Assembly (NCBI GenBank): GCA_021604505.1
Contig: BQJC01000002.1
Coordinates: 620,001-684,000, forward strand
Direction: 5' to 3'
Source: Nitrospinaceae bacterium
Lineage (GTDB): Bacteria; Nitrospinota; Nitrospinia; Nitrospinales; VA-1
Length of the DNA: 64,000 bases
A program made the position numbers and the translations under genes. The notes under the pieces were generated by a model. The model made no database searches. It saw nothing but the letters and a program-made list of their open reading frames with translations, and was not told the DNA's origin. Shown in pieces: positions 1 to 64,000 of the stretch (position 1 is its first letter; each line of letters begins with the position of its first letter).

Positions 1-58
1 CCGCCTCTGCTTGAAAAGAGAGGCTGAAGTTTCGGTTCCACCTTAGCGGCTCCCACCC

Positions 59-1063
59 TCAATTGCTACCGGAGCAGAGTTTTAATATCAGTGAATCCAG
101 AATTCCCTGAGGGGTTTGACCGGATGTTTTCAATTCGCGGTCCGCTTGTGCCAGATTTTTAAAATTCTGCGTCAATTCCTGCCGGCTGAAATTTTTAGTA
201 TGGTTCAGCGCTTTCTCCACTAAAAAGGGCTTTGCCCCCATCTCCTGTGCGATTTTAAACGCTGGAAGTTTTTGCGTCTGATAACTCTTGACCTCCCAGA
301 TGACCCGGAATTGCCAGACAATAGTGCCTAAAATTTTAATGGGGTCCTCTCCGTGGTCGAGCTGATTGTGGAGCAACTGGAAAGCTTTTTCCGCGTTTCG
401 CGCTTTTAAGGCCTCGGTCAGCGCGAAGGGGTTTTGTAATTTGATATCGCCCACCACCGCCAGAACATCCTGATCGGAAACGGACCGCTCTTTTCCGGCG
501 AAGGTCACAACTTTTTCCAGTTCAGATGCCAGGATTCCCGGTTTCGGGCCCGTTCGTTCCACCATCTGCCGCGCCGCATCCTGGGAGAGGTTGTAGCCAA
601 GGGATCGGGCCCGCTGTTTGATCCAGGGAATGAGAGACGATTCTTTAGGAGCCTCGCAGGATACCGCTCCCTGAATTTTGGTGAGACCCTTGAAAATATT
701 TTTTTTCCGGTCGGCTTTGTTGGCAGTCAGAATCAGACAAGTTCCGGGGATGGGGTCTTTGATATATCCCAAAAGCAATTCTGTTTGCTTTGGAAGTAGA
801 GTGACCTCATGAAGACCTTTTACCACCACCACTTTAGTTCCGCCCAGGAAAGGCAAGGTTTTGACCGCTGAGAGCCAGTCATTCACGGAACTGCTTTTTG
901 CCTCGAACGATTCGAGATTGAACTCTCGGTTTTCTGGAGTGAGCAGCTTTTGCAGCAGGGTTTGGATGATCTCGGTGTGAAAAAACTTTTCCTCACCGTA
1001 CAGGAAATAAAGGCAGCCCATCTTCCCTTGTTCGATCTGCTGAAACGCTTCGTCGGGGGTCAA
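59..1063 (-). CDS. holA: DNA polymerase III delta subunit (clamp-loader)
   Basis: Delta subunit of the clamp loader, which opens the beta sliding clamp during replication. About 334 residues, the usual size. The family signature is visible: a FLYGEE segment near the N-terminus, the AAA-like region with ILTANKADRKK, and the C-terminal collar ending SGQTPQGILDSLILKLC. The reading frame stays open to an ATG at 1132, but that would overlap lptE by 56 bases. I prefer the TTG at 1063 (MTPDEAF), just after the lptE stop. It lies last in a leuS-lptE-holA run, an order seen in many Gram-negative genomes. Function is confident; the start is not, because neither candidate has a good ribosome-binding site. 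Confidence 0.85.
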   Translation of the reverse strand: MTPDEAFQQIEQGKMGCLYFLYGEEKFFHTEIIQTLLQKLLTPENREFNLESFEAKSSSVNDWLSAVKTLPFLGGTKVVVVKGLHEVTLLPKQTELLLGYIKDPIPGTCLILTANKADRKKNIFKGLTKIQGAVSCEAPKESSLIPWIKQRARSLGYNLSQDAARQMVERTGPKPGILASELEKVVTFAGKERSVSDQDVLAVVGDIKLQNPFALTEALKARNAEKAFQLLHNQLDHGEDPIKILGTIVWQFRVIWEVKSYQTQKLPAFKIAQEMGAKPFLVEKALNHTKNFSRQELTQNFKNLAQADRELKTSGQTPQGILDSLILKLCSGSN

Positions 1064-1076
1064 AACGGTAAAGAAG

Positions 1077-1601
1077 TTAAAATTGGTCGATGACGATGCT
1101 TGCCAGGCGGTTCCCCAGTTCGGCATAAGCATCCTGGAGAGCGTCCTGCCGGGCGGCTTCGGAATTGATCACGTCGGCGTTGGTTCGAAAATCCCATTTG
1201 GTGGTGAAATTTTGTTTCAGGAAGCGCTTTTTTTTCACCCGATCGATCACGTCGATGCTCACCCCCAGTTGAACGTAATATTCCTGTGCCACATCCTCGG
1301 TGGTGAAGGACACCGCCTGCAGGGCGTAGCTGTTTAATATCCCCTTCATCACGAGATCTGCTTGTTTTGTGCTCACCACTTTCAGACGGCCATCGTTGAT
1401 AAAGGATTCCCGTATGACATTGGTCATGTCCCGGTGAATATCCGGTTCCGAGGATGTGTTACCGAATACCGGAATGGAGATGCTTTTCAGATGCGGTGGA
1501 AGTGAAGAGCCGGTGCCGACCAGATGATATCCGCAACCGGCCACTAACAGAAAGGCGGTAAAGAAACCCAGCCATTTAAATCGGGTTTTCATTTTCCTCA
1601 T
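1077..1601 (-). CDS. lptE: LPS-assembly lipoprotein LptE
   Basis: Outer-membrane lipoprotein that plugs the LptD barrel and helps insert lipopolysaccharide. Begins with a short basic segment, a hydrophobic stretch and a lipobox (VAGC, Cys23) followed by GYHLVG, as in LptE/RlpB. The mature part contains the family pattern SISIPVFGN...T and a C-terminal EAARQDALQDAYAELGNRL helix. Length 174 residues is normal. The ATG overlaps the leuS stop by four bases, so the two are probably translationally coupled. An internal Met4 could be an alternative start. Confidence 0.88.
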   Translation of the reverse strand: MRKMKTRFKWLGFFTAFLLVAGCGYHLVGTGSSLPPHLKSISIPVFGNTSSEPDIHRDMTNVIRESFINDGRLKVVSTKQADLVMKGILNSYALQAVSFTTEDVAQEYYVQLGVSIDVIDRVKKKRFLKQNFTTKWDFRTNADVINSEAARQDALQDAYAELGNRLASIVIDQF

Positions 1602-4099
1602 TGTGCAACGATGTTGATCAGTTTTTTAGGAACCACAATGATCTTCTTTATCTCTTTTCCATGCGTCAGTTCCTGGATCTTCGGGTCTTTAAGCGAATGA
1701 GACTTTAATTCCTCATCGCTCATTTCAATGGGAACCGTGATTTTATGTCTCACTTTACCATTGACCTGAATCACGATCAATACTTCCTCAGCCTGGATAA
1801 GCGCTTCTTCATAAACCGGCCAAACGGTTTTCCCGACGCTTTGACTGTAACCGATAAGGGACCCGATTTCCTCCGCAATATGCGGAGCGAATGGCGACAG
1901 CATCAATACCAGAGTGTCGATCGCTTCCCGGACGACGCTTTTGCCGTCAGCCTCCTGTTTTCCGGAGGCACTCCACCATTCCCGAAAAAGATACAGGTGA
2001 TTGACCAGTTCCATGGTCGCCGCGATGGCGGTGTTGAATTGTGTTCGATTCTGGATGTCTTCCGTCACCCGTTTGATGGTGATGTGAGTGATTCTTCGCA
2101 GCTCTTTCAACTCTTTTGCCAGGTCCGCACCAGGGCCCGGCAACGGGCCGGCTTTTTTGATATCCGGCAGGAACTCTGCGCAAATTCGCCACACTCTTTT
2201 TAGAAAACGAGAACACCCCTCGACCCCCTTGTCGCTCCAGTCCAGATCCTTAACCGGAGGCGCGGCGAACAGAATAAAAAGCCGTGCCGTATCCGCCCCG
2301 TAGTTATTGATGATGTCATCCGGATCAACAACATTGCCCTTCGATTTTGACATCTTGGCTCCGTCCTTGATCACCATCCCCTGAGTGAGCAAGCGTTGAA
2401 AAGGTTCCGGCGATCGGATCTGTCCTAGATCCCTAAACACCAGGTGAAAAAACCGCGAGTACAAAAGATGAAGAATCGCATGCTCGATGCCGCCGATGTA
2501 TTGATCCACTGGCATCCAGTAATCGACATCCTCTTTTGCAAAGGCCCCAGCGTCGTTGCGGGGGGAAGTGAAACGGTCGAAATACCACGAGGAACAGACA
2601 AAAGTGTCCAGCGTGTCGGTCTCACGCCTGGCGGGTTGACCGCATTTCGGGCAAGGCGTATTGATGAATTCAGCCAGGGTATGAAGCGGTGACTGGCCGC
2701 GGTCGCCCAGTTGGGCGTCCAGTGGAAGTTCAACGGGAAGCTGGTCATAAGGAACCGGGACGATGCCGCAGCCATCGCAATGCACGATGGGAATCGGCGT
2801 TCCCCAATAGCGCTGTCTCGAGACGCCCCAGTCGCGTAGTTTATAATTGACGGTGGCTTTGCCAATCTTTTCAGATTCCAGATGTTCGCAGACCTTTCGG
2901 ATGCCTTCCTTGCCGAACAACCCGTCAAACGGACCGGAGTGCCGCATCGTGCCTTCCCCGGAAAAAGCTTCCGTCATTGTGCTTTCATCAAGAGAACCTT
3001 CTCTGGGCTCAATGACGGCTTTGACGGGGAGCCCGTATTTCCGGGCGAAATCCAGATCGCGCTGGTCGTGCGCCGGAACCGACATGATCGCGCCGGTGCC
3101 ATATTCCATCAGCACGAAATTGGCGGACCAGACCGGGATCGCTTTGCCAGTCAGCGGGTTCAGGGCATAAGCTCCAGTGAAGACGCCTTCTTTATCTCCT
3201 GTTTCACTGGTCCGCTGGATTTTGTCTTCTCCCGCGACTTGGGCGATGAATGTTTCGACCGGTTTCTCCTGATCCGTTCCCTGCGCCAGTTTCTTGGTCA
3301 ACGGGTGTTCGGGAGACAGGACCATGAACGTGGCTCCGTAAAGTGTGTCGGGCCGGGTGGTGAAAATTTTGATAACCTCGCCGCTTCCCTGGATGGAGAA
3401 GTCCACTTCGGCGCCATAACTTTTGCCGATCCAGTTTTTCTGCATGGTCAGCACCTGTTCCGGCCAACTGCCGGAAAGATGTTTCAAGCCTTCGAGCAAT
3501 TTGTCGGCGTAATCGGTTATTTTAAGGAACCAGCTCTCCTGTTTCTTCTGTTGCACCGGGCCGTCGCATCGCCAGCAACAACCATCGACCACTTGTTCGT
3601 TGGCCAGAACCGTTTGGCAGACCTCGCACCAGTTGACCGTGGCGTTTTTGCGGTCCACGAGGCCCTTTTCCATGAACTTGAGGAAGCACCATTGATTCCA
3701 CCGGTAATATTCAGGACGGCAAGTGGCGATCTCCCGACCCCAGTCATAGCCGAACCCTAATCTTTTGATCTGCGTGCGCATGGCGCGGATGTTTTCAAAC
3801 GTCCACTTTGCCGGATGGGTTTTGTTTTGAATGGCGGCGTTTTCCGCCGGCATGCCAAACGCGTCCCAGCCTAAAGGATGCAGGACATTGAACCCTTGCA
3901 TGCGTTTGAACCGGGCGATCGCGTCGCCGATGGCGTAGTTGCGAACATGACCCATGTGGATTCGTCCCGAGGGGTAGGGAAACATTTCCAGAAGATAAAA
4001 CTTTTCTTGAGCCGGGTCCCGCTCCACCCTGAAGGTTTTGTTCTCTTCCCAGGTTTTCTGCCATTTTGTTTCAATAGACTTAAAATCGTAATCTTGCAT
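1598..4099 (-). CDS. leuS: Leucyl-tRNA synthetase
   Basis: Class I aminoacyl-tRNA synthetase charging tRNA-Leu. 833 residues, as expected for the bacterial single-chain enzyme. Signature HMGH lies at residues 48-51 after FPYPSGRI, and KMSKS begins near residue 582. Zinc-type cysteine clusters are visible (WCEVC...CCWRC, and CDGCG...CPKCG). The connective editing domain (TTRPDTLYGATF) is present. It is the first gene of a minus-strand run continuing into lptE and holA, and is divergent from the symporter gene across a 133-base gap that must hold both promoters. Confidence 0.97.
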   Translation of the reverse strand: MQDYDFKSIETKWQKTWEENKTFRVERDPAQEKFYLLEMFPYPSGRIHMGHVRNYAIGDAIARFKRMQGFNVLHPLGWDAFGMPAENAAIQNKTHPAKWTFENIRAMRTQIKRLGFGYDWGREIATCRPEYYRWNQWCFLKFMEKGLVDRKNATVNWCEVCQTVLANEQVVDGCCWRCDGPVQQKKQESWFLKITDYADKLLEGLKHLSGSWPEQVLTMQKNWIGKSYGAEVDFSIQGSGEVIKIFTTRPDTLYGATFMVLSPEHPLTKKLAQGTDQEKPVETFIAQVAGEDKIQRTSETGDKEGVFTGAYALNPLTGKAIPVWSANFVLMEYGTGAIMSVPAHDQRDLDFARKYGLPVKAVIEPREGSLDESTMTEAFSGEGTMRHSGPFDGLFGKEGIRKVCEHLESEKIGKATVNYKLRDWGVSRQRYWGTPIPIVHCDGCGIVPVPYDQLPVELPLDAQLGDRGQSPLHTLAEFINTPCPKCGQPARRETDTLDTFVCSSWYFDRFTSPRNDAGAFAKEDVDYWMPVDQYIGGIEHAILHLLYSRFFHLVFRDLGQIRSPEPFQRLLTQGMVIKDGAKMSKSKGNVVDPDDIINNYGADTARLFILFAAPPVKDLDWSDKGVEGCSRFLKRVWRICAEFLPDIKKAGPLPGPGADLAKELKELRRITHITIKRVTEDIQNRTQFNTAIAATMELVNHLYLFREWWSASGKQEADGKSVVREAIDTLVLMLSPFAPHIAEEIGSLIGYSQSVGKTVWPVYEEALIQAEEVLIVIQVNGKVRHKITVPIEMSDEELKSHSLKDPKIQELTHGKEIKKIIVVPKKLINIVAQ

Positions 4100-4218
4100 T
4101 CAGCCGTGGCTCCGTTTTTCGGAAAAGTGTTTATACTAGCAAAAATGGCAAAATAATCCAGCCGCGATAAAAATGGCAGAGTCCGGGCAAAAAACCTATC
4201 AGGGGCGTTATTCTTCGC

Positions 4219-4224
4219 TATAAT
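4219..4224 (+). promoter_or_regulatory. Candidate -10 box of the symporter gene
   Basis: A perfect TATAAT ends only eight bases before the ATG at 4233. If used, transcription would begin at or within a few bases of the start codon, giving a leaderless mRNA. No convincing -35 box lies 16-18 bases upstream, so this is tentative. Confidence 0.35.
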
Positions 4225-4232
4225 AACAGGCC

Positions 4233-5687
4233 ATGACGGAACTGACCGCAGTCATCGGAACGGTTTTCTTTTTATATGTGCTGTTGATGATCGGAATCGG
4301 TTATGTCACCTCCCGGAGCACCCATTCCCCTGCCGATTTTTTTCTTGCCGACCGGTCCCTGAAAGCGTGGGTCACGGCGATTTCCTCCACCGCAAGTTCC
4401 GAAAGCGCCTGGGCGGTTTTGGGAACCGTGGGTCTGGCCTATAAAGACGGCTTGTCGGCCATGTGGTTTTTGCCCGGGTGCCTTTTAGGATACGCCATCA
4501 ATTGGCTGTTCATCGCCGAAAAACTCAGAAAATATTCCCATGAAAAACACGCCCTCACCGTCCCCGATTATCTGGAATCCCATTTCAACGACAAGTCCAA
4601 TATCCTCCGCCTCATATCAGTCGTCATCATTTTCTCCTGCATGATGGCTTATATTGCCGCTCAGTTCACCGCAATCGGCAAAACCTTCGACGCGATTTTT
4701 GGCATTCCGCACACCCTGAGCATTTCGGTTGGCGGCGCCATCGTGATTCTCTATACCATGATGGGCGGGTTCCGGGCGGTGGCCTGGACCGATTTCGTTC
4801 AAGGATTGATCATGGTTGTCGGCATAGTCTTGCTGGCTTCAGTCGCGGTGGCGGACCTGGGCGGTTTTAAAGGCATGGTTCAAAAGGTCAATGAAACGTC
4901 TCCCGATACCCTCGCCTGGATGGGAGGGAAAACCACCTCCGTATTTTTCGGGTCGATGGTGGGGTTGCTGGGCATCGGTCTTGGCTATCCCGGCCAGCCG
5001 CATGTGATCACCCGCTACATGGCGGCGAAGGATACGAAAACCATCGAACGGGGAATCTGGATCGCTTTTTCCTGGGGATTGTTGATTTACGTTTCCGCCA
5101 TTGTCCTGGGCATCGCCGGTAACGCCTTGTTTCCCGGATTAGAAGACCCCGAGCACCTCTTTCCCAAAGCGGCGGATGCATTGTTGCCCACAGTCGTGAC
5201 GGCTGTCGTCCTGACCGGGGTACTGGCGGCGATCATGTCCACGGTTTCCGCCCAGATCATCGTGGCGGCATCGACGATCGCACACGATACTTATACAAAG
5301 ATGCTCAACCGCACCCTGTCGCATGAAAAAATTATTCTGTTGAGCCGTGTCACCATCCTGGTATTGGGGGTGGGCGCGATGGCCATCGCCCTCATAGAAA
5401 CGCGGGTGATCTTCTGGTTCGTGTTGTTCGCCTGGTCGGGTTTGGGGGCGAGTTTCGGCCCGGTTATCCTGTTCACGCTTTATTCCAGACGCGTTACGTT
5501 CCAGGGGGCGGTTGCCGGAATGATCACGGGATTTTTAACGACTATAATCTGGAAAGTTTCGGGATTGTCCGATGCGGTGATCTATGAGCTGGTTCCCGCA
5601 TTTTTGTTTTCCAGTCTGGCCCTCTGGTGGGTCAGTCGCACAACAGAAAATAAAGGTTTTGCAGATAAAGCCCGAAGTGACAATTGA
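4233..5687 (+). CDS. Sodium:solute symporter family protein (PutP-like)
   Basis: Inner-membrane sodium-coupled transporter of the SSS family. 484 residues with about 12-13 hydrophobic segments. Family landmarks: FFLADRSLKAW after TM1, the SSTASSESAW stretch in TM2 (sodium-site region), and GLGYPGQPHVITRYMA, closely resembling the proline permease PutP. Proline is therefore the most likely substrate, but another amino or organic acid cannot be excluded. It stands alone on the plus strand and converges on the GT30 gene with only four bases between stop codons. Its ATG sits directly behind a TATAAT, suggesting a leaderless transcript. Confidence 0.85.
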   Translation: MTELTAVIGTVFFLYVLLMIGIGYVTSRSTHSPADFFLADRSLKAWVTAISSTASSESAWAVLGTVGLAYKDGLSAMWFLPGCLLGYAINWLFIAEKLRKYSHEKHALTVPDYLESHFNDKSNILRLISVVIIFSCMMAYIAAQFTAIGKTFDAIFGIPHTLSISVGGAIVILYTMMGGFRAVAWTDFVQGLIMVVGIVLLASVAVADLGGFKGMVQKVNETSPDTLAWMGGKTTSVFFGSMVGLLGIGLGYPGQPHVITRYMAAKDTKTIERGIWIAFSWGLLIYVSAIVLGIAGNALFPGLEDPEHLFPKAADALLPTVVTAVVLTGVLAAIMSTVSAQIIVAASTIAHDTYTKMLNRTLSHEKIILLSRVTILVLGVGAMAIALIETRVIFWFVLFAWSGLGASFGPVILFTLYSRRVTFQGAVAGMITGFLTTIIWKVSGLSDAVIYELVPAFLFSSLALWWVSRTTENKGFADKARSDN

Positions 5688-5691
5688 TGGT

Positions 5692-6984
5692 TCAGTCTTT
5701 TAACTGCTCCAAAACAATTTCCGCCATTCGCCGGGATGCGCCTTTATTGGCTTGAATCCAGGATTTAGCCTTATCAACCAGGCCGCCGCGTTTCGAGGAA
5801 TCTTCTAAAAAGGACGTAAGTACGGTTTCCATTTCTTCTGCGTTATTTACCGGAAAAGCCAGACCCTGTTGCCTGAGTTCGTCCGCCACCTGCCGGAAAT
5901 TTTCAATATGAGGTCCGTGGAGTACGGGTTTGCCCTGAGCCACCGGTTCCATGAGACTGTGGCCGCCTCCGGGAGGGATCAGGCTTTTGCCGACGAAGGT
6001 AATCTCACCGATGGAATACAGTTTCGAGAGCTCACCCATCGTATTGAGCAGGATCACCTGGTTCTTACCAGCAGAGCTTTCGCCGATGGCCGTGCGTCTG
6101 GCAAAGGGCATTTTTCGCGTTTCCAAAAGCGTTTCCACATCATGCACGCGCTCCAACCTTCTAGGAGCCAGAACCAAAACCAAATCGGAAAACTTTTTTC
6201 TCAAATTCTGAAACGTTTCAAGAATGATTTCTTCTTCCCCGGAATGCGTACTGCCCGCCACCCAGACAGGGCTTGTTGCGGGAATCCCCAGACCGGATCG
6301 AATTTCGCGACGATCCCCTTCCGGGACGGTTTCCAAGGCGTCGAATTTGGGGTCGCCGATGACCTTCAGCCGGTCCGCCTCCACCCCCAACTTTTTAAGG
6401 GATTCTTTCCCTCCTTCGCTTTGCATGCACAAAAGGCGGAACCCATCGAATAAATTTTTGGAAAGAAACCCCAACATTTGGTAGCGCGTAAAAGACCGCT
6501 GGGAGATACGTCCGTTGAAAAGTAACGCAGGAATCTCGCGCCCGGCCAAAAGATCGAGAAGACCCGGCCAGAAACCGGTGTCCGTCACGACGAATACATC
6601 GGGACGAATGCGGTTCAGCGCCGTCAAAGTGAAGGGCAGGCAATCGAGCGGATGGAAAAAAATTTGCTCGGCAAAGGAGATTTTCTGCCGGGCGCCGTCG
6701 TACCCAGTATCGGTGGTGACCGAGACCACGAGCCTGAGGTCCGGTCGCTTCTGGTGAATGATTTTTAACACCGGTGCGGCGGCGGTGACCTCGCCCAGAG
6801 ACAGAGCGTAAATCCACAGCGTTTTTTTTTCGGCTGATTCCGGTAATGCAGGAACAAAGCCAAAGTGATGCCACAATCCCCGGCGTTTGCTGTTTGTCAG
6901 AATGGAATAAACGGCAAAACAGGGAACCGCTATGAATGCGGTCAGCGTTGAGAGAATATGATAAACCCACATCATCGGAATCAA
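5692..6984 (-). CDS. GT30-family glycosyltransferase, divergent Kdo-transferase paralogue
   Basis: Inner-membrane-anchored glycosyltransferase of the WaaA/KdtA family. 430 residues: N-terminal hydrophobic anchor (about 5-30), the GT30 N-domain with the catalytic-base motif in the form SLGE (Glu65), and a GT-B C-domain with AGSTHSGEE, DTMGEL and PPGGGHSLMEP. Compared with the neighbouring paralogue and typical WaaA, the conserved E-x-E-x-W-P motif is D-T-G-F-W-P (residues 135-140), so the second acidic residue is lost. The start overlaps the stop of the upstream paralogue by four bases. It may add a different sugar, a second Kdo, or be a modified acceptor variant; the activity is unproven. Confidence 0.8.
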   Translation of the reverse strand: MIPMMWVYHILSTLTAFIAVPCFAVYSILTNSKRRGLWHHFGFVPALPESAEKKTLWIYALSLGEVTAAAPVLKIIHQKRPDLRLVVSVTTDTGYDGARQKISFAEQIFFHPLDCLPFTLTALNRIRPDVFVVTDTGFWPGLLDLLAGREIPALLFNGRISQRSFTRYQMLGFLSKNLFDGFRLLCMQSEGGKESLKKLGVEADRLKVIGDPKFDALETVPEGDRREIRSGLGIPATSPVWVAGSTHSGEEEIILETFQNLRKKFSDLVLVLAPRRLERVHDVETLLETRKMPFARRTAIGESSAGKNQVILLNTMGELSKLYSIGEITFVGKSLIPPGGGHSLMEPVAQGKPVLHGPHIENFRQVADELRQQGLAFPVNNAEEMETVLTSFLEDSSKRGGLVDKAKSWIQANKGASRRMAEIVLEQLKD

Positions 6985-8243
6985 CGATCCGTCTGCGTTT
7001 GTTGTATAAGCTCCACGGTTCGTTGCACAGCGCCCTGGTTGGCCAGAACGGTTTCCGCCGCCGATCGGCCACGCCGGCTCCGCTCTTCCGGGTTTGCTAG
7101 AAGACGATGCAGGGTGGAATGCAACGCAGTGGAATTTTCGATTTGAATGCCGCCGCCGGATTCTTGCAAAAGCCTGGCTTCTTCCTCGAAGTTATTCATG
7201 TGTTTTCCGAAGACCACCGGAATCCCGAACGCGGCAGGTTCTAAAATATTTTGTCCGCCAAACCTGGGATTGAACCCTCCACCGACAAAAGCTAAGCAAG
7301 CCCGAGAATAGTAATCATTGAGTTCTCCCATGGTGTCCACAAGAATGAGAAACGCGTCATCGCGTTCGGAGTTTGATGAAAGTTTCGAGTGCCATTTAAG
7401 CTCCAGTCCAAATTCCTGGATCAGGCCTTCGATTTCCTGACAGCGCTCCAGATGCCTGGGTGCGACCACATATTTTAGATCGGGAAAGTCTTCTTTCAAG
7501 CGCAGGATGGTTTCCATGACAGGGCCTTCGTCTCCGGGCCGGGTTGAACCGAATACGATCAGCGAGCTTTTCTCAGCGAAGGCATTTTTATCGTTTTGCA
7601 ATGAATTGCCTGTCAGGGCGTCAAATTTAATGTTGCCCGCCACACGCACTTTCTCCGGATTGACGCCCAGAGCCAAAACGCGGTCCGCATCGCTTTGGGT
7701 TCGCATCGAAAAAACCGCAACCGCATCCGCAAGCCAGCGAAAGAGCGGCAGAATTTTTTGGTAACGGTCCGCTGATTTTTGCGACATCCTGCCATTGACC
7801 AAAAGAACCGTCACGTGGCGGCGTTTACAACCCCTGAGAAGAGAGGGCCAAAGTTCCGCTTCAATAAGAACCAATTGCGAAGGGTCCAGTTTGGTGAAAA
7901 GCGGATTGAGCCACAGGGGGAAATCCGGCGGCAGACGGAAAACGTTTTCGATGTTTTCTTTTTTCGCCAGGTCGTAGCCCGTTCGCGTGAAGGTCGAAAG
8001 AACGATGGGTTTCACGTTTCCATTTTGAAGAAGAGCGTCCAGAAGAATTTTGGCGGCCCGAACCTCTCCTGCCGATGACGCGTGAATCCACAAACATCCA
8101 GACAACTGAGGGAGGGATCTCCCGCCTTTGAGACGCTCCAGAAGATCCGAGCGAAATGGGGCAGAGAGCGCCATTCGCATTAAAATAAAAGGGGATGCGG
8201 CTAGGATGGCAACGGCGACAATGGTATGATAAAAAATTTCCAT
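6981..8243 (-). CDS. waaA: 3-deoxy-D-manno-octulosonic acid (Kdo) transferase
   Basis: Transfers Kdo from CMP-Kdo to lipid IV-A at the cytoplasmic face of the inner membrane, the first inner-core step of LPS. 420 residues with an N-terminal anchor, catalytic-base motif ASSAGE (Glu60), the EAELWP motif (residues 128-133) and a C-domain with FGSTRPGDE, DTMGEL and GGQNILEPAAFG. It keeps all the usual motifs, so it is the better candidate for the housekeeping enzyme of the pair. Divergent from lpxK, 43 bases away, which supports a shared lipid A/core role. Confidence 0.9.
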   Translation of the reverse strand: MEIFYHTIVAVAILAASPFILMRMALSAPFRSDLLERLKGGRSLPQLSGCLWIHASSAGEVRAAKILLDALLQNGNVKPIVLSTFTRTGYDLAKKENIENVFRLPPDFPLWLNPLFTKLDPSQLVLIEAELWPSLLRGCKRRHVTVLLVNGRMSQKSADRYQKILPLFRWLADAVAVFSMRTQSDADRVLALGVNPEKVRVAGNIKFDALTGNSLQNDKNAFAEKSSLIVFGSTRPGDEGPVMETILRLKEDFPDLKYVVAPRHLERCQEIEGLIQEFGLELKWHSKLSSNSERDDAFLILVDTMGELNDYYSRACLAFVGGGFNPRFGGQNILEPAAFGIPVVFGKHMNNFEEEARLLQESGGGIQIENSTALHSTLHRLLANPEERSRRGRSAAETVLANQGAVQRTVELIQQTQTDR

Positions 8244-8286
8244 AGCGAGAAAGTATACCGCGAATTATAAAAATGAGCTTTCTTTT

Positions 8287-9363
8287 ATGAGATGGGAACC
8301 TCTCTACTACCGAATCATTTCTCCCGAACGAAAGTTTTATCACGTGCCGGTTTTTCTTTTGTTAAAGGTGACGTCGATATTTTATTTTTTGGGCCTTCGT
8401 CTGAACCGCCTGGCTTATCGTTGCGGATTTTTTCCCACCCGGCGGCTGAAGGCCCGGGTGATCAGTGTCGGAAACTTGACTCTGGGCGGAACCGGGAAAA
8501 CTCCCGTCGTCATCATGGTCGCCGAAACCTTGCGCGGTCATGGATACAGGCCCGCAATTCTCAGCCGCGGATATGGCGGAAGTTCAAAAGATAAGATCAA
8601 TGTCGTTTGCGATGGTCAACAGGTTTTACTCTCAGCGAGGGCTGCAGGAGACGAACCGGTCATGATCGCTGAACGGCTAAAAAACATTCCGGTGCTCACA
8701 GGACAGAATCGCTACTTGACCGGAAATCATGCCATCGACCGATTCGGCGCGGACACCCTGATCCTCGATGACGGGTTTCAGCACCTGGCCCTTTCGCGCG
8801 ACCTCAACATTCTGCTTTTTGACCAGAAGAAACCGCTGGGTAATGGAAATCTGTTTCCCGCAGGCGAATTGAGAGAATCGGTGACAGAATCCCGACGCGC
8901 CGGTCTGGTCTGCATCACGAGGTCTTCGGGAAATAATCCGTCTCCTTCTTTGCAGGCGTCACTTCCCGGTCACATCCCGGTGGTCAAAACTGCGCTCAGA
9001 TTAGATTCAATCGTCCGCCTCGATAATAGTGAAACTTTGGACGTGGAAAGTTTAAAGGGCCAGCCAGTTGCGGCCTTTTGTGGAATTGCCAAACCGGGCG
9101 ACTTTAAAGCCACTCTGGTTGCGGCGGGTGCGCGTGTGGTTTTTTACCGGGCGTTTGGCGACCATCATCGTTACGATGCGGAGGATTTAAAATCGATCGA
9201 TCAGGCCGCGAGAAAAACGCATGCAAAATACATTCTGGTGTCGGAAAAAGACGGCGTCAAAATTGATCCTTCAATGTTCTCGCTTCCGGTGATGAAAGTG
9301 GTCGTCGATGTTGTGATTCTTGAAGGCCGGGATGTTTTTACCCGGCTTCTTTTGAAAAATTGA
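8287..9363 (+). CDS. lpxK: Tetraacyldisaccharide 4'-kinase
   Basis: Lipid A pathway kinase that phosphorylates the 4' position of the tetraacyldisaccharide 1-phosphate. 358 residues. A P-loop GGTGKT lies at residues 67-72 after SVGNLTLGG, and the family motif LDDGFQHLALSRD is present. The N-terminus is hydrophobic, consistent with peripheral membrane association. Divergent neighbour of the waaA pair; the next gene starts at or just after its stop codon, implying cotranscription. Confidence 0.95.
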   Translation: MRWEPLYYRIISPERKFYHVPVFLLLKVTSIFYFLGLRLNRLAYRCGFFPTRRLKARVISVGNLTLGGTGKTPVVIMVAETLRGHGYRPAILSRGYGGSSKDKINVVCDGQQVLLSARAAGDEPVMIAERLKNIPVLTGQNRYLTGNHAIDRFGADTLILDDGFQHLALSRDLNILLFDQKKPLGNGNLFPAGELRESVTESRRAGLVCITRSSGNNPSPSLQASLPGHIPVVKTALRLDSIVRLDNSETLDVESLKGQPVAAFCGIAKPGDFKATLVAAGARVVFYRAFGDHHRYDAEDLKSIDQAARKTHAKYILVSEKDGVKIDPSMFSLPVMKVVVDVVILEGRDVFTRLLLKN

Positions 9364-9371
9364 GTCCGGCG

Positions 9372-9830
9372 ATGGTCGATTTTAAATCCCTGTCTTCCAA
9401 CCAACGGTTTGCTTTAAATATTTTTGTTCCCTTGCTTTATCTTTTGCCGCTGGCAGTGGCGTATTTCTCTCCCAAAAACTTTGGATTCGGCTACCCGCCG
9501 GTTGTGCCCCTCGCGTTGACGATTGGAGCGACAGGCTGTGCCGTCTGGATATTGGGAATGATTTCATTGGGAAAATCCCTGGCCGTCCTGCCGGGATCAG
9601 AGACTTTAAAAACCGGGGGAATTTATAGGTTTCTGCGACACCCCATTTATGCCGGGATCAATTTGACCTTGTTCGGGTTGCTTTTGGCCTGCGGTTCGAT
9701 CTTTGGCATGGTGTATCTGGCCATGGTCGTTTTCCCTTTAAATTGGTATCGCGCCAGGGAGGAAGAAAAAGCCCTGCTCGAAAAATTTGGTGATCGTTAT
9801 CAGGCCTATCGGACAAAAACTTTATTTTGA
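9372..9830 (+). CDS. Isoprenylcysteine carboxyl methyltransferase-family membrane protein
   Basis: Small integral membrane protein (about 152 residues) with four to five hydrophobic segments and the C-terminal signature GIYRFLRHPIYAG...LNWYRAREEEKALLEKFG, typical of the ICMT/phospholipid methyltransferase (PEMT/NnrU-like) superfamily that uses S-adenosylmethionine. The substrate is unknown. Follows lpxK immediately: a TTG at 9360 would overlap the lpxK stop, while the ATG at 9372 is used here. Neither has an obvious Shine-Dalgarno sequence. The context suggests an envelope lipid role, by association only. Confidence 0.75.
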   Translation: MVDFKSLSSNQRFALNIFVPLLYLLPLAVAYFSPKNFGFGYPPVVPLALTIGATGCAVWILGMISLGKSLAVLPGSETLKTGGIYRFLRHPIYAGINLTLFGLLLACGSIFGMVYLAMVVFPLNWYRAREEEKALLEKFGDRYQAYRTKTLF

Positions 9831-9882
9831 CCGGCGGCCCATTCCAGCTTTTTAAATTCAATCAGCATTGAAATAGTTAAGG

Positions 9883-11130
9883 ATGTCCCGGACTTTAAAA
9901 ATTCAATTCAAAGCCCTCTTGCCGGTAGCGGGAGAAGTGATCGAAAACGGAGAGTTGCTCATTGAACAGGGCCGCATCCAGGAAGTTTCACGGCGGCAAA
10001 CCGGATCATCGCCTATCGACAGTCTTGATTTGTCCGATCACCTTCTGGTTCCCGGATTTGTGAACGCCCACTGTCATCTGTCTCTTTCTGCATTGCACGA
10101 CAAAGTCCCGAAGTTGGAAAAATTCACCGATTGGGTGCGTGCCCTTCTTAACGAAAACATCAAATTGCCCTGGGATGAGCGAGTGCGGGCCGTTCAAACA
10201 GGCGCACTCCAGTTGTCGGGATCCGGTGTCACCACGCTGGCTGACATCCTGTCTCAACCGGAGCTGTTACCGGAATATGCCGCCCTTCCCTTCAGACAGG
10301 TTCAGTTTCTGGAGGTCCTTGGATTCAAACAAAACAGGGTCCAGGAAATTCTGGCGCGAGTGACCACCATTTTTAATTCGCAAAACCCAAAAGGGCATTT
10401 GTTGCAACTGGGCCTGGCCCCGCACGCACCCTATTCCGTGTCTCCTGTTCTGTTTCGTGAACTAAAAAAACTCGCCGGGCGCTACGATTGTCCCTTCACC
10501 TGCCATGTGGCGGAATTTTTCGAGGAGGAGAGGTTCCTTAAAGAAGGCGGCGGAGAACTGCAGGAGTTTCTCGAGGAACGAGGGGTATTCGACGACGATT
10601 GGCAGCCGCCGGGAAAAAGCCCGGTCCGCTATCTGGATGAAATCGGAGCGCTGGATTCGATGGTTGGCGTGCACCTGAACCACATCGCCGATGACCTGGG
10701 ACTATTGGCGGCGAGGAACGCCTCGGCGGTGTTTTGTCCGGGAAGCACCCGATGGTTTGGCCGAACCCGATTCATGCCGGTTCGCAAACTGCTTGATGCC
10801 GGGGTAAAGGTGGGGTTGGGGAGCGATTCCCTGGCCAGTAACGAATCGTTGAACTTTCTCCGCGAACTCAGAATCGCCGATGAGATGTTGCCTGATGTTT
10901 CACGGTCCGAGATTTTAAAGATGGCGACTGCGGGCGGTGCCTCGGCTTTGGGTCTATCCACCGGGGCCCTCGTTCCCGGTATGAGCGCCGACCTCATTGG
11001 ATTTCGCGTGCAGGAAAACCCAAACGCCTGGACAGACGTTCCCTTCGATCCCGGCCGCGAGCGAGTCGATTTTTCCATGGTGGCGGGAAATGTGGTGCAC
11101 GGAAAACAGAATATTAAAAATGAGCAATGA
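9883..11130 (+). CDS. Metal-dependent amidohydrolase (SsnA/MtaD/aminodeoxyfutalosine-deaminase type)
   Basis: 415 residues of the amidohydrolase superfamily, deaminase-like branch. Metal and catalytic residues are visible in order: HCH (His63, His65) after PGFVNA, the APHAPYSV segment, CHVAE, an HLNH stretch and LGSDSLASN. Likely substrates are aminated purine or futalosine-type compounds. Aminodeoxyfutalosine deaminase of the futalosine menaquinone route is one candidate, but no other menaquinone genes are in the window, so I do not name it further. It ends 106 bases before the threonine-dehydrogenase-like gene, with a strong palindrome between them. Confidence 0.75.
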   Translation: MSRTLKIQFKALLPVAGEVIENGELLIEQGRIQEVSRRQTGSSPIDSLDLSDHLLVPGFVNAHCHLSLSALHDKVPKLEKFTDWVRALLNENIKLPWDERVRAVQTGALQLSGSGVTTLADILSQPELLPEYAALPFRQVQFLEVLGFKQNRVQEILARVTTIFNSQNPKGHLLQLGLAPHAPYSVSPVLFRELKKLAGRYDCPFTCHVAEFFEEERFLKEGGGELQEFLEERGVFDDDWQPPGKSPVRYLDEIGALDSMVGVHLNHIADDLGLLAARNASAVFCPGSTRWFGRTRFMPVRKLLDAGVKVGLGSDSLASNESLNFLRELRIADEMLPDVSRSEILKMATAGGASALGLSTGALVPGMSADLIGFRVQENPNAWTDVPFDPGRERVDFSMVAGNVVHGKQNIKNEQ

Positions 11131-11141
11131 CTATTTTTTCT

Positions 11142-11160
11142 CCCCCTTCACAGAAGGGGG
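11142..11160. repeat. Perfect GC-rich palindrome, REP-like or terminator
   Basis: CCCCCTTC, a three-base loop and GAAGGGGG form a perfect 8-bp stem between the amidohydrolase and the dehydrogenase. It is followed by TCGAGGGATTT rather than a plain T-run. Short G-rich palindromes of this look are often dispersed repeats. Only one copy is in this window, so a terminator role for the upstream gene is equally possible. Confidence 0.5.
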
Positions 11161-11236
11161 TCGAGGGATTTAACTTTTCTTCTTTGATCGTGGCCCTTAT
11201 ATTGGTGGGTAGAGTTTAAAAATTGGAGAATTCCGA

Positions 11237-12397
11237 ATGAAAGCATTGGTTCTGGACATTGCGCGCGAGGAGTGGGAATCGACCACCGGGATGAATCAAG
11301 TCGATGTCCCCGCACCGGAACTTGACGAATCCAAACGCCCGGAAGATTCCAATAAGGTCATCATAAAACCGCGATATACGGGATTCTGCGGTTCGGACAA
11401 GGGCATCTGGTTTCGCCACGCCTTCAAGGACATGATCTTCGACTCTCTCGAAAAAGAAGGTCAGTCCCAACGGATTGGCGGGCATGAGTTATTGGGTGAA
11501 GTCGTGGAAACCGGATCCTATTCCGCCAAACACTATGGCTACAAACCGGGAGATGTAGTTTCCACCGAATCGCATATTTTCTGCGGCAAATGTCACCAGT
11601 GTCAAATTGGCGAGGAGCACGTATGTTCGGATCATTTGATCATCGGGATTTCCACGAACGGTTGTTTCGCGGACTACGTCAAACTGCCGGCCAAGGAATT
11701 GTGGCCGACGGATGTGAATGAGATTCGTCCTGAAGTGGCCGCCATTCAGGAACCCTTGGGAAACGCGGTGCACGCCTGCAGCAGGATCGATCTTCGCGGT
11801 AAAACCGTCGCGATTTTTGGATGCGGCACAATCGGGTTGTTTTCGATTCTGGTGGCGCGCGCGATGGGGGCGACGATCATCATCGGCGTGGACCCCAATC
11901 CCGACAACCTGAACCGGGCCGAAAAACTGGGTGTGGACCAGACCTTTAATGTGGATCGGGAGAAGATGAAGGAGATGGGATACCAGCCGGACACAGAAAT
12001 GGTCGAAGCCATTCGCAAGCGGTGTTTTGGCGAAGGGGTGGATGTGGCGTTTGAGATGTCGGGAAGCAACCAGGCGTTAAATACCGCCATCGCCGCTACC
12101 CGTGCGGGGGGCGACATTATATTGTTCGGGTTGTCCGCCGGGGATTTCACCCTGACCGACTTTCAGAACATTATCATGCACGGCAAAACCTTGCACAGCA
12201 TAGTGGGGCGAAAGGTATTTCAGACCTGGTACACCATGAGCAACCTGCTAAAATCGAAATCCAATAAATTGCAGGATAAAATTTATGAAGTCATCTTAAA
12301 CCGCGGACAGGGAACCCTCGTACCGTTTGACAAGTTCGACCGCGAGGCGTTCGACCGCATCATTCGTCAGCACCCCAAGGTGATTTTAAAATATTAA
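11237..12397 (+). CDS. tdh: Zinc-binding alcohol dehydrogenase family protein, probable L-threonine 3-dehydrogenase
   Basis: Medium-chain dehydrogenase oxidising a secondary alcohol with NAD(P). Visible features: catalytic zinc region GFCGSDKG and GGHELLGEV, a structural zinc loop with four cysteines ([15 protein letters not shown]), and a Rossmann motif FGCGTIGLF. The gene directly precedes kbl, the classic pairing for threonine to 2-amino-3-ketobutyrate to glycine plus acetyl-CoA, hence the call. At 386 residues it is longer than the usual ~341-residue Tdh, mainly through extra sequence between the two catalytic-zinc motifs, so another polyol or alcohol substrate is possible. GGAG lies eight bases before the ATG. 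Confidence 0.75.
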
Positions 12398-12420
12398 CGA
12401 TTCGAATTGGAGAAAAGTTC

Positions 12421-13611
12421 GTGCCGGAAAGAATGACCGAATTCATTGCGGAGGAATTGGAATCCATTCGTGGCGCTGGACTGTATAAAGCGGAGCGGGT
12501 TCTTCAAGGCCCCCAGCAGGTCTCGATAAAAATCTCTCAGGGAGAGGTGCTGAATTTTTGCGCCAACAACTATCTTGGCCTTGCAAACCATCCGGACATC
12601 ATCCAGGCGGCCAAAGACGCGCTCGATCATTACGGATACGGAATGGCGTCCGTGCGTTTCATCTGCGGAACGCAGGAAGTGCACAAACGCCTCGAACAAC
12701 AGGTTTCTCAGTTTTTAGGAACCGAAGACACGATCCTGTATTCCTCTTGTTTTGACGCCAACGCCGGATTGTTTGAAACCCTGCTAGAAAAAGAAGACGC
12801 GATCATCAGCGACCGCTTGAACCATGCAAGCATCATCGATGGCGTGCGGTTGTGCAAAGCCCAGCGTTTTCGCTACAACCACGCGGATATGGGCCACCTG
12901 GAAACTCAATTAAAACGTGCGCAGAAACATCGGTTTCGGATCATTGCCACAGACGGGGTGTTCAGCATGGATGGCGATGTGGCTCCCTTGGATGGCATTT
13001 GCGACCTAGCGGAGAAATACGATGCCTGGGTCATGGTAGACGATTCGCACGCCACCGGGTTTTTCGGTCCCACGGGACGGGGCAGTCTGGAAACTAAAAA
13101 CGTGCTGGGGCGGGTGGATATTATCACGTCCACCTTCGGTAAAGCTCTGGGCGGGGCTTCGGGAGGGTTTGCCAGCGGCAGAAAAGAGATCGTAGAGTTA
13201 TTGCGTCAACGGTCCCGACCTTACCTGTTTTCCAATTCCCTGTCACCCGTGATTGCGGCGGCGACGTTGAAGGCGGTCGAGCTCATCACCCGTTCGAAAC
13301 ACCTTTTGCAAAAACTACGGGACAATGTGGACTGGTTCAGGCAAAAGATAACCGAAGTCGGGTTTGAAATCAGGCAGGGCGATCATCCCATCATACCCAT
13401 CATGCTGGGAGACGCTCGCCTGGCGCATGACATGGCCGACCAAATGCTGGCTGAGGGCGTGTATGTGATCGGCTTCAGTTATCCGGTAGTTCCCAAAGGA
13501 GAAGCCCGCATTCGTATTCAGATATCAGCCGCCCACGAAATGGCTGATCTTAAAAAAGCCGTGCAGGCTTTTCAAGTCGTGGGTCAGCGATTGAACATTC
13601 TCAAGCCCTAG
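12421..13611 (+). CDS. kbl: 2-amino-3-ketobutyrate CoA ligase (glycine C-acetyltransferase)
   Basis: PLP enzyme of the alpha-oxoamine synthase family that cleaves 2-amino-3-ketobutyrate with CoA into glycine and acetyl-CoA. 396 residues. The Schiff-base lysine is Lys241 in [13 protein letters not shown], with the [12 protein letters not shown] aspartate/histidine region before it. Start taken at GTG 12421 because GGAG lies eight bases upstream; an ATG 12 bases further in is too far from it. Follows the dehydrogenase by 23 bases with a similar TTGGAGAA ribosome-binding site, so the pair is an operon. Confidence 0.95.
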
Positions 13612-13647
13612 AAAACCTCAGCCAAAAACCTTGAAAAATTTGATGAC

Positions 13648-13674
13648 AAAGTCCCGCAAGTTGGGACTTTTGAA
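13648..13674 (+). terminator. Candidate rho-independent terminator after kbl
   Basis: AAAGTCCC, a seven-base loop and GGGACTTT form a perfect 8-bp stem, followed by one more T and then GAAAA. It sits 36 bases after the kbl stop. The T-tract is short, so termination may be partial. Confidence 0.55.
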
Positions 13675-13699
13675 AATCCATAAACTGTAAATAACTCAC

Positions 13700-14659
13700 T
13701 TGAAAACTTTGAAAAATCTGATCACTGGAATTCATGGGTTTGCCGGCTCGCATATGGCGGATCTGCTTCTGGAGCGAAACGAGCAAGTATTTGGTATCGT
13801 TCGGTCTTTAGCAGACAATCAGAACATAAAACACATCGAGAAAAAGATTCAGACATTTTCCTGCGATATTCGCAAACGGCAGGAGGTTAAAAAAGTTTTA
13901 AATGAGGTTCGTCCCGATCGAATTTACCACCTCGCTTCCGTATCTTTTATTCCAGATGTTGAACAGGCGGGGTCGGCGGCGTTTGAAACCAATCTTTTAG
14001 GGACCTTGAATTTGCTGGAATCCGTCAAGGAGTTAAAGCCGGACTGCCGGTTTCTTTATGTCGGATCTTCTGAAGAGTATGGAATGGTGTCCCAGGAGGA
14101 GGGTTTCATAAAGGAGGACAGAGCCTTAAAGCCCTTTTCCCTTTATGGAGTGAGTAAGGCTGCGGCTGACCTTCTTGCCCAATCGTATTTTACACGCGAC
14201 GGATTGGATGTGATCCGGGTCCGGCCTTACAACCATATTGGCCCCAGGCAGGATTCCCGGTTTGTTTGTTCATCGTTTGCGCGGCAGATCGCAGCCATTG
14301 AAAATGGCTGCGAACCGCTGATCAAAACTGGAAACCTGGAATCCTATCGGGATTTTACCGATGTCCGAGATACCGTCCGTGCTTACCATGCGGTTATGGA
14401 TAAAGCCGAAGCGGGAGAGGTGTTTAATGTTTGCTCCGGGAAAATGACGAGAGTTAAGGTTTTGCTGGACACCCTTCTCAAGATTTCGGGTGTGGCGATA
14501 AAAACAGAGGTCGACCCCAGTTTGTTCCGTGAAGCGAAACCTGTGAATGTCTCCGGTGTAAATACACTTCTCCAGCAAAGGACGGGTTGGCGTCCACAAT
14601 TTTCATTGGACCAAACCCTGGGGGACCTGTTGAATTACTGGCGTGCAATGATGAAATAA
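13700..14659 (+). CDS. NAD-dependent epimerase/dehydratase, GDP-mannose 4,6-dehydratase/Rmd-like
   Basis: Extended short-chain dehydrogenase acting on a nucleotide sugar. 319 residues with the glycine-rich motif GIHGFAGSH at the N-terminus, GSSEEYG, the catalytic SLYGVSK (Tyr-x3-Lys), and the C-terminal sugar-binding RPYNHIGPRQ and FNVCSGK segments. The closest look is the GDP-mannose dehydratase / GDP-6-deoxy-lyxo-hexulose reductase group, so it probably helps make a deoxyhexose for LPS or exopolysaccharide. Start is TTG 13700; another in-frame TTG lies nine bases on, and no clear Shine-Dalgarno sequence marks either. No glycosyltransferases adjoin it. Confidence 0.75.
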   Translation: MKTLKNLITGIHGFAGSHMADLLLERNEQVFGIVRSLADNQNIKHIEKKIQTFSCDIRKRQEVKKVLNEVRPDRIYHLASVSFIPDVEQAGSAAFETNLLGTLNLLESVKELKPDCRFLYVGSSEEYGMVSQEEGFIKEDRALKPFSLYGVSKAAADLLAQSYFTRDGLDVIRVRPYNHIGPRQDSRFVCSSFARQIAAIENGCEPLIKTGNLESYRDFTDVRDTVRAYHAVMDKAEAGEVFNVCSGKMTRVKVLLDTLLKISGVAIKTEVDPSLFREAKPVNVSGVNTLLQQRTGWRPQFSLDQTLGDLLNYWRAMMK

Positions 14660-14925
14660 ATTTTTAAACACACGCAGTAAGGTAGAGCAATATTCTTTGC
14701 CTCAGCGCGTCTAACGCCTTGAAAAAAATAAGTTTGGATCAAAAGCAGGATAAAGGTGGAATTTGTGAAACGCCTTGTGTTACTATTTATGAAAAAAATG
14801 TGCCAGAGGGCGCCAAATTTCCCTATTAAAAGTAAATTAAGCGTGGTAAACTCCGCATCATTGTATTCCCTCTGAGGTAAAAAACCCATCTACATTCAAA
14901 AATTATTGAAATATTTCATTTTTTA
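14660..14925. other. AT-rich intergenic region, nothing recognised
   Basis: About 270 bases before the tRNA promoter. Contains only short open frames without ribosome-binding sites and no strong stem with a T-run. No feature claimed. Confidence 0.5.
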
Positions 14926-14967
14926 TTGACAAAATTGTTGACAAAAATGAAATGAAGTCAGTAAGAT
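14926..14967 (+). promoter_or_regulatory. Promoter of the tRNA-rpmG-secE-nusG operon
   Basis: Two perfect -35 hexamers TTGACA lie at 14926-14931 and 14938-14943. The second is 18 bases from a good -10, TAAGAT, at 14962-14967, placing transcription start about 15 bases before the first tRNA. The surrounding sequence is AT-rich. This is the best consensus promoter in the window, in keeping with stable RNA expression. Confidence 0.75.
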
Positions 14968-14988
14968 GAGCGTTTTTCCGTTTATTGA

Positions 14989-15064
14989 GCTGGCGTAGCT
15001 CAGTTGGTAGAGCAGCTGATTTGTAATCAGCAGGTCGGGGGTTCGAGTCCCTTTGCCAGCTCCA
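14989..15064 (+). tRNA. tRNA-Thr (TGT)
   Basis: Full cloverleaf. Acceptor GCTGGCG pairs with TGCCAGC (one G-T pair), D-arm AGCTC...GAGC, anticodon loop with TGT inside CTGAT/ATCAG, T-loop TTCGAGT. CCA is encoded at 15062-15064. First of four clustered tRNAs in the same order as E. coli thrU-tyrU-glyT-thrT. Confidence 0.97.
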
Positions 15065-15180
15065 TCTGAAAGTGTGCGCCGGGATAGATAGTGAGGGTCC
15101 TGACGGCCCGCAAGGTACGGTTTTTTCAGGGGAAGTTGCCCGACCTGTTAATAGCATGGGAAATGATTTCCCAGGAGTCC

Positions 15181-15262
15181 GGGGAGGTTCCCGAGTGGCC
15201 AAAGGGAACAGACTGTAAATCTGTCGGCTTCGCCTTCGGAGGTTCGAATCCTCCCCTCCCCA
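15181..15262 (+). tRNA. tRNA-Tyr (GTA)
   Basis: Class II tRNA with a long variable arm. Acceptor GGGGAGG pairs with CCTCCCC, anticodon GTA in GACTGTAAATC, T-arm GGAGG-TTCGAAT-CCTCC. Discriminator A is followed by T-rich sequence, so CCA is not encoded. Confidence 0.96.
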
Positions 15263-15281
15263 TTTTTTTCTGGGGGAATAT

Positions 15282-15358
15282 GCGGGAATAGCTCAGTTGG
15301 CTAGAGCGTCAGCCTTCCAAGCTGAGGGTCGCCGGTTCGAGTCCGGTTTCCCGCTCCA
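15282..15358 (+). tRNA. tRNA-Gly (TCC)
   Basis: Acceptor GCGGGAA pairs with TTCCCGC. Anticodon TCC lies between TCAGC and GCTGA, with T-arm GCCGG-TTCGAGT-CCGGT. CCA is encoded at 15356-15358. Confidence 0.97.
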
Positions 15359-15398
15359 CCTTTCGCTTGTGTGAAGGGGAGCAAGGATAAAAGGTCTT

Positions 15399-15470
15399 GC
15401 CCACGTAGCTCAGGGGTGGAGCACTTCCTTGGTAAGGAAGAGGCCATCGGTTCAAATCCGATCGTGGGCT
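15399..15470 (+). tRNA. tRNA-Thr (GGT)
   Basis: Acceptor GCCCACG pairs with CGTGGGC, D-arm is short, anticodon GGT in CTTGGTAAG, T-loop TTCAAAT. No CCA encoded. In E. coli the equivalent tRNA precedes tufB; here the next gene is rpmG. Confidence 0.96.
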
Positions 15471-15564
15471 TTGTATTTTTTCTGAAAGTTTAGGATTTTG
15501 AGGTAACTTAGGGAAATGGTCAGGAGCGTGTCGACTTTTGTTTCCCGATAAAATTTAGGCGGCT

Positions 15565-15714
15565 ATGAGAGATATAATCCATCTGGCTTGTGGGGATTGT
15601 AAGCGCAAAAACTATTCCACAACCAAGAATAAGAAGAAAACGACGGGTCGTTTGGAAATAAAGAAGTTTTGCCGGTTCTGCAGAAAGCATACCCCCCATA
15701 AGGAAACCAAATAA
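15565..15714 (+). CDS. rpmG: 50S ribosomal protein L33
   Basis: 49-residue large-subunit protein. Two CxxC pairs are visible (ACGDCK and FCRFCR), the zinc-binding form, followed by the basic C-terminal KHTPHKETK. Lies between tRNA-Thr and tRNA-Trp in the position conserved in many bacteria. Confidence 0.95.
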
Positions 15715-15822
15715 TTAGCGTTGTTGTGAGGAAAATTGGTTAGGAGTGCCGGGAAACGGCTTGGGCGCTGTTGCTGTTATTGAGCAGGAGTCCTGTCGGG
15801 ATTGTTATCGGGGAATTCGTAT

Positions 15823-15896
15823 AGGCCAGTAGCTCGAACGGCTAGAGCACCGGACTCCAAATCTGGGGGTTGGGGGTTCGAATCCCTCCTGGCCTG
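15823..15896 (+). tRNA. tRNA-Trp (CCA)
   Basis: Acceptor AGGCCAG pairs with CTGGCCT. Anticodon CCA in ACTCCAAAT with stem CCGGA/TCTGG (one G-T pair), T-loop TTCGAAT. Discriminator G is followed by TAG, so the 3' CCA is not encoded. Placed just before secE as in many genomes. Confidence 0.96.
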
Positions 15897-15924
15897 TAGA
15901 CAAACTTTTGGGGTCGCGATTGAA

Positions 15925-16113
15925 ATGATATCCAAAGCTACAAAATTTCTGTCAGAAGTCAAAGTTGAGGTGAAAAAAGTGACTTGGCCTGCCAGGAAGG
16001 AGGCCATTGGCGGCACCACCGTTGTGGTGATCGTCGTTTTTCTGGTTGCACTGTTTTTAGGGGTTGTGGACGCCCTTTTGTCGGAGTTGGTTCAGGCTCT
16101 CATTGCTCTATAG
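15925..16113 (+). CDS. secE: Preprotein translocase subunit SecE
   Basis: 62-residue single-span SecE that clamps SecY in the inner membrane. Short form: an amphipathic helix with the hallmark EVKKVTWPARKEA, then one hydrophobic span (VVVIVVFLVALFLGVV). Start at ATG 15925; upstream in-frame codons lie inside tRNA-Trp and are not plausible. Confidence 0.96.
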   Translation: MISKATKFLSEVKVEVKKVTWPARKEAIGGTTVVVIVVFLVALFLGVVDALLSELVQALIAL

Positions 16114-16133
16114 CATTTACTCGGGAATTTATT

Positions 16134-16664
16134 TTGTCTAAACAATGGTATGTCATTCACACCTACTCCGGGTACGAGCGCAAGGTGAAATTGAGTCTGG
16201 AGGAGCAGTTCGATCATTCCGATGACAAGGACAAGCTGGGAGAGATTATTATACCGACAGAAGAAGTGGTGGAGGTGCGTAAAGGGAAAAAGAAAATTTC
16301 TTCAAGGAAGTTTTTCCCCGGCTATATCATGATCAATGTCGAGATGACCCAGGAGATTTGGTATTTGATCAAAAATACGCCCAAGGTCACCGGTTTTTTA
16401 GGGGGTGGTTCCTCGCCGGTGCCATTGTCCGAGGGGGAGATCAAAACGATCATGGATCAGATCAAGGGGGAGTCCGCCCGCCCCAAGCCCAAGTTCTCCT
16501 TCGAGAAGGGAGAGAGCGTGCGGGTGATCGATGGGCCGTTTGTTAATTTCAACGGGGTGGTGGACGATGTGAACCCGGACAAGGGCAAGGTCAAGGTCAT
16601 GGTTTCCATATTCGGCAGAGCGACGCCCGTGGAGCTGGAATTTCCGCAGATAGAGAAAGTTTGA
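16134..16664 (+). CDS. nusG: Transcription elongation/antitermination factor NusG
   Basis: 176 residues, standard length. NGN domain beginning SKQWYVIHTYSGYE with FPGYIMI, then a KOW domain (KGESVRVIDGPFVNFNGVV). Start is TTG 16134, fixed by homology of the first residues. Couples RNA polymerase to ribosome or Rho. Cotranscribed with secE, 20 bases apart. Confidence 0.96.
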   Translation: MSKQWYVIHTYSGYERKVKLSLEEQFDHSDDKDKLGEIIIPTEEVVEVRKGKKKISSRKFFPGYIMINVEMTQEIWYLIKNTPKVTGFLGGGSSPVPLSEGEIKTIMDQIKGESARPKPKFSFEKGESVRVIDGPFVNFNGVVDDVNPDKGKVKVMVSIFGRATPVELEFPQIEKV

Positions 16665-16726
16665 TAGAAAAGTTAAGAGGCTGGCAAAATTTTTTCGATT
16701 AAAAAAGAGGGAAGGATAAGAAAAAC

Positions 16727-17155
16727 GTGGCGACTAAAGAATTAACCGGGCAAATCAAGTTGCAGATCCCCGCGGGGCAGGCAACGCCGTCTCCTCCGGT
16801 TGGGCCGGCGCTGGGTCAGCACGGGGTCAATATAATGGATTTCTGCAAGGCGTTTAACGCCAAGACCCAAGGGCAGGAAGGGATGATCATTCCTGTTATT
16901 ATAGAGGTGTATAAAGACCGGAGTTTTAGTTTTATAACCAAGTCCCCGCCTGCGTCGGTTCTGCTGAAACAGGCCGCGGGAATTGCCAAGGGGTCTTCCA
17001 ATCCCAGCAAGGAACCCGTGGGGCAGGTTACCAGGCAGCAGGTTGAGGAGATTGCCAAATTAAAGATGGAGGATTTAAACGCCCACGATGTGGAAGCCGC
17101 GATGCGGATCATCGAAGGTTCTGCTCATAGCATGGGGCTAAAGGTTGAAGGTTAA
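16727..17155 (+). CDS. rplK: 50S ribosomal protein L11
   Basis: 142 residues, GTG start. Typical N-terminal [19 protein letters not shown] and C-terminal rRNA-binding domain. Forms the GTPase-associated centre with L10/L12. First of the rplKAJL run. Confidence 0.98.
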
Positions 17156-17177
17156 CAAGGAATCAAGGTGAAAGCTC

Positions 17178-17864
17178 ATGGCGAAACAGGGAAAAAGAAT
17201 AAAAGCGGCTATTAAGCAGGTTGACCGAACCAAAAAATACGAACTGAGCGAAGCGCTGGGGCTTGCCAAGGGCAACGGTCCGGTGAAGTTCGATGAGTCG
17301 GTTGATGTGGCGGTTAATCTGGGGGTGGATCCCCGGAAGGCGGATCAGAACATTCGCGGCAGTGTGGTGCTTCCCAGGGGAACCGGAAAGAAATTCAGGG
17401 TCCTGGTTTTTGCCAAGGGCGAAAAAGAAACCGAGGCAAAAGAGGCGGGTGCCGAGCTGGTTGGCGGTGAAGATCTGGTGAAAAAAATTCAGGACGGCTG
17501 GTTGGAGTTCGACCGGGTCGTCGCCACTCCGGACATGATGGGTCAGGTGGGTAAGTTGGGAAAAATTCTGGGGCCCCGTGGAATGATGCCGAATCCTAAA
17601 ACCGGCACCGTGACGTTTGACATTAAAAAAGCGATCGAAGAAATTCAGGCGGGAAAAGTGGATTTTCGCGTCGATAAGGGCGGGATCGTGCATGCCCCAT
17701 TGGGTAAGGCCGGATTTTCAGTGGAAGACCTCGCAGAGAATTATAACGCTCTGATGTCCACGCTGGTCAAGATGAAGCCTGCATCCAGCAAGGGGCATTA
17801 TGTTAAAGGGGTGTCCGTGTCCACCACCATGGGGGTGGGGGTCAAGGTGGCCTATACTCCGTAG
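17178..17864 (+). CDS. rplA: 50S ribosomal protein L1
   Basis: 228 residues, full-length. Signature near the middle: [21 protein letters not shown]1 stalk protein; in many bacteria it also represses its own mRNA, but no clear L1 operator was identified here. Confidence 0.98.
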
Positions 17865-17930
17865 TCTGAGTTTTAAGACGTGAAAGCCCGCTGATTCGGG
17901 TGGCTAATATTTGATTGAAAGGTCAGTGTT

Positions 17931-18458
17931 GTGGCAAATCCAGCGAAGCAGGAAGCGGTCAAGGAATTGAATGCGTTGTTTCAGAAGGCGTCGGCAGGTG
18001 TGCTGGCCGATTATCAGGGGATCGATGCCCCCAGTATTGCGGCTCTGCGGTCAAACATGAGGGGCCGTGCGGTGGAGTTTCGAGTCATCAAGAACACCCT
18101 GGCAAAGCTTGCGGCGAAAAACACTCCTTTCGAGGCGCTGGATAGCAATTTTAAAGGGCCGATTTCGGTGTTACTGAGTTTCGATGATCCGGTGGCGCCT
18201 GCAAAAGCCCTGGCCGACTGCCGAAAAGCGGATGCGAAAAAGACCCCGAAGGTGATTTGCGGCTTGGTCGACGGGAAGTTGATTTCCGCCGATGAGGTGA
18301 AGGCGCTGGCCGATTTGCCTTCCAGGGAAGAGCTGCTCTCTCAGATGCTTTCTGTGTTCCAGGGGCCCACCACCAGTTTTGCCGGTGTGTTCAGCAGTTT
18401 GCTTAGAAAGCTCGTGGGTACGCTTGATGCCGTGCGAGAGAAAAAAGCGGCAGGTTGA
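17931..18458 (+). CDS. rplJ: 50S ribosomal protein L10
   Basis: 175 residues, GTG start. N-terminal rRNA-binding domain with DYQGIDAPSIAALR and a C-terminal helix that anchors L12 dimers. The 66-base gap before it contains a small CCCG/CGGG stem (about 17888-17901), a possible remnant of an L10 leader; too short to call. Confidence 0.97.
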   Translation: MANPAKQEAVKELNALFQKASAGVLADYQGIDAPSIAALRSNMRGRAVEFRVIKNTLAKLAAKNTPFEALDSNFKGPISVLLSFDDPVAPAKALADCRKADAKKTPKVICGLVDGKLISADEVKALADLPSREELLSQMLSVFQGPTTSFAGVFSSLLRKLVGTLDAVREKKAAG

Positions 18459-18568
18459 TTAGAATTATAGGAATTTATTATCAGGGGGGATTGGGAGATT
18501 CCCGTTTGAAATAGTTTTATCGAAAAAACTAAACCATTTAAAAAATTGCAAGTTGAAAGGAGAGCGTG

Positions 18569-18946
<378 letters not shown>

Positions 18947-19027
18947 GAAGGAGGAGCCACTTCTCTGCGAGCCTGAGAGAACCCCTATTTCATTAATTTT
19001 CTCATTCATTCAAAGGTAAGACAAAAT

Positions 19028-22000
19028 ATGTCAGAAATGCGTTCCCAGAGAGCGATTGGAAACCTTAGAACCAGACACAATTTTGCCCGTATTCATGTAA
19101 TCGATGAAATTCCTAACCTGATTGAAATTCAAAAGAAATCCTTTGAGTCTTTTATTCAATGGGATACTGCCCCCGAGAAACGCGAAGTCAAAGGCCTTGA
19201 AGAGGTTTTTCAGGATGTATTTCCTATTGCCGACCTGAATATCAATGCCCGCATCGAATATGTTGGCTTTGAGGTTGGGGTTTGGGAATGTGGTTGCGGG
19301 GAATACAAGGAGCTGGGCGGACCGGGAGTGGTCTGTCAGAAGTGCGGACAGGAAGTCGCTTATAACGAAAAACATAAGCTCAGCGAGTGCCGGCAAAAAG
19401 GCCTGACCTATGCCGATCCGATAAAGCTCATGGTTCGGTTGGTTTTGTTTGATCGCGAGCGTGTCGATGTCACCCCGAAAGCGCTGAAGGACTTAATCGG
19501 AAAATATATTGTTGAGGATGTCAGGCTCACCGAAAAAGGCAAGGCCATTGTCCCCGCCCGGACGGAAATCACAGAAGACGTTGTTCAAAAACTGCTGGAT
19601 GAGAAAATCCCACAGATCACCGTAAACTCCGTTCGCGAAGTCAAAGAGCAGAAAATATTTCTGGGTGAGATGCCGATGATGGGTCCGACCGGGACCTTCA
19701 TGATCAACGGGGTCGAGCGGGTGATCGTGAGTCAGATGCACCGTTCGCCAGGTGCTTTCTTCTCTCACGACAAGGGGAAGTCGCACATCAGCGGCAAGAT
19801 TCTATTTTCCGCGCGCATCATCCCGGACCGGGGTTCCTGGGTCGATTTCGAGTTTGACATCAAGGATATTTTGCATGTGAAAATCGACAGGCGCCGCAAG
19901 CTTCCCGCGACGATTTTACTGCAAGCCTATGGCATGACCAGCAAGGAGATTCTTGAGACTTTTTATGCGGTGGAAAAAATCAACATATCCGCCAAGGATT
20001 CCCGGTTCTCCATGGGGTCAAAAAATCTATTGATCGGTTTTAAGGTTCTGGAAGACATCATCGACCCCAAGACGAATGATGTGATTTTGAAAGCCAACAA
20101 GAAGGTGACCCCGGCGGTTGCCAAAAAGATTTCCCGGTTGGCCCGCTCGTCCAAGGTTGAAATTGATGAAGAAGGCCTGATTGGGCGTTTCCTCTTTGAG
20201 GAGATCGTGAATAAAGAAACCGGCGAGGTGTTTGCCGAGGTGAATCAGCCCATCACGGTGGAAATCCTCGATTTTATTAAAGACAATCATCTTACCGAGA
20301 TTCAAATTCTGCGCATCGATGAAGATGCTTCCGACACGGCGCTGCGCGATACTTTGGCGGCGGGAAAAATTGACTCGCAGGAAGACGCCATTCGCGAGAT
20401 TTATAAGCGCCTGCGTCCCGGTGATCCACCGACGCCGGAGATAGCCAAATCGCTTTTCTGGAATTTGTTTTCCAATCCCAAGCGTTACAATCTTTCGGTT
20501 GTGGGCCGCATCAAAATGAACCAGAAGTTCGGTCTGGATATTCCATTGGAGAACCGGCTGCTGAATCTGGAAGATCTCAAAGCCGTCATGAAGTACATCA
20601 TCGACCTGAGAAACGGCATCGGTCAGATTGACGACATTGACCATCTGGGCAATCGGCGGGTTCGCGCAGTCGGCGAATCGCTGGAAAACCAGTTTCGTGT
20701 CGGGTTGGTCCGGATGGAACGGGCGATCATCGAGCGGATGTCGATTCAGGACTTGGAAGGCTCCATGCCGCATGACCTGATCAACTCCAAGCCGGTGACC
20801 GCGGCGATCAAAGAATTTTTTGGCAGCAGCCAGTTGTCGCAATTCATGGACCAGACCAATCCGTTGTCCGAGGTCACTCACAAGCGCCGTTTGAGCGCTT
20901 TGGGTCCGGGCGGGTTGACAAGAGAGCGCGCCGGGTTTGAAGTTCGTGATGTGCATCCGACGCATTATGGCCGTATTTGTCCGATCGAGACTCCTGAGGG
21001 GCCCAACATCGGACTGATCGCATCTCTTAGCACTTACGCCAGGGTCAACGAATACGGGTTCATCGAAACACCGTATCGAAAGGTGAAAAACGGTTATGCC
21101 AAGAGCGATATAGAGTTTCACACCGCATTGATTGAAGACCAGTTCATCATTGCTCAGGCGAACGCGGAACTGGATGAAGATAAAAAGTTTTCCAACGAGA
21201 TCATTTCAGCGCGTAAAGGCGGAGATTTTATTCTCTCCCCCAGCGACAAAGTCGATTACATGGATGTGTCGCCCAAGCAGTTGATCAGCGTCGCCGCATC
21301 GCTCATTCCGTTTTTGGAAAACGACGACGCCAACCGCGCTCTGATGGGTTCCAATATGCAGCGCCAGGCCGTTCCTCTTTTGCAGGCGGAGGCCCCTTTA
21401 GTGGGTACGGGCATGGAGGTGATGGTGGCGCATGATTCCGGCGCCGTCATCATTGCAGAAAACGATGGAGAAGTGATCAGTGCCGATGCCACCCGAATCG
21501 TTGTCAGAACCCAGGGTAAAAAGCGAGGACACGTCAAAAACAAACGCAGTCGATTGGTTGACTCGAATGTGGATATCTATACCCTGAATAAATATCAACG
21601 GTCGAATCAGAACACCTGTATCAATCAGAAGCCGTTGGTGACCTCCGGAACGAAGGTTAAGGCCGGCGATGTTCTGGCCGACGGGCCTTCGACCGATCGC
21701 GGGGAGTTGGCGCTGGGGCGAAACGCGCTGGTTGCGTTCATGCCCTGGGAAGGTTACAACTTTGAGGATGCGATCATCGTTGGTGAGCGGTTGGTCAAGG
21801 AAGATGTTTACACCTCCATCCACATTGAAGAGTTTGAAGTGGAGGCGCGCGATACCAAGCAGGGGAAGGAAGAAATCACCCGCGACATTTCCAACGTCGG
21901 GGAAGAGGCTCTCAAAAATCTGGACGACAGCGGCATCATCCGAATCGGCGCAGCGGTCAAGGCAAATGATATTCTGGTGGGAAAGGTGACGCCAAAGGGT

Positions 22001-23248
22001 GAAACCCAGCTCAGCCCGGAAGAAAAACTCTTGAAGGCCATTTTTGGCGAAAAAGCCGGTGACGTGCGCGACACTTCACTTCGCGTTCCCCCAGGCGTGT
22101 CGGGAACCGTGATCGATGTGAAGGTGTTCTCCAGAAAGGGCGTCGATAAGGATTCCCGCACGCTGGCTATTGAAGAAGAAGAAATCAGCCGCATCGAAAC
22201 CGATTTCAATGATGAGATTAAAATTGTCAAAAGCGAGACCGAAAAAGGGGTCGTTCAATTGCTTTTAGGCAAGCAGGTCGCGAAGCCCGCCACCATCGGC
22301 AAACACAGTTTTAAAAAGGGAGATGTGCTGTCCGAGGAGATGCTGGCAAAAGTCGGGCTCAAGGATCTGGTGAAAATTCCAGCCAAAGATGTCGACCCCG
22401 ATCAGTTGGAGGCTATGGAAGAAAGCTGTAAGGATCAGGTGCATATCCTTAAAACCATGATGGACGAGAAAATCTCACGATTAAAAAAAGGTGACGATCT
22501 TGCGCCTGGGGTCATCAAGCTGGTCAAGGTGTTCATGGCCATGAAGCGAAAACTGCAGGTAGGCGATAAGATGGCAGGACGGCACGGAAATAAAGGCGTC
22601 GTGTCGAAAATCGTTCCTGAAGAAGACCTGCCATACATGGAAGATGGAACCCCGATCGAGCTCATTTTAAACCCGCTCGGCGTTCCCTCCCGAATGAATG
22701 TGGGGCAGATCTTGGAAACAAACCTGGGGATGGCGGCAAAAGCCACGGGGAAACACATGGCCACTCCGGTTTTTGACGGCGCCAAGGAAGAAGAAGTCCG
22801 TGCTTTCCTGGAAGAGGGCAACTGTTCACCGACCGGCAAGGTGACCCTCTATGATGGACGCGCCGGGTATCCCTTTCGCCAGCAGGTGATGGTGGGCTAT
22901 ATTTACATGCTGAAATTGCATCACCTGGTCGATGATAAAATCCATGCTCGTTCCACCGGTCCCTATTCTCTGGTCACTCAGCAGCCGCTGGGAGGGAAGG
23001 CGCAGTTCGGTGGGCAAAGACTCGGGGAAATGGAGGTCTGGGCTCTGGAAGCTTATGGTGCGGCCTATACCCTGCAGGAGATGTTGACGGTAAAATCCGA
23101 TGATGTCGAAGGTCGCAAGCGAATGTACGAAGCGATCGTCAAGGGCGATACAAATTTAAACCCCAGTTTGCCCGAATCGTTCAACGTTCTCGTCAAGGAG
23201 TTGCAGAGTCTGGCGATCGACGTGGAATTGATAGAATCCGAAAAATAA
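19028..23248 (+). CDS. rpoB: RNA polymerase beta subunit, with unusual insertions in the N-terminal lobe
   Basis: 1406 residues, about 60 more than E. coli beta. The conserved core is intact: the rifampicin region [20 protein letters not shown] is of sensitive type, and the C-terminal clamp [20 protein letters not shown] is present. Two insertions distinguish it. Residues about 86-110 hold a four-cysteine element (Cys88, 90, 103, 106) strongly resembling the zinc-binding domain of beta-prime. Residues about 146-203 hold an additional copy of the roughly 45-residue module that recurs at about 340-380 and 389-430. The usual flanking sequences (IEYVGFEVG before; [13 protein letters not shown] after) show the first is inserted into an otherwise normal lobe. 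Confidence 0.98.
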
Positions 23249-23320
23249 AGTTCCAGAAATCATATCCAACCCCAAGGGTTGAAAAGAGTTTTTATAAATC
23301 CTCTATAGGAGATAAACCTG

Positions 23321-26300
23321 GTGGATAGCTTTACATTATTTGAAAAGCCCAAAAATCCCATCATGTTTGACGCCATGCGTGTTCGACTGGCGTCACCCGA
23401 GAAAATTCGTTCCTGGTCGTACGGAGAAGTAAAGAAACCCGAAACCATCAACTACCGGACATTTAAGCCCGAACGGGATGGATTATTCTGTGCAAAAATC
23501 TTCGGTCCGGTCAAGGATTGGGAATGCAACTGCGGAAAGTACAAACGCATGAAGCACAAGGGAGTGGTTTGTGAAAAGTGCGGTGTTGAAGTCATCCTGT
23601 CCAAAGTGCGAAGAGAGCGGATGGGCCACATCGAACTCGCCAGCCCGGTGGCTCATATCTGGTATTTCAAGGGTCTTCCAAGTCGGCTCGGCCACATTCT
23701 GGATATCAGTCTGAAGGATCTGGAGCGGGTCATCTATTTTGAAAACTACATCGTGGTGGACCCCGGCGATTCCGACCTCAAAGAAGGGCAGCTCCTGAGC
23801 GAGGACGAATTCCGTGAAAATGAGCTGGAATTTGCCGACACCTTCAAGGCCAGTATTGGCGCCGAAGGAATTCTGGAGCTGTTAAAGCAGATCAACCTGG
23901 ACGAATTGGCGGTAACGCTTAAAGAAGACATGCTGACCACCAAGTCGGTCATGAACAAGAGAAAGTTCGCCAAACGTTTAAAAATCATTGAGGCCTTTCG
24001 TAAATCGGGGAACCGGCCGGAATGGATGATTCTAAAAGTCATCCCGGTAATACCGCCGGAACTCAGGCCGCTTGTGCCGCTGGATGGCGGCAGGTTTGCC
24101 ACATCGGACTTGAACGATCTCTATCGAAGGGTCATCAACAGGAACAACCGCTTGAAACGGCTTCAGGAGTTGAAAGCCCCGCAAATCATCATTCGCAACG
24201 AAAAGCGCATGTTGCAGGAAGCGGTTTCTGCTCTGTTTGACAACGGCAGACGCGGGCGAACCCTGCGCGGCACCAACAAGCGGCCGCTGAAATCCTTAAG
24301 CGATATGTTGAAGGGAAAGCAAGGGCGGTTTCGGCAGAACCTGTTAGGAAAGCGCGTGGATTATTCGGGCCGTTCGGTAATCGTCGTGGGGCCGGAATTG
24401 AAGTTTCACCAGTGCGGACTTCCCAAAAAGATGGCGCTGGAATTGTTCAAGCCGTTTATTTTTAACCGGCTCGAGCAAAAAGGCTATGCCGCCACAATAA
24501 AAACAGCGAAAAAGATGGTCGAGCAGGAACGATCCGAAGTGTGGGAGGTGCTGGAAGAAGTGGTGCAGGATCATGTCGTTCTCTTGAACCGCGCACCCAC
24601 CCTGCACAGGCTGGGAATCCAGGCATTTCAACCCATTCTCATCGAAGGCAAGGCCATCCAGATCCATCCTCTCGTTTGTACCGCGTTCAACGCCGATTTT
24701 GACGGTGACCAGATGGCTGTACACGTTCCTTTGTCGATGGAAGCCAGGGTGGAGTCGAAACTGTTGATGATGTCCACCAACAATGTATTGTCTCCCTCCA
24801 ATGGCCGGCCCATTGCCGTGCCCTCTCAGGATATTGTGCTGGGTTGCTACTACATGACCAAAATTCGCGGTGCCATGCAGGGTGAGGGAAAAGTGTTTGC
24901 CGGGCCAAAAGAGGTGATTGCCGCCTTTGATGCCGATGCCGTCGACTTGCAGGCCCGTATCATTGTGAGAATCAACGGGGAATTGGTTCAGACGACCACG
25001 GGCCGCGTGCTCATGGGGGAAATATTGCCGAAGGAAATGCCTTTCTCCCTGGTGAACCGGCTGCTGGATAAGAAATCTCTCTCCGACTTGATTTCGCAAT
25101 CCTTTCTTCGCATGGGCCGTGAGCGAACCGTGATATTGCTCGATGACGTCAAGCGATTGGGCTTTAAATATGCCACAGAAGCGGGGTTGACGATTTCCAT
25201 GGATCAAATGCGGATTCCGCAAGCGAAAAATACACTCGTCAAAAAAACCAACGACGAAGTCCTCAGGGTATACAACCAATACCGCGATGGGCTGATAACC
25301 AATGGCGAGCGCTACAATAAAGTCATCGACATCTGGGCGCATGTGACCGAAAAAGTGTCCGAAGAAATGTTTCGCGAACTGGAAGAGGAAGACGAGAGAA
25401 TCATCGCCGGTGAAGATGAGAAGAATTTCAACTCCATTTTTATCATGGCCGATTCGGGCGCAAGAGGGAGTGCCCAGCAACTCCGCCAGTTGGCTGGAAT
25501 GCGCGGCTTGATGGCCAAGCCTTCCGGTGAAATCATCGAAACGCCCATCACGGCAAATTTCCGTGAAGGCTTGTCGGTCATACAGTATTTTATTTCCACC
25601 CACGGCGCTAGAAAAGGCCTGGCGGACACGGCTCTAAAAACCGCCAATTCGGGCTATCTGACCCGACGCCTGGTGGATGTGGCCCAGGATATCATTATTC
25701 AGGAAGATGATTGCGGAACCATGAAGGGGGCGCTCGTTTCATCCCTCGTCGAGGCCGGCGAGATCATTCAGCCTCTTAATGAGAGAATCCTTGGGCGGAC
25801 GGCTCTGGAAGATGTGATCGATCCTTTCACCGATGAGGTTTTGGTGAAGGCGAATGACTTGATTGATGAGGGTCGGGTTGAGGCGATTGATAATGCCGGT
25901 ATCGAGAGCGTATGGCTGCGCTCCTGTCTTACCTGTGAATCAAAGCACGGCATCTGCATCAAGTGTTACGGACGCAATATGGCGACCCTGGACTGGGTGG
26001 AAGTCGGCGAGCCCGTCGGCGTCATCGCGGCGCAGTCGATCGGCGAACCGGGGACCCAGCTCACCATGCGGACTTTTCACATTGGCGGCACGGCAAGCCG
26101 CGTGGTGGAACAAACCACCTTGAGCACCAAAAGAGGTGGAGTTGTTCAGTATAAGGGGTTGCGCACCATCAAGAATCAACGGGGCGAGATCGTGGTCATG
26201 AACCGCAACGGTCACATAATCATCCAGGATGAGAATGGCCGCGAGAAGGAAAAATATGCCGTGGTCTATGGCGCCAAGTTAAAAGTCAATGACGAGCAGG

Positions 26301-27406
26301 AAGTGCAGACCGATCAAACGCTGGTGGAGTGGGATCCTTATACAAATTCCATTTTGACGGAAGTTGCTGGAACCATCGCCTACGGAGACCTCATCGAAGG
26401 GTTGACCATGAAGGAAGACTTCGATGAAATCACCGGGCTTTCGACCAAAGTCATCATCAGTCACCGCGATGAAAAGAAGCAGCCACGTATCTCCATCAAG
26501 GACGAGCAGGGTGAAACCGTCCGCCGCTATCTTTTGCCGGCCGGGGCGCACGTCAACGTGCATGAAGGGGACGCCGTGAACGCTGGCGATGTCATCGTCA
26601 AAATTCCCCGCGAATCCGCCAAGACCAAAGATATCACCGGGGGTCTTCCGCGCGTGGCAGAGCTTTTTGAGGCCAGAAAGCCGCACGAGCAGGCCACGAT
26701 TTCCGAAATTTCCGGAAAGGTGAAGTTTGGCGGTTTTGTCAAGGGAATGAGGAAGGTGGTTGTGGTCAGCGACGCCGGAGATGAATGTGAATACCTGATT
26801 CCCCGCGGCAAACACATCAACGTCCATGAGGAGGATGAAGTGGTGGCTGGCGAAGCCTTGATGGATGGCGCTTCAAACCCGCATGATATCCTCAAGGTAT
26901 TGGGAGAAAAAGAGCTTCAAAATTATCTGGTCAACGAAGTTCAGGAGGTCTACCGCTTACAGGGCGTAGCCATCAACGACAAGCACATTGAAGTGATCGT
27001 CCGCCAGATGCTGAGACATCTCATCGTCGAAGATCCGGGAGACACGGAATTTTTGGTCGGCGAACAGGTGACCAAAAAAGTATTCAATGAGGTGAATCAG
27101 GAAGTTATCAAGGGCAAAAAGAAGCCCGCCAAAGGAGTTCCGGTTCTATTGGGGATCACAAAGTCCTCACTGAGTACAGAAAGCTTTATCTCTGCGGCAT
27201 CCTTCCAGGAGACGACCCGGGTTTTGACCGAGGTCAGTGTCAGCGGCAAGCAAGACAACCTGGTCGGATTGAAAGAGAATGTGATCATGGGCCGCTTGAT
27301 TCCGGCTGGCACGGGTTGCCGCGCATATTCGGGAATTCGAATTGAAGAGCCGGAAATGGAAGAAGTAGAAAAACAAGTGGAAGAAGTGCCCTTGGAAGTA
27401 GAATAA
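23321..27406 (+). CDS. rpoC: RNA polymerase beta-prime subunit
   Basis: 1361 residues, GTG start. N-terminal zinc-binding domain with Cys69, 71, 84, 87; catalytic NADFDGD with Asp459, 461 and 463; second zinc cluster [14 protein letters not shown]; trigger-loop and bridge-helix region [16 protein letters not shown]. Separated from rpoB by 72 bases and cotranscribed. No terminator is visible after it; the next genes have their own promoter. Confidence 0.99.
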
Positions 27407-27430
27407 ACATTTTAAACAGGCGTATTTTGC

Positions 27431-27458
27431 TTGACTCGTGAGAAAAGGATGCTAGAAT
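27431..27458 (+). promoter_or_regulatory. Promoter of the str (rpsL) operon
   Basis: TTGACT at 27431-27436, a 16-base spacer and TAGAAT at 27453-27458, in the 170-base gap between rpoC and rpsL. It implies a leader of about 110 bases, which contains the stem listed next. Confidence 0.6.
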
Positions 27459-27518
27459 TACTGACTTTTCACGCCTCGAACTATCGAATTATAACCATTT
27501 GATTTTATTGCGGCATTC

Positions 27519-27543
27519 AGGAGCCCAGCTTGGGTGATCCTGT
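27519..27543 (+). other. Stem-loop in the rpsL leader
   Basis: CAGGA pairs with TCCTG, and inside it CCCA pairs with TGGG around a GCT loop. It lies 33 bases before the rpsL start, within the predicted transcript. Could be a ribosomal-protein binding site or an mRNA-stabilising structure; no T-run follows, so it is not a terminator. Confidence 0.45.
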
Positions 27544-27576
27544 GCCCCTGTGGTTATTTTATTAGGAGAGTACCAT

Positions 27577-27954
27577 TTGCCGACCATCAATCAACTAGTG
27601 CGCTCAGGCCGCAAGGCACCTGAGAGGAAAACTGCGAGTCCGGCCCTGAAATCGTGTCCGCAAAAAAGAGGTGTGTGTGTGAGGGTTTACACCTCCACCC
27701 CCAAAAAGCCAAATTCCGCATTGCGAAAAGTTGCCAGGGTCAGGCTGACAAACGGCATGGAAGTGACCACCTATATCCCCGGCGTCGGGCACAATTTGCA
27801 GGAACACTCCATCGTGATGATTCGCGGGGGGCGGGTCAAAGACCTTCCTGGCGTTCGCTATCACGTTGTCAGGGGTTCCCTCGATACCTTGGGGGTTGAA
27901 AGCAGAAAGCAGGGACGGTCCAAGTACGGCGCGAAGATGCCGAAAACCTCGTAA
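27577..27954 (+). CDS. rpsL: 30S ribosomal protein S12
   Basis: 125 residues. TTG start with AGGAGAG upstream, chosen because PTINQLVR is the conserved beginning. Decoding-centre motif [11 protein letters not shown] retains the wild-type (streptomycin-sensitive type) lysine. First gene of the str operon. Confidence 0.97.
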
Positions 27955-27983
27955 ATTAATAGATATTCAACTAACCGGAAGTC

Positions 27984-28454
27984 ATGGCAAGAAGAAGAGA
28001 AGCGCAAAAGAGAAAAGTTTCCCCCGATCCCAAGTATAACGATATTCTCGTGGGCCGGTTCATCAATAATATTCTGCGTCAGGGGAAAAAGAGCCTGGCG
28101 GAGCGTATATTTTATTCCGCGTTGGATGCGGTTGGGGAAAAGGTCAATGACGATCCGATCAAGGTCTTCAGGAAAGCCGTTGAAAATGCGGCCCCTTTGC
28201 TTGAGGTGCGGTCGCGGCGCGTTGGCGGGGCGACTTACCAGGTGCCCGTTGAGGTGAATGAAAGCCGGCGGATTGCGCTCAGCATTCGCTGGGTGATTCA
28301 AAATGCCAGATCCCGGGCGGGAAAATCCATGTCCGAAAAGCTCACCGGGGAAATTGTGGATGCTTACAATAACGCCGGAGGCGCGATCAAAAAGAGGGAA
28401 GAAGTGCACCGTATGGCAGACGCCAACAAGGCATTCGCGCATTACCGGTGGTAA
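27984..28454 (+). CDS. rpsG: 30S ribosomal protein S7
   Basis: 156 residues, standard (RRREAQKRKVSPDPKYND start). Primary binder of the 16S 3' major domain and head organiser. In E. coli it controls its own operon; no equivalent site is evident in the 29-base gap before it. Confidence 0.98.
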   Translation: MARRREAQKRKVSPDPKYNDILVGRFINNILRQGKKSLAERIFYSALDAVGEKVNDDPIKVFRKAVENAAPLLEVRSRRVGGATYQVPVEVNESRRIALSIRWVIQNARSRAGKSMSEKLTGEIVDAYNNAGGAIKKREEVHRMADANKAFAHYRW

Positions 28455-28492
28455 AAATCCAGCAAACATCAGATAAAGAATAAATAAACAGC

Positions 28493-30592
28493 ATGAGCAA
28501 AAATTCACAGGTGGATAAAAGGCGCAATATTGGGATCATCGCCCACATCGACGCGGGGAAAACCACGACGACAGAGCGGATTCTGTATTATACCGGCCGA
28601 AGCCATAAAATTGGGGAAGTGCACGATGGCACGGCAACCATGGACTGGATGGAGCAAGAGCAAGAGCGCGGAATAACCATCACTTCCGCCGCCACCACCT
28701 GTTTTTGGGATGGCCACCAGATCAACATTATCGACACTCCCGGCCATGTGGATTTTACCGCGGAGGTGGAGCGTTCCCTGCGTGTTCTTGACGGCGCCAT
28801 CGGCGTTTTCTGTGCGGTTGGAGGTGTGGAACCGCAGTCGGAAACCGTATGGCGTCAGGCGTCCAAGTATAAGGTTCCCAGAATCGGTTTTGTCAATAAG
28901 ATGGACCGCTCCGGGGCGGATTTTCTTGGGTGCGTGGGTCAGATTAAAGATCGGTTGAATGCCAACCCTGTCATTTTGCAATTGCCTCTGGGGAGTGAAG
29001 AGAAATTTATCGGTGTGATCGACCTGGTCTTGATGAAGGCCAATGTGTATAGCGATGAGAAGGGTAAGGGCGAGATTTTCGATGAGGTTGAGATTCCCGA
29101 GGAATATAAGGAGCAGGCCGAAGAGTACAGGGAGTATTTGATGGAGGCGGTTTCCGATATCGATGAATCGATCATGGAGAGGTTTCTTGGTGGAGAGGAA
29201 GTCTCGACCGAGGAAATCTATGCGGCCTTGCGTAAGGGGGCCCTGGAGTTGAAATTCACTCCCATTTTTTGTGGAGCGGCCTTCAAGAATAAGGGCGTGC
29301 AGCAGCTTCTCAATGCAGTGGTTCATTACCTTCCCTCTCCGGTGGAGATTCCGGCGATCAAGGCAGAGAACCCCAATACCCAGGAAGAGGTGGTGCGGGA
29401 GCCGGATTCTAAGGAGCCGCTTTCCGCGTTAGCCTTTAAGATCATGACGGACCCCTTTGTCGGACAGTTGGCGTTTGTTCGCGTGTATTCAGGAGAATTG
29501 AAAAGCGGGTCTTATGTTTACAACTCCACGAAAAATCAGAGGGAGCGAGTCGGTCGCCTTCTCAGGATGCACGCAAATAAGAGGGAAGAGGTTCAGTCTG
29601 TGAAAGCGGGAGATATTGCCGCCGCAGTGGGGCTGAAAAAAACATTTACGGGGGATACTCTTTGTGTTCAGGATCATCCTGTGATATTGGAAGCCATTTC
29701 CTTTCCCGAGCCGGTCATCTCTGTGGCCATCGAGCCCAAAACCAAGGCGGAGCAGGATAAGCTTTCAGATTGTCTCATTAAGCTTCTTCAGGAAGATCCG
29801 ACCTTCAACGTTAAAGTGGATCCTGAAACCAATCAAACCGTCATTTCCGGAATGGGCGAGTTGCACCTTGAGATTCTGGTGGACAGAATGCGCCGTGAGT
29901 TTTCTCTGGACGTGAATGTTTCCAAGCCGCAGGTGGCTTACAAAGAGACCATCACCAAGCCCGTTGAGCACAATTTCAAGTACGTCAAGCAAACCGGTGG
30001 ACGGGGCCAGTACGGGCATGTGGAAATTCTGGTTGAGCCGAGAGAGCCGGGAACCGGATTTGAATTTGTGAATAAGATTGTTGGTGGCGCGATTCCCAGA
30101 GAGTATATCCCCGCCGTTCAAAAGGGGGTTGAGGAGGCGATGAGCCGGGGGGTTCTTTGTGGATACAACGTGGTGGATGTGGGGGTGACCCTGGTTGACG
30201 GTTCCTATCACGATGTGGATTCGTCTGAAATGGCATTTAAGATCTGTGCCTCTATCGCTTTCAAGGAGGCGTGCAATAAAGCCGCCCCTGTTTTATTGGA
30301 ACCCATCATGGATGTGGAAGTTGTGACCCCTGAGGATTTCATGGGGGATGTGATCGGAAACTTGAACTCCAAGCGGGGGAAGATAAAAGATCTGAGTGAC
30401 AGGGCGGGAGCCAAGGTGATTCGTTCTGAGGTTCCGCTTTCTGGAATGTTCGGGTACTCAACGGATTTGCGGTCGGCCACGCAGGGCCGGGCCACTTATT
30501 CCATGGAATTTTCGAAATACGAAGCCATTCCCTCCGCAATTGCGGAAGAATTGATTGCTAAGGCGACCGGCAAGGAAAAATTAGCGGTCTAA
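28493..30592 (+). CDS. fusA: Elongation factor G
   Basis: 699-residue translocase GTPase. G1 motif [12 protein letters not shown], switch [14 protein letters not shown]3 DTPGHVDFT and G4 [10 protein letters not shown] are all present. Normal length, no insertions. Follows rpsG by 38 bases. Confidence 0.98.
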
Positions 30593-30634
30593 CAAGAAAC
30601 CAAAAAAAACAAACATAATCTGGAGTAAATCAGC

Positions 30635-31824
<1,190 letters not shown>

Positions 31825-31825
<1 letters not shown>

Positions 31826-32133
31826 TGAACGATCAAAAAATCAAGATTAAGCTCAAAGCTTACGACCATAAACTTCTTGACTGGTCAGTGAGCGAAATTG
31901 TGGAAACCACCCGGCGCACAGGCGCGAGAGTGGTGGGGCCAATTCCCCTTCCCACGGTGAAAAATAAATGGACCGTACTCAGGTCCCCGCATGTGGATAA
32001 AAAATCCCGGGAACAATTCGAGATTCGAACCCACAAGCGGATCTTGGAAATTCTGGAGCCCACGCCGCAAACGGTGGATGCCCTGATGAAGCTGGATTTA
32101 TCCGGTGGGGTGGATATCGAGATCAAGCTTTAA
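31825..32133 (+). CDS. rpsJ: 30S ribosomal protein S10
   Basis: 102 residues with the conserved [14 protein letters not shown] and [11 protein letters not shown] segments. Also acts as NusE in antitermination. Starts inside the tuf stop codon, leaving no room for the separate S10 leader known from enterobacteria. Confidence 0.98.
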
Positions 32134-32170
32134 TCTCAAACGGCGGGCCTGGCAAGGTATATAGGAAAAT

Positions 32171-32800
32171 ATGAAAGGCATTTTAGGAAAAAAAGTAGGG
32201 ATGACGCAAGTCTTCTCTGAGAAAGGGAATTGCATTCCGGTGACGGTGATCCAGGTGGATAAATGCGTTCCAGTTCTTAAGAGGACCCAGGAGAAAAATG
32301 GCTATGAAGCGGTGCTTGTTGCTTATGGGGAAAGAAAACCCAAGCACACAAACCAACCGATGCAGGGTTTTTATGACAAGCTCAAGTCCTCGCCCGCACG
32401 ATTGCTCGCGGAATTTAGAGACAGCGATCTGGAGGATGGCGAAATTGGAAAACCCTTGAAGGTGGATATGTTTGGTGAAGGGGACCGGGTCAGCGTCATT
32501 GGGAAATCCAAGGGCCGCGGGTTTGCAGGTGTCATGAAGCGCCACGGCTTTGGCGGGGCTCCCGGCTCCCATGGGCATGCGGAAATTTTTCGCGGCGGTG
32601 GATCGATTGGTATGCACACCTATCCGGGAAGAGTGTTGAAGGGCAAAAAGATGCCCGGTCGAATGGGAGGAAAAACCGTTCATGTGCAGAACCTCAAGGT
32701 GGTGCGCGTGGACAGTGAGAACAATGTCCTTTTGATACAGGGAGCGGTCCCGGGGCCGAACGGTTGTATCGTGAAAATCATTAAGTCTGAAAGAGCCTAG
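32171..32800 (+). CDS. rplC: 50S ribosomal protein L3
   Basis: 209 residues. Begins MKGILGKKVGMTQVF and has the peptidyl-transferase-reaching loop GFAGVMKRHGFGGAPGSHG. Standard position after S10. Confidence 0.98.
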   Translation: MKGILGKKVGMTQVFSEKGNCIPVTVIQVDKCVPVLKRTQEKNGYEAVLVAYGERKPKHTNQPMQGFYDKLKSSPARLLAEFRDSDLEDGEIGKPLKVDMFGEGDRVSVIGKSKGRGFAGVMKRHGFGGAPGSHGHAEIFRGGGSIGMHTYPGRVLKGKKMPGRMGGKTVHVQNLKVVRVDSENNVLLIQGAVPGPNGCIVKIIKSERA

Positions 32801-32805
32801 AAGAA

Positions 32806-33432
32806 ATGCCGGAACTGGATTTGCTGGACGCGAACAATAAAAAAGTGGGAACCGTTGAGGCTTCCTCCTCAGTATTCGAGGCCGAAGTTAAAGAGCACCT
32901 CGTTCACCAGTATGTGGTGCATCAGTTAGCCGCCCGCAGGGGTGGAAACGCCGCAACCAAAAGCAATAAGGGCGAGTTGCACGGCAGCGGTAAGAAGCCC
33001 TGGAAGCAGAAGGGAACGGGCCGCGCCCGCGCGGGTAATTCCCGGTCTCCTATCTGGCGGGGCGGGATGACGGTTTTTGGTCCCACACCCAGAGATTACG
33101 GGTTTAAAATGTCGAAGAAATCGAAAAAACTTGCCCTCAAATCCATTTTGACCGACATGGTCAAGGATCAGAGGCTGGCAGTGGTGGATAAGCTGACACT
33201 GGAAAACCCAAAGACCAGTGAGGCTGTGCAGCTTTTAAAGAATTTGAATTCCTCGCGAAAAACCCTGTTTTTGCTTGCCGATAAAAATTCCAATCTGGAA
33301 TTAGGAGTCCGCAATATTCCCAACGTGGATGTCCTTTTGGTGGACGGGCTCAACGTTTACGATCTGGCGATGCATGAGAAAGTGTTTTGTACCCCGCAAG
33401 CGTTGAAAAAAATTGAGGAGCGATTGGCCTGA
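32806..33432 (+). CDS. rplD: 50S ribosomal protein L4
   Basis: 208 residues; the exit-tunnel loop KQKGTGRARAGNSRSPIWRG is intact. Stop codon overlaps the rplW ATG by one base (TGATG). Confidence 0.97.
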   Translation: MPELDLLDANNKKVGTVEASSSVFEAEVKEHLVHQYVVHQLAARRGGNAATKSNKGELHGSGKKPWKQKGTGRARAGNSRSPIWRGGMTVFGPTPRDYGFKMSKKSKKLALKSILTDMVKDQRLAVVDKLTLENPKTSEAVQLLKNLNSSRKTLFLLADKNSNLELGVRNIPNVDVLLVDGLNVYDLAMHEKVFCTPQALKKIEERLA

Positions 33433-33719
33433 TGGATCTTTATCGCGTTATACAGAAACCCCTGGTGACAGAAAAAAGCACCCAATTGCAGGAAGATGGC
33501 AACTGGGTGGCCTTTCGTGTCAATCCGGGCGCAAATAAAATTCAGATCAAAAAAGCAATTGAGAAAATTTTCAATGTCAGCGTGCTTCAAGTGAATACGG
33601 TAAACGTCCGCGGTAAAAGCCGTCGATTCGGCAGGAACATCGGCGTGTCGAAAAACTGGAAAAAGGCCATGCTGAGATTGAAAGATGGCGATAAAATCGA
33701 AATGTTTGAGGGAGTCTGA
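33432..33719 (+). CDS. rplW: 50S ribosomal protein L23
   Basis: 95 residues with PLVTEKST at the start and [12 protein letters not shown] in the tunnel-exit loop. L23 is the ribosomal docking site for trigger factor and SRP in bacteria. Confidence 0.97.
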
Positions 33720-33724
33720 TCGGT

Positions 33725-34555
33725 ATGCCCATTAGGAAATTAAATCCACGGTCGGCGGGAGTGCGGTTTCAAACCATTTCCGGGTTTGACGAAATCACCA
33801 AGAGCACGCCTGAGAAAAGCCTTCTCGTGTACATCCCCCGAAAGGGCGGCCGCAACAACAAGGGCCGGATCACTGCCAAGCGGCGTGGTGGAGGGCACAG
33901 GAAACTTTATCGCCGGATTGATTTTAGGAGGAACAAAGATAATATCGAAGCGCGGGTGGCGGGAATCGAGTACGACCCCAACCGCTCCGCAAATATCGCC
34001 TTGCTGGTTTACAAGGACGGGGAGAAGCGCTATATCCTTTCTCCTGCCAAGCTATCGGTTGGAGACATCGTTTCCTCGGGTAAGGATGCTGAGGTCAAGG
34101 TGGGCAACTGCCTGCCTCTGGAAAATATCCCGGAGGGAACCCTGGTTCACAATGTGGAGCTGCGGCCCGGAAAAGGCGGCCAGTTGGCGCGCACCGCAGG
34201 TAACTCCACCCAGTTGATGGCTAAAGAAGGACAGTTTGCGACACTCAAACTCTCCTCGGGAGAGGTTCGTCTGGTGGAAAAAAAATGCCGCGCGACGATC
34301 GGAACGGTTGGAAACGCCGACTTTGAAAATATTTCCATCGGAAAAGCCGGAAGGAAACGCTGGATGGGAATCCGGCCCAGGGTTCGGGCGGTGGCGATGA
34401 ATCCGGTGGATCACCCGATGGGCGGTGGCGAAGGTCGGTCATCCGGAGGCCGGCATCCTTGTAGTCCCTGGGGGCAGATCGCCAAGGGTTTGAAGACCCG
34501 TAAGGTGAAAAAAGAGTCGAACAAATATATTTTGTCTAAACGTAAAAAGAAATAA
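33725..34555 (+). CDS. rplB: 50S ribosomal protein L2
   Basis: 276 residues. Conserved [19 protein letters not shown] and the C-terminal [19 protein letters not shown] around the histidine near the peptidyl transferase centre. Confidence 0.98.
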
Positions 34556-34582
34556 AAGCCTAGAGGCTGGGTTGAAAAAATT

Positions 34583-34864
34583 ATGGCACGCTCGTTAAAA
34601 AAAGGGCCTTTCGTAGACAGGCACCTGGAAAAAAAAGTGGAAGAGATGAACCGGCTGAACGACAGAAAAATCATCAAGACGTGGTCTCGCCGGTCCACAG
34701 TAACCCCCGACTTTGTCGGTCACACCCTGGCGGTGCATAACGGGAAAAAGTTCATCCCGGTGTTTGTCGCCGAAAATATGGTGGGCCATAAGCTGGGAGA
34801 GTTTTCGCCAACGCGAACCTTTCGATCGCATGGCGGCAAAACTAAAAAAGCCGTCACTAAATAA
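34583..34864 (+). CDS. rpsS: 30S ribosomal protein S19
   Basis: 93 residues beginning [12 protein letters not shown], with [13 protein letters not shown] near the end. Forms the S13-S19 head complex. Confidence 0.98.
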
Positions 34865-34887
34865 ACAAAACGGAATATTGAGCCATC

Positions 34888-35238
34888 ATGGAAGTTAGAG
34901 CCATCCTCAAGCACACGCGAACCGCCCCCCGGAAAGCCCGGTTGGTTGCGGATATGATTCGCGGAAAAAATGTGAACGATGCGATGAATACCTTGGCGTT
35001 TCTCCGCAAGCGAGTTGCCCAGGAGTTTCAAAAACTGCTGAAGTCGGCCATAGCCAATGCGGAAGAGAATCATAAAGTCGTCGATGTGGATGACCTGGTG
35101 ATCAAAAGGGTAAATGTCGACGAAGGTGTGACCTGGAAGCGCAACATGCCAAGAGCCCGGGGAATGGCGACGATGATTCGCAAGAGAACAAGCCATATCA
35201 CCGTAATATTAGACGAAAAACTGGTTTCGGAGGAATAA
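34888..35238 (+). CDS. rplV: 50S ribosomal protein L22
   Basis: 116 residues; [16 protein letters not shown] at the start and the tunnel hairpin [16 protein letters not shown] near the end. Normal length. Confidence 0.97.
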
Positions 35239-35239
35239 C

Positions 35240-35926
35240 GTGGGTCAAAAAGTTCATCCCTATGGTTTTCGATTGGGCTACAACAAGACGTGGATATCCA
35301 ACTGGTATGCCCGAAAGGAGTATTCGGATTTTCTGGTGGACGATATCAAACTCCGAAAATATATCACCGACTCACTCTCGCACGCAGGGATATCGAAAGT
35401 GGAAATCGAACGCTCCGCCAACCGGGTGCGCATCAATATCCACACCGCGCGGCCAGGGATCATCATCGGAAAAAAAGGGTTGGAGGTCGACCGTCTTAAG
35501 GAAGAACTGCAAAAAGTGATGAATGGCAAGCAGGTCAGCCTCAATATCAAAGAAGTCCGAAGGGGCGAGTTGGATGCGGCCCTCATCGCGCAGAATATTG
35601 CTCTGCAACTTGAAAAAAGAATATCATTTCGCCGGGCGATGAAGAAAAGCGTTGTTTCCGCCCTCCGTTTTGGAGCGAAGGGGATAAAGATCCGGGTTTC
35701 AGGACGATTGGGGGGTGCGGAGATTGCGAGGAGCGAATGGTATCGTCAGGGCCGGGTGCCTTTGCACACTCTGCGGGCAGACATCGATTACGGAACCGCT
35801 TCCTCGAAGACCACCTTTGGGATCATCGGTGTGAAAGTGTGGGTTTACCGCGGGGACATCCTTCCTGAAAAAGGGGATTCGATTCCGGCGTTTGCCAAGG
35901 GAAAAGCTGACAGCGAAAAGAGTTGA
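35240..35926 (+). CDS. rpsC: 30S ribosomal protein S3
   Basis: 228 residues, GTG start (GAGGAAT precedes it), one base after rplV. KH domain with GIIIGKKG, and the C-terminal domain [14 protein letters not shown]. An mRNA-entry-site protein. Confidence 0.98.
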
Positions 35927-36006
35927 TCCAGGATGGCCTCATGAAAAAGGGGCGAGTCCTCTAAGCGAATACAATATTATAATTTTTTATCTGGAGGGTT
36001 GGCATC

Positions 36007-36414
36007 ATGTTGATGCCCAAGAAAGTCAAATACCGCAAGCGGCACAAAGGCCGGATGCGTGGGACTGCGTATCGTGGCGGCAGGTTGAGCTTTGGCTCAT
36101 TTGGCCTGCAAGCTTCGGAATGCGGCCGGATCACCAACCGGCAAATTGAGGCGGCCCGTATCGCGATGACCCGTTATGTGAAGCGCGGCGGCAAGATTTG
36201 GCTCAGAATATTTCCCGACAAACCGGTTTCTAAAAAACCCGCCGAAACCCGCATGGGCAAGGGCAAGGGGAATCCGGAATATTGGGTGGCCGTGGTGAAG
36301 CCCGGACGGGTGTTGTATGAGATGGAGGGGGTTCCGGAAGCGGTGGCCAAGGAAGCATTTCGCCTGGCCGCCCACAAGCTGCCGGTGGCCACCCGTTTTC
36401 TCACGGAATCATAA
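36007..36414 (+). CDS. rplP: 50S ribosomal protein L16
   Basis: 135 residues. GGAGGG lies eight bases before the first ATG, giving [16 protein letters not shown], which matches the family start better than the ATG two codons later. Contacts A-site tRNA and 5S rRNA region. Confidence 0.97.
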
Positions 36415-36444
36415 GAAAATTATCAGCAAATTTTTGGAAAGATT

Positions 36445-36663
36445 ATGAAAGCATCAGATGTCAGAGACCTCTCTGAAAAAGAGAGGCAGGAAAAAGCGGA
36501 TGATTTGCAACAGGAGTATTTCAACCTGAAGTTTCAACTGGCGACCGGGAAAATTGAAAACCCGAGCCGGCTGAGACTCATTCGAAGAGATATTGCCCGG
36601 ATAAGAACCATCCAGAGGGAAGCCCAGAGTAATGCCAATAACGAGGAAGAAGCGAAATCCTGA
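36445..36663 (+). CDS. rpmC: 50S ribosomal protein L29
   Basis: 72 residues, two-helix protein with LQQEYFNLKFQLATGKIENP and RLIRRDIARIRT. Sits beside L23 at the tunnel exit. Confidence 0.96.
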   Translation: MKASDVRDLSEKERQEKADDLQQEYFNLKFQLATGKIENPSRLRLIRRDIARIRTIQREAQSNANNEEEAKS

Positions 36664-36710
36664 GGCAAAAATCAGGATCCGGTTAAAAGGTTATTTTCAA
36701 GGAGAAGCTT

Positions 36711-36992
36711 TTGAAGAGCGCGGTCAATAAGAAAACCCTGACGGGAACCGTTGTCAGCAACAAAATGGACAAAACGGTGGTGATCAAAGTGGTGCGCCGG
36801 TTTGCTCATCCAACGTTTAAAAAAGTTGTTCGGACAACCAACAAGTATAAAGTTCACGATGAGAAAAATGAGTGTCAGCCCGGTGATTTCATCAGTGTTT
36901 GCGAGACCCGGCCGCTTAGCAAGGAAAAGCGCTGGCGTTTGACTGCGATCATTAAAAAAGCCACATTTGCGGATCAAGGAAAAGCGAAATGA
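36711..36992 (+). CDS. rpsQ: 30S ribosomal protein S17
   Basis: 93 residues from a TTG start preceded by AAGGAGAAG. OB-fold with [20 protein letters not shown]. Its stop overlaps the rplN ATG (ATGA). Confidence 0.97.
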
Positions 36993-37357
36993 TACAACTG
37001 AGAACCGTTTTGGAAGTGGCGGATAATTCTGGGGCCCGAGTGGTGCAATGCATCAAGGTTTTAGGCGGGTCGCGTCGGCGTTATGCGAGAATCGGAGACG
37101 TGATCGTCGTGGCGTTAAAGGAAGTGGAACCCAACGGCTCCTTTAAAAAAGGAGAGGTTAAAAAAGCCGTTGTGGTACGAACCAAAAAAGAAATCCGCAG
37201 GCCAAACGGCAGTTACATCAAGTTCGACAATAACGCCGCGGTTTTGATCAACGATACGCGGGAACCCCTGGGAACAAGAATATTCGGTCCCGTTGCCCGT
37301 GAGTTGCGAGCCCGAAGATACATGAAGATTCTTTCCCTGGCCCCGGAGGTTTTGTGA
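36989..37357 (+). CDS. rplN: 50S ribosomal protein L14
   Basis: 122 residues, begins [18 protein letters not shown], ends [18 protein letters not shown]. Standard bridge protein. Confidence 0.98.
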
Positions 37358-37695
37358 TGAATGTTATTCCAAAAAAATCGAAGCTGAAAAAAGATGATAT
37401 TGTGCAAGTCATCTCCGGGCGCGAAAAAGGTAAAAAGGGCAAAGTCCTGTCTCTTCTTCCTCTGGAAAACCGGGTGCTCGTCGAAAAGCTGAACATGTAC
37501 AAACGCCATATGAAAGGCGACGGTAAAACCAGGCAGGCGGGCATCGTGGAGCGCGAAGGAAAAATTGACATTTCCAATGTGCTTCTGGTTTGCGATAAGT
37601 GTGGCAAAGGGGTTCGCGTCAAACGCAAAAAACTGGAAGACGGGAAACGCGTCCGCGTGTGTGTTAAATGTGACGAAGTGATGGACAAGGTGTGA
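37357..37695 (+). CDS. rplX: 50S ribosomal protein L24
   Basis: 112 residues. KOW motif [13 protein letters not shown], and a C-terminal CDKCGKG...CVKCDE pair of CxxC motifs that may bind zinc. The ATG shares one base with the rplN stop (TGATG); a GTG just before it is ignored. Confidence 0.97.
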
Positions 37696-37696
37696 T

Positions 37697-38236
37697 ATGT
37701 CGAATTTAGAAATCAACTATAAAGAAAAGTATCGCGCCCAGATCCAAAAAGACCTGGGGCTGCAAAATGTAATGCAGGTTCCTCGGCTGAAAAAAATCGT
37801 CGTCAACATGGGGCTTGGAGAAGCATTGCAAAATGCCAAGCTGATCGAAGCCGGTGTCGAGCAAATCCAAATGATCACCGGCCAAAAACCGGTAATTACG
37901 CGCGCGAAGAAAGCCATCTCCAACTTTAAGCTGAGAGAAGGCGTGCCGATCGGCGTCATGGTCACCTTGCGGGGCCATCGAATGTATGAATTTTTTGAGA
38001 GGTTCGTGTCGTTTGCGCTTCCCAGAGTACGGGATTTCAAGGGACTTCCTCCAAAAGCGTTTGATGGTCGGGGAAACTATACCGTGGGGGTCAAGGAGCA
38101 ATTGATTTTTCCGGAAATCAATTTCGACAAGGTAGAGCATATAAAAGGGATGAACATTACCATTTGCACGTCGGCTAAGAACGATGAAGAGGGCAGGTGC
38201 CTGTTGAAGAATCTGGGCCTGCCTTTAAGGAAATAA
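37697..38236 (+). CDS. rplE: 50S ribosomal protein L5
   Basis: 179 residues with [19 protein letters not shown] and [20 protein letters not shown]. 5S rRNA binder in the central protuberance. Confidence 0.98.
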
Positions 38237-38240
38237 CTTT

Positions 38241-38257
38241 CATCCCTGTTAGGGATG
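38241..38257 (+). other. Perfect hairpin between rplE and rpsN
   Basis: CATCCCT, GTT loop, AGGGATG: a seven-base perfect stem in the 41-base gap. No T-run follows. May be a processing site, transcript stabiliser or ribosomal-protein target inside the spc operon. Confidence 0.4.
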
Positions 38258-38277
38258 GGTAACCAACGGTAGTTTTT

Positions 38278-38463
38278 ATGGCAAAAAAGTCACTGATCGC
38301 CAAGTCAAAGAGAAAACCTAAATTTCAGGTCAGAAGTTATAACCGGTGCCGGGTGTGTGGAAGACCCCGGGCGTTCCTGAGAAAATTCGGCATGTGCCGC
38401 ATTTGTTTCAGAGGACGGGCATTGCGCGGGGAAATCCCCGGTGTGACCAAAGCCAGTTGGTAA
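38278..38463 (+). CDS. rpsN: 30S ribosomal protein S14 type Z
   Basis: 61-residue zinc form, with CRVC and CRIC pairs and the ending [10 protein letters not shown]. No zinc-free version is in the window. Confidence 0.97.
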
Positions 38464-38500
38464 CAACCAACACGTTTTAACTTAGGAGATTCATTCAAAC

Positions 38501-38896
38501 ATGTCCATGACAGATCCCATTGCCGACCTTTTCACCCGTATTCGAAATGGTCTGATGGTCAACCACATCAAAGTAGATATCCCCAGTTCGCGCATGAAAG
38601 CCCGTATCGCCGAAATCCTGAAAGACGAAGGGTATATCAAAAACTATAAGGTTTATGAAGACGGCAAACAGGGGATATTACGTATTTATCTTAAATATCA
38701 TAATGACGATCCGGTCATTAACGGGATAAAAAGAATCAGCAAACCCGGTCGACGCAATTATGTCGGGCGCGAGAAAATCCCCAAGGTGCTCAACGGATTG
38801 GGGACCGCCATCGTGTCGACGTCCTCAGGTGTCATCACTGATCAGGAATGTCGGGCAAAAGGTGTTGGCGGCGAAGTTCTCGGCTTTGTTTGGTAG
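38501..38896 (+). CDS. rpsH: 30S ribosomal protein S8
   Basis: 131 residues, begins [17 protein letters not shown] and ends with the conserved [11 protein letters not shown]. In E. coli it represses the spc operon at rplE; no matching site was identified here. Confidence 0.98.
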
Positions 38897-38957
38897 CAAG
38901 TAAGGATTTGCCGATAGCAAAAACTAAGAATATAGATTTTTAGAGATTCTCAAAACT

Positions 38958-39506
38958 ATGTCAAGAATTGGAAAATTACCTATAAAGATCCCCTCCGGGG
39001 TGGATTGCAAAAACGACGGCGGCGTGTTTCGGGTCAAAGGCCCGAAAGGCCAGTTGGAGAGAACCTTGCATCCAAACATGAAGATCGAGATGCAGGATGG
39101 GGAAATTCGAGTCATACGCCCGACCGACGGCAGGCAGGATCGGTCCTTGCACGGCCTGACCCGGACTTTGGTCAACAATATGGTTGCAGGGGTCACCGAA
39201 GGGTTTTCCAAACAGCTTAACATTGTTGGAGTGGGGTATCGGGTCGAACTCAAAGGAAAAAACCTGCTCCTCAATCTGGGCTTTTCCCACCCCATTGATT
39301 ACCCGGCCATCGCGGGAGTCGAATTCGAGGTGGATCCGAAAAAGAACACGATCATCGTGAAGGGGATCGATAAACAAAAAGTGGGCCAGGCGGCGGCGGA
39401 AATCAGAAATTTTCGACCTCCAGAGCCTTACAAGGGCAAAGGGGTCATGTACTCAACCGAAAGAATCCAGAGAAAAGCTGGTAAAGCGGCCGCAGGGGCT
39501 AAGTAA
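38958..39506 (+). CDS. rplF: 50S ribosomal protein L6
   Basis: 182 residues; SRIGKLPIKIPSGV start and PEPYKGKGVMYSTERIQRKAGK signature near the end. Near the sarcin-ricin loop. Confidence 0.98.
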   Translation: MSRIGKLPIKIPSGVDCKNDGGVFRVKGPKGQLERTLHPNMKIEMQDGEIRVIRPTDGRQDRSLHGLTRTLVNNMVAGVTEGFSKQLNIVGVGYRVELKGKNLLLNLGFSHPIDYPAIAGVEFEVDPKKNTIIVKGIDKQKVGQAAAEIRNFRPPEPYKGKGVMYSTERIQRKAGKAAAGAK

Positions 39507-39520
39507 GGGTTAATTTCATT

Positions 39521-39886
39521 ATGAAAACAGCAGAACGACAACGCTTAAGAGAAAATAGGAAAAGACGGATCAAACGCAAGATCCAGGTGAACCCTGAGAA
39601 ACTCAGGTTGTCCGTCTTTAGAAGTTCCAAACATATTTATGCACAAATTGTCGACGACAAAGCGGGGAAAACCCTGGCGTCAGCATCTTCGGCGTCATCC
39701 GGGTTCAAGGAAAAAATGAACACCGGAGGCAACGTGAAAGCCGCGGCCCTGGTGGGAAGTCTGCTGGGAGAAAAAGCGGTCAGTCTGGGAGTCAAGGAAG
39801 TCTATTACGATCGCAACGGGTTCATTTACGCGGGCCGAGTGAAAGCCCTGGCGGATGCGGTGAGAGAAAAAGGCGTTAAATTTTAA
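39521..39886 (+). CDS. rplR: 50S ribosomal protein L18
   Basis: 121 residues; basic N-terminus then RLSVFRSSKHIYAQIVDD, and YDRNGFIYAGRVKALADAVRE at the end. 5S rRNA binder. Confidence 0.97.
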   Translation: MKTAERQRLRENRKRRIKRKIQVNPEKLRLSVFRSSKHIYAQIVDDKAGKTLASASSASSGFKEKMNTGGNVKAAALVGSLLGEKAVSLGVKEVYYDRNGFIYAGRVKALADAVREKGVKF

Positions 39887-39943
39887 GTAGAGCTGGAAGC
39901 GTTTCACATAGCGCGAAATGCCAACAGGTGACTGGAGGTTTCA

Positions 39944-40432
39944 TTGGCGGAAAAACAGGATAACAGGCAGGAATTCGTTGACAAAGTGGTCAAGATCAAC
40001 CGCGTGGCCAAAGTGGTGAAAGGCGGCCGGAGATTCAGCTTCAGCGCGCTTGTGGTGGTGGGCAACCGGGAAGGCGAGGTGGGCTGGGGTCTGGGAAAAG
40101 CCAACGAAGTTCCCGAGGCAATCAGAAAAGGTGTGGAAAAAGCCAAAAAAAATCTGGTCCAGATCAGTCTGGATGGGTCCACCATTCCCCATGAAATTGT
40201 CGGGGCCTATGGTGCGGGCCGGGTGCTGTTGAAACCCGCGTCGCGAGGGACCGGTCTGATCGCGGGCGGCGCCGTTCGCGCCGTTTTGGAAGCTGTGGGA
40301 GTGCGCGATATCCTGACCAAATGTATTCGCACCAACAACCCGCATAACGTGGTCAAAGCGACCATTGAAGGTCTGACGTCTCTGCGCGATTCCAAAGACT
40401 TTGCCAGGATGCGTGGAAAATCGGCTTCTTAA
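39944..40432 (+). CDS. rpsE: 30S ribosomal protein S5
   Basis: 162 residues from a TTG start with GGAGG upstream. Contains [11 protein letters not shown]-type motif ([14 protein letters not shown]) and [11 protein letters not shown]-like [13 protein letters not shown]. Followed by only 64 non-coding bases before rplO, where L30 would normally be. Confidence 0.97.
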
Positions 40433-40496
40433 GAAGACGACTGCTAAAGTCTGTGAGCAGGCTACGAAATACAGAGCGAAGATTTAAGGGAAACTC

Positions 40497-40937
40497 ATGA
40501 TAAAACTGTCAAATTTGAAACGAGCGCCGGGCGTTAAAAAAAATCCCAAACGCATTGGGCGAGGACCAGGTTCAGGAACCGGAAAGACTTCCGGGAGAGG
40601 GCAAAAGGGGCAAAAGTCCCGATCCGGCGGCAATCCGCATCCCTGGTTTGAAGGCGGACAAATGCCCTTGCAAAGGCGTTTGCCGAAGAGAGGGTTCACC
40701 AATATTTTTAGAAAAGAATATGAAATTGTCGACATCAGTCGATTAGGCAAAATCTCCAGTGACCTTCCGATCACGCCGGAAATCATGAAAGAGCACGGCT
40801 TGATTAAGAAACCGGAAAGGGTCAAAGTTTTAGCCAATGGAGATTTGTCCGTAGCGGTCACGGTGCATGCGCAGAAATTCAGCAAGTCCGCCAAGGAAAA
40901 AATTGAGAAGTCTGGTGGAAAGGCCATAATCATTTAA
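40497..40937 (+). CDS. rplO: 50S ribosomal protein L15
   Basis: 146 residues; GRGPGSGTGKTSGRGQKGQK at the start, FEGGQMPLQRRLPKRGF in the middle. Its stop shares one base with the secY ATG (TAATG). Confidence 0.98.
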   Translation: MIKLSNLKRAPGVKKNPKRIGRGPGSGTGKTSGRGQKGQKSRSGGNPHPWFEGGQMPLQRRLPKRGFTNIFRKEYEIVDISRLGKISSDLPITPEIMKEHGLIKKPERVKVLANGDLSVAVTVHAQKFSKSAKEKIEKSGGKAIII

Positions 40938-42253
40938 TGAGTGGCGCTGCTGCATTTGGCAATATATTTAGAATTCCGGAGTTAAAAAAACGGGTTCTGT
41001 TCACGCTTGGAGTGCTGATCGTCTACCGGATCGGCGCCCATATTCCGACTCCGGGGATCAATTCGGCGGCGCTGGCTGAGCTGTTTGCTCAGGCGCGGGG
41101 TACCATACTCGGGTTTTTTGATATGTTTTCCGGCGGAGCGCTGAGCCGGTTGACGATTTTTGCCCTCGGCATCATGCCCTACATCAGCGCATCGATCATA
41201 CTGCAATTGATGACCCTGGTGTCTCCTTACCTGGCGCGTTTGAAAAAAGAAGGTGAAGCCGGGCAGAAGAAAATCACCCAGTTCACCCGCTACGGAACGG
41301 TGCTGTTGTGTACCGTGCAGGGATCTGGAATTGCCGTGGGTTTAGAAGCAATGAAAAGCCCGGCAGGAACGCCGATCGTTCCTGAACCCGGATGGACTTT
41401 CCGGTTGATGGCCATTCTCACCCTCACCGCGGGGACGACATTTCTCATGTGGTTGGGTGAACAGATCACAGAGAGGGGAATTGGCAACGGGATTTCGCTT
41501 ATCATTTTCGCGGGAATTGTAGCGGGAACGCCGGCGGCTATTTTTCAGTCCATGGATTTGATGGGAACCGGAGAACTGTCGGTTCTGGTCATGCTGTTTT
41601 TGATGGTGCTGATGATTGCGGTGATCGGGGCCATTGTTTTTACGGAAGGCGGCCAGAGAAGGATCCCGATCCAGTACGCCAAGCGGGTTGTCGGGCGAAA
41701 GATGTATGGCGGGCAGAACACGCACCTGCCCTTGAAGGTGAATACGTCTGGGGTTATCCCGCCGATTTTTGCCTCGTCCATCATCATGTTTCCGGCGACC
41801 ATTGCGCAATTTGTGGATCATCCCTGGATGCAGACGGTTTCCGCCAGTTTGACGCCGGGAACGATCATCTACAGCATGATTTTTATTGGCGCAATATTCT
41901 TCTTTTGCTATTTTTATACCGCCGTTATTTTCAATCCAGTGGATGTGGCGGACAATATGAAAAAATACGGGGGCTATGTGCCGGGAATCCGCCCCGGGAC
42001 CAAGACCTCGGAATATATTGATACGATACTCTCGCGGTTGACTTTTTATGGCGCGGTTTATCTTTCTTTGATCTGCATTTTGCCCGATTATTTGATAAAA
42101 TATTTCAACATCCCATTCTATTTCGGTGGAACCAGCTTGTTGATCGTAGTCGGTGTCTCTTTGGACACCATGCAGCAGATAGAATCCCACATGGTCATGA
42201 GAAGTTATGACGGTTTTGTCAAAAAAGGCAGATTGAAAAGCCGCCGGGGCTGA
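40937..42253 (+). CDS. secY: Preprotein translocase subunit SecY
   Basis: 438 residues with ten predicted membrane spans. Typical start FRIPELKKRVLFT, lateral-gate region TPGINSAAL, and the cytoplasmic loop GGQRRIPIQYAKRVVGR that contacts SecA or the ribosome. Inner-membrane channel partner of SecE above. Confidence 0.98.
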   Translation: MSGAAAFGNIFRIPELKKRVLFTLGVLIVYRIGAHIPTPGINSAALAELFAQARGTILGFFDMFSGGALSRLTIFALGIMPYISASIILQLMTLVSPYLARLKKEGEAGQKKITQFTRYGTVLLCTVQGSGIAVGLEAMKSPAGTPIVPEPGWTFRLMAILTLTAGTTFLMWLGEQITERGIGNGISLIIFAGIVAGTPAAIFQSMDLMGTGELSVLVMLFLMVLMIAVIGAIVFTEGGQRRIPIQYAKRVVGRKMYGGQNTHLPLKVNTSGVIPPIFASSIIMFPATIAQFVDHPWMQTVSASLTPGTIIYSMIFIGAIFFFCYFYTAVIFNPVDVADNMKKYGGYVPGIRPGTKTSEYIDTILSRLTFYGAVYLSLICILPDYLIKYFNIPFYFGGTSLLIVVGVSLDTMQQIESHMVMRSYDGFVKKGRLKSRRG

Positions 42254-42256
42254 TCC

Positions 42257-42898
42257 ATGAGGTTGATTTTGTTGGGTCCGCCAGGAGCGGGCAAAGGAAC
42301 GCAGGCAAAAATGTTGAAGGAGAAATTTCATATCCCGCAGATATCCACCGGGGATATTTTAAGAAAAGCGGTGAGTGAGGATACGGACCTTGGAAAACGC
42401 GCCAGAGCGGTTATGGACGACGGGCGATTGGTTCCCGATGAGATTGTCATCGAATTGATCAAAGAAAAAATAAAAGAAGCTGATTGTTCTCGGGGGTTCA
42501 TTCTGGATGGTTTTCCGAGAACCATTGTTCAGGCGGAGAAACTCAACGAAACACTTGAGGAAATGAATTTGGCAATAAATGCGGTCATCGATTTTGAAGT
42601 CAACCCTCAGGAGTTGATCACTCGACTGACGGGAAGACGATCGTGTTCCAACTGTGGCGCCATGTTTCATGACCAAACCCGCCCTCCGAAAAAAACCGGA
42701 GTCTGCGATGTTTGTGGAAACGAGCTTTATCAGCGTCCAGACGATAATAAAGAAACCATCCTCAAGCGTCTTGAGGTGTATGAAAATGAAACGGCCCCCC
42801 TCAAGGATTTTTACAGAAAACAGGGGAATCTGAAAACCATTGAGGGTCGGGGGTCTGTAGAAGAAATTTTTTCCCAAGTTTGCGCCCTGGTATCGTAA
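42257..42898 (+). CDS. adk: Adenylate kinase
   Basis: 213 residues, long form. P-loop GPPGAGKGT at residues 7-15, and a LID domain with CSNCGAMFH...CDVCG, the zinc-binding variant. Interconverts AMP, ADP and ATP. Three bases after secY; methionine aminopeptidase, often next, is absent here. Confidence 0.98.
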
Positions 42899-42900
42899 CT

Positions 42901-43119
42901 ATGTCGAAAGAAGAGTCTATTGAAGTGGAGGGAACGGTCTTAGAACCCCTTCCCAACGCCATGTTTAGAGTGGAGCTTGAAAACGGCCATAAAATCCTGG
43001 CGCACATATCGGGAAAAATGAGGATGCATTTTATCCGCATCCTGTCAGGAGATAAGGTGAAGGTTCAGCTCTCACCCTACGATCTGACCCGGGGGCGAAT
43101 CACTTACCGGTATAAATAA
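42901..43119 (+). CDS. infA: Translation initiation factor IF-1
   Basis: 72-residue OB-fold protein starting [19 protein letters not shown] and ending [11 protein letters not shown]. Two bases after adk. Confidence 0.97.
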
Positions 43120-43148
43120 AATCAAAACCCATCAACTCGATCGGAAAA

Positions 43149-43262
43149 ATGAAAGTCAGAGCTTCAGTAAAACCCATTTGTAAAAAGTGTAAAGTGATCC
43201 GAAGGCGCGGCATTGTGCGGGTGCTTTGTGAGAACCCCAAGCACAAACAGCGGCAGGGATAA
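43149..43262 (+). CDS. rpmJ: 50S ribosomal protein L36
   Basis: 37 residues, zinc form: [15 protein letters not shown], then [12 protein letters not shown] (Cys11, Cys14, Cys27, His32). In its usual place between infA and rpsM. Confidence 0.97.
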
Positions 43263-43318
43263 TTACCAAAAACGTTCTGGCTTAAGCCAGGCGTGATCGA
43301 AGGGACAAAGGAGAAACC

Positions 43319-43693
43319 GTGGCAAGAATAGCGGGAATCGATATTCCGAGGGATAAGCGGGCGGTGATCGCCCTGACCTATATTTATGGGATAGGAAAAC
43401 CGACATCCAAGGAAATACTGGCTAAAGCTAAAGTGTCTGAAGATGTCCGGATGAAGGACATGACCGAAGATGAGGTGTCTCGAATCCGGTCTGTCATCGA
43501 CAAGGATTACGAGGTGGAAGGGGACATGCGGCGCGAGGTGAGCATGAGCATCAAGCGGCTGATGGATATAGGAAGTTACCGCGGATTGCGCCACCGTAAG
43601 GGGCTGCCGGTGAGAGGCCAGCGGTCTCATACCAATGCCCGCACACGCAAGGGTCCTAAGAAAACCGTCGGAGCCAGGGCTTCTAAAAAATAA
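43319..43693 (+). CDS. rpsM: 30S ribosomal protein S13
   Basis: 124 residues, GTG start with AAAGGAGAAA upstream. Begins [14 protein letters not shown]-terminal [19 protein letters not shown] tail contacts P-site tRNA. Confidence 0.98.
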
Positions 43694-43712
43694 ACAATAA
43701 GGAAAACCGCAC

Positions 43713-44111
43713 ATGGTGGATAAAAACAAAGCAGGCAAGGGCAGCAAAAAGAAACAAAAGACCGCTCCTGAAACTGGGATTGCTCATATCCAGGCCACGT
43801 TCAACAACACACTGGTGACGATCAGCGATACCTCGGGAAACGTCATTGCCTGGTCCAGCGCCGGTGCTCAGGGTTTCAAGGGGTCCCGGAAAAGTACGCC
43901 GTTTGCGGCTCAGGTGGCCTCTGAAAAGGCGGCCTACAAAGCCAAGGATATGGGAATGAGGAAACTGGAAGTTCATGTCAGAGGACCGGGACCGGGACGG
44001 GAATCCGCAATTCGTTCGTTGCAGGCGGCGGGGATGGAAATTCTGGTCATCCGCGATAAAACCCCGATTCCCCACAATGGATGTCGTCCCAGAAAAAGGA
44101 GAAGGGTCTAA
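43713..44111 (+). CDS. rpsK: 30S ribosomal protein S11
   Basis: 132 residues with a lysine-rich N-terminus, then [15 protein letters not shown] and the ending [15 protein letters not shown]. Platform protein. Confidence 0.98.
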
Positions 44112-44141
44112 TGGTCAACTATTTTTCACGGGAGATTTAAC

Positions 44142-44768
44142 TTGGCAAGATATACAGGGTCTGTTTGTCGATTATGCCGCAGAGAAGGTATCAAATTATT
44201 CCTTAAGGGCAGCCGTTGTGAGACGGCAAAATGCGCTATTGAGCGGAGGGCCTACCTTCCCGGCCAACATGGTCAGGGCCGCAAGAAATTCTCCGAGTAT
44301 GGGGTTCAGCTCAGGGAAAAACAGAAAGTTAAAAGGTTTTATGGAGTATTGGAAAAACAATTCAGAATAAACTTTGCAGCGGCAGATAAGAAAAAAGGTG
44401 TCACCGGAGAAAATCTGTTGCAGGGCCTTGAATTGCGTTTGGATAATGTCATTTATCGTATGGGATTGGGGGAATCCCGCAACGCCGCGCGGCAGTTGAT
44501 CCGGCACAATCACTTCATGGTCAATGGGAAACGCGTGAACATTCCGTCTTATATTGTAAAGAAAGGCGATGCGATCACTCCCAACCCAAGGAAACTGGGA
44601 AAGGCTCCCATCAAAAATGCGCTGGAAAAAATGAAAGACAAAACCCTGCCGCATTGGCTCACGTTCGATTTGGAAAGCAAGCAGGGCCTGGTTCAGTCTT
44701 TGCCGACGCGAGAAGATGTCACCATTCCTGTCGAAGAGCAATTGATCGTTGAATTATATTCGCGGTAA
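44142..44768 (+). CDS. rpsD: 30S ribosomal protein S4
   Basis: 208 residues, TTG start. Zinc-type N-terminus with Cys9, Cys12, Cys26 and Cys31, and an S4 RNA-binding domain ([20 protein letters not shown]). In E. coli it represses the alpha operon. Confidence 0.97.
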
Positions 44769-44853
44769 CGACTCCCCGTTCGTCAATTTATTGGTTCATC
44801 CTTTTACTAAACCATTTGGTTAATGCCTAACTAGAGAAAGCACCGGAGGCTAC

Positions 44854-45882
44854 ATGTATACAGCCCAGGGAATTGTCAAGCCCAAGCGTTTGGAATTTGA
44901 TAAGAAAAATAAAACAGGTAATTACGGAAAATTTGTGGCGGGCCCATTTGAAAGAGGGTACGGAGTCACCATCGGTAATTCATTAAGACGGATGCTCCTG
45001 TCCTCCATCGAAGGAGCGGCCATTGTTGGAGTAAAATTCGAAGGGGTTTATCACGAGTTTTCTTCCGTACCCGGAGTCATTGAAGATGTCACCGAGATCA
45101 TTCTTAATTTGAAGCAGGTGAGTCTCACATTGCATGGGGAAGCTTCCAGCAAAAGGATCTACATCAAGAAGGACACTCCAGGGGAATTGACCGCGGCGGA
45201 TATCACCGCCGATGCCGATGTCACCGTTTTGAATCCGGAGCATCATATCGCAACCATCGATCAAAATGGTTCTCTGGACATGGAAATGATTGTCCGTAAA
45301 GGAAGAGGGTATGTTCCGTCGGAAAAGCAGGAACTGGAAGAAGAATCGATCCAGATGATTCCGGTGGATGCCATTTTTTCGCCCATCGAAAAAGTCACTT
45401 ATACGGTCGAAAAGACCCGGGTGGAGCAGTCCACCGATTACGACCAGCTGGTCATGGAATTATGGACCAATGGCGGGATCACCCCCGATGACGCCGTGGC
45501 GCATGCGGCCAAGATCGTTAAGGATCACATGCAAATTTTCATCAATTTCGATGAAGAGCCCGAACCGGTTCAGCCGCAGGTGGATGAAAAGAAACAGAAG
45601 TTGCTGGTCAATATGGCGAAATGCGTCGAAGAACTGGAACTTTCAGTGCGGTCCTACAACTGCCTGAAAAACGCCAATATTCAGACCATCTCCGAGTTGA
45701 TTCAAAAGACCGATGGAGAGATGCTCAAAACCCGCAATTTTGGCCGGAAATCGCTGAACGAAATCAAGGAAATCCTCGAAGAGATGGGTCTGCACCTCGG
45801 CATGAAAATCGATGAAGAGGATTTGAAGCAGATCAATCAGGCAAGGAAAAAGAAAGAAGTTGAAACCGAAGTGGCAGGATGA
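44854..45882 (+). CDS. rpoA: RNA polymerase alpha subunit
   Basis: 342 residues. N-terminal assembly domain with [18 protein letters not shown]-terminal domain with [15 protein letters not shown], keeping the UP-element-binding arginine, and [14 protein letters not shown]. The largest gap of the spc/alpha run (85 bases) precedes it. Confidence 0.98.
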
Positions 45883-45929
45883 AAATCGATTTCAACCGTT
45901 AAAATTATTTCTGGAGATAACAGAGGCTC

Positions 45930-46493
45930 ATGCGTCATTTAAAAGCCGGTAGAAAATTAGGGCGGTCCTCAGCCCATAGAAAAGCTTTGTTCCGCAATTT
46001 GGTAACGGCGCTCATCGTGCGCGAAAGAATCCGGACCACCCTTGCCAAGGCCAAGGAATTGAGAAGCAAAGCGGAAAAGACCATCACCCTTGGAAAGAAG
46101 GGGACCCTTCATGCCAGGCGCCTTGCATTTCGCACCGTCCAGGAAAAGGAAGCGCTTCAAAAACTGTTCGGCCCCATAGCGGAGCGTTTTGCCTCACGAA
46201 ACGGTGGATACACGCGCATCATAAAGATCGGTAACCGCAAGGGGGACGATGCGCCGATGGCTTTCATTGAGTTGGTGGAAGCGGAAGCTGAAAAGCCAAA
46301 ACCAAAACAGGCGAAGGGGAAGAAAGAGACTCAGCCCAAAGCCGCTGCAAAAAAACCAGCCGCCAAGAAAGAAACCGCGGCGAAAGCAGAGACCGGAAAA
46401 ACAAAAAAATCGCCAGAAAAAAAAGAGGATCCTAAAAAGTCCACGGCCCCCGCCAAAAAAGAAGCCGCGGATAAAAAAGACAAAAAGAAATAG
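45930..46493 (+). CDS. rplQ: 50S ribosomal protein L17 with long basic tail
   Basis: 187 residues. The first ~118 are a normal L17 ([20 protein letters not shown] to MAFIELVEA). Residues about 119-187 are an added low-complexity tail of Lys, Ala, Pro and Glu, ending KKDKKK. L17 lies beside the tunnel exit, so the tail would reach into solvent. Last gene of the translation block. Confidence 0.97.
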
Positions 46494-46513
46494 GCGCTGA
46501 TCTTTTCGCCTCC

Positions 46514-46546
46514 ATCCCACCCAGGTGAAACCGGGTGGGATTTTTT
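46514..46546 (+). terminator. Rho-independent terminator after rplQ
   Basis: ATCCCACCC pairs with GGGTGGGAT, extended inside by GGT/ACC around a GAA loop, and followed by a six-T run. Strong hairpin 20 bases after the rplQ stop, closing the ribosomal block. Confidence 0.9.
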
Positions 46547-46553
46547 GTTTCCC

Positions 46554-46967
46554 TCAAAAACAGTTCGCTGGCACTCCAGTGGGCTCCTGCTTGAACCGGA
46601 AGTTCGTGTTTTCCTTGATCCAGACCAGCAAGTCGTCGTAACTTTTAAAATGCTCCGTAAAGCCATAGTCGGAACCTGTGTATTCACAGTTTTCCGTGCT
46701 GTGCTCCCGGCACATATAGGGCCGGTGTTCGTAAATGGCGCATTTGTTGTCGATGGTTAAAAAGTTACAGCGGGTGTGGATCATGATGTACCAGGAATTG
46801 CGGTAGATATAAATCGAGACCTTTTCATGGGCGAGTTTCCACAGCAGGCTTTCATAATCCCTGCGGTCTTCCGGTTCATCGATCCCAAAGGCAAAGTAAT
46901 TACAACAATATGCCGGCAAACATTTTTCGCATTGACTGGTGTTGTCTCTTTTGCTTTTTGTTTTCAT
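46554..46967 (-). CDS. YkgJ-family cysteine cluster protein
   Basis: 137 residues with the pattern of the YkgJ/CxxCxxCC zinc- or iron-chelating family: CEKCLPAYCC near the N-terminus, then CNFLTIDNKCAIYEHRPYMCREH. The family is widespread, soluble and mostly uncharacterised; metal binding by the cysteines is likely, the role unknown. It converges on rplQ, which ends 61 bases away, with the terminator between. Confidence 0.8.
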   Translation of the reverse strand: MKTKSKRDNTSQCEKCLPAYCCNYFAFGIDEPEDRRDYESLLWKLAHEKVSIYIYRNSWYIMIHTRCNFLTIDNKCAIYEHRPYMCREHSTENCEYTGSDYGFTEHFKSYDDLLVWIKENTNFRFKQEPTGVPANCF

Positions 46968-47312
46968 TCAAATTCCCTTTTGATCTTGAATAGCAATTAA
47001 AGCAGAAACCCATACAAGGAGTGGGTTGATTGTTAAACGCCCAATAAGGCAATTAAAAGTGGAAAGAGGGTTTGTTCTCGGGTTAGCCAATCTTTGCCCC
47101 TGACAGGAGGCTTGCTAAAGAGGCTGATAAGGTTTGAAATTTTAATGACCCTGTGTCTTAAAGACTTTAATTTATTATTGTGCCCTCAATCTGGTTTGAA
47201 GTCAAACGACAAGGGGGATTGGTTTCGCCGCTTGCAAGTGAGAACAGAATTATTAAGCAAAGCAAAAATGGTTTTATATATTTGGGTTCTATTTTTGATT
47301 CTTAAACAGGCT
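46968..47312. other. Intergenic region, no gene recognised
   Basis: About 345 AT-rich bases between the cysteine-cluster gene and the radical SAM gene. It holds one short hairpin (AACCCA/TGGGTT at about 47007-47027) and presumably the promoter of the minus-strand cysteine-cluster gene. A plus-strand open frame across it lacks a ribosome-binding site and homology. Confidence 0.4.
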
Positions 47313-48332
47313 CTAAACGTCGCTCAGGATTTGATGCCCCGGTTTTCTTGTGTCGAACCGATGCAATCGATGCTTCCGCGCTAAAGCAAAGGCGTGTTCT
47401 AATTCCCGGGAAGTGGCGGGTCGATCGATCTCCGGAAATTTTTTCTGGTTGACTTTTCCGGCGGGGCGGTATTGATCCATTAGATTCAAATAGACATCGG
47501 TGGAAATTTCCTCCGCCAGAAAACGCGTGATTTCATCGATGTCGGGGGATCCCGGCATCACCAGATGGCGCACCAGAAGGCCGCGTTTTGCCAACCCATT
47601 TTCATCCACCACCAGATCGCCCACCTGCCGATGCATTTCCCGGATCACCGCCCGTGCGGTTTGCGGATAATCCCTGGCCTTCAGGTAGGTTTGTGACCGC
47701 TCCTCATTCCAGTACTTGAAGTCGGGCATGTAGATATCCACGATGCCTTCCATCAAACGCATGCTGTCCATAGAATCATAGGCGCCCGTGTTGTAAACCA
47801 GGGGCAGTCGAAGGCCCATCTGCACCGCCAAAGGGAGGGCCTCCAGAATTTGCGGGACCACATGTTCGGGGGTCACGAAGTTGATGTTATGGCAGTTCTT
47901 AGTTTGCAGTTCGAGCATCATCGTGGCCAGGCTCTCCGGGCCAACTTCTTCGCCTTCGCCATCTTGACTGATGTCATAATTCTGGCAGAAGACGCATTTC
48001 AAGTTGCACATGGAGAAGAAAATCGTCCCGCTTCCGTTCCATCCCCGCAAGCAGTCTTCCTCACCAAAATGCGGGAAATGACTCGCGACGATCGCGTGCC
48101 TTCCGGTTTTGCAGACGGCGGTTTCATTTGCCAGGCGATCGACTTCGCAGTCCCTGGGGCATACCTTACAATTGGCAAGGCGGCGGACCGCTTCCCTGGA
48201 ACGCCGCCATAACTCGCCGCTCCGAAAAAGTTTCATATACGCTGGTTCAAAATTTTGCGATTGTATGACAAAGGTTTTCGAATTTGCATCCATAGGAGTT
48301 TTTGAATTTCGTCTAAAAAAGTTTTGCTTCAA
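47313..48332 (-). CDS. Radical SAM protein, PflX/AmmeMemo-type (pyruvate formate-lyase activase-like)
   Basis: 339 residues. Radical SAM cluster motif CNLKCVFC binds the SAM-ligated 4Fe-4S. An additional N-terminal CKVCPRDCEVDR...C group is typical of the PflX group (COG1313). Target unknown. The likely start is a TTG whose TTGA overlaps the hutI stop by four bases, so it belongs to the hut transcript; an ATG 13 codons in is an alternative. The association with histidine degradation is unusual and unexplained. Confidence 0.8.
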   Translation of the reverse strand: MKQNFFRRNSKTPMDANSKTFVIQSQNFEPAYMKLFRSGELWRRSREAVRRLANCKVCPRDCEVDRLANETAVCKTGRHAIVASHFPHFGEEDCLRGWNGSGTIFFSMCNLKCVFCQNYDISQDGEGEEVGPESLATMMLELQTKNCHNINFVTPEHVVPQILEALPLAVQMGLRLPLVYNTGAYDSMDSMRLMEGIVDIYMPDFKYWNEERSQTYLKARDYPQTARAVIREMHRQVGDLVVDENGLAKRGLLVRHLVMPGSPDIDEITRFLAEEISTDVYLNLMDQYRPAGKVNQKKFPEIDRPATSRELEHAFALARKHRLHRFDTRKPGHQILSDV

Positions 48333-49564
48333 AAAGCAACCGGATCATTTTCGCCTTTTACCTTTTTACCGGCGGACCAGGTTTGAGCGACGAAGTTCTC
48401 GCCGAAATAATAAAAAATGTCCCGGTAATCGTTGGTCTTGAGCACCAGAAAATCCGCCCGCTGACCGGGAAGCAGTCCGCCATAATCGTTTTGACCGTCC
48501 AATGCTCTGGCGGACCCGTAGGTGGCGGCGATGAGCGCCAGCTCAGGACTGATTCGATACAGGGACTGTGCCAGAGTCAGGACGGTCTGCATGTTGTAGG
48601 AAGGACTGCTTCCCGGATTGCAATCCGTGGCCAGAGCGAGGGTCACTCCGGCGTCTATCATGGTTTGCACGAGGGGAATCCTTTTCCCGCCAAGGAAAAA
48701 AGTCACTCCCGGCATGAGAACAGCAGTGGTTCCCGACATTTGCATTGCCCGGATGTCATGCGCCGTGGCATGCTCCAGGTGATCGCAGGAAATTGCGCCC
48801 AGCCGGGCGGCGTTGAAACAGCCTCCCTGGTGAGAGAGTTCTTCCACATGGGCGCGCAGTTGATGAAACCCCACCAGTTTAGCGTGCAGGAACAGTCTCC
48901 TGAGATGAGCGACGGTGAACACATCCCGTTCGCAGAAGATATCCACGCCGTCGGCCAGGTTGCGGAATTTCGGCAGGTGCTCCATCACAAATTCGAAATA
49001 CGGACCTATTTTTTGTCCTTTGGGGGCCGCGTGCGCCCCCAGATAAGTGAGGGTGACGGGGATTTTCAAATCTTTTCTAAGACGCTGACCGACCTTCAGC
49101 ATCTTCATTTCCGTGTTCAGATCGAGACCGTATCCGGATTTGATTTCAAACGCCGTGGTCCCAAGCGTCATCATCCGTCGCACCCGTTTTTTTGCGGAGT
49201 CATACAAAGCTTCTTCCGTCGCCTGCCGGGTCGCCTTGACGGTGCTGAGAATTCCGCCCCCATTTTTGAGGATTTCCATATAAGGGGTACCGGAAGCCCG
49301 TTGTTCCATTTCATCCTTACGCTCGCCGGCATAAATGAGATGCGTGTGGCAGTCCACTAGACCCGGAATCACAGCCCTGCCTTGTAAATCAAGAACCTTG
49401 GAATATATTTTCGGATCGATTCCGCTATCCTTAACGACCTTATGCACCCGTCCATCCTTCACAAGCAGTGCGCAATTGGTTTTTCGGACCAGTTTCGGTG
49501 TTTCTCCGTCCGGGTCCACTTGAATCAGTTCCCCGATATTTCTAAAACAAATGATCTTCTCCAT
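48329..49564 (-). CDS. hutI: Imidazolonepropionase
   Basis: 411-residue amidohydrolase-fold enzyme opening 4-imidazolone-5-propanoate to N-formimino-L-glutamate, third step of histidine breakdown. Metal motif HTHLIYAGER, plus EIKSGYGLD and TYLGAHAAP as in HutI. Follows hutU by 68 bases on the minus strand. Confidence 0.95.
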   Translation of the reverse strand: MEKIICFRNIGELIQVDPDGETPKLVRKTNCALLVKDGRVHKVVKDSGIDPKIYSKVLDLQGRAVIPGLVDCHTHLIYAGERKDEMEQRASGTPYMEILKNGGGILSTVKATRQATEEALYDSAKKRVRRMMTLGTTAFEIKSGYGLDLNTEMKMLKVGQRLRKDLKIPVTLTYLGAHAAPKGQKIGPYFEFVMEHLPKFRNLADGVDIFCERDVFTVAHLRRLFLHAKLVGFHQLRAHVEELSHQGGCFNAARLGAISCDHLEHATAHDIRAMQMSGTTAVLMPGVTFFLGGKRIPLVQTMIDAGVTLALATDCNPGSSPSYNMQTVLTLAQSLYRISPELALIAATYGSARALDGQNDYGGLLPGQRADFLVLKTNDYRDIFYYFGENFVAQTWSAGKKVKGENDPVAF

Positions 49565-49632
49565 GAATTTCCTTTAGAGATGAGAGTTTGATTTCAGCAA
49601 TTCCAATCGATCCCATTACAAAGAGCATTTTG

Positions 49633-51342
49633 TTATTTTGGTAAGGGAACCTTTTTTTCTTTAGCGATTTTTTGGGCGATCTCGTACCCGGCATCGACAT
49701 GCCGGGCGATGCCCATTCCCGGATCGTTGGTCAAAACACGGTCGAGGCGGGCTTGCTTTTTCCGCGTCCCATCGGCAACCACGACCATTCCCGCATGTAG
49801 GGAGTTGCCAATGCCCACGCCGCCGCCATGGTGATAACTGATCCAACTGGCCCCTGAGACGGCGTTGACCGCAAAGTTAAGGAGCGGCCAGTCGGCAACC
49901 GCATCACTGCCGTCGATCATGCCTTCCGTTTCGCGGTTCGGCGATGCCACACTACCGCAGTCGAGATGGTCGCGGCCAATTGCTATGGGCGCTGCCACTT
50001 TACCCGATTTGACTAACCGGTTCATAACGCGTCCCATCTTTTCTCTTTCTCCGTAACCCAGCCAGCAGACCCGGGTGGGTAAACCAAGAACCGGAACCTG
50101 CTTTCTGGCTTTATCGATCCAGCGGTGAAGAAAGGGCTTTTCCGGAAAGGTTTTGATCACCGCATCGTCCACGGCCAACAAGTCTTTTTTCTTTCCGGAC
50201 AACATGGCCCAGCGAAACGGTCCCTGTCCCTCGCAAAAAAGCGGGCGGATATAAGAGAGCACAAATCCGGGATAAACAAAAGATCCGTCTTTTTTCCGGA
50301 CTTCCAGTCCGCCCAGCTCCGCCTGGCCCCTCAAATTGTTGCCATAATCGAACACCACCGCTCCCTGGCGTTGAAGTTCGATCATCGCACGGGTGTGTTC
50401 TACGGTGGTTTCCAGAGAGCGTTTTCGGTATTCTCCAGGATTTTTATTTTTGAGAATCATCAACGCATCAAAACTCCCGCCTTCAGGAACATAGTCCATG
50501 AGATTGTGCGCCGAGGTCTGGTCAGTGACGATGTCGGGGATGCGCTTTTGTTCGAGCAGTTGTTTAGCGGCGGTGGCGCCGTTGGCGATCAACCCGACAC
50601 TGACCGGTTTTATATCGGCCAATCCTTCATCGATCCAGTAAAGCGCCTCTTCCATCGAGTGGGTCGCCCGGTCCAGATAGCCTTCTTTTAGACGGCGCTC
50701 CACTTGTGCCGGGTTCACCTCTGCGGCCAGCACACAAGCCTCATTCATCGTTCCCGCCAGCGGCTGGGCGCTTCCCATGTTGCCGAGGCCGGAGGTGAAA
50801 ATCCATTTTCCAAGCAGACTGGATGCGCCGAACTCTTGTTTTCCACAAGCGCCAAAGGTTTCATAAGTCCCTTGCAGGATTCCCTGAGTCCCGATATAGA
50901 TCCAGCTTCCCGCCGTCATTTGTCCGTACATCATCAAGCCTAATCGGTCGAGTTGGTCAAAATGCTCCTGCGTGGCGAAAGCCGGCACCAGATTTGAGTT
51001 CGCAATGATGACCCTGGGAGCGTCGGGGTGACTCTTTGCGATGTACACCGGTTTCCCGGACTGGATGCAGAGAGTTTGATCGGGCTTTAAATGCTTCAAC
51101 TCGTAAACGATCCGGTGATATTCGCGCCAGTCCCGGGCGGCGCGGCCGGTTCCGCCGTAGACGATCAATTGCTTCCAGTCGAGGGCCACGCGTTCATCCA
51201 GATTGTTGTTCAACATTCGGAGCGCGGCTTCCGCATCCCAGTCACAGCAACTGAGCTTCAATGAAGTTGTGGCCCTGGGAGACCGTTTGGGACAAAACTC
51301 CATAGCCATCGGGCGCTTGCCAGAGGGAGAGGGTGGTTTCAT
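49633..51342 (-). CDS. hutU: Urocanate hydratase
   Basis: 569 residues from the ATG at 51342, which overlaps the hutG stop by four bases (ATGA); a longer frame is open but not needed. NAD-containing hydratase converting urocanate to imidazolonepropionate. Conserved YGGTGRAARDW, YGQMTAGSWIYIGTQGI and HNLMDYVPEGGSFDA-like segments are present. Full-length. Confidence 0.96.
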   Translation of the reverse strand: MKPPSPSGKRPMAMEFCPKRSPRATTSLKLSCCDWDAEAALRMLNNNLDERVALDWKQLIVYGGTGRAARDWREYHRIVYELKHLKPDQTLCIQSGKPVYIAKSHPDAPRVIIANSNLVPAFATQEHFDQLDRLGLMMYGQMTAGSWIYIGTQGILQGTYETFGACGKQEFGASSLLGKWIFTSGLGNMGSAQPLAGTMNEACVLAAEVNPAQVERRLKEGYLDRATHSMEEALYWIDEGLADIKPVSVGLIANGATAAKQLLEQKRIPDIVTDQTSAHNLMDYVPEGGSFDALMILKNKNPGEYRKRSLETTVEHTRAMIELQRQGAVVFDYGNNLRGQAELGGLEVRKKDGSFVYPGFVLSYIRPLFCEGQGPFRWAMLSGKKKDLLAVDDAVIKTFPEKPFLHRWIDKARKQVPVLGLPTRVCWLGYGEREKMGRVMNRLVKSGKVAAPIAIGRDHLDCGSVASPNRETEGMIDGSDAVADWPLLNFAVNAVSGASWISYHHGGGVGIGNSLHAGMVVVADGTRKKQARLDRVLTNDPGMGIARHVDAGYEIAQKIAKEKKVPLPK

Positions 51343-52256
51343 TTTTGATTCTCTTTCCGGGAGGCGACTCCCAGACAAAAATAATAAAACAGAGCGGCGG
51401 CCAGTCTTCCGGTGCGTTCGTCTTCTATCAATGGATTGTATTCTGACAGGTCAAAAAGGGAGACCGCGGAATGACTGCCGGAACAAAAAGCGATGGAAAT
51501 CGCGTCCTCGGCGTTCAGTCCCAGAATTCCAGGACAGGAAACCCCCGGTGCGTCTGAACCTGCGATCGAATCCAGATCAAAACTGACAAACAAAGAGGTG
51601 CATTTCCAGGAAAGATTTCCAATCGAAGCCTTAAAACTGTCGACCACCCGTCCATGATGTTGAACTTCATCCAACCACAGAATGCGGCCTTTTTTATTGC
51701 GGACGTATCCGGCATGTTCCTGACTGCACTGGCTTCCTTGTGCGCCGAACTCGATGAAGTTTTCGCCGTCGAAGCGATCGTCATCCAGCAACTGGCGAAA
51801 CGAAGATCCGCTGTGGGCACGTTCGTCTTTCAGCGGGCGGACGTCCAAATGGGCATCTATGTTGATGGCCCCGACCGTGCGGCCTTCCTGATGATGAAGC
51901 AGGGCCGAAGCGTTGGGATAGGACTGATCGTTTCCCCCGCCGACGATAAAAGGAATCCCGCCTTTTGTTAAAATGGAGCGGACCTGTTCCGTCAACCGGG
52001 TGTGGGCATCTTCAAGAGAGATTTCAGGAGGGATGTCGCCAGCGTCGGTGATCGAAAGAGAGGACAGGTTGGTGTCTTTTTCGGGATTGTGGGCCGTGCC
52101 GAACCGCTTCAGCCAAAATCGAAATTTTTCCGGCCCCAGCCGGGCTCCTGCCCGACCCCCGTTTCGGGACACCCCCTGGTCATGGGGAAATCCCAAAAGC
52201 ACGATATGACCACTTTCTCCAGATCCAATAATATCCCACAGCCTAATATCGGTCAT
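51339..52256 (-). CDS. hutG: Arginase-family formimidoylglutamase (HutG-like) with altered metal ligand
   Basis: 305 residues, ureohydrolase fold. Completes the hut route by hydrolysing formiminoglutamate to glutamate and formamide, inferred from context. Metal motifs: IDAHLD (Asp134, His136, Asp138) and SFDLDS (Asp227, Asp229) are intact. The first motif, usually GG-x-H, is GGGND, with Asn109 replacing the His ligand. I choose the ATG at 52256 over one 60 bases upstream because a good promoter places transcription start right at this ATG. Confidence 0.82.
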   Translation of the reverse strand: MTDIRLWDIIGSGESGHIVLLGFPHDQGVSRNGGRAGARLGPEKFRFWLKRFGTAHNPEKDTNLSSLSITDAGDIPPEISLEDAHTRLTEQVRSILTKGGIPFIVGGGNDQSYPNASALLHHQEGRTVGAINIDAHLDVRPLKDERAHSGSSFRQLLDDDRFDGENFIEFGAQGSQCSQEHAGYVRNKKGRILWLDEVQHHGRVVDSFKASIGNLSWKCTSLFVSFDLDSIAGSDAPGVSCPGILGLNAEDAISIAFCSGSHSAVSLFDLSEYNPLIEDERTGRLAAALFYYFCLGVASRKENQK

Positions 52257-52262
52257 GGTACT

Positions 52263-52291
52263 TATATAAGTCCTGCCGGGCCGTTTGTAAA
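52263..52291 (-). promoter_or_regulatory. Promoter of the hut operon
   Basis: On the minus strand, TTTACA (52291-52286), exactly 17 bases, then TATATA (52268-52263). Six bases separate the -10 box from the hutG ATG, so the mRNA would be leaderless. The -10 lies within a CTTATATAAG palindrome, which could also bind a regulator. Confidence 0.65.
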
Positions 52292-52329
52292 CAACCAGTT
52301 TCCAGGTGACGGGCACAGCGCTTAAAATC

Positions 52330-52358
52330 TTGTAAGCGGCATTCTTATTTGGTATATT
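52330..52358 (+). promoter_or_regulatory. Promoter of the half-ferritin gene
   Basis: TTGTAA at 52330-52335, 17-base spacer, TATATT at 52353-52358, 47 bases before the ATG at 52406, which also has AAGGAG upstream. Confidence 0.6.
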
Positions 52359-52405
52359 TTAGGATCGCAAAACCTGGATATAAATTTAATTAAGGAGAAT
52401 CTGCA

Positions 52406-52801
52406 ATGTCCGCTGCCGCCGAAGCTTTAAAGAAGGCTATGGAGCATGAGAAACTAGCTTTGGAAAGATATAAAGAAGCCATCAACTGCTCTTCAAATGA
52501 AGAAACCCGGGAAACCCTGAAAAAAATCGCCACCGATAAGAACCAGCAAATCGATTCCCTGCACTGGATGGTTCTGGCTGAAGCCGGCCAATTAGACGCG
52601 GAAGCGGCAAGTGAAACCGAGGAAGGTGAAGCTTCCAAGAGTTCTGCCAGTAAATGTCCATTCTCCGGAGCGCTTAAGGAAATGGGAGTTGATATCACCA
52701 AAATGGGCGATATGAACAAAGAAGATATGGAAAAAATGATGGGCGGGATGTCTCGCGAAGAAATGGGCAAGATGATGGGTCTCGAAAAACCTGAATCCTG
52801 A
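52406..52801 (+). CDS. Half-ferritin-like protein with Met-rich C-terminus
   Basis: 131 residues. The first ~60 form two helices resembling one half of a rubrerythrin/ferritin-like bundle (HEKLALERYKEA, then KKIATDKNQQIDSLHW), with Glu and His at plausible metal positions but only one helix pair. A linker is followed by CPFSGALKEMG and a tail very rich in methionine (MGDMNKEDMEKMM...). No export signal. Function unknown; metal or redox handling is a guess. Strong ribosome-binding site. Confidence 0.65.
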   Translation: MSAAAEALKKAMEHEKLALERYKEAINCSSNEETRETLKKIATDKNQQIDSLHWMVLAEAGQLDAEAASETEEGEASKSSASKCPFSGALKEMGVDITKMGDMNKEDMEKMMGGMSREEMGKMMGLEKPES

Positions 52802-52829
52802 GAACCCTGTTCTGTCAGAGTCGTCACTC

Positions 52830-53246
52830 ATGCCTTCTTCCAAACCCATAGAGCTTCTGGTTTCTTGCAGGAGTTGTGGAATTGAAAATTTTATCGACAG
52901 CTATACCCCGGACCTGCCTGCCGTGTGCAGTCAGTGTCGGGAGCGGCTGATTGATATCGAGCTCATGGAGTCCCACAAAGAGGTTTTGTGCGGAGATTGC
53001 GGGATGAGGTTGCTTTTACCCAAAGATGCGGAAGTCAGCGCAGGAGAATCGACCTGCCGCTGTGGAGGTTCCAACCTGTTTCTCCAAGCCGCGCCGACCA
53101 TTCCTCTGTTGGCCGAGGAAGCAGGCGCCTTTAAAAAGGAAGACAGCGACCCGGTGGAAAATGATTTCGACTGGTGCCGCCCGTCTGGCAATGAAGAAAT
53201 TTCCGGGGATTATAACGACATATTCGATAATGACCCTGGGTTTTAA
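52830..53246 (+). CDS. Zinc-ribbon protein of unknown function
   Basis: 138 residues. Two zinc-ribbon-like clusters: CRSC...CSQC (residues about 13-36) and CGDC...CRCGG (about 54-79), followed by an acidic tail rich in Asp and Glu. Looks like a small regulatory or scaffold protein; not recognised further. 28 bases after the half-ferritin gene, so likely cotranscribed. Confidence 0.6.
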   Translation: MPSSKPIELLVSCRSCGIENFIDSYTPDLPAVCSQCRERLIDIELMESHKEVLCGDCGMRLLLPKDAEVSAGESTCRCGGSNLFLQAAPTIPLLAEEAGAFKKEDSDPVENDFDWCRPSGNEEISGDYNDIFDNDPGF

Positions 53247-53337
53247 TCCTCCTGTCCCCCCTGTTTCAACCACCCGCTCGTCTGGTAAAACATCTTGCGG
53301 CTAAGATGCGATATTCTTATATTCCTGGAATATTTCC

Positions 53338-53367
53338 TTGTCATTTACAGAGAATACCGCTTATAAT
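53338..53367 (+). promoter_or_regulatory. Promoter of the DHH phosphoesterase gene
   Basis: TTGTCA at 53338-53343, 18-base spacer, perfect TATAAT at 53362-53367. The first in-frame ATG (53370) is only two bases later and would be upstream of the transcription start, so translation should begin further in. Confidence 0.6.
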
Positions 53368-53402
53368 GCATGAGTCGATTTTTTGTGAAACTCATTGAAA
53401 AA

Positions 53403-54707
53403 ATGAGCCATAGCGATTGCCCGACCAGCCAGTTTTTTAACCCCGGAACGCAGAACCACCGCAATTATTTTCACGAACCCGCATCAGTCCGAACCCTCAT
53501 AATGAAACAAAAAGTTCCAACTCCAAAAGATCTGTGGGAGGGAAATCTGGAGCAGGCCGCTTCCATCATTGAATCACATCATACCTTCCTGTTCAGTGCC
53601 GATATTGACCCGGACTCGGTAGGGTCCATGGTGTCGCTTTCCCTCTATTTGAGGATGCTTGGAAAACAGGTGTATCTGATCATCTCCAATTCTTTGGGTG
53701 AAAACCTGAGTTTCATGGAAAAAATGATCGAATACAACGGGATTCACACGCTCCGAACCCCTGAAGAAATTTCCTGGGTCAAGAATACGGTTGATGCGGT
53801 CATTTTCTGCGATACAGCCAACACCAAGCTGGTTCCCTTTTTCCCCTTTATTTGGGAGCACCTGCTTTCACGCGCGATTCCGGTGATTGAGCTCGACCAC
53901 CATTTTGGAGCCGACAGCGAAAAACTGGCGGATCGCGGAGTGACTCTTTTCCGCAAAGCCAACGCCACCACGGAAATCATCGGCGAACTTCTTAAAAAGC
54001 TGCATAAGAAACACCCCGACAAGCCGCATCCTTTCAACCAGAGAAACATTGTCATCAGCCTATTGACCGGTATCCTGGGTGATACCGTGGGGGGGCGGGT
54101 GGTGCCTAACCGGCAAAGTTATGTTCAATGGGTCAGTTCGCTAGGCAACAAGCTAAAAAGGAATACGCGTTGGAGAAAGCCGAACGGTGTCCGCCCCGGC
54201 GACGACAGGAAAACCAAATTCGGAAAACCCCAACAGATACTGGAATATCTGAACCGGCTGTCCGAGGAACAGAAAAACTGTATTAAAGCCTTGAAAGAGC
54301 GAATGGTGGTGGACAAAGAGGTGTGTTCCTTAAACCTTTTAAACTCGACCTATTCCGAGGTTCAGGATGTCTGCCGGCCCTACAGCTCGCCCTGGTTCGC
54401 GTATATCCTGTTTTTTTTGCTGGACCAGATCCCCGACACGTCAGGCAAGTTAGGGCTCATTTATTTTCACGGTAAAAATGCCGACGACCGCGACTGCATT
54501 TATATCAAAATGCGCCGCGCCAGCGATTATTCCGGGGTCGACCTTAGAACCACCGAATGCCAGTTGCGAGCCGTATTCGGTGGGAAATACATGGGTGGCG
54601 GCGGCCATCCCGGAGCGGTCTCCTTTCGCATTCATCCGCACGATGAAAATGAGTTTATCGCCAAATTTGAGCAAGTGGTGGACGGCCTCAAGAACAACAT
54701 CGTTTAA
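53403..54707 (+). CDS. DHH/DHHA1-family phosphoesterase (NrnA-like)
   Basis: About 434 residues. Motifs in order: DIDPDSVGS (motif I), FCDTAN (II), ELDHHFG (III, the DHH), TGILGDT (IV) and C-terminal GGGGHPGA of DHHA1. This is the NrnA/RecJ-like manganese phosphodiesterase architecture, acting on nano-RNA, pAp or cyclic dinucleotides; which substrate is not readable. A long insert rich in Lys and Arg (about RWRKPNGVRPGDDRKT) precedes the DHHA1 half. Start uncertain: ATG 53403 is the first after the predicted transcription start; 53502 is the alternative nearest the conserved domain. Confidence 0.8.
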   Translation: MSHSDCPTSQFFNPGTQNHRNYFHEPASVRTLIMKQKVPTPKDLWEGNLEQAASIIESHHTFLFSADIDPDSVGSMVSLSLYLRMLGKQVYLIISNSLGENLSFMEKMIEYNGIHTLRTPEEISWVKNTVDAVIFCDTANTKLVPFFPFIWEHLLSRAIPVIELDHHFGADSEKLADRGVTLFRKANATTEIIGELLKKLHKKHPDKPHPFNQRNIVISLLTGILGDTVGGRVVPNRQSYVQWVSSLGNKLKRNTRWRKPNGVRPGDDRKTKFGKPQQILEYLNRLSEEQKNCIKALKERMVVDKEVCSLNLLNSTYSEVQDVCRPYSSPWFAYILFFLLDQIPDTSGKLGLIYFHGKNADDRDCIYIKMRRASDYSGVDLRTTECQLRAVFGGKYMGGGGHPGAVSFRIHPHDENEFIAKFEQVVDGLKNNIV

Positions 54708-54720
54708 ACAATCGCCCAAA

Positions 54721-54740
54721 CCTTCCTTCCTTCCTTCCTT
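54721..54740. repeat. (CCTT)5 microsatellite
   Basis: Five perfect CCTT units between two convergent genes, 13 bases after the phosphoesterase stop. Intergenic, so length change would not shift a frame. Confidence 0.85.
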
Positions 54741-54815
54741 TTCGGTACCCTCTTTCCATCCACCGGCTCAAAAATTTCCTGATGAGTTTTGCGTTTCGAC
54801 TTTTTCTCAATACCG

Positions 54816-56417
54816 TCAACGCCCGGTCTCTTGCAATGCGATCCTTTTTATATAAAAAAGCTCCATGGAGTTCATTTGGAAGCCCTGGACACGGTGGCTG
54901 ACGAGCAGGTTTTGCACCTGGATGAACAAAGGAATCATCGCCGCATCGGTTTCCGTCAAAATCACCTGTGCTTCATCATACAAGGCTTGCCGCTCTTTGG
55001 GATCGCGAATGACCGGCCCTTTTGCCACCAGTGCATCGTAACGGGAATTTGTCCAGCGCATTCGGTTGTTGCCGCTGGTAGAAATGAACAGGTTCATGAA
55101 GTTATCCGGGTCGGGAAAATCCGCCCCCCATCCCAATCGAAACAGGGCCGGCGGGTCCACATTCAGACGATTTAAAAACACTTTCCATTCCTGGCTTTCA
55201 AATTCAATGTTCAAGTTGAGGTGCTCCTTCCATTGCGCCTGAAGGAATTCGGCGATGAGCCGGTTGCGGCTTTCGGTATTGAACATGGCCTGTGTGGGAG
55301 GAAAACCCTTGCCATTGGAATACCCGGCTTCGGTTAAAAGGGCGCGCGCTTTTTGGGGATCAAATTTCAGCCCGATATCCGGATTGTAGGCGAACATGCC
55401 TTTGGGAATCCATGACGAGGTGGAAATTTCGCCGCCCTGAAGAATAACCGGAATTCGAGACCGGTCGATGGCGTGTGCGAACGCCTGGCGTACACGAACA
55501 TCGTCAAAGGGCGGTTTTCGCACATTAAAACCATAATAATAACCCCGCAATTGCGCCAGGCTTTTGTAATCCGGGCTGTCTTTATAATGCGGGATGGCCA
55601 CAGGCGGCAGTTCCAGAATATCCAGTTCTCCGGTTTCAAAAAGAGTCAACGCGGTGGTTGGTTCTTCAACAACGTAAACCAGAACCCTATCGATCGCCGG
55701 CCGCCCCTCGTAATGGCGCTCATTAGCCTTTAGGGTCAATTTGTATTCGTGTTTCCATTCCTCCAGGGTGAAAGGTCCATTGGTGACGATGTTTCCCGGT
55801 TCCGTCCAAAGATCGCCATACCGCTCGACAATGTCCCTCCGCATGGGAAACGTCACCATGAAGGTGGTGATGCTCGGGAAATAGACCACCGGTTTCTTCA
55901 GTTTGACTTCCAGCACCGTGGGGGAGAGTGCACGCACCCCAACCCTGGCGGAATCGGTGATTTTCCCGGAGTTGTATTCAGCGGCGTTTTCAATATCAAA
56001 CAGGAAATAGGCATACTGGGCGGCGGTCGCCGGGTTGAGCAGGCGTTTCCAGGAGTATTCAAAATCCCCGGCGGTGACGGGTTTCCCATCGCTCCAGAAC
56101 ACATCGTCGCGCAAATAATAGGTGATGACTCTGCCGTTCTCAGAAAACTCCCAGCGTTTGGCAACTGCCGGGACCGCCTCCAGGTCAGCCGTGTATTGAG
56201 TGAGCCCTTCCATGAGATTGGTGAGGATATTGAAGGAAACGCTGTCTGTGGCCAGCGTCCAATCCAGAGTGGGCGGCTCGGCCCGGACCGACATCCGAAA
56301 AGATCGCGCCTCATCGCCAGCAGGACCGTCACAGGCTGAAAGTATCGCGAGCAGGATAATCCCAGCGAAAATCCGAGAAAGAAGGGTTTTAACGCTGATG
56401 GGGGTTGGCAGGTTCAT
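54816..56417 (-). CDS. Peptide/solute ABC transporter substrate-binding lipoprotein (SBP family 5, OppA/DppA-like)
   Basis: 533 residues. Signal peptide with lipobox LSAC (about Cys29), then the family-5 fold: EPPTLDW, a KRWEFSENGRVITYYLRDDVFWSDG segment, TNGPFTLEEWKH, DDVRVRQAFAHAIDR and LGWGADFPDPDNF. Binds oligopeptides or similar in the periplasm. No permease or ATPase genes lie nearby, so it would have to serve a distant transporter or act otherwise. Confidence 0.88.
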   Translation of the reverse strand: MNLPTPISVKTLLSRIFAGIILLAILSACDGPAGDEARSFRMSVRAEPPTLDWTLATDSVSFNILTNLMEGLTQYTADLEAVPAVAKRWEFSENGRVITYYLRDDVFWSDGKPVTAGDFEYSWKRLLNPATAAQYAYFLFDIENAAEYNSGKITDSARVGVRALSPTVLEVKLKKPVVYFPSITTFMVTFPMRRDIVERYGDLWTEPGNIVTNGPFTLEEWKHEYKLTLKANERHYEGRPAIDRVLVYVVEEPTTALTLFETGELDILELPPVAIPHYKDSPDYKSLAQLRGYYYGFNVRKPPFDDVRVRQAFAHAIDRSRIPVILQGGEISTSSWIPKGMFAYNPDIGLKFDPQKARALLTEAGYSNGKGFPPTQAMFNTESRNRLIAEFLQAQWKEHLNLNIEFESQEWKVFLNRLNVDPPALFRLGWGADFPDPDNFMNLFISTSGNNRMRWTNSRYDALVAKGPVIRDPKERQALYDEAQVILTETDAAMIPLFIQVQNLLVSHRVQGFQMNSMELFYIKRIALQETGR

Positions 56418-56455
56418 AAATCAAAAGAATAGCATTCTTTTCGGTATATTAATTC

Positions 56456-56483
56456 TTTACTTTTCAAAGGACATCGATAGAAT
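56456..56483 (+). promoter_or_regulatory. Candidate promoter of the LRR gene pair
   Basis: TTTACT at 56456-56461, 16-base spacer, TAGAAT at 56478-56483; predicted start about 22 bases before the ATG at 56512. No Shine-Dalgarno sequence is apparent. Confidence 0.45.
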
Positions 56484-56511
56484 AAAAATCTTTAACCCAA
56501 CCAATAAATTT

Positions 56512-57177
56512 ATGGCTGACGACATCTCCTACATTCGCAGGTGGTTGAAGAGAGGGATAAGCAAGGATGGATTGACCCTCGATCTTTCCAACAAGGGCAT
56601 CCGCAACCCAGAGGCGCTGGAACTGGCGGAAAACCTTTCGGTTCCCGACCTTGAAATCCTTTACCTGCACACCAACAAAATAAAAGACATCGGTTTGGAA
56701 GAATTTGCCGAATCGGAATTGTTTGAAACTCTTAAGGAGTTATGGCTGTACGAAAACCTGATCGGCAATGACGGGGCGCGGGCTTTAGCCGAGTCCCCCA
56801 AGCTGAGCGGTTTAAAGTATCTCAGTTTATACACCAATAGGATCGGCGACGAAGGTGCGGTGGCCCTTGCCCAGTCCTCGACACTGGGAAATCTGGAAAC
56901 GCTGGATCTTTCGTTCAACCGGATCGGTGACGAGGGCGCGGTGGCTTTCGCCGAATCAACTCATTTGAAAAATTTAAAAGTCTTGCATCTGGACGCAAAC
57001 CGCATTGGTTTTGAAGGCATGAGTGCCCTCGCCCAGGCGCCTGGACTTAAAAGTTTAACGACTCTTAACATGATGTACAACAAAATCGATCCCCAAGGTT
57101 TACAGATCATGCAGGACTCCAAGCGCCTGCAGAACCTGAAAACCGTGAAGACGGATTTGCTTGTCGCTGACGACTGA
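56512..57177 (+). CDS. Leucine-rich repeat protein (ribonuclease-inhibitor type), short
   Basis: 221 residues. A short N-cap (SYIRRWLKRGI) is followed by about seven 27-residue repeats of the form L-x-L-x-x-N-x-I-G-x-E/D-G-x-x-x-L-A-x-S-x-x-L-x-x-L-x-x, and a C-terminal IMQDSKRLQNLK cap. No signal peptide or membrane span, so probably cytoplasmic. Such solenoids bind proteins; the partner is unknown. Start at ATG 56512; upstream frame lies antisense to the neighbouring lipoprotein gene. Confidence 0.8.
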   Translation: MADDISYIRRWLKRGISKDGLTLDLSNKGIRNPEALELAENLSVPDLEILYLHTNKIKDIGLEEFAESELFETLKELWLYENLIGNDGARALAESPKLSGLKYLSLYTNRIGDEGAVALAQSSTLGNLETLDLSFNRIGDEGAVAFAESTHLKNLKVLHLDANRIGFEGMSALAQAPGLKSLTTLNMMYNKIDPQGLQIMQDSKRLQNLKTVKTDLLVADD

Positions 57178-57180
57178 TTG

Positions 57181-58659
57181 ATGGATTTAAAGAAACGCGA
57201 TCGCCACCTGGTTCGGCTCCTGCGCGAAAAAGTCGAAAATGGGAACGGTTTTCTGGATCTAAGTTACGAACGCATCGAAGATGCGGGAGCCACATTGCTG
57301 GCGCGCAACTTCGACCTGTCCCATATTGTCCGGCTGAATCTCGGTTGGAACCAACTCACCGATCCGGGCCTCATTGCCCTTGCCGGCTGTAGTTCTTTGT
57401 CCAACCTGTCTGCTTTGATTCTGGACGCAAACAAAATCGGCAACGACGGAATCAAGGCTCTGGCCAAGTCTCCCCATTTAACGAAACTGCAATCCATCAG
57501 CTTGATAAACAACCGGGTGGGTGACGAAGGGGTTCTGCATTTAATAAAGTCGAATTCTTTGAAAGATCTCAGGGAGCTGGATCTGGAGATGAACCGCGTG
57601 GGCGGCTCCCGGTTGACGCAATTTCCTGACGGGCCGGCCAACCCTGCGCTCAAAGTGCTGAACCTCAGGCGAAACCAGATTGATGACGACACCCTCGTGG
57701 ATTGGGTGCAGACAGGGGCTTTTAGCCAATTGCGGCATTTAAACCTGGGGTGGAATCAGATCACCGACCGGGGCGCTAAAACTCTGGCCCAGGCCCCTAC
57801 CATGAATCGGATGGAAGCGTTGATTCTCGATTCCAACTCCATTGGCAATGACGGGGCAAGGGTTGTAGCCGACTCCAAACACTTAAAAAACCTGACGTCC
57901 CTTTTTATGCACGACAATAATTATTCCGATGCCGGGGAAACCGCCCTGCAGGATATGAAGGTCCGCGCTTTGCTGAACAAGCACCTTGCAGACGGGGTTC
58001 TAAATCTCAATGAATGCCTCCTGGGCAACAAAGACCTGGAAGCTCTGGCCCGTTCCGAAGCCCTTGCAGATGTGGAAACGCTTTTTCTGCGCAGTAACGA
58101 TTTCGATTACCGGGGACTGCAGGCTTTGACGGAATCAAAAACCTTAAAAAAACTGAAACGCCTGAACCTGATGCACAACGATATTGGCAATAAAGGCGCT
58201 GTTCTTTTAGCCGAGAGTCCCGTATTGAGTCAGTTGACGGCCCTCAACCTGGAAAAGACCGGAGTCACTTATCTGGGGTCTCTTGCCTTGGCGCAGTCGC
58301 AAGCCCTAAGCCAACTGGAAGAGTTGAATCTCAGTCAAAACAACATCACTGAAAAAGGAATCCAGGCGCTCTCGGGATCAAACAATTTCAAAAACCTCAG
58401 GAAATTGCGGGTCATGGACACCTTCATGGGAGATTTGGGGTTCCATGCCCTCGCACGTTCAGACCACCTCGATCAACTTCAGGAACTAAAGGCCAATGGC
58501 AATGAAATAACGCGGGCGGGTCTGGAATCATTTGCCGCTTCGAAAAACCTTGCCTCGCTGAAACAGCTTGACCTTCGCCGCAACAAATTTAAAATTGAAG
58601 ACGGCCATTTCATGCAGGATTCTTCCCGTTTTAAGAAGCTCGAAACGCTTCGCTTTTAA
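57181..58659 (+). CDS. Leucine-rich repeat protein (ribonuclease-inhibitor type), two-solenoid
   Basis: 492 residues, three bases after the shorter LRR gene. About 17 repeats of 27 residues. They fall into two blocks: repeats 1-9, then a break (about residues 258-275, VRALLNKHLADG) resembling the N-caps of both proteins, then repeats 10-17 and a cap FMQDSSRFKKLETLRF matching the shorter protein's end. No signal peptide. Evidently enlarged by duplication of an LRR unit like its neighbour. Function unknown. Confidence 0.8.
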   Translation: MDLKKRDRHLVRLLREKVENGNGFLDLSYERIEDAGATLLARNFDLSHIVRLNLGWNQLTDPGLIALAGCSSLSNLSALILDANKIGNDGIKALAKSPHLTKLQSISLINNRVGDEGVLHLIKSNSLKDLRELDLEMNRVGGSRLTQFPDGPANPALKVLNLRRNQIDDDTLVDWVQTGAFSQLRHLNLGWNQITDRGAKTLAQAPTMNRMEALILDSNSIGNDGARVVADSKHLKNLTSLFMHDNNYSDAGETALQDMKVRALLNKHLADGVLNLNECLLGNKDLEALARSEALADVETLFLRSNDFDYRGLQALTESKTLKKLKRLNLMHNDIGNKGAVLLAESPVLSQLTALNLEKTGVTYLGSLALAQSQALSQLEELNLSQNNITEKGIQALSGSNNFKNLRKLRVMDTFMGDLGFHALARSDHLDQLQELKANGNEITRAGLESFAASKNLASLKQLDLRRNKFKIEDGHFMQDSSRFKKLETLRF

Positions 58660-58724
58660 GCCGGAGAAATTCCCCACCTGCGAATAAACCCGGCCAGTCC
58701 AAAAGCCGTACTTTTGTAAAGACG

Positions 58725-58961
58725 CTACTCATCCCACCCCTTGCTTTTCATGCAGTAATTGTAGATTTCCTGGTGTTTCCTCTCCCAGGTGATTCCACCT
58801 TTTCCAAACCCCCGTGTTGACTCATCGGCCTTTTCGTTGCATGCCGCCATATCCAGAGCCAGTTTGCTTTCTTCCTCCGCGGTCAAATCCTTCTGCACCG
58901 CAGGGGAAGAACAGCTTGTGAAAAAAAAACAAAATGCCGTTAATAGAGTGAATTGTCGCAT
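58725..58961 (-). CDS. Small lipoprotein, hypothetical
   Basis: 78 residues with a signal peptide and lipobox FTSC (Cys17), then a short acidic segment and two more cysteines (AACNEKAD and YNYCMKSKGW), which could form a disulfide in the periplasm. The pattern resembles many small uncharacterised envelope lipoproteins. Convergent with the LRR gene. Confidence 0.65.
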   Translation of the reverse strand: MRQFTLLTAFCFFFTSCSSPAVQKDLTAEEESKLALDMAACNEKADESTRGFGKGGITWERKHQEIYNYCMKSKGWDE

Positions 58962-59113
58962 CAGCCCCTCGATTTGGTTCCTGAATTAAGACAGGGTGGC
59001 ACAGCCTGGGCGGATCTTAACAGAGTTGTGACCTCCCTTTGATTCGCACGTAACCCGAGTTCGGTACACTGAACTCAATGAAAACGGAAAAAAGTTCTTG
59101 ACGTTTGATTTTT

Positions 59114-59142
59114 TTGCAGTTAAAAGTGTGCATCCCTATAAT
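59114..59142 (+). promoter_or_regulatory. Promoter of the small TPR gene
   Basis: TTGCAG at 59114-59119, exactly 17 bases, perfect TATAAT at 59137-59142; 62 bases before the ATG at 59205. Confidence 0.6.
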
Positions 59143-59204
59143 CATTGAAAAATCAACAGTTCGCACTCCCGTGGTAATCAGGAGTGCCCTAAAGGGGCCC
59201 GGTC

Positions 59205-59582
59205 ATGACAAAACAATCAACGATTAAAAAGTTTTCCTTTGAGATTATTGTTTCTTCCTTGATCACCATGATCATCGGGGTTTATTTTGTCTTTCCTCCA
59301 GCCGGCCAGGCTGAGGTTGAAACCGCCGATTCTTTAAACAACAAGGTGATGTCACTGTACCACGACGGGCAGTACCAGGCCGCCTTTCCGATCGCGATGC
59401 GGGTTTTGAGCCTCCGCGAAAAAACCCTCGGCCCGAACCATCACAAAGTAGCCGTAGCGTTGCAAACTCTCGCTGGGTTGTATGAGGCTGTTGGCGATTA
59501 TGAGCATGCCGCCCCTCTGGACAAACGGGCCCTGCAAATTTTGGAGCCGGAATTGAACATCGAAAACGCGCCCGCTCTTTAG
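59205..59582 (+). CDS. Secreted or anchored TPR-repeat protein, short
   Basis: 125 residues. An N-terminal hydrophobic segment (about 14-32) followed by PAGQAEVET suggests a signal peptide. Then two tetratricopeptide units of the kinesin-light-chain type (REKTLGPNHHKVAVALQTLAGLYEAVGDYEHAAPL). It stops soon after the second repeat, shorter than most TPR proteins, so it may be a truncated relic; its promoter looks good. Confidence 0.6.
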   Translation: MTKQSTIKKFSFEIIVSSLITMIIGVYFVFPPAGQAEVETADSLNNKVMSLYHDGQYQAAFPIAMRVLSLREKTLGPNHHKVAVALQTLAGLYEAVGDYEHAAPLDKRALQILEPELNIENAPAL

Positions 59583-59602
59583 TCAACAGGCACTTTAAAA
59601 AA

Positions 59603-60178
59603 TCAACTGTTTTTGCCGGGTTTTTGAGAAACGTTGAGGTCGCTGAAATACTTTTTTTGAAGAAGAAACGTATTTTCCGGAAGATACTTCTCCGGACAGA
59701 TAAATAAAAAGATCTTGACGATAGACCGGGCGGATTCCGACATCTCCAGTTTCATTAAATCCATTTTTGCGATTTTTTCGTCAAAAATTGTTTGAAAATA
59801 GGACGCTGCCGCCTGTTTTTGCTCCTCCTCCGTATCAAATTGGGATTGAATGCCTGCCAGTTCACCGCAATCGAGCCAAAACCCACCGCATTTGGCACAT
59901 TGACACACTTCGACACCCCGCTCCTTGCTGAAAAAATGTCTGAATAGAAGGGATGTCGTGCAATGTGGACAAATGGCCTCGACATTTCTAAAGAAGCGAA
60001 CCCCCTCGGCCCTTGGTACATTCAATAAGCTTTTTCCATTTCCGAAAAAAGAGCCAGCCAGTTTCAGCAGTTCAAAATGACCGAGCCACAGCCCTCCACA
60101 CCCTTCTACACAGACGAAGGCTTTAAGGCCCCCTGCAGGCTTTTCGGTCAGATCCTGACGGCATGACGGGCACTTCAT
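59603..60178 (-). CDS. Double zf-TFIIB-type zinc-ribbon protein
   Basis: 191 residues. Two zinc-ribbons: CPSC...C-x4-CGGLWL (residues 3-33) and CPHC...CAKCGGFWLDCGEL (about 70-106), the pattern of the zf-TFIIB family. The first ribbon has an extra residue in its second knuckle (CVEGC). The C-terminal half is helical without known domain. Family function unknown. Convergent with the TPR gene, 20 bases away. Confidence 0.7.
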   Translation of the reverse strand: MKCPSCRQDLTEKPAGGLKAFVCVEGCGGLWLGHFELLKLAGSFFGNGKSLLNVPRAEGVRFFRNVEAICPHCTTSLLFRHFFSKERGVEVCQCAKCGGFWLDCGELAGIQSQFDTEEEQKQAAASYFQTIFDEKIAKMDLMKLEMSESARSIVKIFLFICPEKYLPENTFLLQKKYFSDLNVSQKPGKNS

Positions 60179-60227
60179 TCACCATTCTCCGCTAATGAAG
60201 GGATACCTCCTATCCAGTGGAGGCTGA

Positions 60228-60256
60228 TTGACAAAGTGGATCGGCTAAACTAGATT
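60228..60256 (+). promoter_or_regulatory. Promoter of the TPR lipoprotein gene
   Basis: Perfect TTGACA at 60228-60233, 17-base spacer, TAGATT at 60251-60256; about 79 bases before the ATG. A CCTCC/GGAGG stem lies just upstream. Confidence 0.6.
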
Positions 60257-60334
60257 AAATTCACCTTCAAGAGATAACCGAAGGTTCCATGCATCCTGAT
60301 TTCATTTTTGCACATTCAACGGTAAAGGGCCGCC

Positions 60335-60766
60335 ATGAAAAAATCATATAAATGCACGTTTCTGATGCTTGTCGCTTTGGTATTTTTTATCACAGGTTGT
60401 GAAAAGGGCAAAACCGATTCGTACGGGAAAAAACCTGCGGAAAGTAACAAGCCCCAGGTCAAAGTCGGCAGCCTCGTCGATGGAGGCGCTCTCAGAGTGC
60501 CGGATACAGAAGAGGGAGGGGTTGAAAACAACGAAGGGGTGGACCACTACCTGGAAGGCCATTGGACGACTTCTGGAAAACATTTCAGGAAAGCCATTGA
60601 GACCAACTCCGATCTCGCCGAAGCACATTACAATTTAGCGCTCACGCTCGATCGATTGGGAAAACACGATGCCGCGACCGACCATTTTGGCAAAGCGCTC
60701 GCCTTGGCTCCCGACAATCCAAAAATAAAAGACTCCAAAATCCTGAAAGAACACCTGGGGATGTAA
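60335..60766 (+). CDS. TPR-containing lipoprotein
   Basis: 143 residues. Signal peptide with lipobox ITGC (about Cys22), an unstructured linker, then two TPR units (HFRKAIETNSDLAEAHYNLALTLDRLGKHDAATDHFGKALALAPDN). Probably a periplasm-facing scaffold; partner unknown. Confidence 0.7.
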   Translation: MKKSYKCTFLMLVALVFFITGCEKGKTDSYGKKPAESNKPQVKVGSLVDGGALRVPDTEEGGVENNEGVDHYLEGHWTTSGKHFRKAIETNSDLAEAHYNLALTLDRLGKHDAATDHFGKALALAPDNPKIKDSKILKEHLGM

Positions 60767-60826
60767 CCGTAAAACAGGGGGGGCGTGGTAAATTCAATAA
60801 GGCTTATCCTTCTAAGCGGCAATAAA

Positions 60827-60860
60827 AAAAGCCCACGGGGAGCAATCCCCGTGGGCTTTT
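60827..60860. terminator. Bidirectional rho-independent terminator
   Basis: GCCCACGGGG, six-base loop, CCCCGTGGGC: a ten-base perfect stem flanked by A-run on one side and T-run on the other. Serves the TPR lipoprotein gene (plus) and the HndC-like gene (minus). Confidence 0.92.
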
Positions 60861-60874
60861 CGAGTGATTGTGGA

Positions 60875-62701
60875 TTATAAAATGGCCAGGAAACCGCAGG
60901 CTTCGTAGCAGGCGTTGCAGTTGATGCAAAGGTCCATATCGATGTGCGCCGCCACCTTCCGGGTTCCGCCGGTGATGGCCCCTGTCGGGCAAGGCTTGAT
61001 GCAGGCCCCGCAGGCCACGCATTCTTCCTCTTTCACGTAATAGCGGTACAGCCCGGTGCATTTCGCCGCGTCGCATATCTGATCGACGATGTGCCTCTCG
61101 TATTCCTTGCGGAAATATTTGATCCCGGTCAATACGCATTTGACTGCCGTTTCTCCGAGACCGCACAGTGAGGTCACATTGATCTCTTCGCAAAGTTCCT
61201 GAAGCTTGTCCAGGTCCTCCATTTTGCCCCGGCCTTCAGAAATGTCGTCCAGCTTATTTTTGATCAGCGTCAGCCCGATCCGGCAGGGGGTGCACTTGCC
61301 ACAGGTTTCACCCTCGTTGAAGCCCATGGAAAATTTGGCCAGGTCGATGACACACGCCGACTGGTCATAGGCGGAAAAACTCGCCTGTCCCATGAGAACT
61401 CCGGCGTCCAAAAGGCTTTCATAGTCCATGGTGATGTCCGCCTTCTCGGGAGGCAGAAAACCGCCGGTGACCCCGCCGACATGCACGACCTTGAGTTCCT
61501 TTTTCTTGACGATGCCGCCGCAGATGTCGTCGATGACCTGCCGGAACGTCAGCCCCATATCCAGCTCCATGAGACCGTTGTATTTGAGGTTGCCAGCGAT
61601 CGCCCAGGTTTTGCATCCCTTGGCGTTGGGCGTGCCCATGCTGGCGTACCAGTCGGCGCCCTTTTTGATGATAGCGGGAACCGTTGCCCAGGTCTCAGCG
61701 TTGTTCAACAGTGTGGGGCGACCCCACAAACCTTTTTCCGTGGAATGCGGCGGCTGCGCCTTCGGAAACGGGCGTTTGCCTTCAATGGAAGACATCAGCG
61801 CGGTGGATTCCCCGCCGATGAAAGCTTCAACCCCTTCATGCACGGAGATGTCGATGCTGAAATCCGTTCCCAGAATGTTGTTACCCAGAAATCCGCGTTC
61901 CTTGGCCTTCTCAATAGCCATGTTCAAACGCGTGACCGCGATGGAGTAGTCGGCACGGGTATAAATGATGCCTTCCGTTGCGCCAATAGCATAAGCGCCG
62001 ATGATCAATCCTTCCAGCATCTGGTGCGGAGAGCCTTCCATGACACTGCGGTCCATATAGGAGGCCGGATTGCCTTCGTCGCCGTTGACCAGAATGTAAC
62101 GCGCCCCGTCGTAGGAAGGGGCGTTGGCGGCTTTTTTCCACTTATGGCCGGTGACGAATCCGCCGCCGCCTTTGCCGCGCAGACCGGACTTTATGATCTC
62201 GTCGATCACTTCTTCCGGCTCCATTCCGGTGACGACTTTTTTCAGCGACTCGTAGCCGCCCACTTCGATATATTCGTCGATGTTTTCAGGGTCGATGACG
62301 CCGCCGAACTCCATCGCCACCCGGCTCTGTTTTTTGAGCTGTTCGTAATAATCTTCCTTGGCCGCGGCTTTTTTGAACACCTTGCCGCCAACAACATGCT
62401 CTTTTAAAATTTTCGTAACCATTTCAGGTTTGACTTTTTCATAGGTCACGCGCTCTTCACCCGGCACGTAGACATCCACCAGAACATCGCGGCTGCAATA
62501 GCCCCGGCATCCCACCTGGCCCATATTGCATTGCCGGTCGCCGAGTTCTGCATTGGCGCTCATGGCGGCAATTTGCTTTTCGAATTCTTTGTAGACTTCT
62601 TGTCCGCCCTCGGCCACGCCGCTCAGGCTGAGACAAACGGTAATCTTGACGGTTCCCTGTTTTTCTTGAGTGGCCTGTGCCTGTTCTTCGACAGCTTCCA
62701 T
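60875..62701 (-). CDS. NuoF/HndC-like NADH-binding flavo-iron-sulfur protein
   Basis: 608 residues. N-terminal thioredoxin-like 2Fe-2S domain (Cys23, 58, 65, 69), then the NuoF core with the FMN/NAD glycine loop GLRGKGGGGF (about 173-182) and NGDEGNPASYMDRS, an SLBB region, the 4Fe-4S motif CGKCTPCRIG, and two C-terminal 4Fe-4S motifs (CVACGACIKPCP, CINCNACYEAC). This is the architecture of HndC/HydB-type subunits of bifurcating hydrogenases or formate dehydrogenases, not of plain NuoF. No partner subunit adjoins, so its electron partner is unknown. A dyad lies upstream. Confidence 0.88.
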   Translation of the reverse strand: MEAVEEQAQATQEKQGTVKITVCLSLSGVAEGGQEVYKEFEKQIAAMSANAELGDRQCNMGQVGCRGYCSRDVLVDVYVPGEERVTYEKVKPEMVTKILKEHVVGGKVFKKAAAKEDYYEQLKKQSRVAMEFGGVIDPENIDEYIEVGGYESLKKVVTGMEPEEVIDEIIKSGLRGKGGGGFVTGHKWKKAANAPSYDGARYILVNGDEGNPASYMDRSVMEGSPHQMLEGLIIGAYAIGATEGIIYTRADYSIAVTRLNMAIEKAKERGFLGNNILGTDFSIDISVHEGVEAFIGGESTALMSSIEGKRPFPKAQPPHSTEKGLWGRPTLLNNAETWATVPAIIKKGADWYASMGTPNAKGCKTWAIAGNLKYNGLMELDMGLTFRQVIDDICGGIVKKKELKVVHVGGVTGGFLPPEKADITMDYESLLDAGVLMGQASFSAYDQSACVIDLAKFSMGFNEGETCGKCTPCRIGLTLIKNKLDDISEGRGKMEDLDKLQELCEEINVTSLCGLGETAVKCVLTGIKYFRKEYERHIVDQICDAAKCTGLYRYYVKEEECVACGACIKPCPTGAITGGTRKVAAHIDMDLCINCNACYEACGFLAIL

Positions 62702-62768
62702 GAAAACCTCTCCCTTTTCGCCGGATATCTATCTATATGTAAAGTTGAAAAAATTTTTATTCAGGAAA

Positions 62769-62798
62769 CAGGCAAAACCCCTTAAAATCCTTTGCCTG
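62769..62798. promoter_or_regulatory. Perfect inverted repeat upstream of the HndC-like gene
   Basis: CAGGCAAA and TTTGCCTG, 14 bases apart with an AT-rich centre, about 68 bases before the start codon. Looks like an operator for a dimeric regulator; a hairpin role in RNA is possible. Confidence 0.5.
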
Positions 62799-63037
62799 TA
62801 ACACCATAAGATCGCATAAAAATGCGGGAATTTCCAGCAATTCTAGTCATGCAGAAGGCGATTGTCAATCTCTCATCCCTTTCCAGAGTCAACCCCCTGA
62901 AGCCATTCCCTCCAATCGACAGGCCGTTCCTTCTTACCGGAGGTCAAACTCCCAATTCCCTTTGGAAATGACGGGCTTTCCGGTTTTAGCCATCTAAAAA
63001 CAAGATGCTAAAGATCGAAGCGTTTCAGGCAGGCTCC
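62799..63037. other. Intergenic region, nothing recognised
   Basis: About 240 bases with no convincing gene. Contains a small CGCAT/ATGCG hairpin at 62813-62826. The 438-base gap between the two large genes also holds the dyad and the possible small gene listed separately. Confidence 0.4.
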
Positions 63038-63121
63038 CTATTTGCCCGGCGTAAACCACAATCCATGCAAATCGGCCGACCGCTCCTGGTGAAATCGGAA
63101 AAGCTGGTCAACAACTTTCAA
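63038..63121 (-). CDS. Possible 27-residue microprotein downstream of the Vgb-like gene
   Basis: TTG start with AAAGGAG eight bases upstream, immediately after the stop of the propeller gene. The predicted peptide begins MKVVDQLFRFHQER and ends LHGLWFTPGK. Good ribosome-binding site and position suggest translational coupling, but there is no known homologue I can name, and chance is possible. Confidence 0.3.
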   Translation of the reverse strand: MKVVDQLFRFHQERSADLHGLWFTPGK

Positions 63122-63139
63122 TTTCACCGCTCCTTTCAC

Positions 63140-64000
63140 CTAGGGAATGAGTTTTCCGATCTTGTTGTGATATTGGCCTCGAAAAAAGTGCCCCATTTCC
63201 GTGAACCAGACGTTTCCTTCTCTATCCAGAGCCAGAGAGTTGGGGTGGCTTCCTTTCGTCGGTATTTTAAACTCCTCGATCCCCTGGCCGGTTCCCGGTT
63301 TGGCGCGGGAAAGATCCAGACGGCCGATGCTGTCCGCATGATTCAGGACAAACCAGACCCAGCCTTTTTTATCGTCAACCGCCAGATCGTGGGGACCCTT
63401 TCTTTTTCCGGGGATCGGGTAATCGACGATTTTGGGCGCCGCCGAAGGTTCCAGCCTGGAAATCTTGTGCGCAAAAAACTGGGTGAACCAGATATTTCCA
63501 GCGGCATCCAGGGTGACGCCATGCGGCACGGAGTTTTCCGGTGGAATCACAATTTCCTGAACCTCGCGGGTTTTAATATCCAGAGAGGCCATCTTGTTGA
63601 AAAAAATCCGCGCCCAGAACTTTCCGCCCTGCGAATACCAGACCTGCTGGTCTCGAATCACCAGATCGTGCGGATGACCGGGATTGACCTGGTATTCTTC
63701 AAAGGTTCCTGTTACAGGGTCCAGCCGGGCGATTTTATCGGCCTCGAATTCGGCAAACCAGATACCGCCTTTTGGCCCCTCTACCAGCTTGTGCGGTTCG
63801 CTCTTTGGGGTGGGTATGGCGTATTCTTTAATTTTTCCGGTAGCCGGGTCCAGCCGCCCAATCCGGTTGCCGCTCATTTCGGAAAACCAAACCATGCCGT
63901 TTTGGGCCACAATGATGCCGTTTGGCTGACTGTTGGCGTTTGGCAGATCGAATTCCACGACTCCCTGAGATGTGCCGGGTTTGGCCTCAGCCGGATCGAT
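63140..64000 (-). CDS. Virginiamycin B lyase-like beta-propeller protein (5'-partial)
   Basis: At least 287 residues; the frame is open to the right edge, so the true start is outside the window (an internal GTG at 63958 is not the start). Repeated blades of the form P-H-x-L...G-x-I/V-W-F-x-E...N-K/R-I-x-R-L-D-P-x-T-G are the Vgb/streptogramin-lyase pattern. The segment RAKPGTGQGIEEF recurs at the window edge as AKPGTSQGVVEF, showing internal duplication. Most such environmental proteins are not antibiotic lyases; likely a periplasmic binding or lyase protein of unknown substrate. Confidence 0.8.
   Translation of the reverse strand: MDPAEAKPGTSQGVVEFDLPNANSQPNGIIVAQNGMVWFSEMSGNRIGRLDPATGKIKEYAIPTPKSEPHKLVEGPKGGIWFAEFEADKIARLDPVTGTFEEYQVNPGHPHDLVIRDQQVWYSQGGKFWARIFFNKMASLDIKTREVQEIVIPPENSVPHGVTLDAAGNIWFTQFFAHKISRLEPSAAPKIVDYPIPGKRKGPHDLAVDDKKGWVWFVLNHADSIGRLDLSRAKPGTGQGIEEFKIPTKGSHPNSLALDREGNVWFTEMGHFFRGQYHNKIGKLIP

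Follow-up and report, generated by a model that had tools for sequence, protein, structure and literature searches.

Tandem GT30 glycosyltransferase genes in Nitrospinota and a possible division of Kdo transfer between them

Two GT30 genes next to lpxK

The window, a stretch of 64,000 nucleotides from a Nitrospinaceae genome (contig BQJC01000002.1), contains two GT30 genes in tandem on the minus strand, as the sequence-only reading had reported. We call their products A and B (Table 1). The adjoining lpxK gene is divergent from the A gene. LpxK, the 4'-kinase, produces the acceptor on which Kdo transferases act. Both proteins widely exceed the curated cut-off of PF04413 (23.9 bits) and belong to this Pfam family, of which they are the sole matches in the 3.64 Mb genome (E <= 0.001). 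They are 31% identical to each other.

Table 1. Genes and active-site residues of the GT30 pair (positions in the window; residues in brackets in Aquifex numbering)
Feature	Position	Strand	Evidence
GT30 protein A (P0002, 420 aa, ATG start)	6981..8243	-	PF04413, 168.4 bits
GT30 protein B (P0001, 430 aa from TTG)	5692..6984	-	PF04413, 155.5 bits
lpxK, divergent from A, adjoining	8287..9363	+	PF02606, 298.3 bits
A motif E128-A-E130-L-W-P	7845..7862	-	aligned with Aquifex WaaA E98-R-E100-F-W-P
B motif D135-T-G137-F-W-P	6565..6582	-	aligned with Aquifex E98-x-E100-x-W-P
A R263-H264 (R212-H213)	7452..7457	-	alignment to 2xci
B R275-R276 (R212-H213, CMP phosphate site)	6157..6162	-	R213 in 58/58 readable B copies
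B E65, catalytic base (E31)	6790..6792	-	invariant in 25-row alignment A1
B K213 (K162)	6346..6348	-	invariant in A1

The four-base overlap described earlier for the two genes depends on the start of B. It holds with the TTG at 6984. With the ATG at 6975 or 6972, 5 or 8 bases lie between the genes; these are two ATG codons in succession, and the conserved part of B starts there in the alignment. The TTG start would overlap the stop of A, and the genes may be translationally coupled.

Both proteins match the solved WaaA structures 2xci and 4bfc (2xci with E values of 6.5e-33 for A and 6.6e-33 for B). Confident AF2 models of A (pLDDT 91.0) and B (pLDDT 93.7) have 2xci as their top Foldseek match (E 6.5e-25 and 2.8e-24, respectively), and the predicted structure of both is a WaaA-like GT-B fold. 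With the NCBIfam PRK05749 models for WaaA, the best scores were 287.3 for A and 308.3 for B, both below the curated cut-off of 438. As a sign of a WaaA equivalog we used E98-x-E100 together with PRH, a criterion of our own that comes from the aligned copies and not from a published definition. A has these residues, and B has D98, G100 and R213 in their place. On its sequence, B is classed as GT30 rather than WaaA.

Residues are given in Aquifex numbering, obtained by subtracting 21 from the 2xci chain number, with E31 as anchor. The motifs E-A-E-L-W-P of A and D-T-G-F-W-P of B stand at the aligned site, as first read. The catalytic-base Glu was also correctly seen as retained. It is E60 in A and E65 in B, within G59-E60 and G64-E65, the equivalents of the Gly30-Glu31 pair by which GT30 membership was judged. 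A carries the canonical E98, E100 and H213, and B the variant D98, G100, R213 and S273. The change at 213 is a second one, beyond the earlier reading: the donor-site PRH (H264 in A) is PRR in B (R276). The equivalents of G30, E31, K162, R212 and E276 are all kept in B, and E100 and H213 are lost. S62, G64, E65, K213, R275 and E346 of B are invariant among the 25 B sequences of A1. Nitrospinota B copies also differ from other GT30 groups at residues 211, 333 and 343 (numbering of B), in a residue scan that is circular, its groups being defined by residues 100 and 213. The catalytic-base role of Glu31 and the roles of the other retained residues are taken from a review (PMC6286764), whose accessible part does not mention E100 and H213.

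The pair resembles WaaA/KdtA of E. coli and Aquifex aeolicus (GT30; PDB 2xci, 2xcu) in predicted fold, PF04413, catalytic Glu, K162, R212 and E276. A also retains E-x-E and PRH. However, E. coli K-12 has one gene, as annotated, and here there are two diverged genes, with B unlike WaaA at positions 98, 100, 213 and 273.

Conservation and phylogeny in Nitrospinota

PF04413 matches were present in 72 of the 77 genomes of the phylum (two in 63, one in 8 and three in 1) and absent in 5. In one of the 63 two-match genomes (G076), the second match is below the cut-off. The eight single-match genomes have copies with E100 and H213 (E/H); none of the eight has the double change at 100 and 213.

The copy counts of A and B come from 80 stretches fetched from Nitrospinota. 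The 60 B copies, which were chosen for G at position 100, have the form [DE]-T-G-[FY]-W-P, with D at residue 98 in 49 and E in 11. PRR (R213) replaces PRH in all 58 readable ones. E100 and H213 are found in all 63 A-type copies, that is, those with R at position 241. An early-branching B-like copy (L033) reads ETDLWP. In every one of the 55 tandem loci (one A-like and one B-like gene), A lies upstream of B on one strand, and lpxK is divergent beside A in 53. The remaining two are L033 and a locus with less than 600 bases upstream. A and B are apart in two genomes (G004 and G009), where A is the copy near lpxK.

We estimated dN/dS by simple counting in six pairs for each gene. The values were 0.127-0.204 for B and 0.104-0.182 for A, in pairs that are partly saturated (dS 0.95-2.18). 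Both genes are under purifying selection of similar strength.

A careful tree was made from 78 hand-picked rows, after removal of the motif columns and of columns 213 and 273. B, together with L164 and L166, forms a clade with support of 100/99 that is present in 100% of 200 bootstrap trees. A forms another clade with the E/H partner of G078 (99/92). B groups with the lipid-A-operon lineage, which includes E. coli WaaA (48 rows, 96/94), and A falls outside. It means that the motif-changed gene is nearer to ordinary WaaA and that the ordinary-looking A is more distant. The position of A is between the operon lineage and the stand-alone Desulfobacterota copies. A single clade of A and these stand-alone copies had a support of 69.5 in the best quick tree and was not retained.

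The sequence-only reading had called the motif of B degenerate. It proposed a GT30 phylogeny as a check, to see whether the D-x-G form is a conserved clade or a scattered copy. The first outcome was obtained: the G100/R213 form is a single conserved clade with dN/dS like that of A, so the word does not fit. The conservation in 60 copies, the dN/dS values and the clade support rule out a decaying copy.

In the careful tree, the D100 copies need three changes besides the single clade of B, and a common origin of all changed copies was not recovered. The AU test did not reject such an origin (p 0.721; 46 rows vs 76); nine rows were left free, and the constrained tree surpassed the quick tree by 23.1 log units. 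The trees suggest more than one origin of the change.

The sole GT30 of one Nitrospinota MAG (G061; L103, 1068-2369, minus strand) groups with alphaproteobacterial sequences. This may be contamination or transfer.

GT30 pairs in Desulfobacterota and residues 100 and 213

A scan of genome contigs with B alone gave no match. With alignment A1 instead, 76 loci were found, five of them partial and unreadable at the motif. Beyond the loci of the order itself, the G100 form occurs in L164 (titled Deltaproteobacteria) and in L166 (titled Nitrospinota).

In Desulfobacterota, the phylum of the genome with the Desulforhabdus locus (G079), we counted PF04413 matches per genome, completeness being unstated. 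Among 98 genomes, 64 have one match, 29 have two or three, and 5 have none. The earlier remark that one gene usually suffices holds for the 64; nevertheless, with 29 such genomes, pairs are not rare.

The two-copy set contains 32 genomes, the 29 with several matches plus G078, G081 and G082. An E/H copy accompanies a doubly changed copy (D or G at 100, non-H at 213) in 29 of the 32. Without the five genomes reached through similarity to B (G077, G078, G079, G081 and G082), the count is 24 of 27. In one exception (G121), a D/K copy is paired with D/H, so the partner is not E/H. In the other two (G089 and G125), the second copy is of another type. Most changed copies in this phylum have D100, and their residue at 213 is D, R, N, E or Q. 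In G168, the changed operon copy (L327) is split into two reading frames and the E/H partner is intact.

For single copies, 60 of the 69 Desulfobacterota genomes were examined. They consist of 48 E/H copies, 10 with E100 and non-H at 213, and 2 with D100 and H213. The double change as the only GT30 was found in none of these 60 genomes. Either single change occurs alone in single-copy genomes; the double change was never found alone. Canonical E/H copies can suffice alone. Of the 38 single copies that have H241 and H334, 36 lie near lipid A genes. By their residues, 18 single E/H copies belong to the stand-alone type, and LpxK is present in 15 of the 16 such genomes tested. These two types are loose labels, set by residues 241 and 334.

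In 22 of the 29 pairs, the changed copy and not its partner has a nearby same-strand neighbour from among msbA, lpxK, lpxB and lpxA, eight partner copies being viewed within 4 kb only. In the other seven, neither copy has a lipid A neighbour on its strand. One of these seven is G180, whose E/H copy lies divergently from lpxK. The two genes of the 29 pairs lie on separate contigs or distant on one contig. The E/H partner is between kdsB and kdsD, or adjoins them, in G123, G157 and G183. The Nitrospinota pair is like those of Desulfobacterota in having one E/H and one doubly changed copy. However, in Desulfobacterota the changed copy is usually with msbA/lpxK and its partner elsewhere, and in Nitrospinota the G100/R213 copy is in tandem.

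We ranked 417 alignment columns between 21 operon and 21 stand-alone copies, grouped by gene neighbourhood only. This ranking replaces the circular residue scan. Column 213 came joint first and column 100 third. Among 86 operon-lineage proteins, the double change is present in 36 of the 37 from two-copy genomes and in 0 of the 49 from single-copy genomes. The first figure is partly by construction, since 14 of the 37 rows were picked by motif (6 Desulfobacterota copies without operon neighbours and 8 from Nitrospinota). In the two-copy rows picked by neighbourhood, it is present in 22 of 23. The tree needs about four changes, and an independent-pairs test on the supported branches had two pairs and p 0.5; with all branches there are five pairs. 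With phylogenetic correction, the independent events are too few for the partnership rule to reach significance. The doubly changed GT30, found almost only beside a normal-looking partner, suggests that the two share a job usually done by one enzyme.

Desulfobacterota also have other GT30-like genes. A highly divergent type, with R-Y-E-Y-W-Y and H at the place of R212 (L252, 260-1588, minus strand; L269, 8417-9739, plus strand), adjoins kdsB in two genomes, each also with an E/H copy. It probably has another function. In G157, a third, strongly diverged gene (L325) lies near rfaD-like and kdsB-like genes.

A proposed pair of enzymes for Kdo transfer

Nitrospinota include marine nitrite oxidisers. 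The sequence evidence suggests that in this phylum two GT30 enzymes build the inner core, a pair that ordinary family models fail to separate. Our leading explanation, which we put somewhat short of an even chance, is that A and B are both active Kdo transferases acting in order. A would add the first Kdo to the lipid A precursor. B, with an altered pocket, would transfer one more Kdo to the product of A, Kdo-lipid A. With the first transfer made by the partner, changes at both 100 and 213 would be tolerated. We infer the order from the doubly changed form not being found alone, given that a later transfer presupposes an earlier one. The Aquifex WaaA, which is E/H and monofunctional, fits A as the first-Kdo enzyme. 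Nevertheless, E/H is also found in E. coli WaaA, a bifunctional enzyme, and these two residues alone thus do not tell the first transfer from the second. Against this order, it is B and not A that belongs to the operon lineage, and of the two copies in Desulfobacterota, the one in the operon is usually the changed one.

To our knowledge, there is no sequence rule for the number of Kdo transferred by WaaA. According to the accessible part of the review, WaaA proteins transfer one to four Kdo, depending on the species (PMC6286764). A second enzyme that extends the inner-core Kdo chain after WaaA is described for Acinetobacter baumannii, in the part of the KdoT study available (PMC12856342). The role proposed for B is like that of KdoT; however, KdoT is ELM1-like and of no characterised GT family, and B is GT30. 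The accessible part of a study on Kdo2-lipid A evolution (PMC3087551) discusses duplicated lpxA/lpxD, lpxH and lpxL genes and no waaA duplication. Our literature searches, with most subscription papers outside their scope, brought up no description of GT30 enzymes in pairs or of the motif of B.

The sequence-only reading had offered for B a different acceptor, a different sugar or a regulatory role. The acceptor proposal gains indirect support. Exactly one KdsB exceeds the curated cut-off in each of the seven Nitrospinota genomes tested, among them the window's and G030. The latter is 97% complete and has both GT30 genes, with no other CTP_transf_3 match over the cut-off. From these counts, A and B would both use CMP-Kdo. 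Transfer by B of another sugar (a Kdo derivative or other CMP-ulosonate), or action on another lipid, we consider quite unlikely. The changes at E100, two residues from E98, and at H213, beside the CMP-phosphate Arg (PMC6286764, accessible part), could fit it, and so could the distinct residues 211, 333 and 343 of B. A second CTP_transf_3 protein (E 9.1e-28) is encoded in the window's genome, and further ones occur in other genomes. However, G030 keeps the pair with its one KdsB, which makes a different sugar less likely, and R212 and E276 are retained in B. A Kdo kinase would cap a single Kdo, and no PF06293 match was found in the window's genus and family (G000 and 19 relatives); weak matches occur in 7 of 41 genomes searched. 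A search for extra late acyltransferases gave only one PF03279 match in G000.

The reverse order, in which B adds the first Kdo and A the second, is unlikely in our view. It would agree with the grouping of B with operon WaaA proteins, E. coli's included, and with the changed copy beside lpx/msbA genes in 22 of the 29 Desulfobacterota pairs. Yet the doubly changed form is the sole GT30 in none of the 60 single-copy Desulfobacterota genomes examined, even though LPS with one Kdo exists, and E/H copies of both lineages do occur alone. The regulatory role is not favoured. A catalytically silent B that regulates or scaffolds A might explain the loss of E100 and H213, the tandem order and the near-obligate co-occurrence with another GT30; we judge it improbable, given the invariant G30, E31, K162, R212 and E276 equivalents in 25 B sequences, purifying selection like that on A and the far-apart genes of the 29 Desulfobacterota pairs. 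Redundancy, in which A and B would have identical activity and be retained for dosage or for particular conditions, has an equally small chance. Canonical copies can indeed occur alone. However, A and B have low identity and consistent residue differences, and they belong to separate lineages, both of which also include members of a further family of the class (L092, L093).

A wider form of the proposed A-then-B order seems rather doubtful to us. It would be a split-WaaA system of possibly more than one origin. The ability of a GT30 to start on lipid A would depend on E100 and H213, and the double change would be allowed only in genomes with another GT30 that has this ability. If true, residues 100 and 213 would be a sequence code for first versus later Kdo, readable from genomes. 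The natural series of paired enzymes, one of them without E100 and H213, gives ready comparisons for acceptor-choosing residues.

Several lipid A operons have a GFO/IDH/MocA-type oxidoreductase gene between lpxI and lpxB, as in L164 (2765-3793, plus strand) and L300 (1887-2939, plus strand).
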